64,000 bases of DNA from Gordius sp. MW1 (taxonomy: Eukaryota; Nematomorpha; Gordioida; Gordea; Gordiidae): NCBI GenBank assembly GCA_964036665.1, contig OZ038530.1, forward strand, positions 8,892,501 to 8,956,500. The letters run 5' to 3'. The notes below the pieces were generated by a model that did no database searches, was not told the DNA's origin, and was given only the letters and a program-made list of their open reading frames with translations. A program made the position numbers and the translations under genes. This document shows, in pieces, positions 1-64,000 of the stretch (the first letter of the stretch is position 1; the number at the start of each line of letters is the position of its first letter).

Positions 1-362
1 ACACTTTTACATAAGGGAAGGGGATTGAATAAATATACGAATGATTTTCATATGAAAATATTACTTTTACTATAAGTGTAAGCGCCTATTAAACCTATTT
101 CCTCGTAATATAAAAATCATTTTTATTAAACACGATTTCCATACACGGATCTATGCCATCCAATTAGTTTTTAACGCGTTTTCTTTTGTAGTATTTTATT
201 TACCAATGTATTTTACCCATGTGATACTTTTATTTATTAATTTGAATAAATGTTTACTAAGAAGTGTTTGACATCTAATCTTTCTAAGATGTCTCATAGT
301 GGTTGTAACGTAACGCGCGAATTAATAACATAGCAATAATAATAGTCAATGCATAACTTAAC
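1..362. repeat. Left part of the lipocalin segmental duplication, copy 1
   Basis: Non-coding AT-rich DNA that aligns by eye with about 18412-18652. Shared blocks include the stretch around 'aagtgtttgacat' and 'tagtggttgt'. Similarity stops abruptly after TAAC at 359-362 and resumes at 3685, while copy 2 is continuous there. It is therefore flanking sequence of the duplicated lipocalin block, interrupted by an insertion. No gene is seen. Confidence 0.7.
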
Positions 363-3300
363 TGTTGTAGTTGCTTACTACACGAGTATTTCCTTCCCCA
401 CCCTCATCTATCTCCACGATTAATTACGCATAGTAAGACCAGCTGCGCTGGCAAGGCAATTCCTTCACATTTTTTCTCTTTTGCTTTTTTCGCATGGAAT
501 TTATTTAATATTTTTTAAATATGATTGACGCGAATGTGACCGTCAATCGTTATCCGTCATTGTCCTTAATTGATCAGCTGGTATCTGACAGTGCGAAATA
601 GAGCGCCGAGAGTATGTGATTCCGATGCTGTGGAACGCTATTGCAGTTCTGGAAAATTCTGTCGATACCTGCTGGTGGACAAGATGACGCGGTGGTATTT
701 AACGTGTAGAACGAGGTTTCGGAAGTGCATGAGCGCACGTGTAACCCGGAAGCGAATTAATAACCCATTTCCGACGTTAATCGTCGGTACACTTTTGGGT
801 GTGGCGCCTACGGGTGCGGCGTCTACGGACGCGTTTAATTAATTCGGAGGCTTAATGCCTGTTATGACCTGTTTTTTTGGCTTAATGCCGTATCACCTTT
901 AATTAGGTTTGATGAGGTCGAGATTCCTGGGTGGCAAATATTTTGCCCTGTGCGCATGATTGATTGATTTTTTGGAGTTAATTACCTCGCATGTACGAAG
1001 GGAAGTTAATACCATCGTTGTCAGGTCCAAGATTACCGTTATGGAGTTCATAGCTCCCAGGTAATTATGGTTGGCGTAGTTGCATTTATGCGAGATACGC
1101 CTGTGACAGTTTTTTTAACTTAGTGATGTTGCTGGTGCCTATGTTGGCGCCGATAGCTGATAAGTGGTATAGCGACGTCACCAATATTTAACAGGAATAT
1201 CGTATGCTTTTGGTCGGAAGGCTAGCAGCTCTTATGGAGAAGCAGCCAGAACGACTTAGAGTGGCGAAGATGTTTCTGTCTCGCTCTATTGGGGAAAAAT
1301 CATCAAAAAACTACTGTGGGTTGCTTTAACGAAAATAATTGGGTGAAGTATCCCGAACCCAACGACGTCCAATACATTGACAAAAATTCCCTTCCCCCTA
1401 GCAAGCTTGAAGGGTATGGTTCGTTTAAATTTTATGGTCAACGACAAAACAAATCGAAAAGACGGAACCGGAAGACGAGTCTGAAAACGTTCAACAATAC
1501 AGTGCGATTCGTAAGTCCGAACAATGGACAGCGGTCAACAACTCAAATCCGACGACCGTGCTTAGAAGTCAACAATCGGGTCGGAGGAGGTTATCGTGAA
1601 GGGTATGGTGTTGTAGTTGCTTACTACACGAGTATTTCCTTACCCCACCCTCATCTATCTCCACGATTAATTACGCATAGTAAGACCAGCTGCGCTGGCA
1701 AGGCAATTATGCTTGAAGGAGCGTACAAGGCATTGATTCTGTGAACTCACACACACACACACACAAATCCCGTGTAACATCTGTGTACTAATTTCGATAT
1801 AGATTTATTTACGTGCGTGTTAGTCCCTCTCCCCCCATCGTTCTCTACGCGATTTATTTACGTGTAGGAATACATCACATGATACACAGCGAGTATTCCC
1901 ATCATTATTTACGCGTAGATATACATTTTCTTTTGTTCTTATAATAATTAAGATTCTTTCGAGTATTATCTTATTCCCCGATTCTTGGGCATCGTATATT
2001 TAAATAACGGATAAATGAATACTAAACGGAGATTTAAGGTAAGATTGAAAATCTCATTTAATAATAATGAATAATCATAAAATCTAAAAATTATAAAGAT
2101 TAATTCTTTTTTAACTTTGCTTATTACTGTAATGGAGTAGTATTCAAGGTAGCCTTTTTGAATACACGCGATTTTACTATACTTGAGCGCGGTCACAGAC
2201 ATTTGATTATAATCGTAGCCATTTGAATACACCTTAGTTTACACCGTACTTGGTATCTCTTATTTGATTATGTATGTCCTTCTTTATAATTATTACTCGC
2301 AGTTATCTATAAAAAGCAATTTTATATCATTTGAAGATAACCTACTATATTTCAATAATAGAATTATTATTCCTTCTGGTTTAAAGTCACAGGTTTTAAA
2401 TATACTACATAATGGGCACCCTGGGATTGGAGCGATGAAATCTTCAGGGAGATACTATGTATTTTGGACCAACATGGACAAGGATATAGAACAATTTGTA
2501 AATGGTTGCAATAATTGCCAAGAAGGTAGGCCTTTAACGAAAGAAGTACCAATGTCCAGCTGGAATATTCCCAACAAACCATGGGAAAGGATTCACATTG
2601 ATTTGGCGGGGCCAATATCAAATAATTATTGGCTGGTTTGCATTGATGCCCTCACTAAATGGCCTGAAGTTATGGTTATAAACCAAATCAACACATCTAA
2701 CATTATTTATAATCTACGAGTTTTATTTTGCAGATTTGGGCTTCCCCGTTATATAGTAAGTGACAATGGTCCTCAATTCACATCAGATGAATTTACAACT
2801 TTCTGCAAAAGAAATGGAATTCGACATTTTCGGGGCGCACCGTACCACCCTAGAACGAACGGCCTAGCAGAAAGATATATAAGGACCATAAAGAACAAAT
2901 TTTTTGCGGGAAGGAGACAAGGCCTAAACGATCGTGAAAATTTATTACAAGTTTTATTTAATATGCGAACGACGGTAAATACCACCACTGGTATTAGTCC
3001 GGGGGAAGGTATGTTCAATAGAAGACTTCGAACAACTCTTGACCAATTAAAATGGACACGGAAGGAGAAAATCAGTGATTCCGTTTGGAAACAAAAGTAT
3101 TACAGGAACCGGGGCCTGGAATACCGTGATTTTGCTCCAAATCAAAAAGTTTGGGTACAAAATGACAGATCTCCAGGTTGGAGAGAAGGTCAAGTCCTTA
3201 CGAAAAATAGTTACCTGACCTATGACGTACAATTGGGTGACAAAACTCAAGTAAAACACGCCGACCATATGAGAGTAGTCAAACGACCAGATCCAGCAGC

Positions 3301-3684
3301 GATTTCAGAAGACAACATACTTCCATACAAAAGAGTATCGGTTCCAACTGTCAGATACCCTCAAGGTTTCGCTTAAAGGGTGGAGTAGTGTAATGGAGTA
3401 GTATTCAAGGTAGCCTTTTTGAATACACGCGTTTTTACTATACTTGAGCGCGGTCACAGACATTTGATTATAATCGTAGCCATTTGAATACACCTTAGTT
3501 TACACCGTACTTGGTATCTCTTATTTGATTATGTATGTCCTTCTTTATAATTATTACTCGCAGTTATCTATAAAAAGCCGTGTTTATTTAATAAAAGAAT
3601 CTCTCTGTGCCTTTCTGTCTCTGTCTCCTGATTTAGTGTATGGTTTAGGACAATACCCCCGGCCACTTCGTTACAACTACAATA
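363..3684. mobile_element. Nested LTR-retroelement insertion defined by a paralogous empty site
   Basis: Present here but absent from the paralogous site at 18648-18656. The insert starts TGTTGTAGTTG and ends near CAACTACAATA. TAAC occurs on both sides (359-362 and 3685-3688), which fits a 4-bp target duplication. Inside are a ~100-bp direct repeat (363-461 and 1609-1708) that looks like the start of an LTR, and a second, younger LTR element from 2128. A purine-rich tract (about 1585-1608) sits just before the 1609 repeat, as a polypurine tract should. Short open frames at 570-842 and 1289-1744 lie between the repeats. The second has a basic, Gly/Arg-rich look but no recognisable domain. Confidence 0.65.
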
Positions 3685-3688
3685 TAAC
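2128..3688 (+). mobile_element. Internally deleted Ty3/gypsy-like LTR element
   Basis: Direct repeats starting TGTAATGGAG lie at 2128-2317 and 3389 to about 3681-3688. Over the shared 190 bp I see one mismatch, so the element is young. The left LTR is cut short at 2317 and joins straight into the integrase region. One deletion therefore removed the end of the 5' LTR, gag, protease and reverse transcriptase. A purine-rich tract (3375-3388) precedes the right LTR. The element lies within the larger insertion 363-3684, so it is nested. Its right end and target duplication are unclear. Confidence 0.8.
2264..3376 (+). pseudogene. Ty3/gypsy integrase fragment (truncated pol)
   Basis: The 3' part of a gypsy-type pol, read as 370 aa, of which the first ~18 residues are LTR-derived. 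The N-terminal zinc-binding region (HNGHPG with a CNNCQ pair) is followed by the integrase core. The catalytic triad is visible as HIDLAGP, VSDNGPQF and NGLAERYIR. A C-terminal module with VWVQNDRSPGW follows. Protease, reverse transcriptase and RNase H are missing, so the fragment cannot be autonomous, although the integrase frame itself is unbroken. It is enclosed by the LTRs at 2128 and 3389. Confidence 0.85.
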
Positions 3689-3896
3689 ATTATTTTTTGC
3701 TTGGTAAGGAGTGACGTGTCATATATGCATAAATGATATGACAGATTAATAGGACCATTTGATCATTATATCTTTTTTCTTAACATCAATATCATTTTTA
3801 ATGGATAAAGAGAATCAAAATATTTTGTAATAATCTTAAATCATTTTTGTATAAGGTCTTATAGTAGATACAACGCAACGCGCGTGTAGTATATAA

Positions 3897-4609
3897 CAGT
3901 GATTCTTAACCTGGGGGTCGCGAGAAGTTTGCCGGGGGGCCGCCAAATTTTTTTAGAATAAAATAAAAATATTCAGAAAAGCTTTAGAAAAAATACTCAC
4001 CAGGGGATTCGAACTCGTTGCCTTAAGATTCATTATTAGAATTAATAAATGATTGTAATTTAAAATCTTTGTTTAAAACAAAAAGTTTGCCGCAATTTTG
4101 GATACAAATTCATGCAGAATATCCTCCATTATTTTCAGCAGCAATTCAAAATTTGCTGCCTTTCGCTAGTACATATTTGTGTGAAAAAGGCTTCTCAACT
4201 ATGGTAGATATAAAAACTAAAAAACGCAATCGATTGCGACTAGATTCCTGCATGAGGATAGCATTACAATCAATTGAACTAAGAATTAACAAATTGGCTT
4301 AAGATGTTCAGCAGCAGAAATATTAAATATATTTCCGAATGCATATATTTTTTATTTTAAACATTGTTTTTATGTTTAATTATGAAGTTTTTATGTTATT
4401 ATTATTTCATTATCTATTTAAATTTTAAATAGATAATGAAATAATAAAGTTGTGTTTTATTTTTTATTATATAATAAAATGCAAAAATAATAAAAAATCA
4501 ATATATTATAGATAATATAACAAATATAAATTTATGAAAAAAGTGGGGGGCCGCAAACAAATTATAAAATATTTGGGGGGCCGCGTGTATAAAAAGTTAA
4601 GAACCACTG
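3897..4609 (+). mobile_element. Deleted hAT transposon with 8-bp target duplication
   Basis: The 713-bp element has inverted termini CAGTGATTCTTAACCTGGGG and, at the right, the complement of CAGTGGTTCTTAAC. GTATATAA flanks both sides (3889-3896 and 4610-4617), the 8-bp duplication expected of hAT. The paralogous locus near 18853 has the uninterrupted site (GTATATAG), so this is an insertion after the duplication. Termini and residual coding match the ZBED/SCAND3-like hAT group. Confidence 0.9.
4069..4302 (+). pseudogene. hAT transposase C-terminal dimerisation domain (remnant)
   Basis: A 77-aa frame within the hAT element. It contains the typical hATC signature around LPFASTYLCEKGFS, followed by KTKKRNRL, as in ZBED5/SCAND3-like transposases. 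The catalytic N-terminal and central regions are absent, so this is a relic. Any binding in trans is speculation. Confidence 0.85.
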
Positions 4610-4888
4610 GTATATAACATTAGTCTGGTAAACAATTTGAAATTATTATTTATGCTATTTTAACGTAGTGCCTATTAATAATATAGTGGTAACGCGACGC
4701 CGAACAATAATAGCTTTTCCCATGGGAGCAAGGTGAGAAGGCACAGGTTAGCTAAATAAGAATTTTTTTATTGCGGTATTAATAAAGTTAAATAACTTAG
4801 TTTATAACTATAAATCTATAAGATTTATTTACTTATGCCATTTATCGGTTATTTTATATTAGCAATATTTAGTATGTGTGAATTAAAT

Positions 4889-6254
4889 TCATATATATTC
4901 ATCTATGTAATTTCCAAGCTTCTGTTCCACTTCAATCTCTCGTAAACATTGATTATGAATGCTTTGTATCCTTAACAAACTGCGTTTCTTAATATTTCGC
5001 GAACTATTTTTAGTTGGGTGTCGAATTTTGGTAAAGTTATGAGGAAGCAAAAATTCTTTGTGCAGCAATAATTTGTGCTTGCAATCTTTAGTTTGGGTTT
5101 GTAAATGAATACTTTTCAGGTAAACGCAAAATTTGTCCCGAACATACCGCAGCAAATCGCACCAAGTATTTTTCTCGACAACCATGTTGGGCCTTCTAAA
5201 TTTCGCACATAAATAAAATTTTTTTAAATAAGAGTAATTTTAAATCGATGTGTCTGTATTGTCATTTGAATTTCATAATTTTTCAAATTTATAATATAAT
5301 AGATGAATGTTGCTTATATTATTTCAAATCACTCTCACGTCTATTTTCTATATCTTAAAGTCATTGCTGCTTTTAACAAAGGTTTAAAAAAATCTACTTA
5401 TACTTGAAAAAAAGTATTTTTTCTAACATACCCGTTGATAATTACATATGGGTAATTGTGAGCGCATTTGCCAGATGGAAGTATCTTGCGACAAGCATAT
5501 AATATTGTGTACTCATTATCTGTATACATTATCCTATAGGTAGTACTAGAATAAAATTCCCTTTTTTCGTTGTAATAGTCCGAATGAACCCAACCTGGAT
5601 TTTTGGTGTCCAACCAAGTTTCAAGAATTGACGGTCCTATACACTGACTCCCACTTTAAATACAATGTATAGTAGTGTAACGAAAAGTTTTTAATATATA
5701 ACTAGTGTCAATAGTAAGGATTCGATTATTAAAGTATCAATATATATATAGGAAAAATGGTATTACAAATATCCTGCATGCTTCACTTGAAATGAATTGT
5801 TAATACGATGCATATGTTCTGTTATACCAGAATCAAAAAGGTATTCGTTAGGTGGCAGTGTATGGGCGATAGCTCTCCAAAGACCCATAAACTGAAAAAT
5901 ATATCATTTGTTAAAATGCAAGAAGTTACTTTAGTGATGTTAATATTTGGCTGTGGGTTAATGTCTCGCTCCATACAAGTATAATTCCTTTTTAGTAGGG
6001 GGGAAAAACGTGTGTATTGGACCACATGATCTTTTGTCGCGAATCGAATCCTTTCTAATCGTGTTATTATATATAATGTCAAATAAATTAATCAGCGATT
6101 CATTTCAGTGTCATGAAACTTAACACACCTAGAATTAATAATATTCAATACCTTTGTTCTTTATTTTGTGTGTTTCACCTAATTGGAGCTCTTGATGAGG
6201 AGTGAAAGCTAATGTAACGGTCGCTACTAGCGAAAAAAATAAAGCGGTTAGCAT
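4889..6254 (-). CDS. Secreted lipocalin-like protein, copy 1 (5 exons)
   Basis: Spliced model on the minus strand: exons 6254-6179, 6054-5930, 5891-5767, 5653-5432 and 5195-4889. All junctions are GT-AG, phases agree, and the total is 855 nt (284 aa). Residues 1-16 form a signal peptide (MLTALFFSLVATVTLA). Exon 3 opens with the lipocalin GxW motif (FMGLWRAI, about residues 68-75). Exon 4 carries the second motif in the form MYTDNEYTILYAC (about 151-163), where copy 2 has the canonical TDY. The family binds small hydrophobic ligands in a beta-barrel; the ligand here is unknown. The C-terminal exon is long and basic, making it larger than usual lipocalins (about 180 aa). A diverged fatty-acid-binding-like fold is the alternative. 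Upstream DNA is strongly conserved with copy 2. Confidence 0.8.
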
Positions 6255-7717
6255 TACAATTTAAGACGGAGCGGTAAAACAAAATTTAATATGAACTTAA
6301 AAATGAAGTCCCTCCACCTTTAGCATTTTGGTAATGAGATTTTTATATACATGACGGGTCTTAAGTTTTGTGTGAGACCGTAAACAATCATGATGACATT
6401 AGATATTAAAGTACGTGATAAAAATTTGACTCTCTTCCCCGTTAAAAAATGCCTTTAGCTGGCGGGCATATCATCTTTTACACGCACCACATGATAAATC
6501 AAATATTGCAAAATAATTGTTTTGTACATATTTGGCTTATATTTATGATCGATGCTAATGAGATTTGTCGACATTATATAAAAAACTGGCACGGAAGGCG
6601 ACCTATGTTTATTTGTGCTTAGATATGTAAATATTTATATTTCATTTAGTTTTTCCGTAGGGTGTGTTTGGTAGTCTCATTTTAAAAACTCGATTGTCTA
6701 TATATTACCTCAAGTTTTCCAAGAATAGTTATAAAAACAAAGATGGCTAGACATTTGTTAAGCACAATTTATAGTTATTTTAAGCATAGTTTATAGAAAG
6801 AGTTTAAATATCAAAACTGAAGTAGTGATTCATCTTTTGTAATTATCGCAAAAGTTGTCCTTTTATATATGTCTGATACTAACCCATTCTTCTAATTATC
6901 TATATCATTATGTTGCTGTTATAAGCATTAATTTTTAAAATATAATGTGGTATATCGCTTATTTATTAAAAAGTTTGCAATTTATATGTCCACATATTTA
7001 ACAAATGTATAAATAAATGTAATAAAGAGCTAAAAATGTCACCATTTTGATGTTTGTTTGTCACTTTTACAGATTGCCTCTAATTATATAATACTCATTT
7101 TTGCTTAAAATTGAATAAATTATAATTTTGTATTAATTTAAGTGTTTATTCTTTTATTAAAGAGCATAGGTGAAATTGCATAATAAGTACTGAACCGCCT
7201 ATTAATTAATGCCCGAAATAATAATTTTTTCAAATTGAAACCAATAATTTACTTTTTAAACAAATTTTACATTGTTTTTTATTTTTGGGGGATAATAACT
7301 ACGATTATTAAATATTATACAACCATAAGTGATCAAACAATGCACGAAAACAAAATAATCCAATATATAAAAAATCTCATTAAGCCCGAACCGCCAGATT
7401 ATAAATTGATATAGTTACCCGCCAGGCTTGACACGTGGGCAAGGCGGGTCGGACGAGCAGCAGCTTTTCTAGTCTCTAATTTAGTGACCTTATGCCAGGG
7501 TAAGTGGTCGCTTACGTTGGCTAGTGTTACATTTTACTCATCACCTCTGTCCTCAACCCCTTATCGATGGTTTAGGTTTACTTGCCTTAAAATAGACTTC
7601 GCCTCAGTATTGCGTCGCCCAAAGTCAGAATGATTTGGTCCATTAGCCTAGCATGCAATTCGCTTTTTTTAATGTTCTGGATTTTCCTGAGCATTAGTAT
7701 TGTACTTATGCATATAT
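6255..7717. other. Lipocalin upstream region, then AT-rich DNA without a gene
   Basis: 6255-6720 is almost the same as 20384-20850 and probably includes the promoter. No TATA box or start site can be fixed by eye. 6960-7380 is AT-rich without features. 7395-7460 has short GC-rich blocks resembling the ends of a decayed DNA transposon. Confidence 0.5.
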
Positions 7718-7725
7718 GAAACATT

Positions 7726-9264
7726 CAGTAGCGTAGGGACCCCCCCCATGGGCAAAAAAATTTGAATTTTTTTCAAATTATACGGAAAATTTCAATGATA
7801 TTAATAGGAGTCTTGTTTGCGCATATAGAAATAATAAGTTATCTTTAATTTGAAATTTAATTTTAGATGAAATATACTAATTCTAACACTATTTTTACAA
7901 CAATTTTTTGTCCCGAGTGCGTGTTTTGTAATAAGAAGAAATTTAATTTTAATTATTTTTCTAAAAAACTGCTCAATCTAAAATATTGAGGAAGATGCTG
8001 ATAATTTTATTTTTATAAGTATTTTATATGGTTATTTTAACTTACATTAGTTCCTTGTTTATAGAAATTTTGGATATAAAACTAGAGATGAGTAAATAAA
8101 ATACAAATAATTAATATTAATGTAAATGATAACTTTACAAAGCGTTTTGCACATTTCTTTCATACATGCTTCATTTTAAAACATACCGTAAAATTTAGTT
8201 TATTCAGAAATTGTGCGTGCTAATCCTAGAGGAAAATTGTGCGTGCTAATTTAACTAAAAATTAATATTCCTTATGGTTTAGTAAATTCAATTTTTAAAG
8301 TTTACTTTTTAATGACCATGATATAGCTAACTTTATTATAGAAAATACAGCTGGCACCCCCAAAGCCGGGAATGGGCTTAAATGGCGGGCCTGGCTTGGA
8401 CGAGCGTTATGGTAATAAAACGGGCTCGGGACGGTCTTGGACAAAACCTTTTTGTTTTAATATATAAAAATGGTGTTTCTAATGATGTTTATCAAATTTT
8501 ATTATTATTTAATTTTACAATATAAACAAATCCTTATTAATTTTTGTTTGCTATTCTTTCATAGAACTTGTGATTTTTAAAGAAGTGGATTCCAATGTTT
8601 TTATTTTTTAAAAAGGGGATCGTGAAACATTAACAAAATGTATATTTAGTATAAAATTAACCTAGCATAGAGTTTCAATTATCATAAATGGTTTTATGCA
8701 GCTTCAAGTGCTACTAATAAAAATTTAACTTGTTGGAAGAAACAAAAGCCTGTTTGAGACTGATGTATACATGATTAATATTGAACATTTTCAACATATA
8801 AATAATTAATTGATGCTGCAGAATATATAAGATTTTTTGGGAAGGTGTAGGCTGGGCCTATGCATTAAATCAGCGGGGCGAACTCGGGCTTATAATATTA
8901 TTTTAACGGTCCCGGGCCGAGACACTTTTTGGTACTGGTGGGAAAATTAAGCCTAAGACCCATGCAAGTGTTTAGTTCAACAATGGGCCTAATTAGCGCA
9001 AACAGAAAAACAGGAAGGAGCTCTTTGCAATTTGCGTTTCTGAAGATTTTATTAATGCATTTTTCACCAAATACCATCTAAGATGTTGAATTTATATAAT
9101 TTTAATTAGTTTTTGTTTCCTCGAAATTCTTTGACACTTAATTTACCCTGCCCCCTTCCCTACTTAGATGATCCTGCCTCCGCTACTACTGTATATAAGC
9201 TTATATATCAAAAAAATTTGACCCCCCCCACCCCCTCCATGAGGCAATCCTTGCTACGCCTATG
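7726..9264. mobile_element. Non-autonomous hAT-like element with 8-bp target duplication
   Basis: A 1539-bp element. Its left end has CAGTAGCGTAGGGACC and its right end is the complement of CATAGGCGTAGCAAGG. The 8-bp repeat GAAACATT flanks both sides (7718-7725 and 9265-9272). The termini belong to the same CATRGGCGTAGC family as the short elements listed elsewhere. No transposase frame is visible. GC-rich blocks at about 8345-8450 and 8870-8990 with GGCCTGGC and CCCGGGCC look like the ends of another, nested element. Confidence 0.7.
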
Positions 9265-9656
9265 GAAACATTAATACGACCTATGAATCCTTACATCCTC
9301 TAATCTTATCTATATCATTATCTACAGATCCATATTATGGGTGGAATTGGGAGTTTACCTTTAGTATAATCTAGATTACTCCACTTTCTAGAATAAATCT
9401 CTTGGAGGTCAGCGTTTAATTTTAACATAAAAAGATAGTAAAAACTACGACGGTCCTAAGTCCGTGTGCAAAAAGTGGGGGTTGGCATCAGGTCGGTAAC
9501 CGGCTATAAAAATCCAGTCCAAAATCATGATAGTTTTAAACAAGTTTTACAAGAGAAAGCTAGGGCGTTTTCCTCAAACGACACACACTGCATACCCCGC
9601 CCGTGCAATGTAAAAAATATACTAGGTTACGCCTAACTCACAAAGAAGGCTCTTAA

Positions 9657-10222
9657 AGTGTGGAAGAATGCGAATAACGTGAAGGAATGTGGGAACGTTG
9701 ACGGAAAAGAGCATTGAGGTCGCACAAATATTAAAAGGAAAGGTACACACCGTCTGACTACAAGAGAGAGGTGAAACGGAACCAAAGCTCGGGAGTTAGG
9801 GGGATACAAATTGTTCTACAGTGGGTCACCAAATTGTAGAAACGAGTTCGGTATCGTTTTAAGCGAATCGTTCAAGGACAAGGTGATGGAAGTCAAGCGT
9901 TGTTCCGACAGGCTAATGTGGGTGAAGATTGCAGATCAAGGGGGCCTCCTAACCGTTATGTGAGTGTATGCTCCCCAAATTGGGTGCATGGAATCAGAGA
10001 AAGACAATTCTTCGATTCATTGGAAAAGGAAATACAAGGAATCCAAAGAAAGAAAGGCTAATTATTAACGCTCACGTTGGGAAAGATCGCCTCGAGTATG
10101 AACTCAATCCTGGGGGCTATGGGCATGGTCTGAAGAACAAAGAAGGGGAAAAACTTCTCCAAGTACCCAAACATATGGCATGGCGATCGTTAATGCTAAT
10201 AATAAATGAATTAAAACTCTAA
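9657..10222 (+). pseudogene. Decayed transposase-like coding remnant
   Basis: Codon-like sequence that is less AT-rich than its surroundings. The best frame (9968-10222, 84 aa) contains KERLIINAHVGKDRLEYEL followed by a Gly-rich stretch. This recalls the core of Tc1/ISXO2-type DDE transposases (RLIIxHA), but no catalytic Asp/Glu can be assigned and the frame is interrupted upstream. The identification is tentative. Confidence 0.35.
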
Positions 10223-10372
10223 TTCGAAGAAAAAGTTATTAAGTTAAGGATATGTTTATTAAAAAAGAACTGAGCAGATTAAATAGGTTATACGATTTTA
10301 GCATTTTGAGGTATAATGGAGTATATTGCTAAATTTGTCTTAACTAGATCCTGAAACTTAATATAAAATAAA

Positions 10373-10446
10373 AAGCTCGGGCCTTCGGCCCTCGTGGGAA
10401 GGGGGAGAAGGGAAGGGAAGGGAAGAGGGGAAGGGAAGGGGGGACG
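10373..10446. repeat. Purine-rich low-complexity tract
   Basis: A run of GGGAAGG units preceded by a short palindromic CGGGCCTTCGGCCCTCG. It could be simple repeat expansion; no function is evident. Confidence 0.6.
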
Positions 10447-10799
10447 ACTCATCTGTACTTCGTATAAATGTATCATATTTGCTATAATTTATGGGCGAGA
10501 AAGGTGGGAAGGGGCGAGAATGCCTATAGGGGGGTATTAAATGCCTAATGATTAATTAATTATTTATACAAATTTTCCATTTATAGGCAAAATGTAATAT
10601 AGGCAAAATGTAATATAGGCAAGGGTTAGGGTTAGATTTAGTGTTTGCATCTAGTTGCGTATTACATTAGTTTTTATGGCCTTTAGTGATTATGGGTCTA
10701 ACAAACATTATATTATAAAACATCACAATGTGAATTTGCAGAATTGTTGGGAGAAATTTTTTGTTAAATTTGAACAATTTTTAATAAAAAAAATCAAAA

Positions 10800-11600
10800 A
10801 TTTGGCCAATGGTCATTTTTTCTCCATTGGTCAGTACCGACAGATACTCTATAAGTCAATAATAGCCAAAAAAACGGAAAAAAAAAATTTTGATGCTCAC
10901 TTTGGCCAATGGTCATTTTTTTCCATTGGTCAGCAGCCAGCACACGGTAAAAGTGGATATAAATTCATAAGAGTAAAAAAAACGAAAAAAAAATTTATCA
11001 CATTTTAGCCAATGGTCATTTTTTTCCATTGGTCAGCAGCCAGGACACGGTAAAAGTGGATATAAATTCATAATAGTCAAAAAAAAACGAAAAAAAAGTT
11101 TTCGAATCACATTTTGGCCAATGGTCATTTTATTCCATTGGTCAGTGAACAAATGATTATACAATGTTATTACCTTAACATATTTATATAAATCAACATG
11201 GCATTAACACGTGACAATGTAATGAATTGCGCATTATTTGAATCAGTTGTTTTTGGAATTTGAATAAAGATATTTCTTATTATTAAACGTTATAATACTC
11301 AGCAGCCAGCGGACGGCCAAAAAGTCAAAATAGCAATGGTAGGAACAGGAACAATCATAATAGTCAAAGAAAAAAATAATTTCGATTCACATTTTGGCCA
11401 ATGGTCATTTTTTCCATCGGTCAGGAGCCAGCGGACGACCAAAAAGTCATAATAGCAATGGTAGTAACAGGAACAATCATAATAGTAAAAAAAAACGAAA
11501 AAATAAACTCGGATTCACATTTTGGCTAATGGTCATTTTTTTCATTGGTCAGCAGCCAGCGGACGGCCAAAAAGTCTTATTATCAATGATAGTAACAAGA
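10800..11600. repeat. Irregular tandem repeat with a conserved hairpin
   Basis: Six imperfect copies of a ~100-130 bp unit begin near 10801, 10902, 11006, 11115, 11393 and 11520. Each has GGCCAATGGTCATTTTTT and, after a T-rich loop, CCATTGGTCAG. CCAATGG and CCATTGG can pair as a hairpin. Between them are A-rich stretches and CAGCCAGCGGACGGCC blocks. An extra partial block recurs at 11720. Translations of this region (for example 10655-11008) only reflect the repeat. Confidence 0.8.
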
Positions 11601-11699
11601 ACAATCATAAGAGTCAAAAAAAACTCCGCGATTCTAACCCAAAAACTAGATAAATTGCATAGCAATTAAAACAACTTTTATTTATGTTTATTATATAAT

Positions 11700-13080
11700 A
11701 AAATAAAACAATAATAGAACAAGCGGACGGCCAAAAAGTCATATTATCAATGGTAGTAACAAAAAAAATATATTAATTTAATTTAAAAAATAAAAATAAA
11801 AATTTGCCCTCTCCGGGAATCGAACCAGCAATTCAGAACGTTCGCCGGGGTTCGAACCCACATTAATAGAGGCATAGGCTTTTGTAGGGGCACAGGAACC
11901 CATATCAGTAGAGGCATAGGCCCTTATAGTGGAGGGCATAGGGTAATTATAGCAATTAGATCAATGTTACCCAATTCATAAACGAATAGATATACTTATG
12001 CATTAATTTAACGTAGCAATTAAAACCCGACCCCGCCCGAAATCGAGGGAGATAGAGATGAGGGGTGGGGCACCTCTTTCTCATGCATTAATTCAAAAAA
12101 TCGATAACCTAATATACCCAATGCAAATAGATAGGGAGGGTAGACAACGGACGACGGACAACCAAAAAACGAGCCCTCGTTTTAAAGAGGATCAGTAGTG
12201 AGAATTTTCGTTTAATTCATATACAAATTCTATGTCATGGCCATCACAAGGTTGTATGAATGCGTCAGGATATTTTTTTGGGGGAGGGGGGGGGGAGGGG
12301 GGTGGGTAGGAGCAAAAAAAGTTTGATTATACGGGTAATATTATAAATTATCAAAATTCCATCATTATTTAATTAAGTATATAAGTATTTATAGATTAGA
12401 AGTAACGCTCCCTCCTCTGTCCCCCTTGCAGAGGCATAAGTTAAAGAGTAAAAGATGCGAGTCTTTCTTATAACTCGCACTAAAAAATACTTTTGTCTAT
12501 CGTTTAATATTTTGGGCGTCAAAATTTATTATATGAAAGTAACTAACGTTAAACATTTGTTGTAGATATTTTAAAAGTTAAGTTAATTGCATATAATAAA
12601 GGCAGATAGTTGCAGAGGGTGTTGTTTCACAAATTGAATTATTACTACTTCTTTTAAAAAAAGAAGCTATTTTATAAACAATACATAAAACAGGGAATCA
12701 CATCTCAAACTTTCATCATATTAAATCTCAACAAAAGCTTATAAACATTCAAATTTTAAGGCGTTAAAACTAGAGGCAAGGAAATTTTGAAAAAGTTAGG
12801 GCGAATTAAGCAACGCAGATAATATAAATGTCTCCGTTGTGTTAGAATTAGAGTCCTATTAAAATCTTTTAATCGTCCCGAACCTGTCCTAAACTTATAT
12901 TGTCCAAGCGCGCTCAAGCTCAAAATACTTTTTAAATTCTTTTCTGAACTGAGCCCTGTCAAACATTGGCAACAACTACGCAAGTTTTACATTTTACACT
13001 TATTTTACCACATAGATATATAATGAAATTAATAGCTACTAATGTACTTTAATACAAAGATTAATATAATACCCATAAAT
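11700..13080. other. Gene-free region with low-complexity tracts
   Basis: AT-rich, with a G run at 12273-12305. A pair of T-arm-like motifs on the minus strand lies at 11812-11860 (TTCGATTCCCGG and GGGTTCGAACCC). No complete tRNA cloverleaf or coding exon is seen. Confidence 0.45.
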
Positions 13081-13090
13081 TGCATAGCAA

Positions 13091-14367
13091 TTTGTAGAAG
13101 ATTAAACTTCTACTTTTTTTTTTATTTATTATAACCCAAAAGAAAAGTGATTCAAGCGAATAATATTTAGTATAAACATCTTGTTTATTAGTAGCGAGGT
13201 GAGTGGTGAAATAATAAGGTTAAGATATATGAATAGTGAGGGTTGTGAATGCTCGAATAATAAAGGTTAAGTTGTATGAATAGGTAACCAATGATCGCGT
13301 TGCTATATTCAGATCTTATTTGCCAAGGTAACTATAGAAACCCCTCCTATTTGCGGGGAGTGCTAAAAATGAAAGTTAAAATACTTGGTTGGCCAATGTT
13401 TTAGTGTGCACTAGTGTTTGCTGGTGTGGTGACGGAGGTGTAAGTGATGATTGGAGTTGATGTGTTATCCAATATATTAGTAGATTTGTCGGAGCAGACA
13501 TATCTATTTTAGAAGCGCATTATTCCATTAGTTCAATCGGTCAGTATTATTTAGAACTTTGGTAGTAAGTAGTTAGTGCTATTGCGTTGCCGAACGCCGT
13601 CTTTGTACGTTGCAAGAGGCCATGTGATGTTGATTATTTTGAGATATGTTTTGCAGTTGGGCCATTGGCAGGGCAGTGGAACATTTTTACGTTCGGAAGT
13701 TGATGTTGTTGCTTGTGTAGAGGTGTAATATGGTAACATGGTTTTCTTCGTATTAACAATCAGAAAAGTAGGTAGTTTGTATCTTTCACAGCAGCCACAT
13801 GTTTCGTGGCATTAAGGACGAAATTGTTTGTTGCAGCTTGATTGTATGCCGGATTGAAAAGATAATGCCCTATATCTAAATTGTTTTATTTTAACTAAGA
13901 AAAACCAAACGCCATTACTCTATGGACTGTTATGGAGAAGAAAAAATTATATCCTTCCCGAAAGTCGGGGTCAATGTGGACCTGGGTTATAAAATTTTAA
14001 GGGGGAGGGAGGAAAAAAAAATTCGGCTCCCCCGAAAATGCGGGGTCACCAATTTTTAGAAGATTAAATTTTTGGGGAGGGAGAAAAAAGATTCGGCTCC
14101 CCCGAAAATGCGGGGTCACCAATTTGTAGAAGATTAAATTTCTACTTTTTGTTATTTATTATAACCCAAAATAAAATTGATTCAAGTGAATAATATTTAG
14201 TAAAAACATCTTGTTTATATAGTAGCGAGGTGAGTGGTGAAATAATAAGGTTAAGATATATGAATAGTGAGGGTTGTGAATGCTCGATTAATAAAAATTA
14301 AGTTGTATGAATAAGTAACCAATGATCGCGTTGTTATATTCAGATCTTATTTGCCAAGGTAACTATA
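13091..14367. repeat. Pair of ~250-bp direct repeats about 1 kb apart
   Basis: 13091-13345 and 14118-14367 match closely, sharing TTGTAGAAGATTAAA at the left and TTTGCCAAGGTAACTATA at the right. Before the second copy a ~65-bp piece (CTCCCCCGAAAATGCGGGG plus downstream bases) is itself tandemly duplicated at 14024-14130. This could be the LTRs of a small element or a simple duplication. No open frame of note lies between them. Confidence 0.65.
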
Positions 14368-14588
14368 AATTAAAATATTTAATAATCCTAAGGTCCTGAA
14401 TCCTATAAATGTAATATCTAACTTATAACTAATAAATTAAAATAAAAATTAAAAAATTTTTTGAATCATTTGCTTACATTGTTGAGTCTTATGGCTACTC
14501 TGTATTTATTACTAAATGTATGATTTTGACAAAAATTATTTTAGATGAGGAAGGGATGGTGTAAAATTTTATACGTCAGCAAACGTTA

Positions 14589-16990
14589 TCTAATATATAA
14601 AATTCTCGTGTCACGGTGTGGGTTATTAAACTCCTCCAAAACGGCTGGACCGATTTTTATGAAAATTTCTGCGAATAGTCTGAGCCTAGGTTTAAAACTT
14701 TATTCCGAATCTCTAAGTGATAAGACGGTCCAGTTAATTTGTTTAATACGTTTTGTCACTTAATAAAAGTCAATCAAAAGCAAACTCATGACGTACTGCG
14801 TATTTATCGTCTGCTTTCCAAATTTGAATATACAATTCTTTACTATTTGGAAGATTTTTACCCTAATATTGAATGTTCTCCTCATATTCAATGTTCTTCA
14901 TAGGTAAAAGCCTAGGTTTTAAACTTTATTCCAAATATCTAAGTGATAAGACGGTCAAGTTATTTTGTTTTATACGTTTGACGTTAATTTTTAGTTCATC
15001 CCAATAGAAACCACCCGCGCGACGAACAAAGCCCCAATATAATAATTATATCAATGCGAACAAAAGAATGATAAAATCTCCAGGATCATCCACGCATGAC
15101 CTGAACTGCCAGCGCAGCTGGCATTAGTAATAGGCGTATAATAAAGCGAGAAGAGAGAGGGGTGAGGGGGGAGGGGGGATACGCGTGTTTTAAACTACGT
15201 GGGAGAAACCACGACACTTACTGAAGCAGCATCAAAGCAACACAAATTCGTCTACTATTCGCTAGTTGACTACATGTTTCCTGGCCCGAGCACAAACGTT
15301 GTGGGATTAGCACAAAGATTCAATGGCTGATGATATATTACATCGATATCGTTCAAGGTGCAATGATCTATCGATATTATTCAGCGACGCAATGTACAAT
15401 GAAGCATTGATAGCTATTGAGGATCTTTGCATTGTCATTGCCAATATAAAAATTTGTCATTTTGGTATGAGTTCATAAAATCGAAGTGCATCTGATTTAC
15501 TCAACACTGATATGAGTCTTGAACTGCAATACAATACTGTAGAAATGGCAGCAATTGTTACTAGCAATGTCCCACTACTAACTGATGAACAAAAAACCAT
15601 TTACGACCGAATTATGCTGGCAGTTTCGGCGACAAGGTGGTTTCTTTTTTTTGGATGCACCAGGTGGAACTGGCAAAACATTTCTCATTTCGATAATTCT
15701 TGCCGAGATACGATCAAAAAATGACATCGCATTGACCGTTGCATCATCTGGCCTTGCAGCAACTTTATTTAATGGAAGCAGAACAGCTCTTTCTGCATTT
15801 AAGCCTAAATATCCAAAATAATCCAGAGGCAGTGTGCAACATAAAAAAACAATCGTCCATGGCCACAGTACTTAAACGGTGTAAAATTATCAATTGGGGT
15901 GAATGTACTATGGCACACAAACATTTCCTTGAGGCATTGGACAGGACATTGAAAGATATAAAAAACAATGACAAAGTATTTGGCGGCACTCTGTTACTCC
16001 TTTCAGGTGATTTCAGACAAACACTTCCCGTCATTCCACGTTCAACGTACGCTAATAAGATCAACGCTTGCTTGAAATCATCGTCATTGTAATGTTAAAA
16101 AGTTAGAACTGAAATTAAACATGCGCGTTCATATGCTTAAAGATCCATCCCCTGAAACATTCTCAAAACAACTTTTAGATATTGGTGATGGAAAACTTGC
16201 TTTGTATGAAAATACTGGATGCATAAAATTACCGTCGGATTTTTGCACAATCGTCGACTCGCAAAATGCTCTCATTGACCACATATTTCCAGATCTATAT
16301 ACACAGTACAAAAATCTTGCCTGGATGTCCGAAAGAGCAATATTGTCAGCAAACAATGTAGATGTCAATAATTTAAATTCCAAGATACAACACTTGTTGC
16401 CAGGTGACTTGGTGTCATACAAATCTGTCGATACAGTTTGCGATGCAAACGAAGCTGTAATTTATCCAATTGAGTTTTTGAATTCATTGGATTTGTCAGA
16501 TGCCACCGCACCTTTTACAATTGAAGGTTGGATCTCCGGTAATTTTGCTTCGTAATTTAAACCCACCACCGCTGTGCAATGGCACACGATTAGTCATTAA
16601 AAAATGTATGAAGAATCTTCTCGAAGTACATCTTGAATGGAAAGTTCAGAGGTGAAAATGTATTGCTGCCTCGAATCCTTTGATTCCCACAGATGTGCCA
16701 ATTGAATTCAAACATATTCAATTTCCAATTAGATTGGCATTCGCAATGGCAATTAATAAGGCTCAAGGTCAAACGATGTCTATTTGTGGCTTAGATTCGG
16801 GCACATCATGCTTTTCCCACGGACAGCTATACGTGGCATGTTCTCGCGTGGGTAAACCATCCCTTTTGTTTGTGTCGGCTAAAGATGGGCTAACCAAAAA
16901 TATTGTATACTCCATCGCACTTAGAGATTGATGATGAAAAACGAGATCTCCTAACAAGTAAGATTTTTACCCTCATATTTAATGTTCTTT
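14589..16990 (+). mobile_element. Degenerate Helitron
   Basis: The left end at 14589 reads TCTAATATATAAAATTCTCG, the 5' terminus of a common arthropod Helitron type. It is preceded by A, as expected for insertion between A and T. About 0.8 kb downstream, helicase-derived coding begins and runs to 16931. A conserved block near 14866 recurs near 16962. I could not place the terminal CTAG and hairpin, so the right boundary is approximate. Rep/HUH coding is absent. Confidence 0.75.
15512..16931 (+). pseudogene. Helitron Pif1-like helicase, frameshifted
   Basis: The order of motifs matches a Helitron helicase across several frames. It runs TDEQKTIYDRIMLAV, then Walker A with GGTGKT near 15665, then the LLSGDFRQTLPVI segment near 16005. 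After that come LPSDFCTIVDSQ, LPGDLVSYKSVDTV, and the C-terminal block with INKAQGQTMS and YVACSRVGKPS (16746-16860). At least four frame breaks separate these, for example near 15650, 15815, 16090 and 16550. No functional protein is expected. Confidence 0.9.
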
Positions 16991-18411
16991 ATGGATAAAT
17001 TATCGGGAATTGTCGAGGGTGTTAAAAAAATATTATAATAATATATTTCGTTTTCATAGAAAATATCCTAAAATCTTCAAACAGTTTGCCGGTTGATTTT
17101 TATTGTTGAACCGTGTTATTAAAATATCCTTAGTTACGATGGTTCTTGAATTCAAAAAAACCTATAAATTGTTCAATCCTTAAACTAGAGCTGTAGACTA
17201 ATTTTTCTTCAAATAACAATTCGGCCTTGCTACTGAATTATCCTTGTTGACAGATCGCGACTCAAAAACTTTCAATCCAATATGCTAGCCTGCACAGCTG
17301 GTGGTGATGGAATACTTAAAGAAGGATGGTTACAATACAATGAAAAGTGTGGAAGCTAATTCCTCTTAATATCTTTGGGACTTGCAATCTTCCAAATGAG
17401 AACAGCTAAATGATCAAATTCATAAAAGCAATTATTAATGTGAATGTGCAAATATGAACCATAAAAGATAAACGGTTTTATAAAGTTCCATGTAAACAAC
17501 AGCTTTTAAAAGTGTACATACTCCAAAAATGTTTCCAATAATTTTAAACAATAACATAAATTCGTTGACAATTTTAATTTATTAAGCTTAATTTAAATAT
17601 GCAAATTCCAGTGACAACGAATTCAGTGCAATTAATTGTCCAAGTGGGGAAAATTTTTTTGTTTAAAAAGTCTATTTTTGCGAAAACAAAGTCACATATA
17701 TAAGCACAAAACAAAAAAAGCATATTGGCTAAATACAAAGATCTATATTATTATCGTCTTTAAATAGGGCAAGAGTCGGCAGAGGATTTGAAGTTGTATC
17801 GTACAATAAGAATTTCAAGTTGTTGTCTGAGTAAAAAAATGTGGAAAATTTAGATTTTAGTGAACGTTTTCCGATTTCTTCAAGAAAAATCCATGGCCTG
17901 TTTACCGAAGTGAACAGAGCATGAGGCAACAACTGATTAAAAATATTGGATGCCAAAAGGGCAGATACCCCTCTGCTATGGCGATACTGTCGTAATTAAA
18001 GCAAAAGATTGCTACAAGAATAATACCATTTGGATTATGGCAAGTTTACTTAAAATACAACCTTTTCGTGATCCATTAACTTGTTGTATCAATAAGATTG
18101 ATTGTAGCTAGGTTTGCAATAAATTATAAATATTAAAATTGCATAGCAATAAACAAATACTATAGGCCCCAAGTTATATAATATTGTATGTGTAAAATGT
18201 TTTTTTTTTAATTTTTAAAAGGTAAACTAATATATACAAATAATATATTTTTAATTGTACCAAGCATATTAGTAAAAGCTATCTTCATGATATCAATTTA
18301 TCTCTGTTTATAACTCGGATTTCTTTAAGGGTTCGGCCCCTGGACTTATTTGTATTTACTCATATTAAAATATTAATTTAAATTGCTATGCTATACATGG
18401 GCGGTGGCTTG
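16990..18411. other. AT-rich region without recognised genes
   Basis: No coding exon is supported. 18135-18155 carries the recurring near-palindrome AATTGCATAGCAAT, and its reverse form appears near 18380. No other structure stands out. Confidence 0.5.
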
Positions 18412-21061
18412 ACAAGACACTTCTAGGGGGGGGGGGGATTATGAAATATGCTAATTTTAATATCCATATGAATAATTTTATTTTCATCAGAAGTATAAGC
18501 GTGTGTTAACCTATTTGCTCATAATATATATCATTTTTGTTAGTTTACTAATAAGTGTTTGACATCCAATCTTTCTAATATGTCTTATAGTGGTTGTCAC
18601 GTAACGCGCAAAGTATTTACATAGCAATAATAATAGTCGTTACATAACTTAACATTATTTTTTGCCTGGTAAGGATTGACTGTATCATAATTCATATATG
18701 CAAATATGACAGATGAGTAGGATCGTTTAACTATTATATCTTTTATCTTCTCATCAATATCATTTTTGAGTATGGCGAATACTAAATATCTTGTAATAAT
18801 CTTACATATTTTTGTATAAGGTCTTATATTTACAATGCAACCCATGTGTAGTATATAGCATTAATTTGGTAAACATTTTGACATTACTGTATGCTATTTT
18901 AATTTAGTGCGCCTTTGGTATTAATAAAGTTAAATAACTTAGTTTATAACAAAAACTCTATAATATTTATTTAATTATGCCATTTATCGGTTATTCCATT
19001 CTATGTTAGCAATATATAATATGTGTAAATTATATTCATATATATTAATCTATGTAATTTCCAAGCTTCTGTTCCACTCCAATCTCTCGTAAACATTGAT
19101 TATGAATGCTTTGTATCCTTAACAAACTGCGTTTCTTAATATTTCGCGAACTTTTTTTTGTTGGGTGTTGAATTTTGGTAAAGTTGTGTGGAAGCAAAAT
19201 TCCTTTGTGCAGCAATAATTTGTGCTTGCAATCTTTAGTTTGGGTTTGTAAATAAATACTTTTCAGGTAAACACAAAATTTATCCCGGACATACCGCAGC
19301 AAATCACACCAAGTATTTTTCTCGACAACCAAGTCGGGCCTTCTAAATTTCGCATAAGTTTTTTTGAATAAGAGTATTTTAAATCAATGTGTCAATTAAT
19401 TGTCATTTAAATCCCATAAGTTTTCAAATTTATAAGATAATAGATGAATGTTGCTTATATAATATCAAATCACTCTCACACTTTTTTATATCTTAAAGAC
19501 ATTGCTGCTTTTTAACTAAGGTCTAAAAAAATCCATTAACTCTTGAAAAAAGTACTGTTTTTTTAACATACCCGCTGATAATTACATATGGGTAATTGTG
19601 AGCGCATTTGCCAGTCGGAAGTATCTTGCGGCAAGCATATAATATTGTGTACTCATAATCTGTATACATTATCCTATAGGTAGTACTGGAATAAAATTCC
19701 CTTTTTTCGTTGTAATAATCCGAGTGAACCCAACCTGGATTTTTGGTGTCCAACCAAGTTTCAAGAATTGAGGGCCCTATACATTGACTCCCACTATAAA
19801 TTCAAATATAATGTAAGTTAGTGTGACAAAAGTTTTTATTATATAACTATTGTCAATAGTAAGAATTCGATTATTAAAGAATCAATAGTTATTACAAATA
19901 TCCTGCATGCTTGACTTGAAATGAGTTGTTAATACGATGCAAATGTTCTGTTATACCAGATTCAAAAAGGTATTCGTTAGGTGGCAATGTATGGGCGATA
20001 GGTCTCCAAAGACCCATAAACTAAAAAATAAATCATTTGTTAAAATGCAAGAAGTTACTTTAGTGATGTTAATATTAGGCTGTGGGTTAATGTCTCGCTC
20101 CATACAAGTATAATTCCTTTTTATTAAGGGGGAAAAACGTGTGTATTGGACCACATGATCTTTTGTCGCGAATCGAATCCCTTCTAATCGTGATATTATA
20201 TATAATGTCAAATAAATTAATCAGCGATTCATTTCAGTGTCATGAAACTTAACACACCTAGAATTAATAATATTCAATACCTTTGTTCTTTATTTTGTGT
20301 GATTCACCTAATTGGAGCTCTTGATGAGGAGTGTAAGCTAATGTAACGGTGGCTACTATCGAAAAAAATATAGTGGTTAGCATAACAATTTAAGACGGAG
20401 TGGTAAAACAAAATTTAATATGAACTTAAAAATTAAGTCCCTCCACCTTTAGCATTTTGGTAATGAGATTTTTATATACATGACGGGTCTTAAGTTTTGT
20501 GTGAGACCGTAAACAATCATGATGACATTAGATATTAAAGTACGTGATAAAAATTTGACTCTCTTCCCCGTTAAAAAATGCCTTTAGCTGGCGGGCATAT
20601 CATCTTTTACACACACCCACCACATGATAAATCAAATATTGCAAAATAATTGTTTTGTACATAACTTTGGCTTATATTTATGATCGATGCTAATGAGATT
20701 TGTCGACATTATATAAAAAACTGGCATGGAAGGCGACCTATGTTTATTTTGTGCTTAGATATGTAAATATTTATATTTCATTTAGTTTTTCCGTAGGGTG
20801 TGTTTGGTAGTCTCATTTTGAAAACTCGATTGTATATATATTACCTCAAGTTGTCCAAGAACAATTATAAAAACAAAAATGGCTAGACATTTGTTAAGCA
20901 CAATTCATAGTTATTTTAAGCATAGTTTCCAAGAAAAGTCAAAACATGAAACCTGCAGTTATAATTTATCTTTTGTAATTATCGCAAAAGTTGTCCTTTT
21001 ATATTTGTCTGAAACTAACCCCATTCTTTCACTAACTATTTATATCATTATGTTGCTGTTA
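18412..21061. repeat. Segmental duplication containing lipocalin gene, copy 2
   Basis: Counterpart of 1-362 plus 3685-6923 without the two insertions found in copy 1. It therefore preserves the pre-insertion sites at 18648-18656 (LTR block) and near 18853 (hAT). The right edge coincides with a hAT-type terminus at 21062. Confidence 0.85.
19045..20383 (-). CDS. Secreted lipocalin-like protein, copy 2 (5 exons)
   Basis: Exons 20383-20308, 20183-20059, 20020-19896, 19793-19572 and 19342-19045. They join in phase to 846 nt (281 aa), with exon lengths equal to copy 1 except the last. The signal peptide is MLTTIFFSIVATVTLA. The lipocalin GxW motif opens exon 3. The second motif is canonical here (MYTDYEYTILYAC). 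The C-terminus ends three residues earlier than copy 1. Amino-acid differences between the copies are few and scattered, and no stop or frameshift is seen, so both look functional. The ligand and tissue are unknown. Confidence 0.8.
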
Positions 21062-22340
21062 CATAGGCGTAACTAGGATTTACTCATAGGTAGTGTTAGA
21101 AAATTTTCAAGGCGAAATTTTTTTTGTAAATATTTTTTTTTAAAAAATGTTTTTTTTTAAAAGTATAAAGTGACAATCGCGTAAAAATAATAAAATACTA
21201 AAAGTAAAATTCCAACAAATATCTATTTATATTCAATAACATATAAAAATGATAAAAATTGAAAATCAATTTCGACGATTTTTAGATAGAAAAGCATTTA
21301 CAACATCTTTAGTTTCAGGAGTATGTTGCCTGTGTACATAGAGCAACGTTAATCCGGTAAGCCTGAAAGTTAATAAAACCATTTAGTTTACCTTTCTTGT
21401 CCAATTGTGCTTCTAAGATATGTTTTAAGTCTTTTTAGCACTGTAAAACACCGCTCATTAGAGCACGTTGTCACAGGTAGGGTTGCTAATATATGGTAAA
21501 GAATTAATTGTTTTAATATTAGGATAAAGATCTAGTTTGGAGGCATGATTGGATAAGGTATCCAATGCATTCCTAGGTAATATATCTGAATTGGAGTTTT
21601 TAAAGGATGAATACCGCGATTTAATATCTGATTCAAACTGCTTTTTTGATCCTTCAAGATCATCTTCATAAAAATTAGCTAATATTAAAAAATTATTTAA
21701 TATTTGAGGGGTGAGCTGAACGGGGTCTTTAATAAAAAGGGTATCAAATCCCATAGGTATTTGTTGGTTTTTAGTGAATCGTTCATCCAATTCAGCTAAA
21801 ACAGAATCCAAAAAGGGATTATACAATGAGATCTTGTAATAGGCTTCGGGGCATGTTGTCTCTGTATTTGACCTTAATGTTAGAAGGGACGTCCTTCTAA
21901 GAATAGTAATGAAAAAATCATCACTCTTTCCAAATGTTGAAACATTGGTAAAAATAGTTTAATGGAACCTGCTAAAAGCACAAACTGTTATTTAAAAACT
22001 AGCAATTTATCTGACCTGTTATAAGCATTAACAGTTAAACTATTTAAATTTTGAGCCTTTTCTACCCGTAACTTTCCCTGCAAGTACACAATACTTACAA
22101 AAAGCTCCTCCGAGCTTTTTGGAATAACATAACCATGGCCATTTATATGACGAGTTCCACATTTAGGAAACTTGAAGCTTTCTTTAGGTTGCCAGATTTA
22201 TTTAAAAACTCTAAATTCTCCATCCAAATCAAATTTGAGTAAATATAATTGCCTATGCCATGGCCATCTAAAAGCATAAATATTTAATATATTTTGAATG
22301 TTATCCTCACTAATATTTATTTTAGACTTGACACTGGCAG
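21062..22340 (-). mobile_element. Decayed hAT transposon with CATAGGCGTA-type terminus
   Basis: The left end at 21062 reads CATAGGCGTAACTAGG, a variant of the termini of the short elements in this window. Behind it on the minus strand lies hAT transposase coding. The right end was not found and later insertions follow (22370 on). Confidence 0.6.
21290..22165 (-). pseudogene. hAT transposase (ZMYM/KIAA-like), frameshifted
   Basis: Reading the minus strand, 21826-21458 encodes YNPFLDSVLAELDERF and a following helical region. Just upstream the same frame gives CPEAYYKISL. A one-base shift near 21490 leads into the hATC signature LPVTTCSNERCFTVLKRLK, followed by TYLRSTIGQER. A possible intron (21411 to about 21363) precedes the end. 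Further upstream, 22165-22020 is also codon-like (RHINGHGYVIPKSSEEL). The frameshift indicates a non-functional copy. Confidence 0.75.
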
Positions 22341-22369
22341 TATCTAGAAAAATAATTGATTTTATAGTA

Positions 22370-23140
22370 GGGGAGACCGGAACTAGTCGTAGCCCGGGGT
22401 TACTATTATCTTTCTAATTATTTTTTAAAATAATAATGATATTAAATCAAAATTTAAACCATATGTGTATTTTTCCATATGACATAAGTAAAAAAAATTT
22501 TGTTTAGAAAAAATAAAATTTAAAATTTTTATTGAGAAAAAACGATTTTTCGGGGCTATTAATAGCCTTTTCAAAAATTTTTATTTTGCATATAAAATTT
22601 TTTTGGCTGAATATTTTGGATTGATTTAACTTTTATCTTATAAAGGGAGATTTTTTATATAAAAACCGTATAATGATAAAATTTTTATATGCAATATAAC
22701 ATCTTAAATTATTAATTGTTTATTAAAATAGGGGTCGGGGCTAGTCGGAAAGGGGCTATTGCTAGCCATTTTTGCATTGTGTTTTACAAATGGCAAGATT
22801 TAAAAAACAAAAATTATTCATATTACATTTGCGTCTACATTTTTTTATGAAGAAACAATCTTTTTATTGATATGAGTTAGCATACACTAATAAGAAGTGA
22901 AAAAGTCAGAGTTAATCTATGGGCTATGACTAACCCCGGGCACTTTTAAAAAATTTAGGATTTTCATTTTTTTTGAACTTATTTTGTGAAAAAACAATTG
23001 CTTATTTCCCTCCAAATTTTCTTCCTATATTAAAAATAGTCTTTAAAAATAGATTCCAACATAAAATTTGAAAAAATAATTTTTAGTTTTTTTTCAAACA
23101 CGATTTAATTTTTTATGGCTAAAGTAGCCCCGGTCTCCCC
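22370..23140. mobile_element. TA-flanked inverted-repeat element, 771 bp
   Basis: Begins GGGGAGACCGGAACTAG and ends with the complement of GGGGAGACCGGGGCTA. TA dinucleotides adjoin both ends (22368-22369 and 23141-23142), suggesting a Tc1/mariner-like or similar TA target. Internal copies of the GGGGCTAnTnnTAGCC theme occur near 22553, 22735 and 22925. No transposase is visible, so it is non-autonomous. Confidence 0.7.
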
Positions 23141-23315
23141 TAAGTTATATAAAGCATTTTGCTTCACAAACTCTCATTAATCATACTTACTAATTGTTAG
23201 TGTTTGATTATCCTTTTCCTCTTCTTCTTGTCCTCTTACAGAATTAGTACTACTATCATTTTCTAAAAAACTAAATTCTAGGTAGAGTGAGTCAGAACAA
23301 AGAGTAAATTGCCTT

Positions 23316-23445
23316 CATAGGCGTAGCCAGGGGGGGGAGACAAAAAATTTTTTGATGCAAACACTTTGAAAAATTGTTTTGCCCCTATCTAAGAACTTGT
23401 AAACGTTTTGCCCTCCCCCCTATTCAAAACCTGGCTACGCCCATG
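23316..23445. mobile_element. Short hAT-like MITE (GGCGTAGCCAGG family)
   Basis: A 130-bp element with ends CATAGGCGTAGCCAGG and CCTGGCTACGCCCATG. The target duplication is ATTGCCTT/ATTACCTT (one mismatch). Confidence 0.85.
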
Positions 23446-23479
23446 ATTACCTTGATCTCTAATCGTAATTGAACTGGAT

Positions 23480-24943
23480 CATAAAGGGGGCGATAGGCTA
23501 ATGTACAAATTGGCCAAGATATGGAAGAAGCAAAGTCGCGATGTCGGAGTTCTTAAAATAGTCAAAAACAAGAAGGGTCAAACCTTATTCAAGCCGAAGG
23601 ATGTGATGGAAAAGTGGAAAGATATTTTAAGAACCTTATGAATATTGCAAATGTGAAGGCTTTCCTTCCCAAAATTGAGGCAAATATAAGTATGGTCGAA
23701 CTCTTTCAGGAAGATGAACTTAGGATACAAATGAACAAGATGCAAAAAGGAAAAGCAAATGGCCCAGATGGAATACCTATGGAAGCATTGCTCGGATGTC
23801 GTGAAGAAGGAGTCACCACTATGACGAACCTTCTTAACAAGATATTGGTAGAAGAGCGAATTCCTAATCAATGGAGAGCAAGCACTATTTTACCCTTATT
23901 TAAAGGTAAAGGAGACCCTCAAGATTGTGGCAATTACAGAGGTATCAAGCTAACTTGCCACTCATCAAGCTTATGGAAAGAATCTTAGTAAAAAGGCTGA
24001 AAAACTAGGTGGAAATATCGGCTAACCAATTTGGATTTGTGGCCGGCAAATTCACACCCAATCTTCGCACTAAGGCAAATGATGGATAAGTATGGTGAAA
24101 TGAGGAAAGACCTACATATGGTCCTTATCGACTTGGAGAAAGCCTATGACACGGTCCCCCGAAATTTAATATGGTGGTGCCTGAGAAACAAAATATCCCT
24201 GACGCATATGTACGGCTTACGAAAAATATTTATGAATCCTCAAACTCTTGTAGGACGACAGTTGGAGACTCTAAATCTTTTCGTAAAATTGGATTACATC
24301 AAGGATCTGCTTTAAGTCCCTTTTTATTAATTTTTAATATAATTATCGACACGATAACGTAGGACATTCAAAAGTCATCGCCATGGTGTATGCTGTGTGC
24401 CGATGATATAGTACTATGCGAAGAAACAAGGAAAAAATTATTCGAAGAAGCCGAAAGTGGTCAAAGCGCTTAGCTGGATATGGTTTAAAGGTCAACAATC
24501 GAAAAGCGGTATACATGGAAATGAACGGTACAGGCAGCCCATCGCTGGATGACCATCTAAAGTACACAAAAATAGACGGGTTTATAAACCTCGGCTCGAT
24601 GCTAAATCAAGAGGGAGGTTGAGTAACGGAAACCAATGCCCGCACCCAAAAAGGATGGCTTAAATTGCGAAGTATATCCGGTGTAATGTGCGACAAGAAA
24701 ATGCCAATATGGTTGAAGAGCAAAGCTTACAAATCCACCATAAGACCGGTGTTACTCTATGGATATCAAACATGGGCATTAAACACCATGGAAGGAAAGC
24801 TATTACAAGCCACAGAGATGAGAATGAGACGGTGGAGCTTGGGGTATACTAAGCCCGACCATATGACGAATGACTTTCTCATGACAAAAATGGGTATTCA
24901 ACCTATGGCGGACATTAGCATTGGAATTAGAGGAGCACAATAA
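23480..24943 (+). pseudogene. RTE-like non-LTR retrotransposon, reverse transcriptase remnant
   Basis: Frame fragments follow the order of an RTE/'craniofacial development protein 2-like' LINE. QTLFKPKDVM comes first, then GKANGPDGIPMEALLG, then WRASTILPLFKGKGDP with NYRGIKL. Next are HMVLIDLEKAYDTVPR (RT motif A), GLHQGSALSP, and the catalytic CADDIVLC (24398-24421). The C-terminal SKAYKSTIRPVLLYGYQTWA precedes the zinc/endonuclease-distal tail. Several frame breaks occur, and the endonuclease domain is missing (5' truncated). Confidence 0.9.
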
Positions 24944-24960
24944 TGATTTAGGGAGGGGCT

Positions 24961-25373
24961 CTGATTATTATCGATAAACCCTGAATTCATTTACTTATTT
25001 CTAATATAATAAAACAAAATAATTATTACTACCATAATTATGAGGGTTAGCCACCATAAGAATGGGTTTAAATCTAATTTGAGCATTATATATACCTATC
25101 TCGCTTACTGTATGTCTAGAAAATAACTATGGCATACTGATGAGCTCTAATAAGAGCGAAAACGTTATATGTCTGTTATCATTTTCCAAGTCACATGCTA
25201 AAAAAGATAGGGATATATATAGTTCAAATTAGTCTCTAATTAAAATCGCCGATAGATGGCGCTAATTAGGGTAAACTTTTAAGTTAATTGCGGCACTCCT
25301 GAAAGGGGTTATTATTATCTTCTGATTATTATCGATAAACCCGCAATTCATTTACTTATTTCTAATATAATAA
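24961..25373. repeat. 361-bp unit bounded by 52-bp direct repeats, holds a hammerhead-like motif
   Basis: The stretch CTGATTATTATCGATAAACC and the following bases (24961-25012) recur at 25322-25373, giving a 361-bp period. Between them lies a hammerhead-like sequence (25119-25187). One unit plus a partial second copy is the layout seen for metazoan retrozymes and for the pseudo-LTRs of Penelope-like elements. It sits next to MITE-derived sequence (24914-24960). Confidence 0.75.
25119..25187 (+). ncRNA. Predicted type I hammerhead ribozyme
   Basis: The core CTGATGA (25137-25143) is followed by a perfect 4-bp stem II (GCTC, 25144-25147; GAGC, 25154-25157; loop TAATAA) and GAAA (25158-25161). 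AACGTT (25161-25166) gives a self-complementary 3-bp helix III ending in U-A, so cleavage is predicted after A25167. TATGTC (25168-25173) pairs with GGCATA (25131-25136) as stem I. After an internal loop (TAT/T), GTTAT (25175-25179) pairs with ATAAC (25123-25127), and the pairing continues with GAAAAT/ATTTTC. All core nucleotides are present. Such short helix III forms are known to act best as dimers. Self-cleavage is inferred, not shown. Confidence 0.8.
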
Positions 25374-25892
25374 CTAATATGTTTTACACTAAATGCAAAT
25401 TTTTTAGGCATATTTATGTAATAATTATATAGTAGTCAATGTTTTAAATTTGTTTTAGTAAAAATACTTTGTGATCACATTTAAATAATAAATCTCTTAT
25501 TCTCATGTTTATTTCATAATCACGAGAAGAGTAAGTCGCTTTTGATTTTTTTAAAATTTTTGATCATGGGGGACAGGTTGCATTTATTCAGTTTTTAATA
25601 TATTTATTAACTAACCAAATATTTTAAAAAATTTGTGAGAGTGAGGTTTGCTTCGAAAATCCTGCCCTCCGCCCGATAAAGAAACTCCAACAGTGTTGCT
25701 TTTCTAATGTCATGCTCTTGAAACAAGTTTCTAATCATAAATATTTGCAATTAGCTTATTTTTGACTTAATATCTATTTAAAAACTTTATTATTACCACA
25801 TAAATCTCTAAAATATGCTCTTCTATCCAAGATTATGTTTTTATTGTGTATTAGAAAAAAGGAGGAACTTTGAAAATTAAAAACGGTATTCA

Positions 25893-26010
25893 TGGGCGTA
25901 GCCAGCATTGGAATTAGAGGAGCACAATAATGATTTAGGGAGGGGCAAACCATAAATTTAAGAAATTTACAATTTTTATATTTAGAGGGGGCAGCCGCCC
26001 GTCTCTGCTG
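25893..26010. mobile_element. Truncated GGCGTAGCCAG-family MITE
   Basis: Left terminus CATGGGCGTAGCCAGCATTG followed by the usual interior. The right end is lost near 26010. Another left half lies at 26399-26465, and an interior piece at 24914-24957. Confidence 0.65.
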
Positions 26011-27096
26011 AGGTCAAGAAAAGTAAAGGCAATGACATAATATTAAGTGTTATGGCTTCGCCGGTTTCCGACTTGCCAGCCGAGTGACGCGTATTCCTGG
26101 CCGTCACTGTGGGTTCAGGAGTTAAGGATTGTCAGTTTCATCTCCGGCAGGATCTGTCATTGAGGCAGTTCCTATGTAGTAAAAATTAGTAATTTATTGA
26201 ATATAAGGGAATTAGGTAAATTTATTGAAGCGTTGTTAAATAAGGGGATAAAAAAATATCTGTTCATAGGGGATAGCATGCAGGCTTATTAATATATGAA
26301 GTAATTTTAGTCCCTGTATTCTTCAATCAAACCCCCCCCCCCCCCACCCCTTCTTTAAAAACCAAGTGGTGTTCAAAAAATTTGGATTATCCTAGTTAGC
26401 ATGTGCGTAGCCAGCATTGGAATTACAGGGGGGCAATAATGATATTTTTTTGTTTCATATTGGAATGATATGAGCTCTTTTGTCTCTGATAATAATCTCT
26501 TGCTTTGTATGTCTTGCGCCAGTTGTTATTATCCCTTGAGTCCTTTACGTTACTCTTCTTTATTATATTTTTCTTTATATTTCCTTTGTCCACAGCTTAC
26601 TATTATCCAGCATCTGGTAATTACCCCGTGCCTCTGGTTGCTGGTCTTCAAAGACACTTTCCCCAAAACTCATATATATGACATATATGACAGGTCAAAC
26701 CTTATTCAAGCCGAAGGAAGTTATGGATAGGTGAAAAAGATATTTAGAAACTTATGAATTTTGCAGATGACAAAGATTCCCTTTCCACTATTGAGCCAAA
26801 CATAAGTCTGGTCGAACAATTTCAAGAGGATGGGATAGAACACAAATAAACAAGATGCTAAAAGGAAAAGCTAATAAACAGATGAAATACCTATGGAAGC
26901 ATTGCTCGGATGCTGTGAAGAAGGAATTACGACTATGTTGAACCTCTTTAACGATATTGGTAGAAGAGGGAATTTATAATCAATGGAGAGCAAGCACGAT
27001 TGTACCCTTATTTAAAGGCAAAGGAGACCCTCAGGATTTTAGTAATCACAGAGGTATAAGTTCCACTCTTTGAAGCCTATAGGATCTTAGTAACTG

Positions 27097-29134
27097 TGGT
27101 ATACTGGAGTATACACGTCTTACACGTCTTTTCCTTTACATTTAATTTTACTTACGTGTGTGTTACTCCCCCCCCCCCACGCGCTTATAATTATTTGTTA
27201 TTTCTTCCGCTTATATATTATTGATCAACACGAACACGCATCATTGAATTTTGTAACGTAATCATTATTTGATTCTGTGATTTTTACGTAGTTTTTAGTA
27301 TAATAAAGATGTAGCGAAAAGAAATTATAGTATATTGTGTGACCGGGGAGTCTTTTACCTTTTTCCCCCTGCCATCCACCTATTCCTTGATCATTACTTT
27401 TTAATCGCATCCTGTAAAAAATATAAATTTCATCATCTTCTTAATTTTAAAATGTAAAATTAGTGTCAGCGAAGATAAATCCCACCCCTACCCTCGGTAA
27501 AAACTTTAAAAAATAATTGGGGACAAATCTCGTCCCCCCCCCCCTTCATCTTAATAGAATAAATCATATTCTTGAAATTGAATTCATATCATCGAAGAGG
27601 AACGATGCATTAATTATCACCCGATGGCTTCGGAATCTAACGAAAGACTGAATCGTACTTATTAAAATTCGACGAAGCAGGAAAACAATGCCTCAATTTT
27701 CCGAACACATGGTAACCAATCAAACCGCGACAACCTTAGATAAGAAAAAAAATGGCCCCTTAGTTAATTATTGTGGAATTCGGAAAAATAATGAAATAAT
27801 TATGTTCACTGCAATAAGGATAATATTGGTGATAATAAAGTTATAAATAAGGTCGGGCCTGAGTCTACATCCATAATTGTTAAGGAAGCAGGAGTCTCCT
27901 TAATTTTCAGATGAGGGCAAGGTTTCAAATAATGAGACTAGTTCCTCATGTATGCAGGTAAAGGCTAGTAAAAATGCTGAGAATTCCTAATTTAAGATGG
28001 ATAGTAGAGATTTTCAGAACGACATAAAATTCACAACAGAATAATCCGATAACAAATGGCAATACTCGATGAATGAAAGGAAAACGAAGAGAAGATAATT
28101 CCCCTCGTCAACTAAAGAAAAATAAGACAAAACACTCAAGGATATGATATCCAACAAAAACAGATGAAATAGAAATATCGATTTTTCAAAACCAACCCTT
28201 AGTAGTCAGTAATTCTCAAGGCCTAAATTCGTCATATTTGGTAAGATAAAATTCAACGAAAAAACACACTTTTATACACTTACATAAATTATAAATTTAA
28301 CGAACTAACAACGTACTTCAATTATACACATATATTAATTATATAAAAATTATGTTATTAACCAATATTCAAAACCCCCCGCCTTTTCTCTTACTATTAT
28401 TTGGCGGTCTGCGCAGGCGCAGGAAATGATAATTTTTAAAATGGCAATTTACAATCTAGATTAATTATGGTTTTTGTTGAGGCTGTTGCTGGGTGAGTCA
28501 CACTCACAGAGCTGGAAAAAAAATCCGTTAGCCGTGACCTACCCTTTTTATCGCTGATTTACACATATATCAGTTGAGTGAGCAAAGGCCAGAGCTGGAA
28601 TTAGATGCCAGATGTTTGAAATTTATATTTTGATAGTACCTATAAAATGTTCTGACTTTGATTGTTAAAGATTAAATAGACGCCCTCTCGATCTTTAGAT
28701 AAAAGAAAGTTGCACTCAATAACACTGAACTCTTAGAACTTTATCGGAAGTACATTAAGTCTTCGACTTCTCAATAAAAGGGAAAGGTTGGTAAACTGGA
28801 GTATACACGTCTTTTTTTTACATTTAATTTTACTTACGTGGTTACTTCCCCCCCCCCCATGCGCTTATACGTATTTGTTATTTCTTCCCCATATATATTA
28901 TTGATCAACACGAACACGCATCATTGAATTTTGTAACGCGATCATTATTTGATTTTGTGATTTTTACATAGTTTTTAGTATAATAAAGATGTAGCAAACA
29001 ATCATAGTATATTGAGGCGGGGAAGTCTTTTACCTTTTTCCCCCTGCCATCCACCTATCCCTTGATCATTACGTTTAAATCGCATCCTGTAAAAAATGTA
29101 AATTTTATAATCCTCTTAATTTTAAAATGTAAAA
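27097..29134 (+). mobile_element. LTR element inserted in the LINE copy
   Basis: Long direct repeats lie at 27097-27460 and 28789-29134, both starting TGGTAwACTGGAGTATACACG and ending AAAATGTAAAAT. TAGTGTCAGCGAAG, similar to the primer site of the gypsy element at 48718-54843, follows the left LTR. A purine tract AAAAGGGAAAGG precedes the right one. The 5-bp target duplication is not clean. The interior (1.3 kb) is mostly decayed. Confidence 0.8.
27815..28020 (+). pseudogene. Degenerate gypsy pol fragment (protease-RT linker)
   Basis: Translates, with stops and a shift, to sequence parallel to the linker of the pol at 50283-53162 (NKVGPES, KEAGVSL and nearby). It shows that the LTR element at 27097-29134 belongs to or captured the same gypsy family. 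It is clearly non-functional. Confidence 0.7.
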
Positions 29135-29700
29135 TAAGGCTGAAAAACAAGGTGAAAATATTGGAGGCAAATCCACAATCGACTCAATTTTCGCACTAAG
29201 ACATATGATGGATATGATATCTACATATGGTCTTTATCGACTTGGAGAAAGCTTATGACACGGTCCCTCGTGATTTAATATGGTGGTGCTTGAGAAAACA
29301 AAATATCCCCGACGCATATATACGGCTTATGAAAAATATTTATAAAGCCTCGCGTAGGACTAAAGTTGAAGACTCTAAACCTTTTCGGGTTGAAATTAGA
29401 TTACATCAAGTAGCTGCTTTAAGTCCTTTTAAATTAATATAATTATGGACACAATAACAAGAGACATTCAAAAGCCATTGCTATAAAGTATGCTATATGC
29501 CGATGATATAGTACTATGCGATTAGATAAAAGAAAAAGTATTAGAAGAAGTCGAAATATGGTCAAAGCGTTTAGCTGGTTAGAGGTCAACGAAAAACGGT
29601 ATTCATGTAAATGAACGTTACAAACTTCCCATCACTGAATGACCATCTGAAGTACCCAAAGTAGACAAATTTGCATAATTCGGCGTAATTTGTTCAAGTC

Positions 29701-30434
29701 TACCTTTAAATATATCCCCAAATTATTTACATGCATAAAAGGGGCTATGAATAAAACATTTTAAAACACATTTGTAAAATTAAATAAATGCTAGGCCTTA
29801 AAAGGAGATTTATGTGCAATCAGAACTCCTCATGTACACAATAGTGGGATACAATCCTTTCTATGTGAAGAGTTTTTAATGACGCGCATAAATTATTGAT
29901 TAGAAATACAACATTAATCACCTCAAAGTGCTAATTTAGTTAATTTTGTATATGTCAGCCAATTAATTATGTGATGCGGAAATAAAATTAGACAGGTTAT
30001 AGGAAATTTTCTAAATACGCAATAGAAGTAAAATTAATATCCGACATTTTCATATCCGAATTAATGCCGTTTGTCTAGCTGAACCGTGCTATAATTATAT
30101 ATTTTTGTCGTCATCTTATTTTTTAGAGATAAACTATTAATTCTATTCTAAAACTAAAGAAATCCGCATTTTTTTCTAATTTTGATCCATTTCTGGCGGC
30201 TTCAGATTTAATGATTCCTAACATTAAAAGTTAGCTCGTCCGAGCCCGTTTTGAAATTGTATTATTCGCCCAAGCCCAACTAGGTCTAGCGGCTATCTGT
30301 ACCTACCTGTGGATCGGGCTTTTAGACCCGTTTATTTCCCCTCTCTGCGTGTTTAGATTAATATAAGCCTAAAGGTTCCAAGATCAACTAGTATTTCACA
30401 TGTTACATACATACATTTGCAATTTTCACCAAAA
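29701..30434. other. Intergenic region upstream of PSMD7
   Basis: AT-rich. 30230-30330 has GC-rich blocks with GCCCAAGCCC and GGGCTTTTAGACCCG, probably a decayed DNA transposon. No TATA or initiator could be fixed for PSMD7. Confidence 0.45.
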
Positions 30435-31935
<1,501 letters not shown>

Positions 31936-32034
31936 TATTAACCACCTTTCAATCATTTTATATTATTCTTACATCGTTTACATTTCCATCAAATAATATA
32001 ACGTGTGTTTCCAGTGTTTATTAAAGCCTCTAAT

Positions 32035-35000
32035 CTATGCATTTTTTAAGCTATGTCCACCTTCTTCTGATATGTATTTTTGGGCATGGCGTAGGTTCAG
32101 CATTTTTTCCAAATGCTTTTTCAACAGGGTAAACGTCGGCCTTTCGGATGGTGCAGTTTTCCAACACCATCTCATCACTTGAAATCTAGAGCAAACAGAC
32201 TAGTGAAATTTTTCTTTATATTTTTATGAGCCTTTATAATTAAACATTAATATTGTAAACTTGTGGGCTTAGGACGCAAAATTTAATAATGTTTTAATGA
32301 GGGATCTATGATTTTTTTAAATTTAATTATGTTTTATTTAATTTTCAGTTTGAGCTTTCCTGCCTCCCTTTAGCTACACATTTGTAGAGTACATTGGGGC
32401 CAGCATAGTTCTCATTTTTCGGAATGAAATTTAAATAATATTTTTAAATCCTTGTCAAGATGTTAGAAGATACACATGCATTTTAAACATCAAAATCATT
32501 AATTTTCCGCGTGTGTGAAAAATTATTTCGCAAATATTTTAAGTCACATTATTTGGATTTCCCAGCATATGATCTTGTACAACAGGGTTAAGAGTTTTTA
32601 TTATAATCCACTTTTTCGCATAGTTAAAGTTTAAATCGAGGTCCATGAGCCAATTAAGATATAAATATTCCTATGATTTAATGACTCAATTGGCCGCTAT
32701 CAACACTCAGCCAGACTTTTTTATTAACAAATTCTAGTGTGTACATTTTTATTGAATATTAAAGTTTCATCCCTTTACATTTGTACCATTATAATTTGGA
32801 TGCTTAATTTAAATGTAAAGTTACGAATTTTTAAAGTATTACCCTTCAGATTCAAATCGCGCGAATTTATATTTCTTTAAATATCCCATTCAATTTCATG
32901 GATCAAACTAGGTTATAATTATTAATATTTTGTTTTTTGATAGTTAAAAACGTATTTTTGTTTAATTCGACTCTTGCGATTAAATCTAAACTTTGCTGTT
33001 ACCTTAAAATTAAAATAAAAACAACATTTAAGCCTAGGAAAAATTTTGCATCTTACAACATCGCTGTTATTATATGCGTCTGAAATGTAAATCTGCTGTG
33101 AATTCGAAGTTAAAACATCGCTTATAACCCGTACGACAATTTTTGCTGCGCAGCACCTCGATATTAAAACAAGCCATAACTCTGCTGTTTTAAAGCTTTG
33201 CAGGCGTTTTTTATAGCCCAAAATTTAGTTAAGGTTAGCTCAAACTAATAAATTAAAGAATTGAGGCTAAAATTAGGTTTTTAACAAAGCCTGAAGTAAT
33301 AATCTTCTATTTTGATTGCCTTAATATATAATATTTAAAAAAAAAAATAATAAATTATGATTTTTATTTTGAGATTAATTTTGACAAGGATGCAGCTCGG
33401 GTCGAGAAAAATTAATTTTGTTAGGCTTGAGTTTTGCCCTAAACCCCCAATTAATGATGTTTTGATTCTTATGCCTGGTAATTTTTTTACAATATCTATT
33501 ATAGTCAATTTAACAATTTTTTAATCGCCTCCGTAGCGACTTTATAGTAATTTACCAATCATTAAATTAGTGTTTTATAGTAATAAAATCTGCAAATTAA
33601 TAAATTTGATCCTCATTTAGAAGGAACATTCCAATTAACTAAGCAAACGCAATTTTGCGATGTTATAATAAAAATGACAACTCCAATTGTAGTGGGCTTG
33701 CATGGGCGTAGCCAGGAAGTGCAGGGGAAGGCGCCCCCCCCTAAATGGAGAAGAAAAAAAATTCAGTGCAAAAAGCCTTAAAAATTAAAAAAAAATTATG
33801 TTTTGCCCCCCTCCCCTAATCCAAAACCTGGCTACGCCCATGTGGGCTTGACTATAATGTCTACAAAACGCGAATTTATGCATAAAAAATTACATATCGT
33901 CCTCGCAGTCCGGTGGCTTTTCCATCCGGTAACCTAATTTGAGTTTGTTATAAAAATCGGCATTTTGTGGAATATCTGGGTACGGGTTTTGACCTAAAGT
34001 TACAATTTCCCATAGCAAAATCCCAAATGCCCAAACATCCGACTTTTCCGTAAAAACGTGATCGAAAATAGCTTCTGGTGCCGTCCACCTTATAGGCAAC
34101 TCCCCTGACTATTAGAATCAAATTATTTATAATTTGTTTAAAAATCATTATTTGAATATGGTGTTTTTAATGGGTTTGTGATGCATACATTTAATAGCAG
34201 TTAGTTATACAAGCTAATAACAATATAACGAATCGGTACTGATTTTTAAAGCTTATCTGCTGGCAGTATTTGTGAAATGTAAAATTAAACATAAAGAATA
34301 AGTTTTTGTTTAAATAAATAGGCTACGGGGTAGCGTTGTAAAAACAGCTGGGTTTCGTTTGGTCGACATTTGGTTTAACTTAGACAAACGATCAACTTTG
34401 ATCTGTCTTTCAAATTTCGACTAAGCCTAATGAAAAAGCCATATGTTTAATTTTTTAAGATTATTAATATTAAAGCTAGCCAACTCTATTCTATTTTAAT
34501 ACTATAATAAATTGATGAGATGAACACGTGTGTTAAACATTCAACTTAGTTAATGCAAAACGAAATGGCGATATTTACAATAATTCGCTTTTCTTTACTT
34601 TTGACTCTTTGACGTAAATGCCGTATACAGCTGACATATCACGTGCCAACCCAAAATCGGCCACCTTTGCTATGGTCGTTAATCCATAAGACCCTTCGGA
34701 CAGTAATATGTTACGTGCGGCAAGGTCTCGGTGTATAATCTTATTAGTAGTTAATTATTTTAATTTATATAAAAACTAAATTTAATTACAAATTAACTTT
34801 AAAAACTGCATAATTGAAACGGTAATAAAATTTATATTAAACATCCAAAATAGCTAAATAGCTTTAACACACTATTATAATCGTAAGTGTTTCGATATAA
34901 ACGCTACTTTTAGCTGATATACATATTTAGTAATTTTATTATACTCCGTGTTTTGCAAGGTGTTCCATGCCTTTGGACACGTCCAAAGCAAATTTTAGCA

Positions 35001-37365
35001 TTTGCGTTGTCGATAGAGGGTTTTTGGCTTTTTCCCCTTTTCGTTCCATATCTTGCCTCGTTTGTCTGGCTTTCTTCAGGAATGTCTTCAAATCACCGTA
35101 CGGCGCAAATTCGATCGCCACAAATAAATTACCTATTCAAAAATTTTGATTTCATATTGGTCGATATTCATATTTTAACATTTCTGCATGTCAATAATAA
35201 GAATAATGAAATTAAATATTGATGAACACCAATATATTATATATATTATCAATAATGAAGATCTGGCCTTTGGCCGGGTTAGATCAAGTAAAAGTAAATA
35301 ACGGTCATCATTAATTTGCAGGGAATTATTAGCCAGTTTCGCAATTATCCGTTAAAGCAACAGCTTAGACAAGTTGACAAAACAAAACTAAGCAGCAAAA
35401 ATGAATAGCAAATAACCAGAATTTTGGCTTCTGGGTGAGTCAGACAAATTAGTTGTAAGCAACGGTCAGCATTTATTTGTAGGGAATTATTAAACCAATT
35501 TCGCAATTACCGTTATAAAGCCACAACTTATATAAATTGCCAAAAGAAATTTATATCTAAATGTAATCAGTCGGGCCCATAAACAATAATGGAATTTGGG
35601 CTCAAGCGAGTTCGAAAAAATTAAAGCCAATCAGCGGTCATTAGCAAAATAAAAGTCTTATACAAGCATAAGTCCACACCACAGCCATTAATACCCCGTA
35701 TAAGTTTCCACAGCTATTAATTAAAAATTACAAGTTGGACAGGAGGAGGGAAGGACTATCAAAAACGAGCCCATAAATTGCATATCAATTAATATTGGAT
35801 ATAGAGGTGTCGGGGAAGTGATGAAAAGGACGACCTCGACTTGTTAAGGTCAATTAGACAAAGCTATGCTTACTATGAAGATAAATTCGGACATGGCCCC
35901 TACTCGATCAAGGTGGAAAAAAATTATCAAAGCAAACCCCACGATTGTGGGATCAAATAATTGATAAAAAAGAAAAAAAAATTTTGTAAGTATTATCCTG
36001 CCAAGCTTTATTAAATCATATGCTCTACCAATCCCTTTAAGATAATGAGAGAATATTTTATTAAAATACGAGTTCAAGTAAAATCTTGACTAAGTAATTT
36101 ATAAATTTAAATTTGGCAAGAAAGACATTGGCTGGTAAATAAATTAATATTTACCTAGATGCTCGCAATATCCGATCAAGTTTACAATGTTAGGATGGTA
36201 ACCAATCTTCTTCATGATTTCCATTTCAGCAACCATAACGTCATAAGCATCCTCGGCAATTTTATTACCTGCCATATTAAGATATTTTAAGATAAACGTT
36301 TTTTTAAATGCAAGTCGCCTTGGCAGACCATGTAGAGGTAATAAAAAATGATAGCAGCATGCGTGATACTTAAGTTTTCTTAATAAGTAGAGGACATTAA
36401 TTTTATACTTTTGTGATTTTAATAACCCGCAAAGTTACCTTTGTTAGTTCGTAGAGTTTTAATGGCTGTCGTTACGGTTTGGCCTGTTCTTTTATCATAT
36501 ACGCTACCCTTTTGTACTTGCCCAAAATTTCCCTTGCCCAGTATTTGTGGATCTAACTTAATATTATCCCAAGTTATCCACCACGGATCTTCAGCCAATT
36601 TTTCGGCCGGGCTCAGGACTGGCTGATTTGCATTCATAGCGGTGTTTGTTGATGCTTTACCTTTGTAAGCTTTACTCGACAATATACGAAATTCTTCTTG
36701 GGGCGTTACATTCCCTTTGGGTGAAGTCGAATTTATACCACCTTCTTCATTGTCTAACAGCCTTTTACTCTCTAGGTCCATAGCGTACTTTTTCTAATTG
36801 GGTTAAAGTTTTTGATAAATCTTAAAACTACTTGAGTTTACTTAAGCCATATAGCTCTTCCGGTTTCGATTTAAAATTTTATTAAAAATTATAAACAGTG
36901 TACGAAATATAGTTAAACAGGACTCTTTATAAAATAAATGCCAGGACATTCATCATTAAGAGTAACATGTGGTTTTGCTGATAATTACAATAAAAACGAC
37001 AGCTATTTATTAATAAGTTAATGAGACATTGAGTTGGACAATTCAACTTGTTTTAAATATGGGTAAATATATGTTAAACTTATACATAATCGGTTGAGAA
37101 TGAATTATCTACGAATGATATCAATTATGCTTTAAATCCATCGGCAACTTACTTCATAGGAAAACATGACACCGCCAATTACAAAAAGAACCAGCCCTGC
37201 CAAACTAACTAAACATATAATGGGTAGAGCTTGTTTTAGCGTTTTCTGCAGATACTCGCTTCTAGGAGTTAGGCTTGGGCTCATGCCCGGTTTGGCGAGC
37301 ATGATAGCGGCTATACCAAACACACCCAAAACAAGAACCAGGGCTCCTGTTATGTAATAGAGCAT
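32035..37365 (-). CDS. Membrane tyrosine kinase with minimal ectodomain (7 exons)
   Basis: Exons 37365-37153, 36793-36439, 36268-36155, 35132-34945, 34739-34599, 34108-33894 and 32185-32035. All are GT-AG with matching phases, 1377 nt, 458 aa. Exon 1 has two hydrophobic segments (about residues 2-24 and 47-69) separated by only ~22 residues. A juxtamembrane region follows, then a kinase domain with [11 protein letters not shown], a helix-C Glu in [34 protein letters not shown] and [21 protein letters not shown] and the APE region mark a tyrosine kinase of receptor type. Known RTKs have long ectodomains; this one has virtually none, unless more exons lie upstream of 37365. The activation loop has two Tyr (VYGIY). 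The specific family is not assigned. The last two exons are duplicated near the window end. Confidence 0.88.
33701..33842. mobile_element. hAT-like MITE in a kinase intron
   Basis: 142 bp, ends CATGGGCGTAGCCAGG and CCTGGCTACGCCCATG. There is a perfect 8-bp duplication TGGGCTTG (33693-33700 and 33843-33850). It is present at the same place in the duplicated segment, so it predates the duplication. Confidence 0.9.
35260..35780. repeat. Imperfect ~180-bp tandem duplication in a kinase intron
   Basis: The stretch around AACGGTCA, then AGGGAATTATTA and TTTCGCAATTA, occurs at about 35300-35360 and again at 35460-35520. The rest of the intron shows no exon. Translations such as 35850-36077 are not supported. 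Confidence 0.5.
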
Positions 37366-39615
37366 TATATAAGGTTTAGAACCTAATTAAAGCAACGATA
37401 ATAAATTGTTGGTGGGATGAAACACACATTTATGTAATAGATTTTTATGTTTTACGCGTGAAAAACAGCTTAAATCGGTGTACCAATTTTAAAAAAAATT
37501 GTTTTTGTTTTCATTGAATAAATACTATAATCCAGCTTTTAAATTTGTCAAATTCGTTTGTAATAATTTTGCAGCACATACGTCATATACCAAGACTTGC
37601 AAAGATACGGATATTTGGCAAATTTTAGTAATTAATTAACAATTAAGATTACTTTCGCAACTATCAAAGCTTATCAACATGACATGGTTAACTTCAAAAA
37701 CTTTACTATTAAGATTGGGCAACAAACCAATCTTGAATAATTATGGTGTTGACAATAAATATGGGCGATTAATGAACTTTATTAAAATTAAGTCCGTTAC
37801 TTTTTTAAATCATTTAATGAACTCAAATAATTTAAAATGATTATATCCACGTATTTATCGACGGATTATAAATCCAATGTTCAACAAAATCAAAAATCAA
37901 CCATATTCTAAAACTATTCAAATTTATTAATATATATTGATGTTTTAGTGCTTGTTATTTAAAGGTAATTTCCTAGATTTGTTTCTAACATTTAAAATAT
38001 GAATTTAGTCAGATCGTTTATAGAATTTGCAATATCATCCTTAGAAAATGATATTAAAGTCTCGAGTCGGGCATTCGCCTTCATTTAAACCATTGTGATA
38101 TATCGGAAGTGAGGTAAAAATTTATTTTAAAAAAGTTTAAAAATAAGCTTAGCATATGTCCCATTAAAAAGAACCTACAAACTAAAAACAAAAAAAAATG
38201 AATCAAGCATAGGTTACATTTATTAAAGTACAACATGTTTCGTCTTAGTTAATAAATCTCTTCAGGAGCATTGATAGAAATTAGTATGGGGAGGGTTTAA
38301 ACGTTTACTAATGATTTTGTTAAGGGCAAAATGATAATGTTTAAAATTTTACCCATAGTTTTTTTTCAAATCCACAAATATCTTAAAAAATTTTAGGGTG
38401 GGGAATAATTTGCCCTGACAAACCCTAGAATCTCTTAAATCCCATAACTTTCTGTCCTATAAAAGTAATTTTTAATTAATAAGACTTGATCTTGGTATTG
38501 GTTAGTAATCAACTTACCGACCCCCATAAGAATAAAGGATTGGGAAATATTGGGCGTATTATCATACTCTTTGTGTGTCATCTTTTAAAATAGTGAGATA
38601 ATTGTGTAATTGAGAAAATCTAATTGTTTAACATAAATTTACCAAAAATAACAATAGCTACTAGCTAAAGTCTTTTACCATTTGTAATCAATACTAACAT
38701 TGATTGTTGTGTATAAACTGATTTAAGACTATACAATTCATAACATTTGCAAGAAAAAGTTGAAATGCATTTGAACCATAGTATCCAAATTCTTAGCCTT
38801 ATTAAAAATGTTCATCGGAAATGGTTACTTTTTTGCTAAAAATGCATTCACAAGCAATACAAACCCTACATTATTTATAATGGTTTATAAAACTTTAATT
38901 TTGGCATATTTTAATAGTATCAGTGTTGTAAAAGGACCTGAATTTTCTTTTGTCGACCTTTAGTTCAACTAAGCCTAATGGACGATTTAACAAAAACAGG
39001 CCAAAATCCTCTCGTCTGCTTTTAGAATTTCGACAAAGCCTAGAGGTTGACATTTTGTTTAGTCGACTAAACAAAAACCAGGTCGTTTTACAACTAGTAT
39101 CAATATTACAAATTTATATTATTATTTCCAAGCTAACATAGACCTCATTCTTGTTTAGCGCGTCCCATCTCTATATATCACACAGATTTTAGATTATAAT
39201 TATCAAAATAAAATTAAAATGCTTCAAATTATAGAAGTAAACTTAGGGGCTGCCAAGATTTAAAATAGATGTTTCATTAATGATTAGGGGAGGTGCAAAA
39301 AATGTTTATTTGAAATTCCAATCAAACTTTTAATAAATTATAAGGAATTTTTAGATTGGCAGCTGTCAGTCCATGCCTCCCCCTAATTACGTCCATGGAA
39401 GCAATTTGTGACTATAATGGTAAATTTTAAGTTATAATTTCGTTGCAATAACTTAGTCAACATATATATAACTTTTATTAATGGAGACAAACCAAGTTAA
39501 CTCATACTTCTCTATGACTCTTTATTTAAGCAGGAGTTTATAACGCGGAATACATTTTAATAATAAAAATAGGAATAAAAAAAGGCTTTAATGTATAATA
39601 TGAGAATAAAAAGTT
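37366..39615. other. Intergenic region between the kinase start and the CDK10 end
   Basis: AT-rich; no coding exon recognised. 39242-39402 holds a diverged MITE-like element (left near CTTAGGGGCTGCC, right complement CATGGACGTAATTAGG) with an imperfect flanking GAAG repeat. Confidence 0.45.
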
Positions 39616-42600
39616 TCATCTTCTCCGATCTCTCAAGTGTGGAAAGGTTGGCATAAATTGTGGTTCGCAGGGATAAGGCGACTCGTAAAAGTAAGGATTG
39701 AATAAGGTATCTTTGGCTTTAGCTCTAAAATAAAAACCCAAAAACTTGGTCTTGTATAAATCGAAAAACCTCGCTTTTATCTTATACAATCCTAATTTTT
39801 TAAGGTTAAAGTCTTAATTAATTCAAAAGTGCCTGGAAACTTTTTTTGTCGTCCTTGATATGAGATGTAAGGGGATTTTAGAAAGATTTGCAAGCTTACA
39901 GATGTTAAAAATGATTAAGACTCAAAAATTCATTTAAAAAAACTAGGTTCATTAATCCGCGCTCAAAAATTAATATTTTGGTTAAAAAATAACTTCACTA
40001 AAAAACTAAGTGCACCTTTGTTTGGGATCAAACATGAAGAGGGAATTTAGCAGGGCGATACCATTGGGCGATAACCATTCAAATCTAAGTTTCATATTGT
40101 TATACCTATAAATAAATTTAATAAATATATTGTTGTTGAATAAATTACTGCACATTTTTGTTATCTTAAAACAACAATGATACTGAAACAATAATAAAAT
40201 TCAAAGAATATCCCTTGAAAAATGGCATAAATTTTGAGCTCATATTTACTTTTGTGTCTTGAGCTGAACATCTTTGATGAGTGGAAGTTCGTTAAATCCC
40301 GGCCATATCTTTTCGCTCGGGGTCCCCAACAAGTCGATAATCATATTTATTTGCTGGATCTCCGATTTGCCTGGCATGAGCGGTTTGTGTAATAGTAATT
40401 CACCCATAATACATCCTGCCGCCCTGATAAAATAAAGTCGAAATATATGATAAAGTTCTTCAGAATTTGCAATTTAGGTATTAAGTAATGCTATTTATTG
40501 TTCTCAAACTGATTAACGAAATTTTAATCATTCTATCATCACATTATTTATTTCCCCAAATACTTGGCTTGACCTGAATTAAATGCAGCCCCTTTTAACA
40601 TTGTTGTCTCGAAGAGGCTCACAGCCACATAAACGCATGGGTGCAGCCAAAGGGTGGCAGGGGGCGGCTGCCCCCCTTTAACCTCAAAAATCCTTAAAAA
40701 TTTAATATGATTATGACTAAAATTGCAAAAAATTATCATTATGCCCCTTCCTAAAATTATTAGTTCCCCCCTCTAAATCCAATCCCGGCTACGGCCATGA
40801 ATAAACGCGTTAGAAAACAATGGTTAAAACGGCGAAATCGGGTTAAAATCATAAAGTTAGATAAATATCCAATAGTATCGAGTTTTTAAGTGTAGTGTTA
40901 GTTTTTTTACTCAAGACTAGAGCCCTGCACGAGTGACCGAAACCCGACCCGGGGTCGGGTTCGGGTCGAAAAAAAGTGACTTCGCAAAGCTCCACTCAAG
41001 ACTAAATTAAATGCGAACAGTTATACAAATTTTCGCGTCTATTCCAGCCGGATATATAAAAATTGTTGATGTATATGGTTGGATAACAAAATTTATTTAA
41101 GGTCAAGTCAAGGTGGCTGTTATGTTCGCCTAGACAGTAAATTCACTTAACAGGAAACGAGGGGTTACTACTGTTTCGGACTTTAAATCTGAACGGGAAA
41201 GGTACTATGGGTGACGACTGTTTGACAACTACCAACTACACTTTAAATATTGCTTTATTGTTTCAACTATACACACATGTCGCTGAAAATATCATAAGTC
41301 TACGATCGGGGTATAACAGGCGTAATAAGAAAGGGAATACGGGGAATAATGATTGTACAACTATTTGGGATTTTTCAATTGCGACCGGGAATATATTTAA
41401 CAGTCAGTTTTTCTCGGGGGAGGGGAAAATCACTCTATCGAAACTTGTTCAAAAATCAACGCTCTGCTTCGTATCCCTTTTGCTGGGGCTTATATAGGTT
41501 TTATATTCCCTTGGCCTAGATCTTTTATCCTTGAAACTTCTTTGCTTTTCTAACCCTTTTTCCATGCCAACTTTTGATGAATGGCCCTTCACTTCCCTTG
41601 CCTTTCCACGGCCTCTGGAATCCTTATCTGACAGTTCTAGGTTTCCCTTACCTTTCTTGTGCCAATTCAATATTTATTACCCGGTTATGTCGCATTCTTG
41701 CTTCTTTCTGCTACCTCTTTCAGGCCAAGTTTTAATTTATAGCTGTATCCTTGCACTACTTAACTACCCGCCCAAATTTCATGACCTTCCTTCTCCTTTA
41801 GCTTAGCTTTCCCCTCATCACGTGTCATCCCCATCACGTGTGGTAACCAAATATGGAATTCTCATGGATATGACACCTCCCTTTTTTCGGGCATTAAGTT
41901 TCGGGGGGGGGGGGTCTTTTGGTTGCGTGTTCACGATGGCTGAAACAAGTGGTCGCAGGTGGGTGAAACAGATGGTTGGTTCAGGTGGGTGGAACCAGTG
42001 GTTGTCGCAGGTGGGTGGAACAAGTGGTTGCCTTTGAATGGTTGGGATTCTCCAATTTTGATCGTTCGCTTCCTAGTTCTTGTTTAAGTTTTCCAGTTTC
42101 TATTTTGCTCCTTTTGATTGTCCTTGTGATACGTCACCTATTATTAAATATAAATGCTGCCCGATCCCTACTACAGGATCAGTAGCCATGTCACCCTTCT
42201 AATTTTAAACACTTTCAAGTCATAAACCCTTTTATTTCCAAGACTCTTTATTATCATCCAAGAATAACACATCACTCGGTGATTAAATTATATACATAAC
42301 CGAACACACAATTAATAATTATATCAATACCACGTCACACGAAAAATCTATTATATAAATAACAGTTTACACGGAAAACAGATTATATACATAGACGGGC
42401 AATTGTCTCGTCGTTTTTTACTCCTTCATTTCTTCTAGTTTGAAATTTTTCAACCTCTCTTCAATTTCCTCCCAAATGTTAGTTGGGGGTTTAGATTTCG
42501 TCTGGGTTTCTCCCTCTGTCTGGGTCCCTATACTCTTAAAATTGTCCTCCCTTTTCGCTTTCTCCACCTTTTCTCTAGTCCATCTCCTTTTTATCCCTCT

Positions 42601-45600
42601 ATTTGTACATTTTCTCCCCCTGCTCCTCCAGGGGCATGTTTGCCACCGATGAGTCCCTCGCTCATCACATATGTAACAGATAATACCCTCCACCTGTACT
42701 TCTGCCCAGTACCGACATTGCCATGTTCTATGGCTACTATATTCCCAACACACTTTGCAATGCACCTATAATAAAATCATTTCATTTCTTACTCAGGATC
42801 GCGAGTTATAACATGTTTATACTTAAATTACACTCTTTATTTACACACATCTATATAAACGAGGGGTTACTACTGTTTCGGACTTTAAATCTGAACGGGA
42901 AAGGTACTATGGGTGACGACTGTTTGACAACTACCAACTACACTTTAAATATTGCTTTATTGTTTCAACTATACACACATGTCGCTGAAAATATCATAAG
43001 TCTACGATCGGGGTATAACAGGCGTAATAAGAAAGGGAATACGGGGAATAATGATTGTACAACTATTTGGGATTTTTCAATTGCGACCGGGAATATATTT
43101 AACAGTCAGTTTTTCTCGGGGGAGGGGAAAATCACTCTATCGAAACTTGTTCAAAAATCAACGCTCTGCTTCGTATCCCTTTTGCTGGGGCTTATATAGG
43201 TTTTATATTCCCTTGGCCTAGATCTTTTATCCTTGAAACTTCTTTGCTTTTCTAACCCTTTTTCCATGCCAACTTTTGATGAATGGCCCTTCACTTCCCT
43301 TGCCTTTCCACGGCCTCTGGAATCCTTATCTGACAGTTCTAGGTTTCCCTTACCTTTCTTGTGCCAATTCAATATTTATTACCCGGTTATGTCGCATTCT
43401 TGCTTCTTTCTGCTACCTCTTTCAGGCCAAGTTTTAATTTATAGCTGTATCCTTGCACTACTTAACTACCCGCCCAAATTTCATGACCTTCCTTCTCCTT
43501 TAGCTTAGCTTTCCCCTCATCACGTGTCATCCCCATCACGTGTGGTAACCAAATATGGAATTCTCATGGATATGACAGTGGCAAAATATGATTTTCCAAC
43601 ATCAGTTATGACACAACAAAGTAGATTTTATGAGAATTTTTTATTATTTTTTAAAATAGTTTAAGTGTACCACATATCGATGGCTGTAGTTTGTTCTAGG
43701 CTACCAAACAAAAGTTCGGGAGCCCGATACCACAAGGTTACGACGTTGGGCGTTAGCGGTTTATGCGAAGGTACCCCAAATTTTCGTGCCAACCCAAAAT
43801 CCGCTATAAATTTTGTCAAGCAGCTTTAGCTATTAGTATATAATTATGACAATAACGAAATCGATAACATTTCAAAAAATAGCAAATTTTAAAAATCTCT
43901 CCTACATTACCGAGAATAAACGAATTAAAATAAATTTAATTATCGTTTACCGATTTTGACGCAGCCTTGGTCGTTCATGAGCAAGTTGGACACTTTCAGG
44001 TCTCGGTGCAGGACGAATTGGGAGTGAAGGAATTTGAGGCCGTTAAATACTTGGAGCATAATGCATTTGACCTGAAACGTAGCATAAAAAGTTAGATAAC
44101 AATATTACAACATGTCGTTTTTCTCTCATAAAATCTGACAAAAATCGAAAAGTTTTCCACGTTAAAAAAGACTGTGCCCCAGCTAACAATTTAAAATTTG
44201 TCCGTCCATTCCTACGAAGACACCATTTAAACGCAATAAAACAGCGTGCATCTAAACGTGGTGTTCAGATTTATTATCCGATATCTATTGATTTTCGCGC
44301 GCCAGTTTAGGGAAAAGCTAAATTTATCGTGAAATGTGATAACAACCCAACTCACCCATAAAATACAACCAAAACGCTAATTTTAGAGGGAAGCGAACAA
44401 CTAATTATAGCGACGCCCTAAGTGACTCACAGCATTGTGTAGCAGTATGACTCTAAATTTAGGGCTTCACACACACCCCCTTTAGCTAGCTATACCGGAG
44501 GTATTCTATATCGCTTAAAGCGACATCCTGGAAAACTGACATGACTACTTGAAAAGTAAATGCAAAACCGATTAAAAATAGGCGGCCTCTAACTTGATCT
44601 GACTTAGATTATTGTAAACATGCAAAATTTATATTCTCCAACAATTAAGCTTATTCGCGCCCTATATAAACATAAAAATTAAAAAAAAATTGTTTTCACA
44701 ATAATCTAAATTTTCAAGATTTTAAACTAAATTTACTAAACGCGATTTAAGTATCGGAATCGATTGGATGAAAGAGCTGAAGAAATACGCAACAAAAACG
44801 AAAGAAGGGAGGAGAAGTGAAGTAGTAGTTATATGAGAATTTGAAGGCTAAAATCTTGGTGCGCGCCTACCATGTGATGATTAACAAAATGGAAAAATTT
44901 ATATACGTATGATGATAATCTACATGCTACAGTCAATTCAAAATCTAAAATTACTGGGAGGGGGGGGGGGGGGGTAATCTAGACCTCTCCTCCCCCCCCC
45001 CATGCCGCCTCTCCTCTTAACTTAAGCCGGATTATGTATTTTGTGAATGAATTGGGGCGGTGGAAAGGAAAGATATAAAAGGGGGGGGGGGGTTGACATT
45101 GAAATTAGGTCTAACTCCGCGCGCACATACAAACTTTGATCTCTAACTCATAAACGGGGCCCGCATCCGAACCATTAAGTAGAAGAAGGGTTTGGGGGGG
45201 GGAATTAAAGTAGAAAAATTAGATTTTTTCATTTTTTATTGCGGTGAGCAAGTTTGTTTTGGCATAGACCGGGGGTTAATCCCGGTTCCCGTGCCCCCCC
45301 CCCTGCCCCCGTCTTTGATGTGCGCGTGTCAACTTTAATGAGAGGGGAAGAGTTGGAAAAAATAACGCGACTAATACACTAATTATTATTCTCACTTGAG
45401 CTTCGGTGAATGGCTTTTGCATGTTGTCCAGCAAGCTGGCGAGATCCTGTTCGCAATACTCCATCACCAAGTAGATGCTATGTGTTGTCGTAAGGGTGGA
45501 ATTATTATTAAATTAGTGCGCACTTACAATTGGGGGATTGTTGGTATTTGTGTTTCGATAATTTAAAGATATACCTTCAAAATCATATTGTTAAGCCGAA

Positions 45601-46207
45601 TATTCGCTTTTATTCGAGTCTAAAACCGGTTAAAACTTGAAAACAATCGATGAAATAAGCTAGATTATAAACTTACACATTTTAAAAAATAAAACATAAA
45701 CATAAGAAATCCGACCCAGAGTAGCAAAATAATATTTTGAAATTCTTATCACTTTTGCTAAATATAACCTAACAAAGATTCAAAACCCATTGCAAAATTA
45801 TGATTTTTAATAAAATTTATCCAAATCACAACGACAAACTTGGTTACATAAAAAGACTTATCTAAACTTTTTCCCACGGCCACGTCCAAAAGGTTGATTA
45901 TATTATCGTGTCGTTTTCCCGGTGCACCGATCTTGCAGGCAGTGGAGCCAGGGTAAGATCGATCGGATAATTGAAAAAGGACGCTAATTTCTCGCAACGA
46001 ACTTAGGGATAATTCAACGTAAGGCGGTTGTTGAGCTTTGTTTCCTCCCCCGCCCGAACCCGTCTTAAGTTTGCGCATCTTTTTCAGCGCCACAACCTTA
46101 CCCTGATTCTTCAGGTCTCTCGCCTTAAAAACGACCCCGTACGTCCCTTCGCCAAGTTTGTGCAACTTTTCAAATTCCTCTATTGACCGGCAAAGGTCTC
46201 CAGAATT
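39616..46207 (-). CDS. CDK10: Cyclin-dependent kinase 10 (start exon not found)
   Basis: Exons on the minus strand: 46207-45858, 45477-45396, 44071-43951, 43803-43671, 40423-40250, 40105-40016 and 39724-39616. Phases agree throughout. It is a Ser/Thr kinase that pairs with cyclin M. Features in order are [23 protein letters not shown] and a SLSSLRE helix (human CDK10 has PISSLRE). Then come [56 protein letters not shown] and the CDK10-type ending [12 protein letters not shown]. Compared with the human protein, exon 46207-45858 adds a Gly-rich loop (GSGGGG) before helix C and ~20 residues after it. The first listed exon begins at an AG acceptor, so a 5' exon with the Met lies further upstream. 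The donor at 45858 is GTCTTT, weak but required for frame. Intron 43670-40424 carries an LTR element. Confidence 0.92.
40636..40799. mobile_element. hAT-like MITE in a CDK10 intron
   Basis: 164 bp, termini CATGGGTGCAGCCAAAG and CCCGGCTACGGCCATG, flanked by CATAAACG/AATAAACG. A diverged member of the same family. Confidence 0.8.
40920..40993. mobile_element. 74-bp GC-rich remnant with 11-bp flanking repeats
   Basis: Starts GAGCCCTGCACGAG and has the palindromic CCCGACCCGGGGTCGGG at its centre. ACTCAAGACTA stands on both sides (40909-40919, 40994-41004). It is probably a remnant of a hAT-type element of the AGCCCTGCAC family. Confidence 0.5.
41118..43577 (-). mobile_element. Young non-autonomous LTR retrotransposon in a CDK10 intron
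   Basis: TG...CA element with a perfect 5-bp duplication GTGGC (41113-41117 and 43578-43582). LTRs are 41118-41875 (3' LTR) and 42857-43577 (5' LTR); offset 1702, no difference noticed over ~720 bp. The orientation is minus. A purine tract (41876-41887 complement, AAAAAAGGGAGG) adjoins the 3' LTR, and a zinc-knuckle-like frame is on that strand. The 5' LTR lacks the last ~37 bp of the other copy. The interior is only ~1 kb with no pol. It ends 93 bp from the CDK10 exon at 43671. Confidence 0.88.
42418..42765 (-). CDS. Gag-like Cys-rich protein of the non-autonomous LTR element
   Basis: 115 aa. The N-terminal half has Cys/His pairs spaced like tandem zinc knuckles ([15 protein letters not shown] and [15 protein letters not shown], both C-x2-C-x4to6-H-x4-C). 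A highly basic stretch ([11 protein letters not shown]) and a Lys/Glu-rich tail follow. This is typical of a nucleocapsid segment. The capsid part is not in this frame. Whether it starts at 42765 or is joined to an upstream piece is unknown. Confidence 0.6.
   Translation of the reverse strand: MHCKVCWEYSSHRTWQCRYWAEVQVEGIICYICDERGTHRWQTCPWRSRGRKCTNRGIKRRWTREKVEKAKREDNFKSIGTQTEGETQTKSKPPTNIWEEIEERLKNFKLEEMKE
44072..45395. other. CDK10 intron with long G/C homopolymer runs
   Basis: No coding exon. G runs of 12-16 at 44950-44973 and 45081-45092, and C runs at 44991-45001 and 45295-45303, stand out against AT-rich surroundings. They may form G-quadruplexes or reflect polymerase slippage. Confidence 0.5.
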
Positions 46208-46571
46208 CTACGTTACACGAAAAAGTTAAGATTCCATATGGTGGAATCAAGATAAGTTTGGTAATGTTTAGGTAGGGTCATAATAATACAAAGCATTCTA
46301 TGTGTATATTATAAATATATATAGTAGTTATTAAAGCTTTTTGAAAAACATGTCAATAAATCACAATGCAAAGTTATTTTATGGTTTGATTTTTACGAAC
46401 AAAACATTTGATTTATTAAATTTTAACGAGATAAATTAGGTTATTCATTCACTCTTCTGATCAAAAGCTATAAAATTAATTACATAGATGGCAATATAAA
46501 ATTTGAATTTAGGGCTTGGGTCAGAGAAGTTAAAATAAAACCCCAGTATCCCTTATAATATAAGTTGCTTA

Positions 46572-46734
46572 CATGGGCGTAGCCAGGATTGGATTTAGAG
46601 GGGAGCAATAATGATTTAGGCAGGGTAGAATGATAAGCTTTTGAAATTTTAGCCATAATTATATTAAATTAAAAAATTTTGGATTTAGAGGGGGAGCAGC
46701 AGCCCCTTCATGCCACCCCCTGGCTACGCCCATG
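46572..46734. mobile_element. hAT-like MITE
   Basis: 163 bp, termini CATGGGCGTAGCCAGG and CTGGCTACGCCCATG. Flanking 8-mers GTTGCTTA and GTTGCTAA. Confidence 0.88.
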
Positions 46735-48050
46735 GTTGCTAACGCTTAAAATTTAAATAAAAGAGTCATCATTTTAAAAGTTGTAGGTCGCCACGAACCT
46801 AGTCAATGGCAGGTACTATACCCAACCCCCAAAAATCTATTAAGGGCCTTTAAATAAAAAAACATCATTTTGGTCATTACTAAATTATTATCAAAGGGGG
46901 GGCAGATCCTTTAAATCCAAAAATATATTAGAATTATGGTTAAAATTTAATAAAATGGACATTTTGCCCCCCCCCTACCCCTCTAATTCCAATGCTGCCT
47001 ACGCCCGTGCCCCCCCCCCTCCATTAAATCATCTACAAACCATAATTAGATTATATGCTTCTAATAAAGGGGGGGGGGAGAGGACCTAGATGCAAAGCGT
47101 TGTTTTAGAGGTCATTACTAAACTAAGGTCAAGCAAAGGAACACCACTGAGGGACACGCGCGCTTTCTCACCAAGTGCTGCTAACTCAACAACCTTCCCA
47201 GCCATGCGTGTAACTGACTGACTGCGCTGCTATTGCACTTCTTCTCCATTGACACTACCAATAACTACACTACAATAACTTAAAAGCGCGCGCGCACTGC
47301 TTAATTGACCATGAAATTGTTATTAGTGAGTGAGTGGTAATAAAAGATATATTTACTTTTCATCTAACTGTCCCGATATATTGATCATCACCACACTTTT
47401 CAAAGTCTTTTAATAACGTCTATCGACATGCATGGGCACATCTAGGTTTAGAATTAGGGGGGGGGGGGAAATTTTAAAAGTTCAATTAGGGGGGGGGGGG
47501 CAGGGGGGAAAACATTTTTTTTTTAATTTTTAAGAGTTTTCGTATCGAATTTTTTTTGTCATTTACGCCCCAGCATTGAAATTAGAGGGGGCAATATTGA
47601 TTTATGGAGGGGCAAATTTTTTTTTTGAAATTTTAGCTATAATCTTAATAAATTTCAGCAAATTTTTGGATTTATAGGGGAGCAGTCCCCTCTCTGGCTA
47701 CGCCCATGTCTATAGAGATAAATTTGTAACTAAAATACAAAAACCGATTACTCTTTTTCAAGAGTCTCTGCATAGTCATATAAAGATGTTTTTTACAAAC
47801 CAGAAGCCATTTTTTTAATTTTAATAAGAATTCAAATATAAAATAAACTCAAGGTTAATCCCTTAAATTACCAATTTTAAATCGAGAGTTTTTCCTAGCA
47901 GCTTCTTAGTGTAAATAATATAGTTAGATTTCGTTTCTTTATCGTTTTTATTTGGAAAATGGGGAAAAATTTATGACAAATCATACTTTGAAGATTTGTT
48001 TATAAACCCGACCTCTGAATGTAAACTCAGAATAATTTTTACATCTATCA

Positions 48051-48225
48051 CATGGGCGTAGCCAGAATCGGGATTTTGGGATTAAAGGGGGGCAATAATG
48101 ATTAGGGAGGAGCAAAATGATTTTTTTTGAAATTTTCGCCATAATTTTAATACATTTCAAAAAAAATTGGATTTAGATGGGGGCAGCCGCCCCTCCCTGC
48201 CCCCCCCCCCCCGGCTACGCCCATG
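48051..48225. mobile_element. hAT-like MITE
   Basis: 175 bp, CATGGGCGTAGCCAG at the left and GGCTACGCCCATG at the right. Flanking 8-mers ATCTATCA and ATATATCA. It contains a long C run. Confidence 0.85.
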
Positions 48226-50282
48226 ATATATCAAACGCTTTGTTCAAAAACATATTATTTGGAAGAGAAAAATGAGACTTTTCAACATTAAATGTAATGT
48301 GTGGTAAGTTGCTTTGGGGGCCGACGATCACAAGTGTTCAATTTGAATAAAATTTTAAGATGTTGAAGTTCAAACTTTTAAAACTATCAAATTATTTTTA
48401 ATAAACTAATTTAGCTTAGTGCGTCCTCACACATTAAGGTTGGATAAAAGGGGTCAAAAAGTGTAGTCATAATTTTAGAAATAATGTTTCCAAAATAATC
48501 TTACCCAAAATGGATGGAAAAAACATTTATTTTTCATCATTGATTACAAATATTTATTTTGGCATTTATAATATGCATACACCATTTTAATTTATTACCT
48601 CTCAATTCTGTTGTATTAATTTATTTGATATAAGGATTCTCTGATTATTTCAAAACTCAACTTGCTTAATAAAAATTTCATTTATAACTGTTAAGTTAAC
48701 AAAAGTTATATACAAACTTTTGTATATTACAAGTGAAAACTTTTGTATATTACAAGTGAAAAATAATGATCATTCTAATATATCGCGTAAAGGCAATGGG
48801 GACTACTGAAATCTATATCGAAATTAGTACACAGATGTTAATGCGGGATCAAAAGGGGTATCCGACCTAAATAAGATACGAACTTGCAATTAAAGTATCT
48901 AGATAGAAGGGGGGAGGGGGTATGAGATACGCAAGTTTACAACTCTTGTGAATATAAGTACGGAGAGGGGGTGATCGATTATCAACGCGTGTGTATTGTA
49001 TAGCAGCGCAGTAGGGGGTGGGGGGATTTGTATAGGAAGTTAGTATATGATAATTTCTATAGGAGGAGATGTTTGTATATGATAATTTCTATAGGGGGAG
49101 ATGTTTGTATATGATAATTTCTATAGGGGAGGACACAACACCTTCCCCTTTACAAAGAAAAATATCTGTTGTAGTCTGGAAAGTGATTTTGTTTAATACT
49201 GGACGTTGAAAAGTGGTATGGTTTGATACTGGATGTGTGATGGTTGACAGATTATATGTGACCATCCCTTGGTTTAGATTGAGAGGAACGTTTTCACTAG
49301 GCAACGCATAGATAAGATACTAATAGATCTGTGGGCTAAAGTTTTGATTTCTAGATGTTTTACTATAAGGCTGAGGCATAGTTTATGTTGAGATTTTTTT
49401 TGTATATTTTTCTGACTTCGTGTCTGAATTTTATAGATTTAATGTTTTCTTCAAATCATTGGGATTGGTTTATAAATATTTTAATAATGTATATGGTTTT
49501 GAAGAATAGGGCCAGGGGTAGAGATATATGTAGACAAATAATTGCTATAATGAAATTAAAGGGTTTTTATCAACTAGGTTTTTGTTTTGGGGTTACAATA
49601 TTCAAATATATACTTATAGCAAAAATATGATCTGCCGAAAATGTTAGACAACTAAACACTATTCAGGATTTTCTGATTTTGGGAATTGGATATTTTTTAT
49701 GTTTTTGTGTATTATCTTCTTGCGATTGTTGATTTAAATTTGTTTATTCAATCAGAGCAGCCTGGTGTGCTAGCTGTAAAGGTGAGGTGGAAAATTTCAG
49801 TTTGGAAGGTTTTGAGAGGAAGGATGTGCCAAAGTGGGGTTTGGGGACGTTAGTTCTAAGGATTACATCGATCTGTGATACATATGCAAGGATAGGTCGT
49901 TCTTGGCAACGAGGTTTCTTGATTCGAGCTGACTTCAAAAATAATAGGGGGGGGGGGGGGGTCTTTTTTTTTTTATTGGTAGAATTTTTTCATATGTTCG
50001 GAGGTGAAGAGCCAAGATATTGTCATTGTTTCCTTTTCATCGCCAAAATTCATATTGTATTCGTTGTCATAATGTGAGGTATTGAACGATCTGATTTACA
50101 ATTTAGTAATGGCTTGGCAATCTTGGTTGAGGAGCGCACTCGCAATCGTCACGTGATTTGAATTTTGTCAAGTTTTTTCGAAAAGGTAGGAGTTTCGATG
50201 TACCAAATACAAAGTTAAAATAATAATTAAAATAGTACCCATACAATCTCAATTGTTCGTGTGCCTTTAACATACATACGTA

Positions 50283-53200
50283 TTAGGGCTCACACAATTT
50301 TAATTGCTCAGTGTGTCTTATTTCATTATTATCACTTTGTTTATCTTTAATTTTAAAAATTTTAGAACCGACCTGTTGTACAATCTCACCCAAAAGCCAT
50401 TTAGGTTTACCCAAATAGTTTCTATACCACACCTTTTGGTTAAGCGGAAACTTTGGTCTACCTACCATTGGCAATTGTTGATAATCATCAACATTTAAAA
50501 AATCTGGCGGGTATCTTAATTTACGATTTAAAAATTCGTAGCTAACCGCAGGACGATCAGGATATCTTGGAGACATGTTATGATATAGTTTATATAACCA
50601 TGTTCCTTCCTTCGTCACTTTAGCCAAATTTAACCATTTCTTTACGATTCCTACATACCTTTCTACCTGCCCATTTGAGCTAGGATGATATGGGGGAGTT
50701 AACCAATGATTTATTTTATATTTCAAACAGAATTGTTTAAATTCTACGCTTACGAAAGCTTTGCCATTATCAGTAACGATAATTTCAGGAAAACCATAAG
50801 CGCCAATTAATTCTTGCAAAATATTTATAGTTACTTTACTCGTTATTTGAGAAACGTTTTTAAATTCCGTCCACCCTGAAAAGGCGTCAACGATCAAAAT
50901 AAAACGTTTTTTATCAAACTCGAAAAAGTCTATATGAATACGACTCCACGGTCCTTTTGGACGTGGCCAAGTCGCGCCTTTATCTTTTCGCGGCATAGCT
51001 GCGTTAACTTTACACAATTCGCAAAGCCTAACCAAAGCATTAATATCCTTTGTAATTTTAGGCCACCATACGTAATCTCGTGCAATTTGTTTCATTTTAA
51101 CGATTCCAAAATGGCTTGCATGCAACAGTTCTAATACTTGTTTCCTAAGCCCAATTGGTATGACCAATTTTCCTTGTCTTTTAATTGCACCTTCGTCAAC
51201 ATAAAGTTCATTAAACACGTGCTTAAAAGGTATAGGAATTTGTGCGAATTCGTCCGATCCTGACAAAATACTTTTAATTAAACTTAAATCGGGATCGTCG
51301 TTAACGGATTCTACTATTTGTTTAAAATCGATTATGTTTATACTATTAACTACATGTCCACCAACAATATCGCAACTCAAAGATGTATCCATAACCTCCG
51401 TTGTGTCTGCGCCCAAACGCGACATTACGTCGGCCAAATGGTTTTCATCTCCTTTAAGATATTTTAAGGTTAAAGTGAAATTACCTAAAGTTAATAGCCA
51501 TCTTTGCAACCTGGGTGACATTAAAAAATCGGTGTTAGTTTTCATAAACAAAGAGACCAATGGTTTGTGATCTGTATAAACGATGAACGATTTTCCGATT
51601 AAATATTCTCTACATCGTTTCAGGCCATAAACCATTGCTAACGCCTCTTTCTCTATTACCGAATAATTTAATTCAGGTTTAGTTAATTTACGGGAAAAAT
51701 AAATTACAGGGTGTTCTACGCTGCCTTCTAATTGGCATAATGCGCCACCAATTCCCTGATTAGATGCATCAACCCTTAAAACGTTTTCGCCGTCCGGATC
51801 AAAACATTTTAATATAGGTTGTTTTAAAAGAACTTGTTTTAAATAATTATAACATGTTTCATGCTCATCAGTCCAATTATATATGCTATTTACGCCAGTT
51901 AAATCATACAATGGGGCTGCATATTTACTATAATCACTGATAAACCTGTTATAATAAGTCATTAATCCCAAAAATGACGACAGTTCTTTTTTATTAAGAG
52001 GTATTCTCGCATTTTGGATAGCATATATCTTAGTAAGATTTGGTCTAACACAACCGTCTCCTAATATATACCCTAAATACATAACCTTTTCTACAGCAAA
52101 TACGCATTTCTTTTCAGCAATACGTAACCCTTTTGCTTTAATTAATTTTAACACAGCTATTAGACGCATGTCATGTTCGTCCCTAGTGGAACCAGTGATC
52201 AAGATATCGTCCAAATAAAAATTTATGCCTTCTAAATTCAAAAAAATTGAGGCCATTGTTCTTTGAAAAATTGCCGCCGACACACTTAGACCGAAAGGTA
52301 AACGTTTAAAAGCAAATAAACCCTTTTCGGTATTAATGGTCAATAGTTTAGCGGATTTACTAGTTACGCGCAATTGCAGATAGGCATTAGCCAAATCAAT
52401 TTTTGAAAAAAATTTTGCGCCTTTTAAATTTGCTAACACCATTTCAATTCTGGGGAGGGGATATTTTACATCCACAACACATTTATTGATTGTTATTCGG
52501 TAATCCGCACACACCCTTATCGTTCCATCTGGTTTTTTAACCGGAACTAAAGGTGTTGCCCAATCCGAATAATCAACCGGCTCGATTACATCATCTTTTA
52601 ACCAAGTGTTAATAACCTGTTCAACTTGGTCTTTCCATACTAGTGGAATGCGCCGGGCTGGGCAAAAACGTGGAGCGCCTTGATCTTTAATTTTAATTGA
52701 GAATATGTTATCATTTAGACATCCTAATTCGTTCGCAAAAATCTCTTCAAACTCTGCTTTAATTTTGTCAATTTTGTCGCGCCATAGATCATTATCGTTC
52801 CGAACATCCCTACGATCCATTTTAAATGAGGAATTCTCGGCATTTTTATATGCCTTTACCTCCATACACGAGGAACTAGTCTCATTATTTGAAACCTTGC
52901 CCTCGTCTGAAAATAAGGAGACTCCTGCTACCTTACCAATTATGGTCGTAGGCTCAGACCCGACTTTATCTACAGCTTTATTATCACCAATATTATCCTT
53001 ATTGCAGTGCACAAAATTAATTTTATTATATTTACATATTCCCCAATAATTAACTAAGGGACCAATCTTTCTTATCCATGTCCATCCCATTATATTCTCA
53101 ATATTTTCATCAACAATATATATATCAAATTCTAAACTCTGCCCCGCGGCGTTCACATTCACTTTCGTATAACCTAAGATGTTAATCGGACAGCCATTTA

Positions 53201-53411
53201 ATTGTTTTGCTAAAATGCTAGTTTTTTTTAATAATTTTTCAGGCCAATATTTTTTAAAATTTATTTGCGAAATCAGCGAAATTGTAGAGCCCGTATCGGC
53301 TAAAAATGTTATATAATTATTATCGATATTTACTGTAACATAAGGCGAACGCGCGTTAAAAAAATTAATTAAATTTACATTTGAGAAACTAGTACCAGCC
53401 TTCGCTAACCG
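50283..53411 (-). CDS. Ty3/gypsy Pol polyprotein (PR-RT-RH-IN)
   Basis: The open frame continues from the codon after the gag UGA (53411) to the stop at 50283, 1042 aa. Order: aspartic protease (FLADTGST, about residues 36-43), then reverse transcriptase with the linker QGAPRFCPARRIPL, LPFGLSVS and the catalytic FYLDDIL. RNase H follows with RVDASNQGIGGAL and VYTDHKPL. Integrase comes last, with an HHCC zinc module (HASHFG, CELCK) and the D,D,E core (HIDFFEF, VTDNGKAF, NGQVERYV). This is chromovirus-less gypsy order with no chromodomain seen at the C-terminus. There is no stop or frameshift in the body, so the element may still be active. Expression must cross the UGA at 53412-53414. Confidence 0.95.
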   Translation of the reverse strand, partial: RLAKAGTSFSNVNLINFFNARSPYVTVNIDNNYITFLADTGSTISLISQINFKKYWPEKLLKKTSILAKQLNGCPINILGYTKVNVNAAGQSLEFDIYIVDENIENIMGWTWIRKIGPLVNYWGICKYNKINFVHCNKDNIGDNKAVDKVGSEPTTIIGKVAGVSLFSDEGKVSNNETSSSCMEVKAYKNAENSSFKMDRRDVRNDNDLWRDKIDKIKAEFEEIFANELGCLNDNIFSIKIKDQGAPRFCPARRIPLVWKDQVEQVINTWLKDDVIEPVDYSDWATPLVPVKKPDGTIRVCADYRITINKCVVDVKYPLPRIEMVLANLKGAKFFSKIDLANAYLQLRVTSKSAKLLTINTEKGLFAFKRLPFGLSVSAAIFQRTMASIFLNLEGINFYLDDILITGSTRDEHDMRLIAVLKLIKAKGLRIAEKKCVFAVEKVMYLGYILGDGCVRPNLTKIYAIQNARIPLNKKELSSFLGLMTYYNRFISDYSKYAAPLYDLTGVNSIYNWTDEHETCYNYLKQVLLKQPILKCFDPDGENVLRVDASNQGIGGALCQLEGSVEHPVIYFSRKLTKPELNYSVIEKEALAMVYGLKRCREYLIGKSFIVYTDHKPLVSLFMKTNTDFLMSPRLQRWLLTLGNFTLTLKYLKGDENHLADVMSRLGADTTEVMDTSLSCDIVGGHVVNSINIIDFKQIVESVNDDPDLSLIKSILSGSDEFAQIPIPFKHVFNELYVDEGAIKRQGKLVIPIGLRKQVLELLHASHFGIVKMKQIARDYVWWPKITKDINALVRLCELCKVNAAMPRKDKGATWPRPKGPWSRIHIDFFEFDKKRFILIVDAFSGWTEFKNVSQITSKVTINILQELIGAYGFPEIIVTDNGKAFVSVEFKQFCLKYKINHWLTPPYHPSSNGQVERYVGIVKKWLNLAKVTKEGTWLYKLYHNMSPRYPDRPAVSYEFLNRKLRYPPDFLNVDDYQQLPMVGRPKFPLNQKVWYRNYLGKPKWLLGEIVQQVGSKIFKIKDKQSDNNEIRHTEQLKLCEP

Positions 53412-53414
53412 TCA
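53409..53414 (-). promoter_or_regulatory. Candidate UGA-CGG readthrough site between gag and pol
   Basis: Gag and pol are in the same frame. The single stop is UGA followed by CGG (complement of 53414-53409). UGA-CGG is a known leaky context in some RNA viruses, where a downstream RNA structure helps. Whether a structure follows here was not tested. The alternative is a simple nonsense mutation in this copy. Confidence 0.5.
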
Positions 53415-53921
53415 ATCAGAACAATGTTGGCCACCACAATGACCCATTGAACTATGACTGACCTGAGGCAGACTGGTCCTACAACCTGAACATATGTCAG
53501 CCTTAGTCTCCTCTTTATTTGTAGTATTGCTTAAACAACACCTCCTATTGCCTGGCCATTCCCTCTGCGCACGCGCGGGCGAATTTTCATTAAAATCAAA
53601 ATTGTAAGGGGTGTAGGGGGTGCGGGGTCCCCTATTAAATGGGCTGGTATAATTATTGTTATTATTAAATCTGTTATTATTAAATCCCTTTCCCTTTAAT
53701 AGAAAACAGTTTTTCTTTACATGCCCCGTTTTGTTACAGAAAAAACAAGTGGGTAATGAGGGGGTATTTTTAACTAAAAATATTTTTTCAACTTTTCTCA
53801 ATTTTATATAAATCATTATGCACAATAAAATTAAGAATACGATAAATAGTATAATAAAAGCTTTATCGCTAAGTAAACAATTATAAAAATGAATAAATAT
53901 TGATGGATTGCGATTGAACAT
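53412..53921 (-). CDS. Short Gag-like protein with a membrane segment and zinc knuckle
   Basis: 169 aa from ATG at 53921. The N-terminal third has a strong hydrophobic segment (IILFIVFLILLCIMIYI, about residues 23-39), unusual for Gag. A classical CCHC knuckle follows (CFFCNKTGHVKKNC, C-x2-C-x4-H-x4-C), then an Asn-rich, Pro/Arg-rich stretch. No capsid domain is visible and there is no room for one between the 5' LTR and this start in the same frame. The frame ends at a UGA directly followed by CGG and stays open into pol. Confidence 0.8.
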   Translation of the reverse strand: MFNRNPSIFIHFYNCLLSDKAFIILFIVFLILLCIMIYIKLRKVEKIFLVKNTPSLPTCFFCNKTGHVKKNCFLLKGKGFNNNRFNNNNNYTSPFNRGPRTPYTPYNFDFNENSPARAQREWPGNRRCCLSNTTNKEETKADICSGCRTSLPQVSHSSMGHCGGQHCSD

Positions 53922-54848
53922 TTTAATTAATATAATATATTTATATAGTCGCTAATAAAATTTTGATTAAGAAAATACGGAAACTTTGAAATGTTAAGCT
54001 AATATAGAATACTAAGATAATAATTATTATGATTAATGAAAGTAATTGCATTTTATACTTACGTGTTCCCGAATATTTTTTTTAAATAACCTTTCTTTGG
54101 AGAGGGGGAGAACGCCTTTCGTCCAACTGCCTGTTTACGGTATTCGTCTTCCCCACGTATATGATTTTAACTTCCGTTTTTACGATATGTTTTTGGCTTT
54201 TCTTTCTGTATTGTTACCACGAATGGCTTAGGCTCAAGGACGATTCCTTTTGTCCTTTGCAACAATTAGGTAATAATTTGCTTGTTGTTTCACTCCAGTG
54301 ATAATAAAATCGTAAGAATCTGATTTATCCTATTCACAGGAAGGAGAAATAATTTATTCAAAATATTTTTTAAACAATTTAACTGCGGTGGGGGGTGGGA
54401 ATTTTTGGTTCTGACACCACTTTTGTATATTACAAGTGAAAACTTTTGTATATTACAAGTGAAAAATAATGATCATTCTAATATATCGCGTAAAGGCAAT
54501 GGGGACTACTGAAATCTATATCGAAATTAGTACACAGATGTTAATGCGGGATCAAAAGGGGTATCCGACCTAAATAAGATACGAACTTGCAATTAAAGTA
54601 TCTAGATAGAAGGGGGGAGGGGGTATGAGATACGCAAGTTTACAACTCTTGTGAATATAAGTACGGAGAGGGGGTGATCGATTATCAACGCGTGTGTATT
54701 GTATAGCAGCGCAGTAGGGGGTGGGGGGATTTGTATAGGAAGTTAGTATATGATAATTTCTATAGGAGGAGATGTTTGTATATGATAATTTCTATAGGGG
54801 GAGATGTTTGTATATGATAATTTCTATAGGGGAGGACACAACACAAAC

Positions 54849-55587
54849 CAATAATCTTGTTAATTAAAACAAAAAGATGATAACAAAAAGCATCCAATAA
54901 ACTAAAATATATATACCATTCTTTTGTCAAACAAAATTTCATATTTGAATAATTCAGAAGTATTTTTGAGTTATAGTGATTCCTTACAATTTGTTAGATG
55001 TTTTTAAGTGCATAAAAATTCAATTAACATACAATAATGGACAAGTATTGTAATTAATATCCTATCTCATAGTGAAAAATTGAATTTGAATCTGTAGGTT
55101 TAAAAACCTGATATCAATAATATTAAATATCATCCAAACAAATTGGCATTTTTTTAAATATATCTTTAACAATAAAAGACTTATTACAAGTAAATCAAGA
55201 CAGTGACAAATTTTTAACTATTTATAATATGTAAATTCTAAAAGTTTACAAATTATAGATGAGGCATTCTAGAATTTGCACTTTTAAGAATATAATGTAG
55301 TTTATTTCAATTTTTATCAGGCCTCATTCTTTCGGGTGACGGAATAAGTAACATTTCTATTATTATATTTGATTATATGTCATGTATATATGCATTAATT
55401 CAGTTCCCTATAAATGATTTAAACATATCACATCTTAAAAGGCTCCAAAAATAAATTTTTAACATGCTATGCAAAATAAATATTACTAATGTATTTTCCG
55501 TATGGATTTCGAAGGAATCCTGATTAGAGGTATTAACTTTTAGCATGTTTTAAGTTATTTTATAATTATTAAATATTTAGAATTCCT
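54849..55587. other. AT-rich spacer between the gypsy and Mutator-like elements
   Basis: No gene or clear repeat recognised. Confidence 0.5.
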
Positions 55588-55596
55588 TAACAACGC

Positions 55597-57428
55597 GGCC
55601 TAGGCTATGTATTCTCGATTCAGAGTGATAAATAACAAAACGTAAAACGCATTTCTTAAACGTTCCATTCCCGAGCGCAATCATCGCGTTCGTTAATTTG
55701 CGTGTTATTGTTTACAAATTTTTTTAAATACGCCATTTTTGCTTGTTCTAATCCGTATGGTAACAACAACATTTTGTGGCAATATAAAGGTATGATAAAT
55801 AGATATATTAACTATTATCCTAGATAAATAATTTTGAATTTTTAATCTCTTCAAACAAGATTTGTTCATTTATTCAACATTTTGTGGCAATAAAAAGGTA
55901 TGATAAACTGATATTAACTCTTTTCCTAGATAAATAATTTTGAATTATTTTCTTAGATCAGTTGCAAAAGAGGTGGGAAAAATACATCAACCATTCAAAT
56001 GTTCAACATATTTGTCTCATTTACTAAAACATCAATTAATAGTTGATTCACCATTGTTTCTTATTGTTTAAAAATAATAAACTGCAGCTGACATATTTGA
56101 GTGTTGTTTTTTTAGAGATTCTATAATTTTCCTAAAATGTTTGCTGAATTTGGCTCAAATTTAAATAAACGTATTTTTTAAGATAGCATGTTATAGAAAA
56201 TTAGACTTGAAAATGCTTTTAACATTTTTATACGTGCATTTTATAAAAAATGAAATAGAAGATTGTTGGTAACTATCTTGAGTAACTTTTAGATTATAGC
56301 ATCAGGTAAAAAATATTAAAAATGCTTTTGACATTTTTAAATGTGTCTTTTATAAAAAATGAAATAGAAGATTGTTGGTAACTATCTTGAGTACCTTTAG
56401 ATTATAACATCATTTAAAAAATAAGTTTTGAAAATAGAATTAACAAATTGTTGGTAACTATATGCACAAAGCTTTTGCACTTTTAGAACACACAGGATTC
56501 AGATACTATCAATTAACTCTTAAATTAGCACTTATATTATGTGACTCTTAATGATATATGTATAAATGTATTCAGATTTTTACAAACTAATATTTAAGGA
56601 TTTGTCAGAATATGTATGCAAAATTGTAAATTTAATTGTTATAATAATGATTTCTAATGAAAATCATATTATAAATTTGATAAAATACTTAAATGGTCAT
56701 TCTTATTAATATAAATTGCATAGCAATTAATAATTGTAGCTCTCCCTGACTCACAAATATTATTAATATGTTGAATATAACACTGCTAACAACAATAATA
56801 TGAGCAACACAAGGTTTATTGCATTACACAGATAACAAATAAGGTTTCCAACCTCATTAAAAAAAACTATTAGATGTATGTTGTAAATTCTTAAATACAA
56901 TGGTTAATCAACTATTTATTGATGTTTTAGTAAATGAGACAAATATGTTGAACATTTGAATGGTTGATGTATTTGAATCAACTATTGATTGATGTTTTAG
57001 TAAATGAGACAAATATGTTGAACCTTTGTATAGTTGATGTATTTTTCCCACCTCTTTTGCAACTGATCTAAGAAAATAATTCAAAATTATTTATCTAGGA
57101 AAATAGTTAATATATCTATTTATCATACCTTTTTATTGCCACAAATGTTGAATTAATGAACAAATCTTGTTTGAAGAGATTAAAAATTCAAAATTATTTA
57201 TCTAGGAAAATATTTAATATATCTATTTATCATACCTTTATATTGCCACAAGATGTTGTTGTTACCATACGGATTAGAACAAGCAAAAATGGCGAATTTA
57301 AAAAAATTTGTAAACAATAACACACAAATTAACGAACGCGATGATTGCGCTCGGGAATGGAACGTTTAAGAAATGCGTTTTACGTTTTGTTATTTATCAC
57401 TCTGAATCGAGAATACATAGCCTAGGCC
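55597..57428. mobile_element. Mutator-like fold-back element with long terminal inverted repeats
   Basis: The arms begin GGCCTAGGCTATG at 55597 and end with its complement at 57428. They pair over roughly 450-500 bp each (about 55597-56060 with 56930-57428). A 9-bp duplication TAACAACGC flanks the element (55588-55596 and 57429-57437), the size typical of Mutator-like elements. The ~870-bp centre contains a tandem repeat of GATTGTTGGTAACTAT units (near 56260, 56370, 56445). The right arm has an internal duplication of a ~70-bp piece. No transposase is seen, so it is non-autonomous. Confidence 0.85.
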
Positions 57429-57467
57429 TAACAACGCGGTCTTTGTAAAACACATTATTTTATCTTG

Positions 57468-57479
57468 TGCGCATGCTCA
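57468..57479. promoter_or_regulatory. NRF-1-like promoter palindrome
   Basis: TGCGCATGCTCA followed by GTGGG closely resembles the metazoan NRF-1 site (GCGCATGCGC) found near many start sites. It lies 128 bp upstream of the candidate first coding exon at 57607 and supports a promoter just right of the Mutator-like element. Confidence 0.45.
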
Positions 57480-57606
57480 GTGGGAGGAAATATAACCAGG
57501 TTCCGCTAATATTATCCAATTGTAAATTACTTTCGGCTGAATTACTACAACATTACAAGACATTTATATAATACATTACATAATCGCCTAGAACTTATTT
57601 TTCAAG

Positions 57607-60600
57607 ATGGAATATCTTATGGTAAGCATAATTTTATATTTAGCTAAATATTTAAGCTTATTTCATGGTATTTATATTAAACTTTGATAGATCTGATATC
57701 CTTTTCTTAGTTACCAATTTCACTTGATAAATACTATGTTCTGCTAGTTTTATAGTTAGTATAAGGATGCCTGATTAAATCTTAATCTCTATCTTATTGT
57801 ACATTGTTTAAGCTTTGTACCTTAAGTAAGCTAATGCTCTATTTGTTGAAAGTATACAAAACAATAATGTATAGTACCCTAATCTGTCAAGGTAGGGTTT
57901 TAGTTTGTAATTTTTAGATAGATTTGATCTGACACCTTATATTATATTTTAAATTGTCTCAAATTACAACTAAACTTTCTGCTTAAGATAATACACTTAT
58001 ACTTTAGATTGACATTTTATAAATCTCAATCATATTTCTACTATTAGTTATCATTTTTTAAATGGTTTATTTTTCAATGAAATTTTGTTAACACTAATAA
58101 AATTATCTAGTAATTTTTAAGCTTTAAAGTAAAAATTTAACCTATATAATTATGTCATGGGATAGAATGTTTTGACTTATTTGTATATTATTAATCTACT
58201 ATAAAAATTTGTTACGACTTTTTTGTTGATGATTGTGTAAGCAATAGCTGTATTTAAAGGTTTAACTCCACAAATTAAGGTGCTCAGTATTATTAAAATA
58301 AATTTGTTCTATTAATTTGTATAAGAACTTTATTGTTTTTGAGACACATTAAATAATTATGTCAAGGTATGATATGGTCTAGAGCATAATTTAAAAGTTT
58401 TACCTATATAACAAAGATAAATAAATATACAGGATAAAAACATCTTTTAAAATAAAGTTAACTTGCACTTAAGACTAGAAGCTCAAATAACAGTATTTTA
58501 TTATAATACAATTGACCTAAAAAGGTTCTCTATTGTTTATAAACAAATATAAATTACTGATTCACTAATAAATATAAATCTTAAGTTTACATTTAATAAT
58601 TTTTATAATGACAGACCTAACCTATGTTAGTCCAAATAAGAGGAAATTATTACTAAAAAGTGTATATAGTTTTGAGCATTGTTTATAAATCCAATTTTGC
58701 AATGCTTTCTAAAAATGCTAAGTATTTAATATAAATAAATATTTATCATATTACCTTTGATAAATCTTAAAAAATGTTTTAGTTTGCCAAAATTTTTGAG
58801 TTTGTATTCAAATATGTTGTATTTAACTATAAATCTGTGGGAATATTTTTAACAGAATTAAATTGAAGGGGACATTCTAAGTTTATTCATTAACTTTTTT
58901 GCCCTCTTGATTATGTTTAAATCTGGTGTATGTCTAATAACTACTCATTAAATTCACCAATCAGTGTTTAGAATTTAAGTTTTGGACACATGTCCACAGC
59001 TTGTCACAACATGTAATGCCTTTTAAATTTAAAGAAATTAAGTATAAACCCCAAGTTATATGATATTTTTGCCTAAAGATTAAACCTAAAACCTAATTTT
59101 ATTGGGTGTAGTTATCTTATGTCTTAGATTTTCAGAATTAATTGTTATATTCATCATACTTTGTGCAAAGGAAAAAAATTGTGCAATTAGTAGTAATTTT
59201 ATTACATATATGTATGTTAGATTAACCTTATTTATGCAGGTAACCCTTTTACAAACTCATACTATTTACAAAATTTTCGATTTAATATCTATGGTTAGGA
59301 AAATGACCATCCATGAGTTTTACTTTTCGTCGAAATTAATGTTAAGCATGACTTAATATCGTTGTCACCTTGACCTTTGACTGCCCCGTTGAAATTAACA
59401 ATCTGAACAGGCTAAAATGTGCATGTTAGTTGCCACACGCACTCCACGTTTTTTAAAATGTACATCAAGTTAGGGGAAATATTACCGTATATTTTGTTTA
59501 ATTCACCCTCTACTAATTAAAAATTTTACGATGGTTGAACAAATAACACGCGTGTACATAATTTGTTAATCATTTATAATTGTTTCCAAGCCTAACAAAA
59601 TTAATTTCATTGTGCTGCTGAGGTTATTCTCAATTATATTGGGGAGGGGGGACAATTGGGGTATTCGGGTTGAATTTAAATAATTTTTATCACTCTGATT
59701 TGCTTCTATAACGTTAATATATTTCGTTACACATACTCAGATATTCGCTTGAAAGAAAGCTTCGATATCATCATCCCACGTTCTTGCTTTGTTCTAGCAT
59801 TACATTACCATGATGGATAAAAAGACGAAACGCGCCCACTTAGGGAATCACTCCTCCACAGGCTCCGTTGCCCCCACACTCACCCCCACTCCCAATAACG
59901 CCGCCCCTAACTTTCTCCCTGGCGCCACCTCCACCACTCCCCTTTACCATCACCACCCCTACGCCCATCACCCTCACGCCAACCCGGGTGCGGCCGCCGG
60001 CATTTTTCTAGCCGCCGGACCCGGCTCAGGCCCCGGCAATCATCTTAACTTAGGACCCGCCACCTTGCTTGCCTATAATATGCCCTCGCCCTACTATCCC
60101 TCCGGGGCCGCGGCGGCTGCCGCCCACCTCATAGGCCAACCTTTCGGATTGGGCGCCGTAAGTGCCACCCTCCTCCCCAACAACTCCTCCGTCATGACTT
60201 CTTTCACCGCCCCCCGCCTAGCCACCCCTCAACATTCGGCCCTCTACCATTTCCCACCCAACGCCGCCACCGCCCCGTTTCCCATCTACAATCCTCCTCC
60301 CAATTATAAATCCATCACACCCGTCGCCACCATTCCTTTTGCTCCCTCTTCTTACGCCGGCGACATGCCCTCCTCCGGCCTCCAAAACAATGGTCTCCCC
60401 CCTCCGGCCTCCACCACAACCACCCCAAATCAGGATGTCAACTCCGTTGCGTTTGGGACGGAAGACGTGTCCGGCGGATACGGGGCCCGCGGGAAGCAAG
60501 TCAACGGCAACGCTGCCGGTTCTACTCCCCCCAACATCTCTAATAATCTTCCCAACGCGTACTACCAACAGCAGCAGGTTAATCAGCAACAACATAACGT

Positions 60601-61596
60601 CGGACCGCTCACCGGTGCTAACAATATAGCGGCTGGCTATCATCACCACCAACAACAATACACCTCGGGCCCATTACCCGGCTCTCAACCTATTATGATG
60701 TCCGTGGCTATGTTAAACGGTGCGGTTGGTGGCAATTTAGTTAGCCAACAATCGTCACCCAGTGCCTTCGTCGGGGCTGGTGTATCTTCGTCACCCATGA
60801 TCGCCAACAACGGATCGCTGATTTACAACACCAACAACAATAATCCATTTGTCACGGGCCCTTACGCGACCACGAACGGACCCGGTGCTTTACGACAAGG
60901 GATAGCTCGCAATAATGGTAACGGCGGCAACAATCAAATGGACATTATGGTGGGCAGCATGATGGCCGCCGCTTCTACCTACAACAACAACCAGCATCAT
61001 ACCAAAAAGCATCCCAACAACGCACCCGTGGCTAATTACTATTACATAAATGAGCCTCTGGGTGGCGGCGCAGCTACGAGTTACGTCCCCGTTTCTCACA
61101 CCCCGGCCTACAACCTAACTACGCCACCGCTTGCCGCTGCTGCTGCCGCCGCCGCGTTAAAATACGCACCGACCGCCACCTCCGACTCTCAGGCGTCTTT
61201 GGGAATTGGGGAAACCTTGGCGCTGGTAAATGCGCCGTTGCCCCCGACTTCCTACATTTTGCAAGATATCCTTAATTTACTCCCTGACATTGGTGTACCA
61301 GAGTTTGTAAGATCCAATATTGTTAAAACAAATGATCAACTCTTAGTACTCTATTTGGCCGCCATGATAAGATCTATTTTAGCTCTTAACAATTTGATTA
61401 ACAACCAAATTACAAATAGGTAACTAAACCCAATTCTTTCTTTTATTAAAAAATTTATTTTCAAAGGGATGAAGAGAAAAAAGAAATTAAGAAAGATGAA
61501 GTTAAGGATATTAAAGTCAAGGGTGACATTAAGACTGAAAGCTTGATTATCAAAGAGATCAATGGAACAGAAGATAAAACATCCAAGAATCCTTGA
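57607..61596 (+). CDS. Low-complexity protein fused in frame to PSMD7 C-terminal exons
   Basis: Main exon 59798-61419, then 61467-61596. A candidate first exon 57607-57621 (MEYLM, donor GTAAGC) joins in frame to an acceptor (TTGTTCTAG) at 59797. Without it, translation could start at 59810 (ACCATGATGG). The first ~480 residues are rich in Asn, Ala, Pro, Gly, His and Gln (poly-Ala, HH and QQQQ runs), GC-rich, with no domain I recognise. A nuclear or RNA-associated protein is one guess. At 61253 the frame passes without break into the PSMD7 duplicate (YILQD...), the same intron, and the same stop. The fusion protein would be 579 aa from 59810. It would carry only the last ~97 residues of Rpn8, lacking the MPN domain. 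The gene's own 3' exons are not in the window. Confidence 0.65.
57622..59797. other. Probable intron 1 of the fusion gene
   Basis: AT-rich 2.2 kb with no other supported exon. The frame at 59102-59356 is not convincing. It ends in a pyrimidine-rich acceptor at 59784-59797. Confidence 0.45.
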
Positions 61597-61695
61597 TATT
61601 AACCACCTTTCAATCATTTTATATTATTCTTACATCGTTTACATTTCCATCAAATAATATAACGTGTGTTTCCAGTGTTTATTAAAGCCTCTAAT

Positions 61696-63766
61696 CTATG
61701 CATTCTTTAAGCTATGTCCACCTTCTTCTGATATGTATTTTTGGGCGTGGCGTAGGTTCAGCATTTTTTCCAAATGCTTTTTCAACAGGGTAAACGTCGG
61801 CCTTTCGGATGGTGCAGTTTTCCAACACCATCTCATCACTTGAAATCTAGAGCAAACAGACTAGTTAAATTTTTCTTTAAATTTTTATGAGCCTTTATAA
61901 TTAAACATTAATATTGTAAACTTGTGGGCTTAGGACGCAAAATTTAATAATGTTTTAATGAGGGATATATGATTTTTTTAAATTTAATTATGTTTTATTT
62001 AATTTTCAGTTTGAGCTTTCCTGCCTCCCTTTAGCTACACATTTGTAGAGTACATTGGGGCCAGCATAGTTCTCATTTTTCGGAATGAAATTTAAATAAT
62101 ATTTTTAAATCCTTGTCAAGATGTTAGAAGATACACATGCATTTTAACATCAAAATCATTAATTTTCCGCGTGTGTGAAAAATTATTTCGCAAATATTTT
62201 AAGTCACATTATTTGGATTTCCCAGCATATGATCTTGTACAACAGGGTTAAGAGTTTTTATTATAATCCACTTTTTCGCATAGTTAAAGTTTAAATCGAG
62301 GTCCATGAGCCAATTAAGATATAAATGTTCCTATGATTTAATGACTCAATTGGCCGCTATCAACACTCAGCCAGACTTTTTTATTAACAAATTCTAGTGT
62401 GTACATTTTTATTGAATATTAAAGTTTCATCCCTTTACATTTGTACCATTATAATTTGGATGCTTAATTTAAATGTAAAGTTACGAATTTTTAAAGTATT
62501 ACCCTTCAGATTCAAATCGCGCGAATTTATATTTCTTTAAATATCTTATTCAATTTCATGGATCAAACTAGGTTATAATTATTAATATTTTGTTTTTTGA
62601 TAGTTAAAAACGTATTTTTGTTTAATTCGACTCTTGCGATTAAATCTAAACTTTGCTGTTACCTTAAAATTAAAATAAAAACAACATTTAAGCCTAGGAA
62701 AAATTTTGTTTCTTACAACATCGCTGTTATTATATGCGTCTGAAATGTAAATCTGCTGTGAATTCGAAGTTAAAACATCGCTTATAACCCGTACGACAAT
62801 TTTTGCTGCGCAGCACCTCGATATTAAAACAAGCCATAACTCTGCTGTTTTGAAGCTTTGCACGCGTTTTTTATAGCCCAAAATTTAGTTAAGGTTAGCT
62901 CAAACTAATAAATTAAAGAATTGAGGCTAAAATTAGGTTTTTAACAAAGCCTGAAGTAATAATCTTCTATTTTGATTGCCTTAATATATAATATTTTTAA
63001 AAAAAAATAATAAATTATGATTTTTATTTTGAGATTAATTTTGACAAGGATGCAGCTCGGGTCGAGAAAAATTAATTTTGTTAGGCTTGAGTTTTGCCCT
63101 AAACCCCCAATTAATGATGTTTTGATTCTTATGCCTGGTTTTTTTACAATATCTATTATAGTCAATTTAACAATTTTTTAATCGCCTCCGTAGCGACTTT
63201 ATAGTAATTTACCAATCATTAAATTAGTGTTTTATAGTAATAAAATCTGCAGATTAATAAATTTGATCCTCATTTAGAAGGAACATTCCAATTAACTAAG
63301 CAAACGCAATTTTGCGATGTTATAATAAAAATGACGACTCCAATTGTGGTGGGCTTGCATGGGCGTAGCCAGGAAGTGCAGGGGAAGGCGCCCCCCCCCC
63401 TAAATGGAGAAAAAAAAAATTCAGTGCAAAAAGCCTTAAAAATTAAAAAAAAATTATGTTTTGCCCCCCTCCCCTAATCCAAAACCTGGCTACGCCCATG
63501 TGGGCTTGACTATAAGGTCTACAAAACGCGAATTTATGCATAAAAAATTACATATCGTCCTCGCAGTCCGGTGGCTTTTCCATCCGATAACCTAATTTGA
63601 GTTTGTTATAAAAATCGGCATTTTGTGGAATATCTGGGTACGGGTTTTGACCTAAAGTTACAATTTCCCATAGCAAAATCCCAAATGCCCAAACATCCGA
63701 CTTTTCCGTAAAAACGTGATCGAAAATAGCTTCTGGTGCCGTCCACCTTATAGGCAACTCCCCGGA
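61696..63766 (-). CDS. Second copy of the tyrosine-kinase 3' exons (partial)
   Basis: Exons 63766-63552 and 61846-61696 correspond to exons 6 and 7 of the kinase at 32035-37365. They encode the same [10 protein letters not shown]...[10 protein letters not shown] region and the C-terminal [13 protein letters not shown] segment. Frames and splice sites are intact. Exon 5 would fall just past 64000, so it cannot be told from this window whether a full second gene exists. Confidence 0.85.
63358..63500. mobile_element. hAT-like MITE in the duplicated kinase intron
   Basis: Same element and same TGGGCTTG duplication as 33701-33842; inherited through the segmental duplication. Confidence 0.9.
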
Positions 63767-64000
63767 CTATTAGAATCAAATTATTTATAATTTGTTTAAA
63801 AATCATTATTTGAATATGGTGTTTTTAATGGGTTTGTGATGCATACATTTACTAGCAGTTAGTTATACAAGCTAATAACAATATAACGAATCGGTACTGA
63901 TTTTTAAAGCTTATCTGCTGGCAGTATTTGTGAAATGTAAAATTAAACATAAAGAATAAGTTTTTGTTTAAATAAATAGGCTACGGGGTAGCGTTGTAAA

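Follow-up and report, generated by a model that had tools for sequence, protein, structure and literature searches.

The window analysed here comprises 64,000 nucleotides of the Gordius sp. MW1 genome (assembly GCA_964036665.1, contig OZ038530.1, positions 8,892,501 to 8,956,500 of the forward strand), and a hammerhead ribozyme lies within it inside a short repeat unit, among the traces of several other elements. LINE-like reverse transcriptase remnants, related to one another, broken and 78-81% alike, are found at 23461-24916, 26693-27093 and 29166-29660. A Gypsy-like pol gene with protease, reverse transcriptase, RNase H and integrase occupies 50286-53951 on the minus strand, adjoined by a zinc-knuckle frame, and a second integrase fragment lies at 2219-3373 on the plus strand. 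The stretches 48714-49131 and 54419-54834, about 5.7 kb apart, flank the Gypsy-like genes and have a pair of 23-bp and 32-bp tandem repeats in common; they are perhaps the LTRs of this element. At 59810-61420 there is an open frame of 537 amino acids with a MitMem_reg domain near its end, for which a homologue search returned no protein at E <= 0.001.

The ribozyme-bearing unit, hereafter U, is 361 bp long (24960-25320, plus strand), as delimited by the spacing of direct repeats and by its relatives throughout the genome. It is followed directly by the first 53 bp of a second copy (25321-25373, plus strand), which is 96% identical to 24960-25012 over 53 nt at a spacing of 361. An earlier note on this DNA had described 52-bp direct repeats flanking the ribozyme; these are present, although they span 53 nt and had been placed one base too far in. 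The repeat is best read as a tail left by reverse transcription that started within the next unit, rather than as a flanking LTR. U is non-coding, with a GC content of 0.302 and a longest stop-free stretch of 49 amino acids in the tripled unit. It does not encode a reverse transcriptase with GIY-YIG endonuclease: protein comparison detected no match to a Penelope protein in the window or in 69 fetched loci (two of which, L001 and L031, correspond to the window's own location), in agreement with the earlier remark that no Penelope coding is visible nearby. To the extent that sequence can show it, the proposal of a non-autonomous 361-bp unit is likewise supported.

Adjoining U but outside the element is a separate dispersed repeat, B (25374-25903), which has copies of its own without U. 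A 43-bp stretch at 24917-24959 recurs unchanged at 25904-25946, flanking U and B together, with a third copy (67%) at 26413-26455. We considered this repeat as the target duplication of a 944-bp insert and ruled it out, because the second copy extends leftward into GGCGTAGCC, letters that also precede the repeat at 26413, and because B is a repeat in its own right.

The type I hammerhead spans 25119-25187 on the plus strand, like all of its parts, and is identified by its letters, a low Rfam score, conserved genomic copies and the energy of its fixed structure. The letters of the core (CTGATGA, 25137-25143, and GAA, 25158-25160), a perfect stem II and a two-armed stem I are as the earlier note had described them. 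Stem II (25144-25157), seen in both letters and fold, pairs GCTC with GAGC (25144-25147 and 25154-25157) around the loop TAATAA, while the fold pairs the outer arm of stem I, GAAAAT (25119-25124), with 25181-25186, and the inner arm, GGCATA (25131-25136), with TATGTC (25168-25173). On the 3' side of GAA come the palindrome AACGTT (25161-25166), then A25167, then the TATGTC that pairs with GGCATA before the core. The elements of a type I hammerhead (CUGANGA...GAAA, stems I-III and NUH before the cut) are therefore all found, with helix III forming only between two copies, each AACGTT pairing with the same stretch in the other. The ribozyme sits in a long imperfect hairpin (25074-25232, plus strand) whose arms are 72% complementary; this 159-nt region folds at -46.9 kcal/mol (z -6.2), with 0 of 200 shuffles equally low, and the 75-nt hammerhead core alone gives a weaker signal (z -2.2; 7 of 200 shuffles equally low).

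A loose hammerhead pattern in the 64 kb is not significant by itself (1 found, against a shuffle mean of 4.2), and Rfam returned no match in the window at the gathering score. In E-value mode, the Hammerhead_HH9 model (RF02275) matched 25116-25195 at 27.5 bits (E 1.9e-4; cut-off 52); across the genome it gave five matches, none above the cut-off, and RF00163 gave none, though its control produced no signal either. The covariance-model check that had been proposed thus yielded a sub-threshold score, which is insufficient to refute the ribozyme, since such a score was to count only jointly with a failure of cleavage, and since conserved copies, whose lack was the other ground named for rejection, are abundant. 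As judged from its letters and their conservation, the hammerhead at 25119-25187 is real and conserved, and the RNA of the element probably cuts itself by means of it.

Two registers can be drawn for the cut. In the register of the earlier note, helix III forms between two molecules and nucleotide 17 is A25167, with the predicted cut on its 3' side; in an HH9-like register, helix III is closed and the cut follows C25173. Genome-wide, the palindromic form, AATAAGAGCGAAAACGTTATATGTC, occurs at 532 places with at most two mismatches, whereas a form one A shorter occurs at 13, three of which (with two mismatches) resemble other variants. Among 41 distinct hammerhead segments from the fetched loci, AACGTT is kept in 34, and all six pairs of inner stem I are kept in 26 (23, 2 and 1 by row), or 28 when two single G-U variants are included; variation in stem I is too small for covariation to be claimed in so young a family. 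As fixed monomer structures, the two registers have energies of -11.1 kcal/mol (earlier register) and -0.2 kcal/mol (HH9-like). We rejected the HH9-like register, because copies with the extra A predominate and the energies are unfavourable, and adopted the dimer model with its cut after 25167, which on these counts, segments and energies fits best. The suggestion that a palindromic helix III favours dimers accordingly holds at the level of sequence. Folding of the dimer counts against this model: in the prediction it reaches -26.7, compared with -31.2 for two separate monomers and -36.4 for a free cofold, both of which are more stable. In the lowest-energy predicted folds of both monomer and circle, the hammerhead core is paired away; the predicted circle fold has an energy of -77.2 kcal/mol (z -3.4), with 0 of 100 shuffles equally low, and such pairing of the core could protect a circle.

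The whole genome, 211.8 Mb in 12 contigs, was searched. A 25-base core pattern was found at 652 places with at most three mismatches (361 + 291) and its reversed control at none. A whole-genome query with the 944-bp stretch, for which 40 of 1302 candidates were scored, yielded 70 matches. Copies of U are mostly 91-95% alike, and its subfamilies resemble each other chiefly around the hammerhead. Tandem copies, which the earlier note had proposed to look for, are present: a 26-kb array on contig C1 (7848318-7874078) contains 56 exact core matches among 100 listed places, with steps of about 341-375 bp where consecutive (as in L064), and complete units abut with nothing between them in L005 and L007. 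U thus shares with metazoan non-LTR retrozymes a low GC content, the lack of a coding frame and short tandem repeats (about 150-450 bp) that carry a type I hammerhead. The size of the C1 array, together with the sub-threshold Rfam score, would also suit an inert satellite, or a decayed repeat, in which the hammerhead has lost its function. We regard this as highly improbable, given that the hammerhead is kept in 532 places, that copies are so alike, and that dispersed copies have fixed ends and share target strings.

These ends were examined in 22 rows from L001-L029, representing 21 insertions if both halves of L003 are one; L008, L013 and L024 were left out as duplicates of places already read, L014, L019, L022, L023, L027 and L030 contain only the B repeat, and L011 and L015, which have both flanks in common, may be one event. 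Boundaries were set and then refined by alignment. When outward 3' ends were read automatically, 28 of 31 fell at two points about 41-43 nt apart: 15 at U5-13, the short point (U10, equivalent to 25330 on the plus strand in the window), and 13 at U47-55, the long point (U53, where the partial second copy in the window ends). The other three lie at U256 (L002), U19 (L007) and U29 (L010), and the left end of L018 is a long end on direct reading. In two-ended insertions both outer ends are 3' ends, and none has two 5' ends outside. Ten such insertions were scored; the broken-sided L002 was left out, and L003 was included despite the 567 bp that separate its halves. A long end is paired with a short one in nine of the ten, and L012 has two short ends.

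The flanks of these insertions share strings of 12-14 nt in seven of the ten cases (8 nt in L017, 6 nt in L016 and 5 nt in L012), compared with a mean of 5.2 and a maximum of 9 in 90 cross pairs. Twelve letters inside each aligned end were tolerated. Some of the shared letters may belong to the AT-rich ends of the element itself, so that 12-14 nt should be taken as a maximum; under stricter criteria the strings measured 7-10 nt in six insertions. In a second subfamily, four head-to-head pairs share 14, 10, 14 and 7 nt (12 cross pairs, 6-8 nt). Among the listed hammerhead places, neighbours within 2 kb are head-to-head in five cases, tail-to-tail in none and on the same strand in one (5 versus 0, sign test, P 0.06). 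The window copy itself has a shared flank of 1 nt only and no inverted partner, and its anatomy is read from its relatives. The short point of U lies inside a predicted hairpin (25280-25354) and the long point on the 3' side of it; the hairpin is moderate (25280-25373, z -2.1, with 4 of 200 shuffles equally low). Head-to-head copies, a 3' tail on one side and a short target duplication, all seen in the relatives of U, constitute an anatomy of Penelope type.

We compared U with Penelope elements of the same genome, in which the GIY-YIG domain has 118 matches; neighbours within 6 kb are head-to-head in 18 cases, tail-to-tail in none and on the same strand in 16. One Penelope group forms tandem arrays with steps of about 2957 bp and an 854-aa frame (GIY-YIG E 1.1e-5), whose protein has 292 relatives, the best of those listed at 27-38% identity. 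Near-identical head-to-tail copies at this spacing make up clusters at C8:28243223-28278770 and C5:441847-462440, both of which switch strand midway, and many of the copies have an open frame of about 870 aa. A second, young Penelope family is found at L069-L085 with the exception of L073, which falls outside it, leaving 16 loci out of 17. It too has two 3' end points, about 32-33 nt apart, with one long and one short end in eight of eight pairs (from 11 loci) and a single end at five loci. Targets share 12-13 nt in eight of eight, against at most 8 nt in 56 cross pairs; the short point again lies within a predicted hairpin, which the long point follows on its 3' side, and for both families shorter or longer cuts of the hairpin region lose significance (z 0.0 and -1.0). 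Shared targets are AT-rich for U and for the Penelope family (86% and 83%), compared with 66.5% for the window. Pooled over U and the Penelope family, the long-plus-short arrangement occurs in 17 of 18 cases (sign test, P 1.4e-4). In this test, as in that on neighbouring hammerhead places, the copies are not strictly independent.

In addition, a hammerhead-like motif, CCGAAGATGTCC ... GGACGAAA, occurs in 15 of the 16 young Penelope loci, about 65-95 nt before the short point. It is minimal at L075:1880-1925 and in 14 sister loci, L075 having C for U4 and an extra base before stem II. A hammerhead-like motif that keeps CTGAAGA also precedes the tail on the minus strand of L088, from 3576. Rfam did not recognise the Penelope motif in the two loci tested and gave nothing convincing in four Penelope loci, and no strong sequence match between U and the Penelope families was found in L066-L085.

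Copies of U and the Penelope retrotransposons of this genome carry insertion scars of one type. This points to the enzyme behind the movement of U and bears on two further explanations. A LINE-type enzyme might have done so, the head-to-head copies arising by L1-like twin priming. Twin priming is known for L1 and yields inverted copies, as seen here, and a LINE-like remnant lies directly upstream of U (23461-24916); in LINE twin priming, however, the second cDNA starts at varying places, whereas the outer ends of U stop at two fixed points, as do those of the GIY-YIG family, and we judge this explanation very unlikely. Alternatively, U might be no independent unit but just the pseudo-LTR that an autonomous Penelope element, whether extant or extinct, has left behind. 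In its ends, its orientation and its target strings U matches Penelope elements, Penelope pseudo-LTRs are described as carrying hammerheads (PMC7761336, accessible text), and our comparison covered part of the genome's Penelope copies. Yet complete units adjoin one another without a gap in L005 and L007, an array of dozens of exact cores exists, no Penelope protein was found in the 69 loci, and the 44 hammerhead places listed for C1 and C2, a sample of the 652, are all more than 6 kb away from the 118 GIY-YIG places; this reading is unlikely. Where the earlier note had offered a retrozyme or a Penelope pseudo-LTR, then, the choice falls on a retrozyme-type unit whose insertion ends are of Penelope type.

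We thus propose, with a probability of roughly 0.7, that the element in the window is a copy of a non-autonomous, metazoan-type non-LTR retrozyme moved by Penelope (GIY-YIG) machinery, given that tandem and head-to-head copies, two fixed 3' points and short target duplications are found both in U and in one of the genome's GIY-YIG Penelope families. The scar would tie U to this machinery more directly than co-existence does, the tie being anatomical. Tandem copies would be transcribed, and two hammerheads would pair through the palindrome AACGUU and cleave 3' of 25167, after which the 361-nt RNA would be closed into a circle. In the circle, a lone hammerhead would be unable to form helix III, and its core, according to the predicted fold, would be engaged in other pairs; the circle would persist as a result. 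The Penelope protein would then cleave both target strands and begin reverse transcription within the RNA, one strand priming at the long point and the other at the short point. Copying may make more than one turn of the circle, and the cDNAs from the two strands would meet head-to-head. We also lean, somewhat less firmly, towards a general form of this proposal, in which animal retrozymes are parasites of Penelope: two-start, two-strand priming by the GIY-YIG enzyme would serve both coding and hammerhead-only copies, the latter from circular templates, and an open palindromic helix III would cut multimers and spare the circle.

Animal retrozymes were defined in 2020, with expression and circles demonstrated, and Penelope was put forward as a strong candidate partner on the grounds that both have type I hammerheads and tandem copies and that they co-occur (Cervera and de la Pena, PMC7229834, accessible text); this candidacy is repeated in passages of PMC7761336, and the accessible text of PMC8490949 adds nothing decisive. 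The enzyme that copies animal retrozymes was an open question in 2020. With a readable scar, the question becomes accessible to direct biochemical testing, and retrozymes elsewhere can be matched to Penelope families by rule. Among the titles and abstracts listed, with subscription literature mostly outside this scope, there is no report of such a scar in retrozymes.

Among known systems, U shares stem II and the core letters with HH9, whose helix III is closed and whose register is shifted at helix III and stem I. With the plant LTR retrozymes, U has in common that it is non-autonomous and carries a hammerhead, but theirs is of type III, and they possess LTRs, PBS, PPT and 4-bp duplications (PMC7229834, in part). 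U resembles Penelope-like elements in its head-to-head and tandem copies, in a tail on one 3' end, in short AT-rich target duplications and in a start within a stem-loop (passages of PMC3846280 and PMC11167929); it differs in lacking a reverse transcriptase or GIY-YIG frame and in having a hammerhead with full stem I and loop II. In Penelope itself, one of the inverted pLTRs bears a tail some 31 bp long, the duplication measures 9 bp and most copies are arranged head-to-head (PMC3846280, accessible text); reverse transcription begins within the RNA, both strands are cut and extended, and the tail lies between the two start sites (PMC11167929, accessible text). The same text of PMC11167929 reports that the start site did not differ between strands in vitro, something that the long-plus-short pattern seen here does not explain, and reports that hammerhead cleavage is unnecessary for insertion of a lizard Penelope element in vitro, which counts against our model. 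The closest likeness is to the metazoan non-LTR retrozymes of PMC7229834, as far as its accessible text describes them: a type I hammerhead, non-coding tandem units of 150-450 bp, low GC, a patchy, multi-copy distribution with Penelope elements in the same genome and, as in axolotl, a weak or palindromic helix III that favours dimers; U differs from them in that its helix III is an open 6-nt palindrome. The element is ordinary in kind, a retrozyme-type unit, and what it adds is an insertion scar that can be compared with those of coding Penelope copies.
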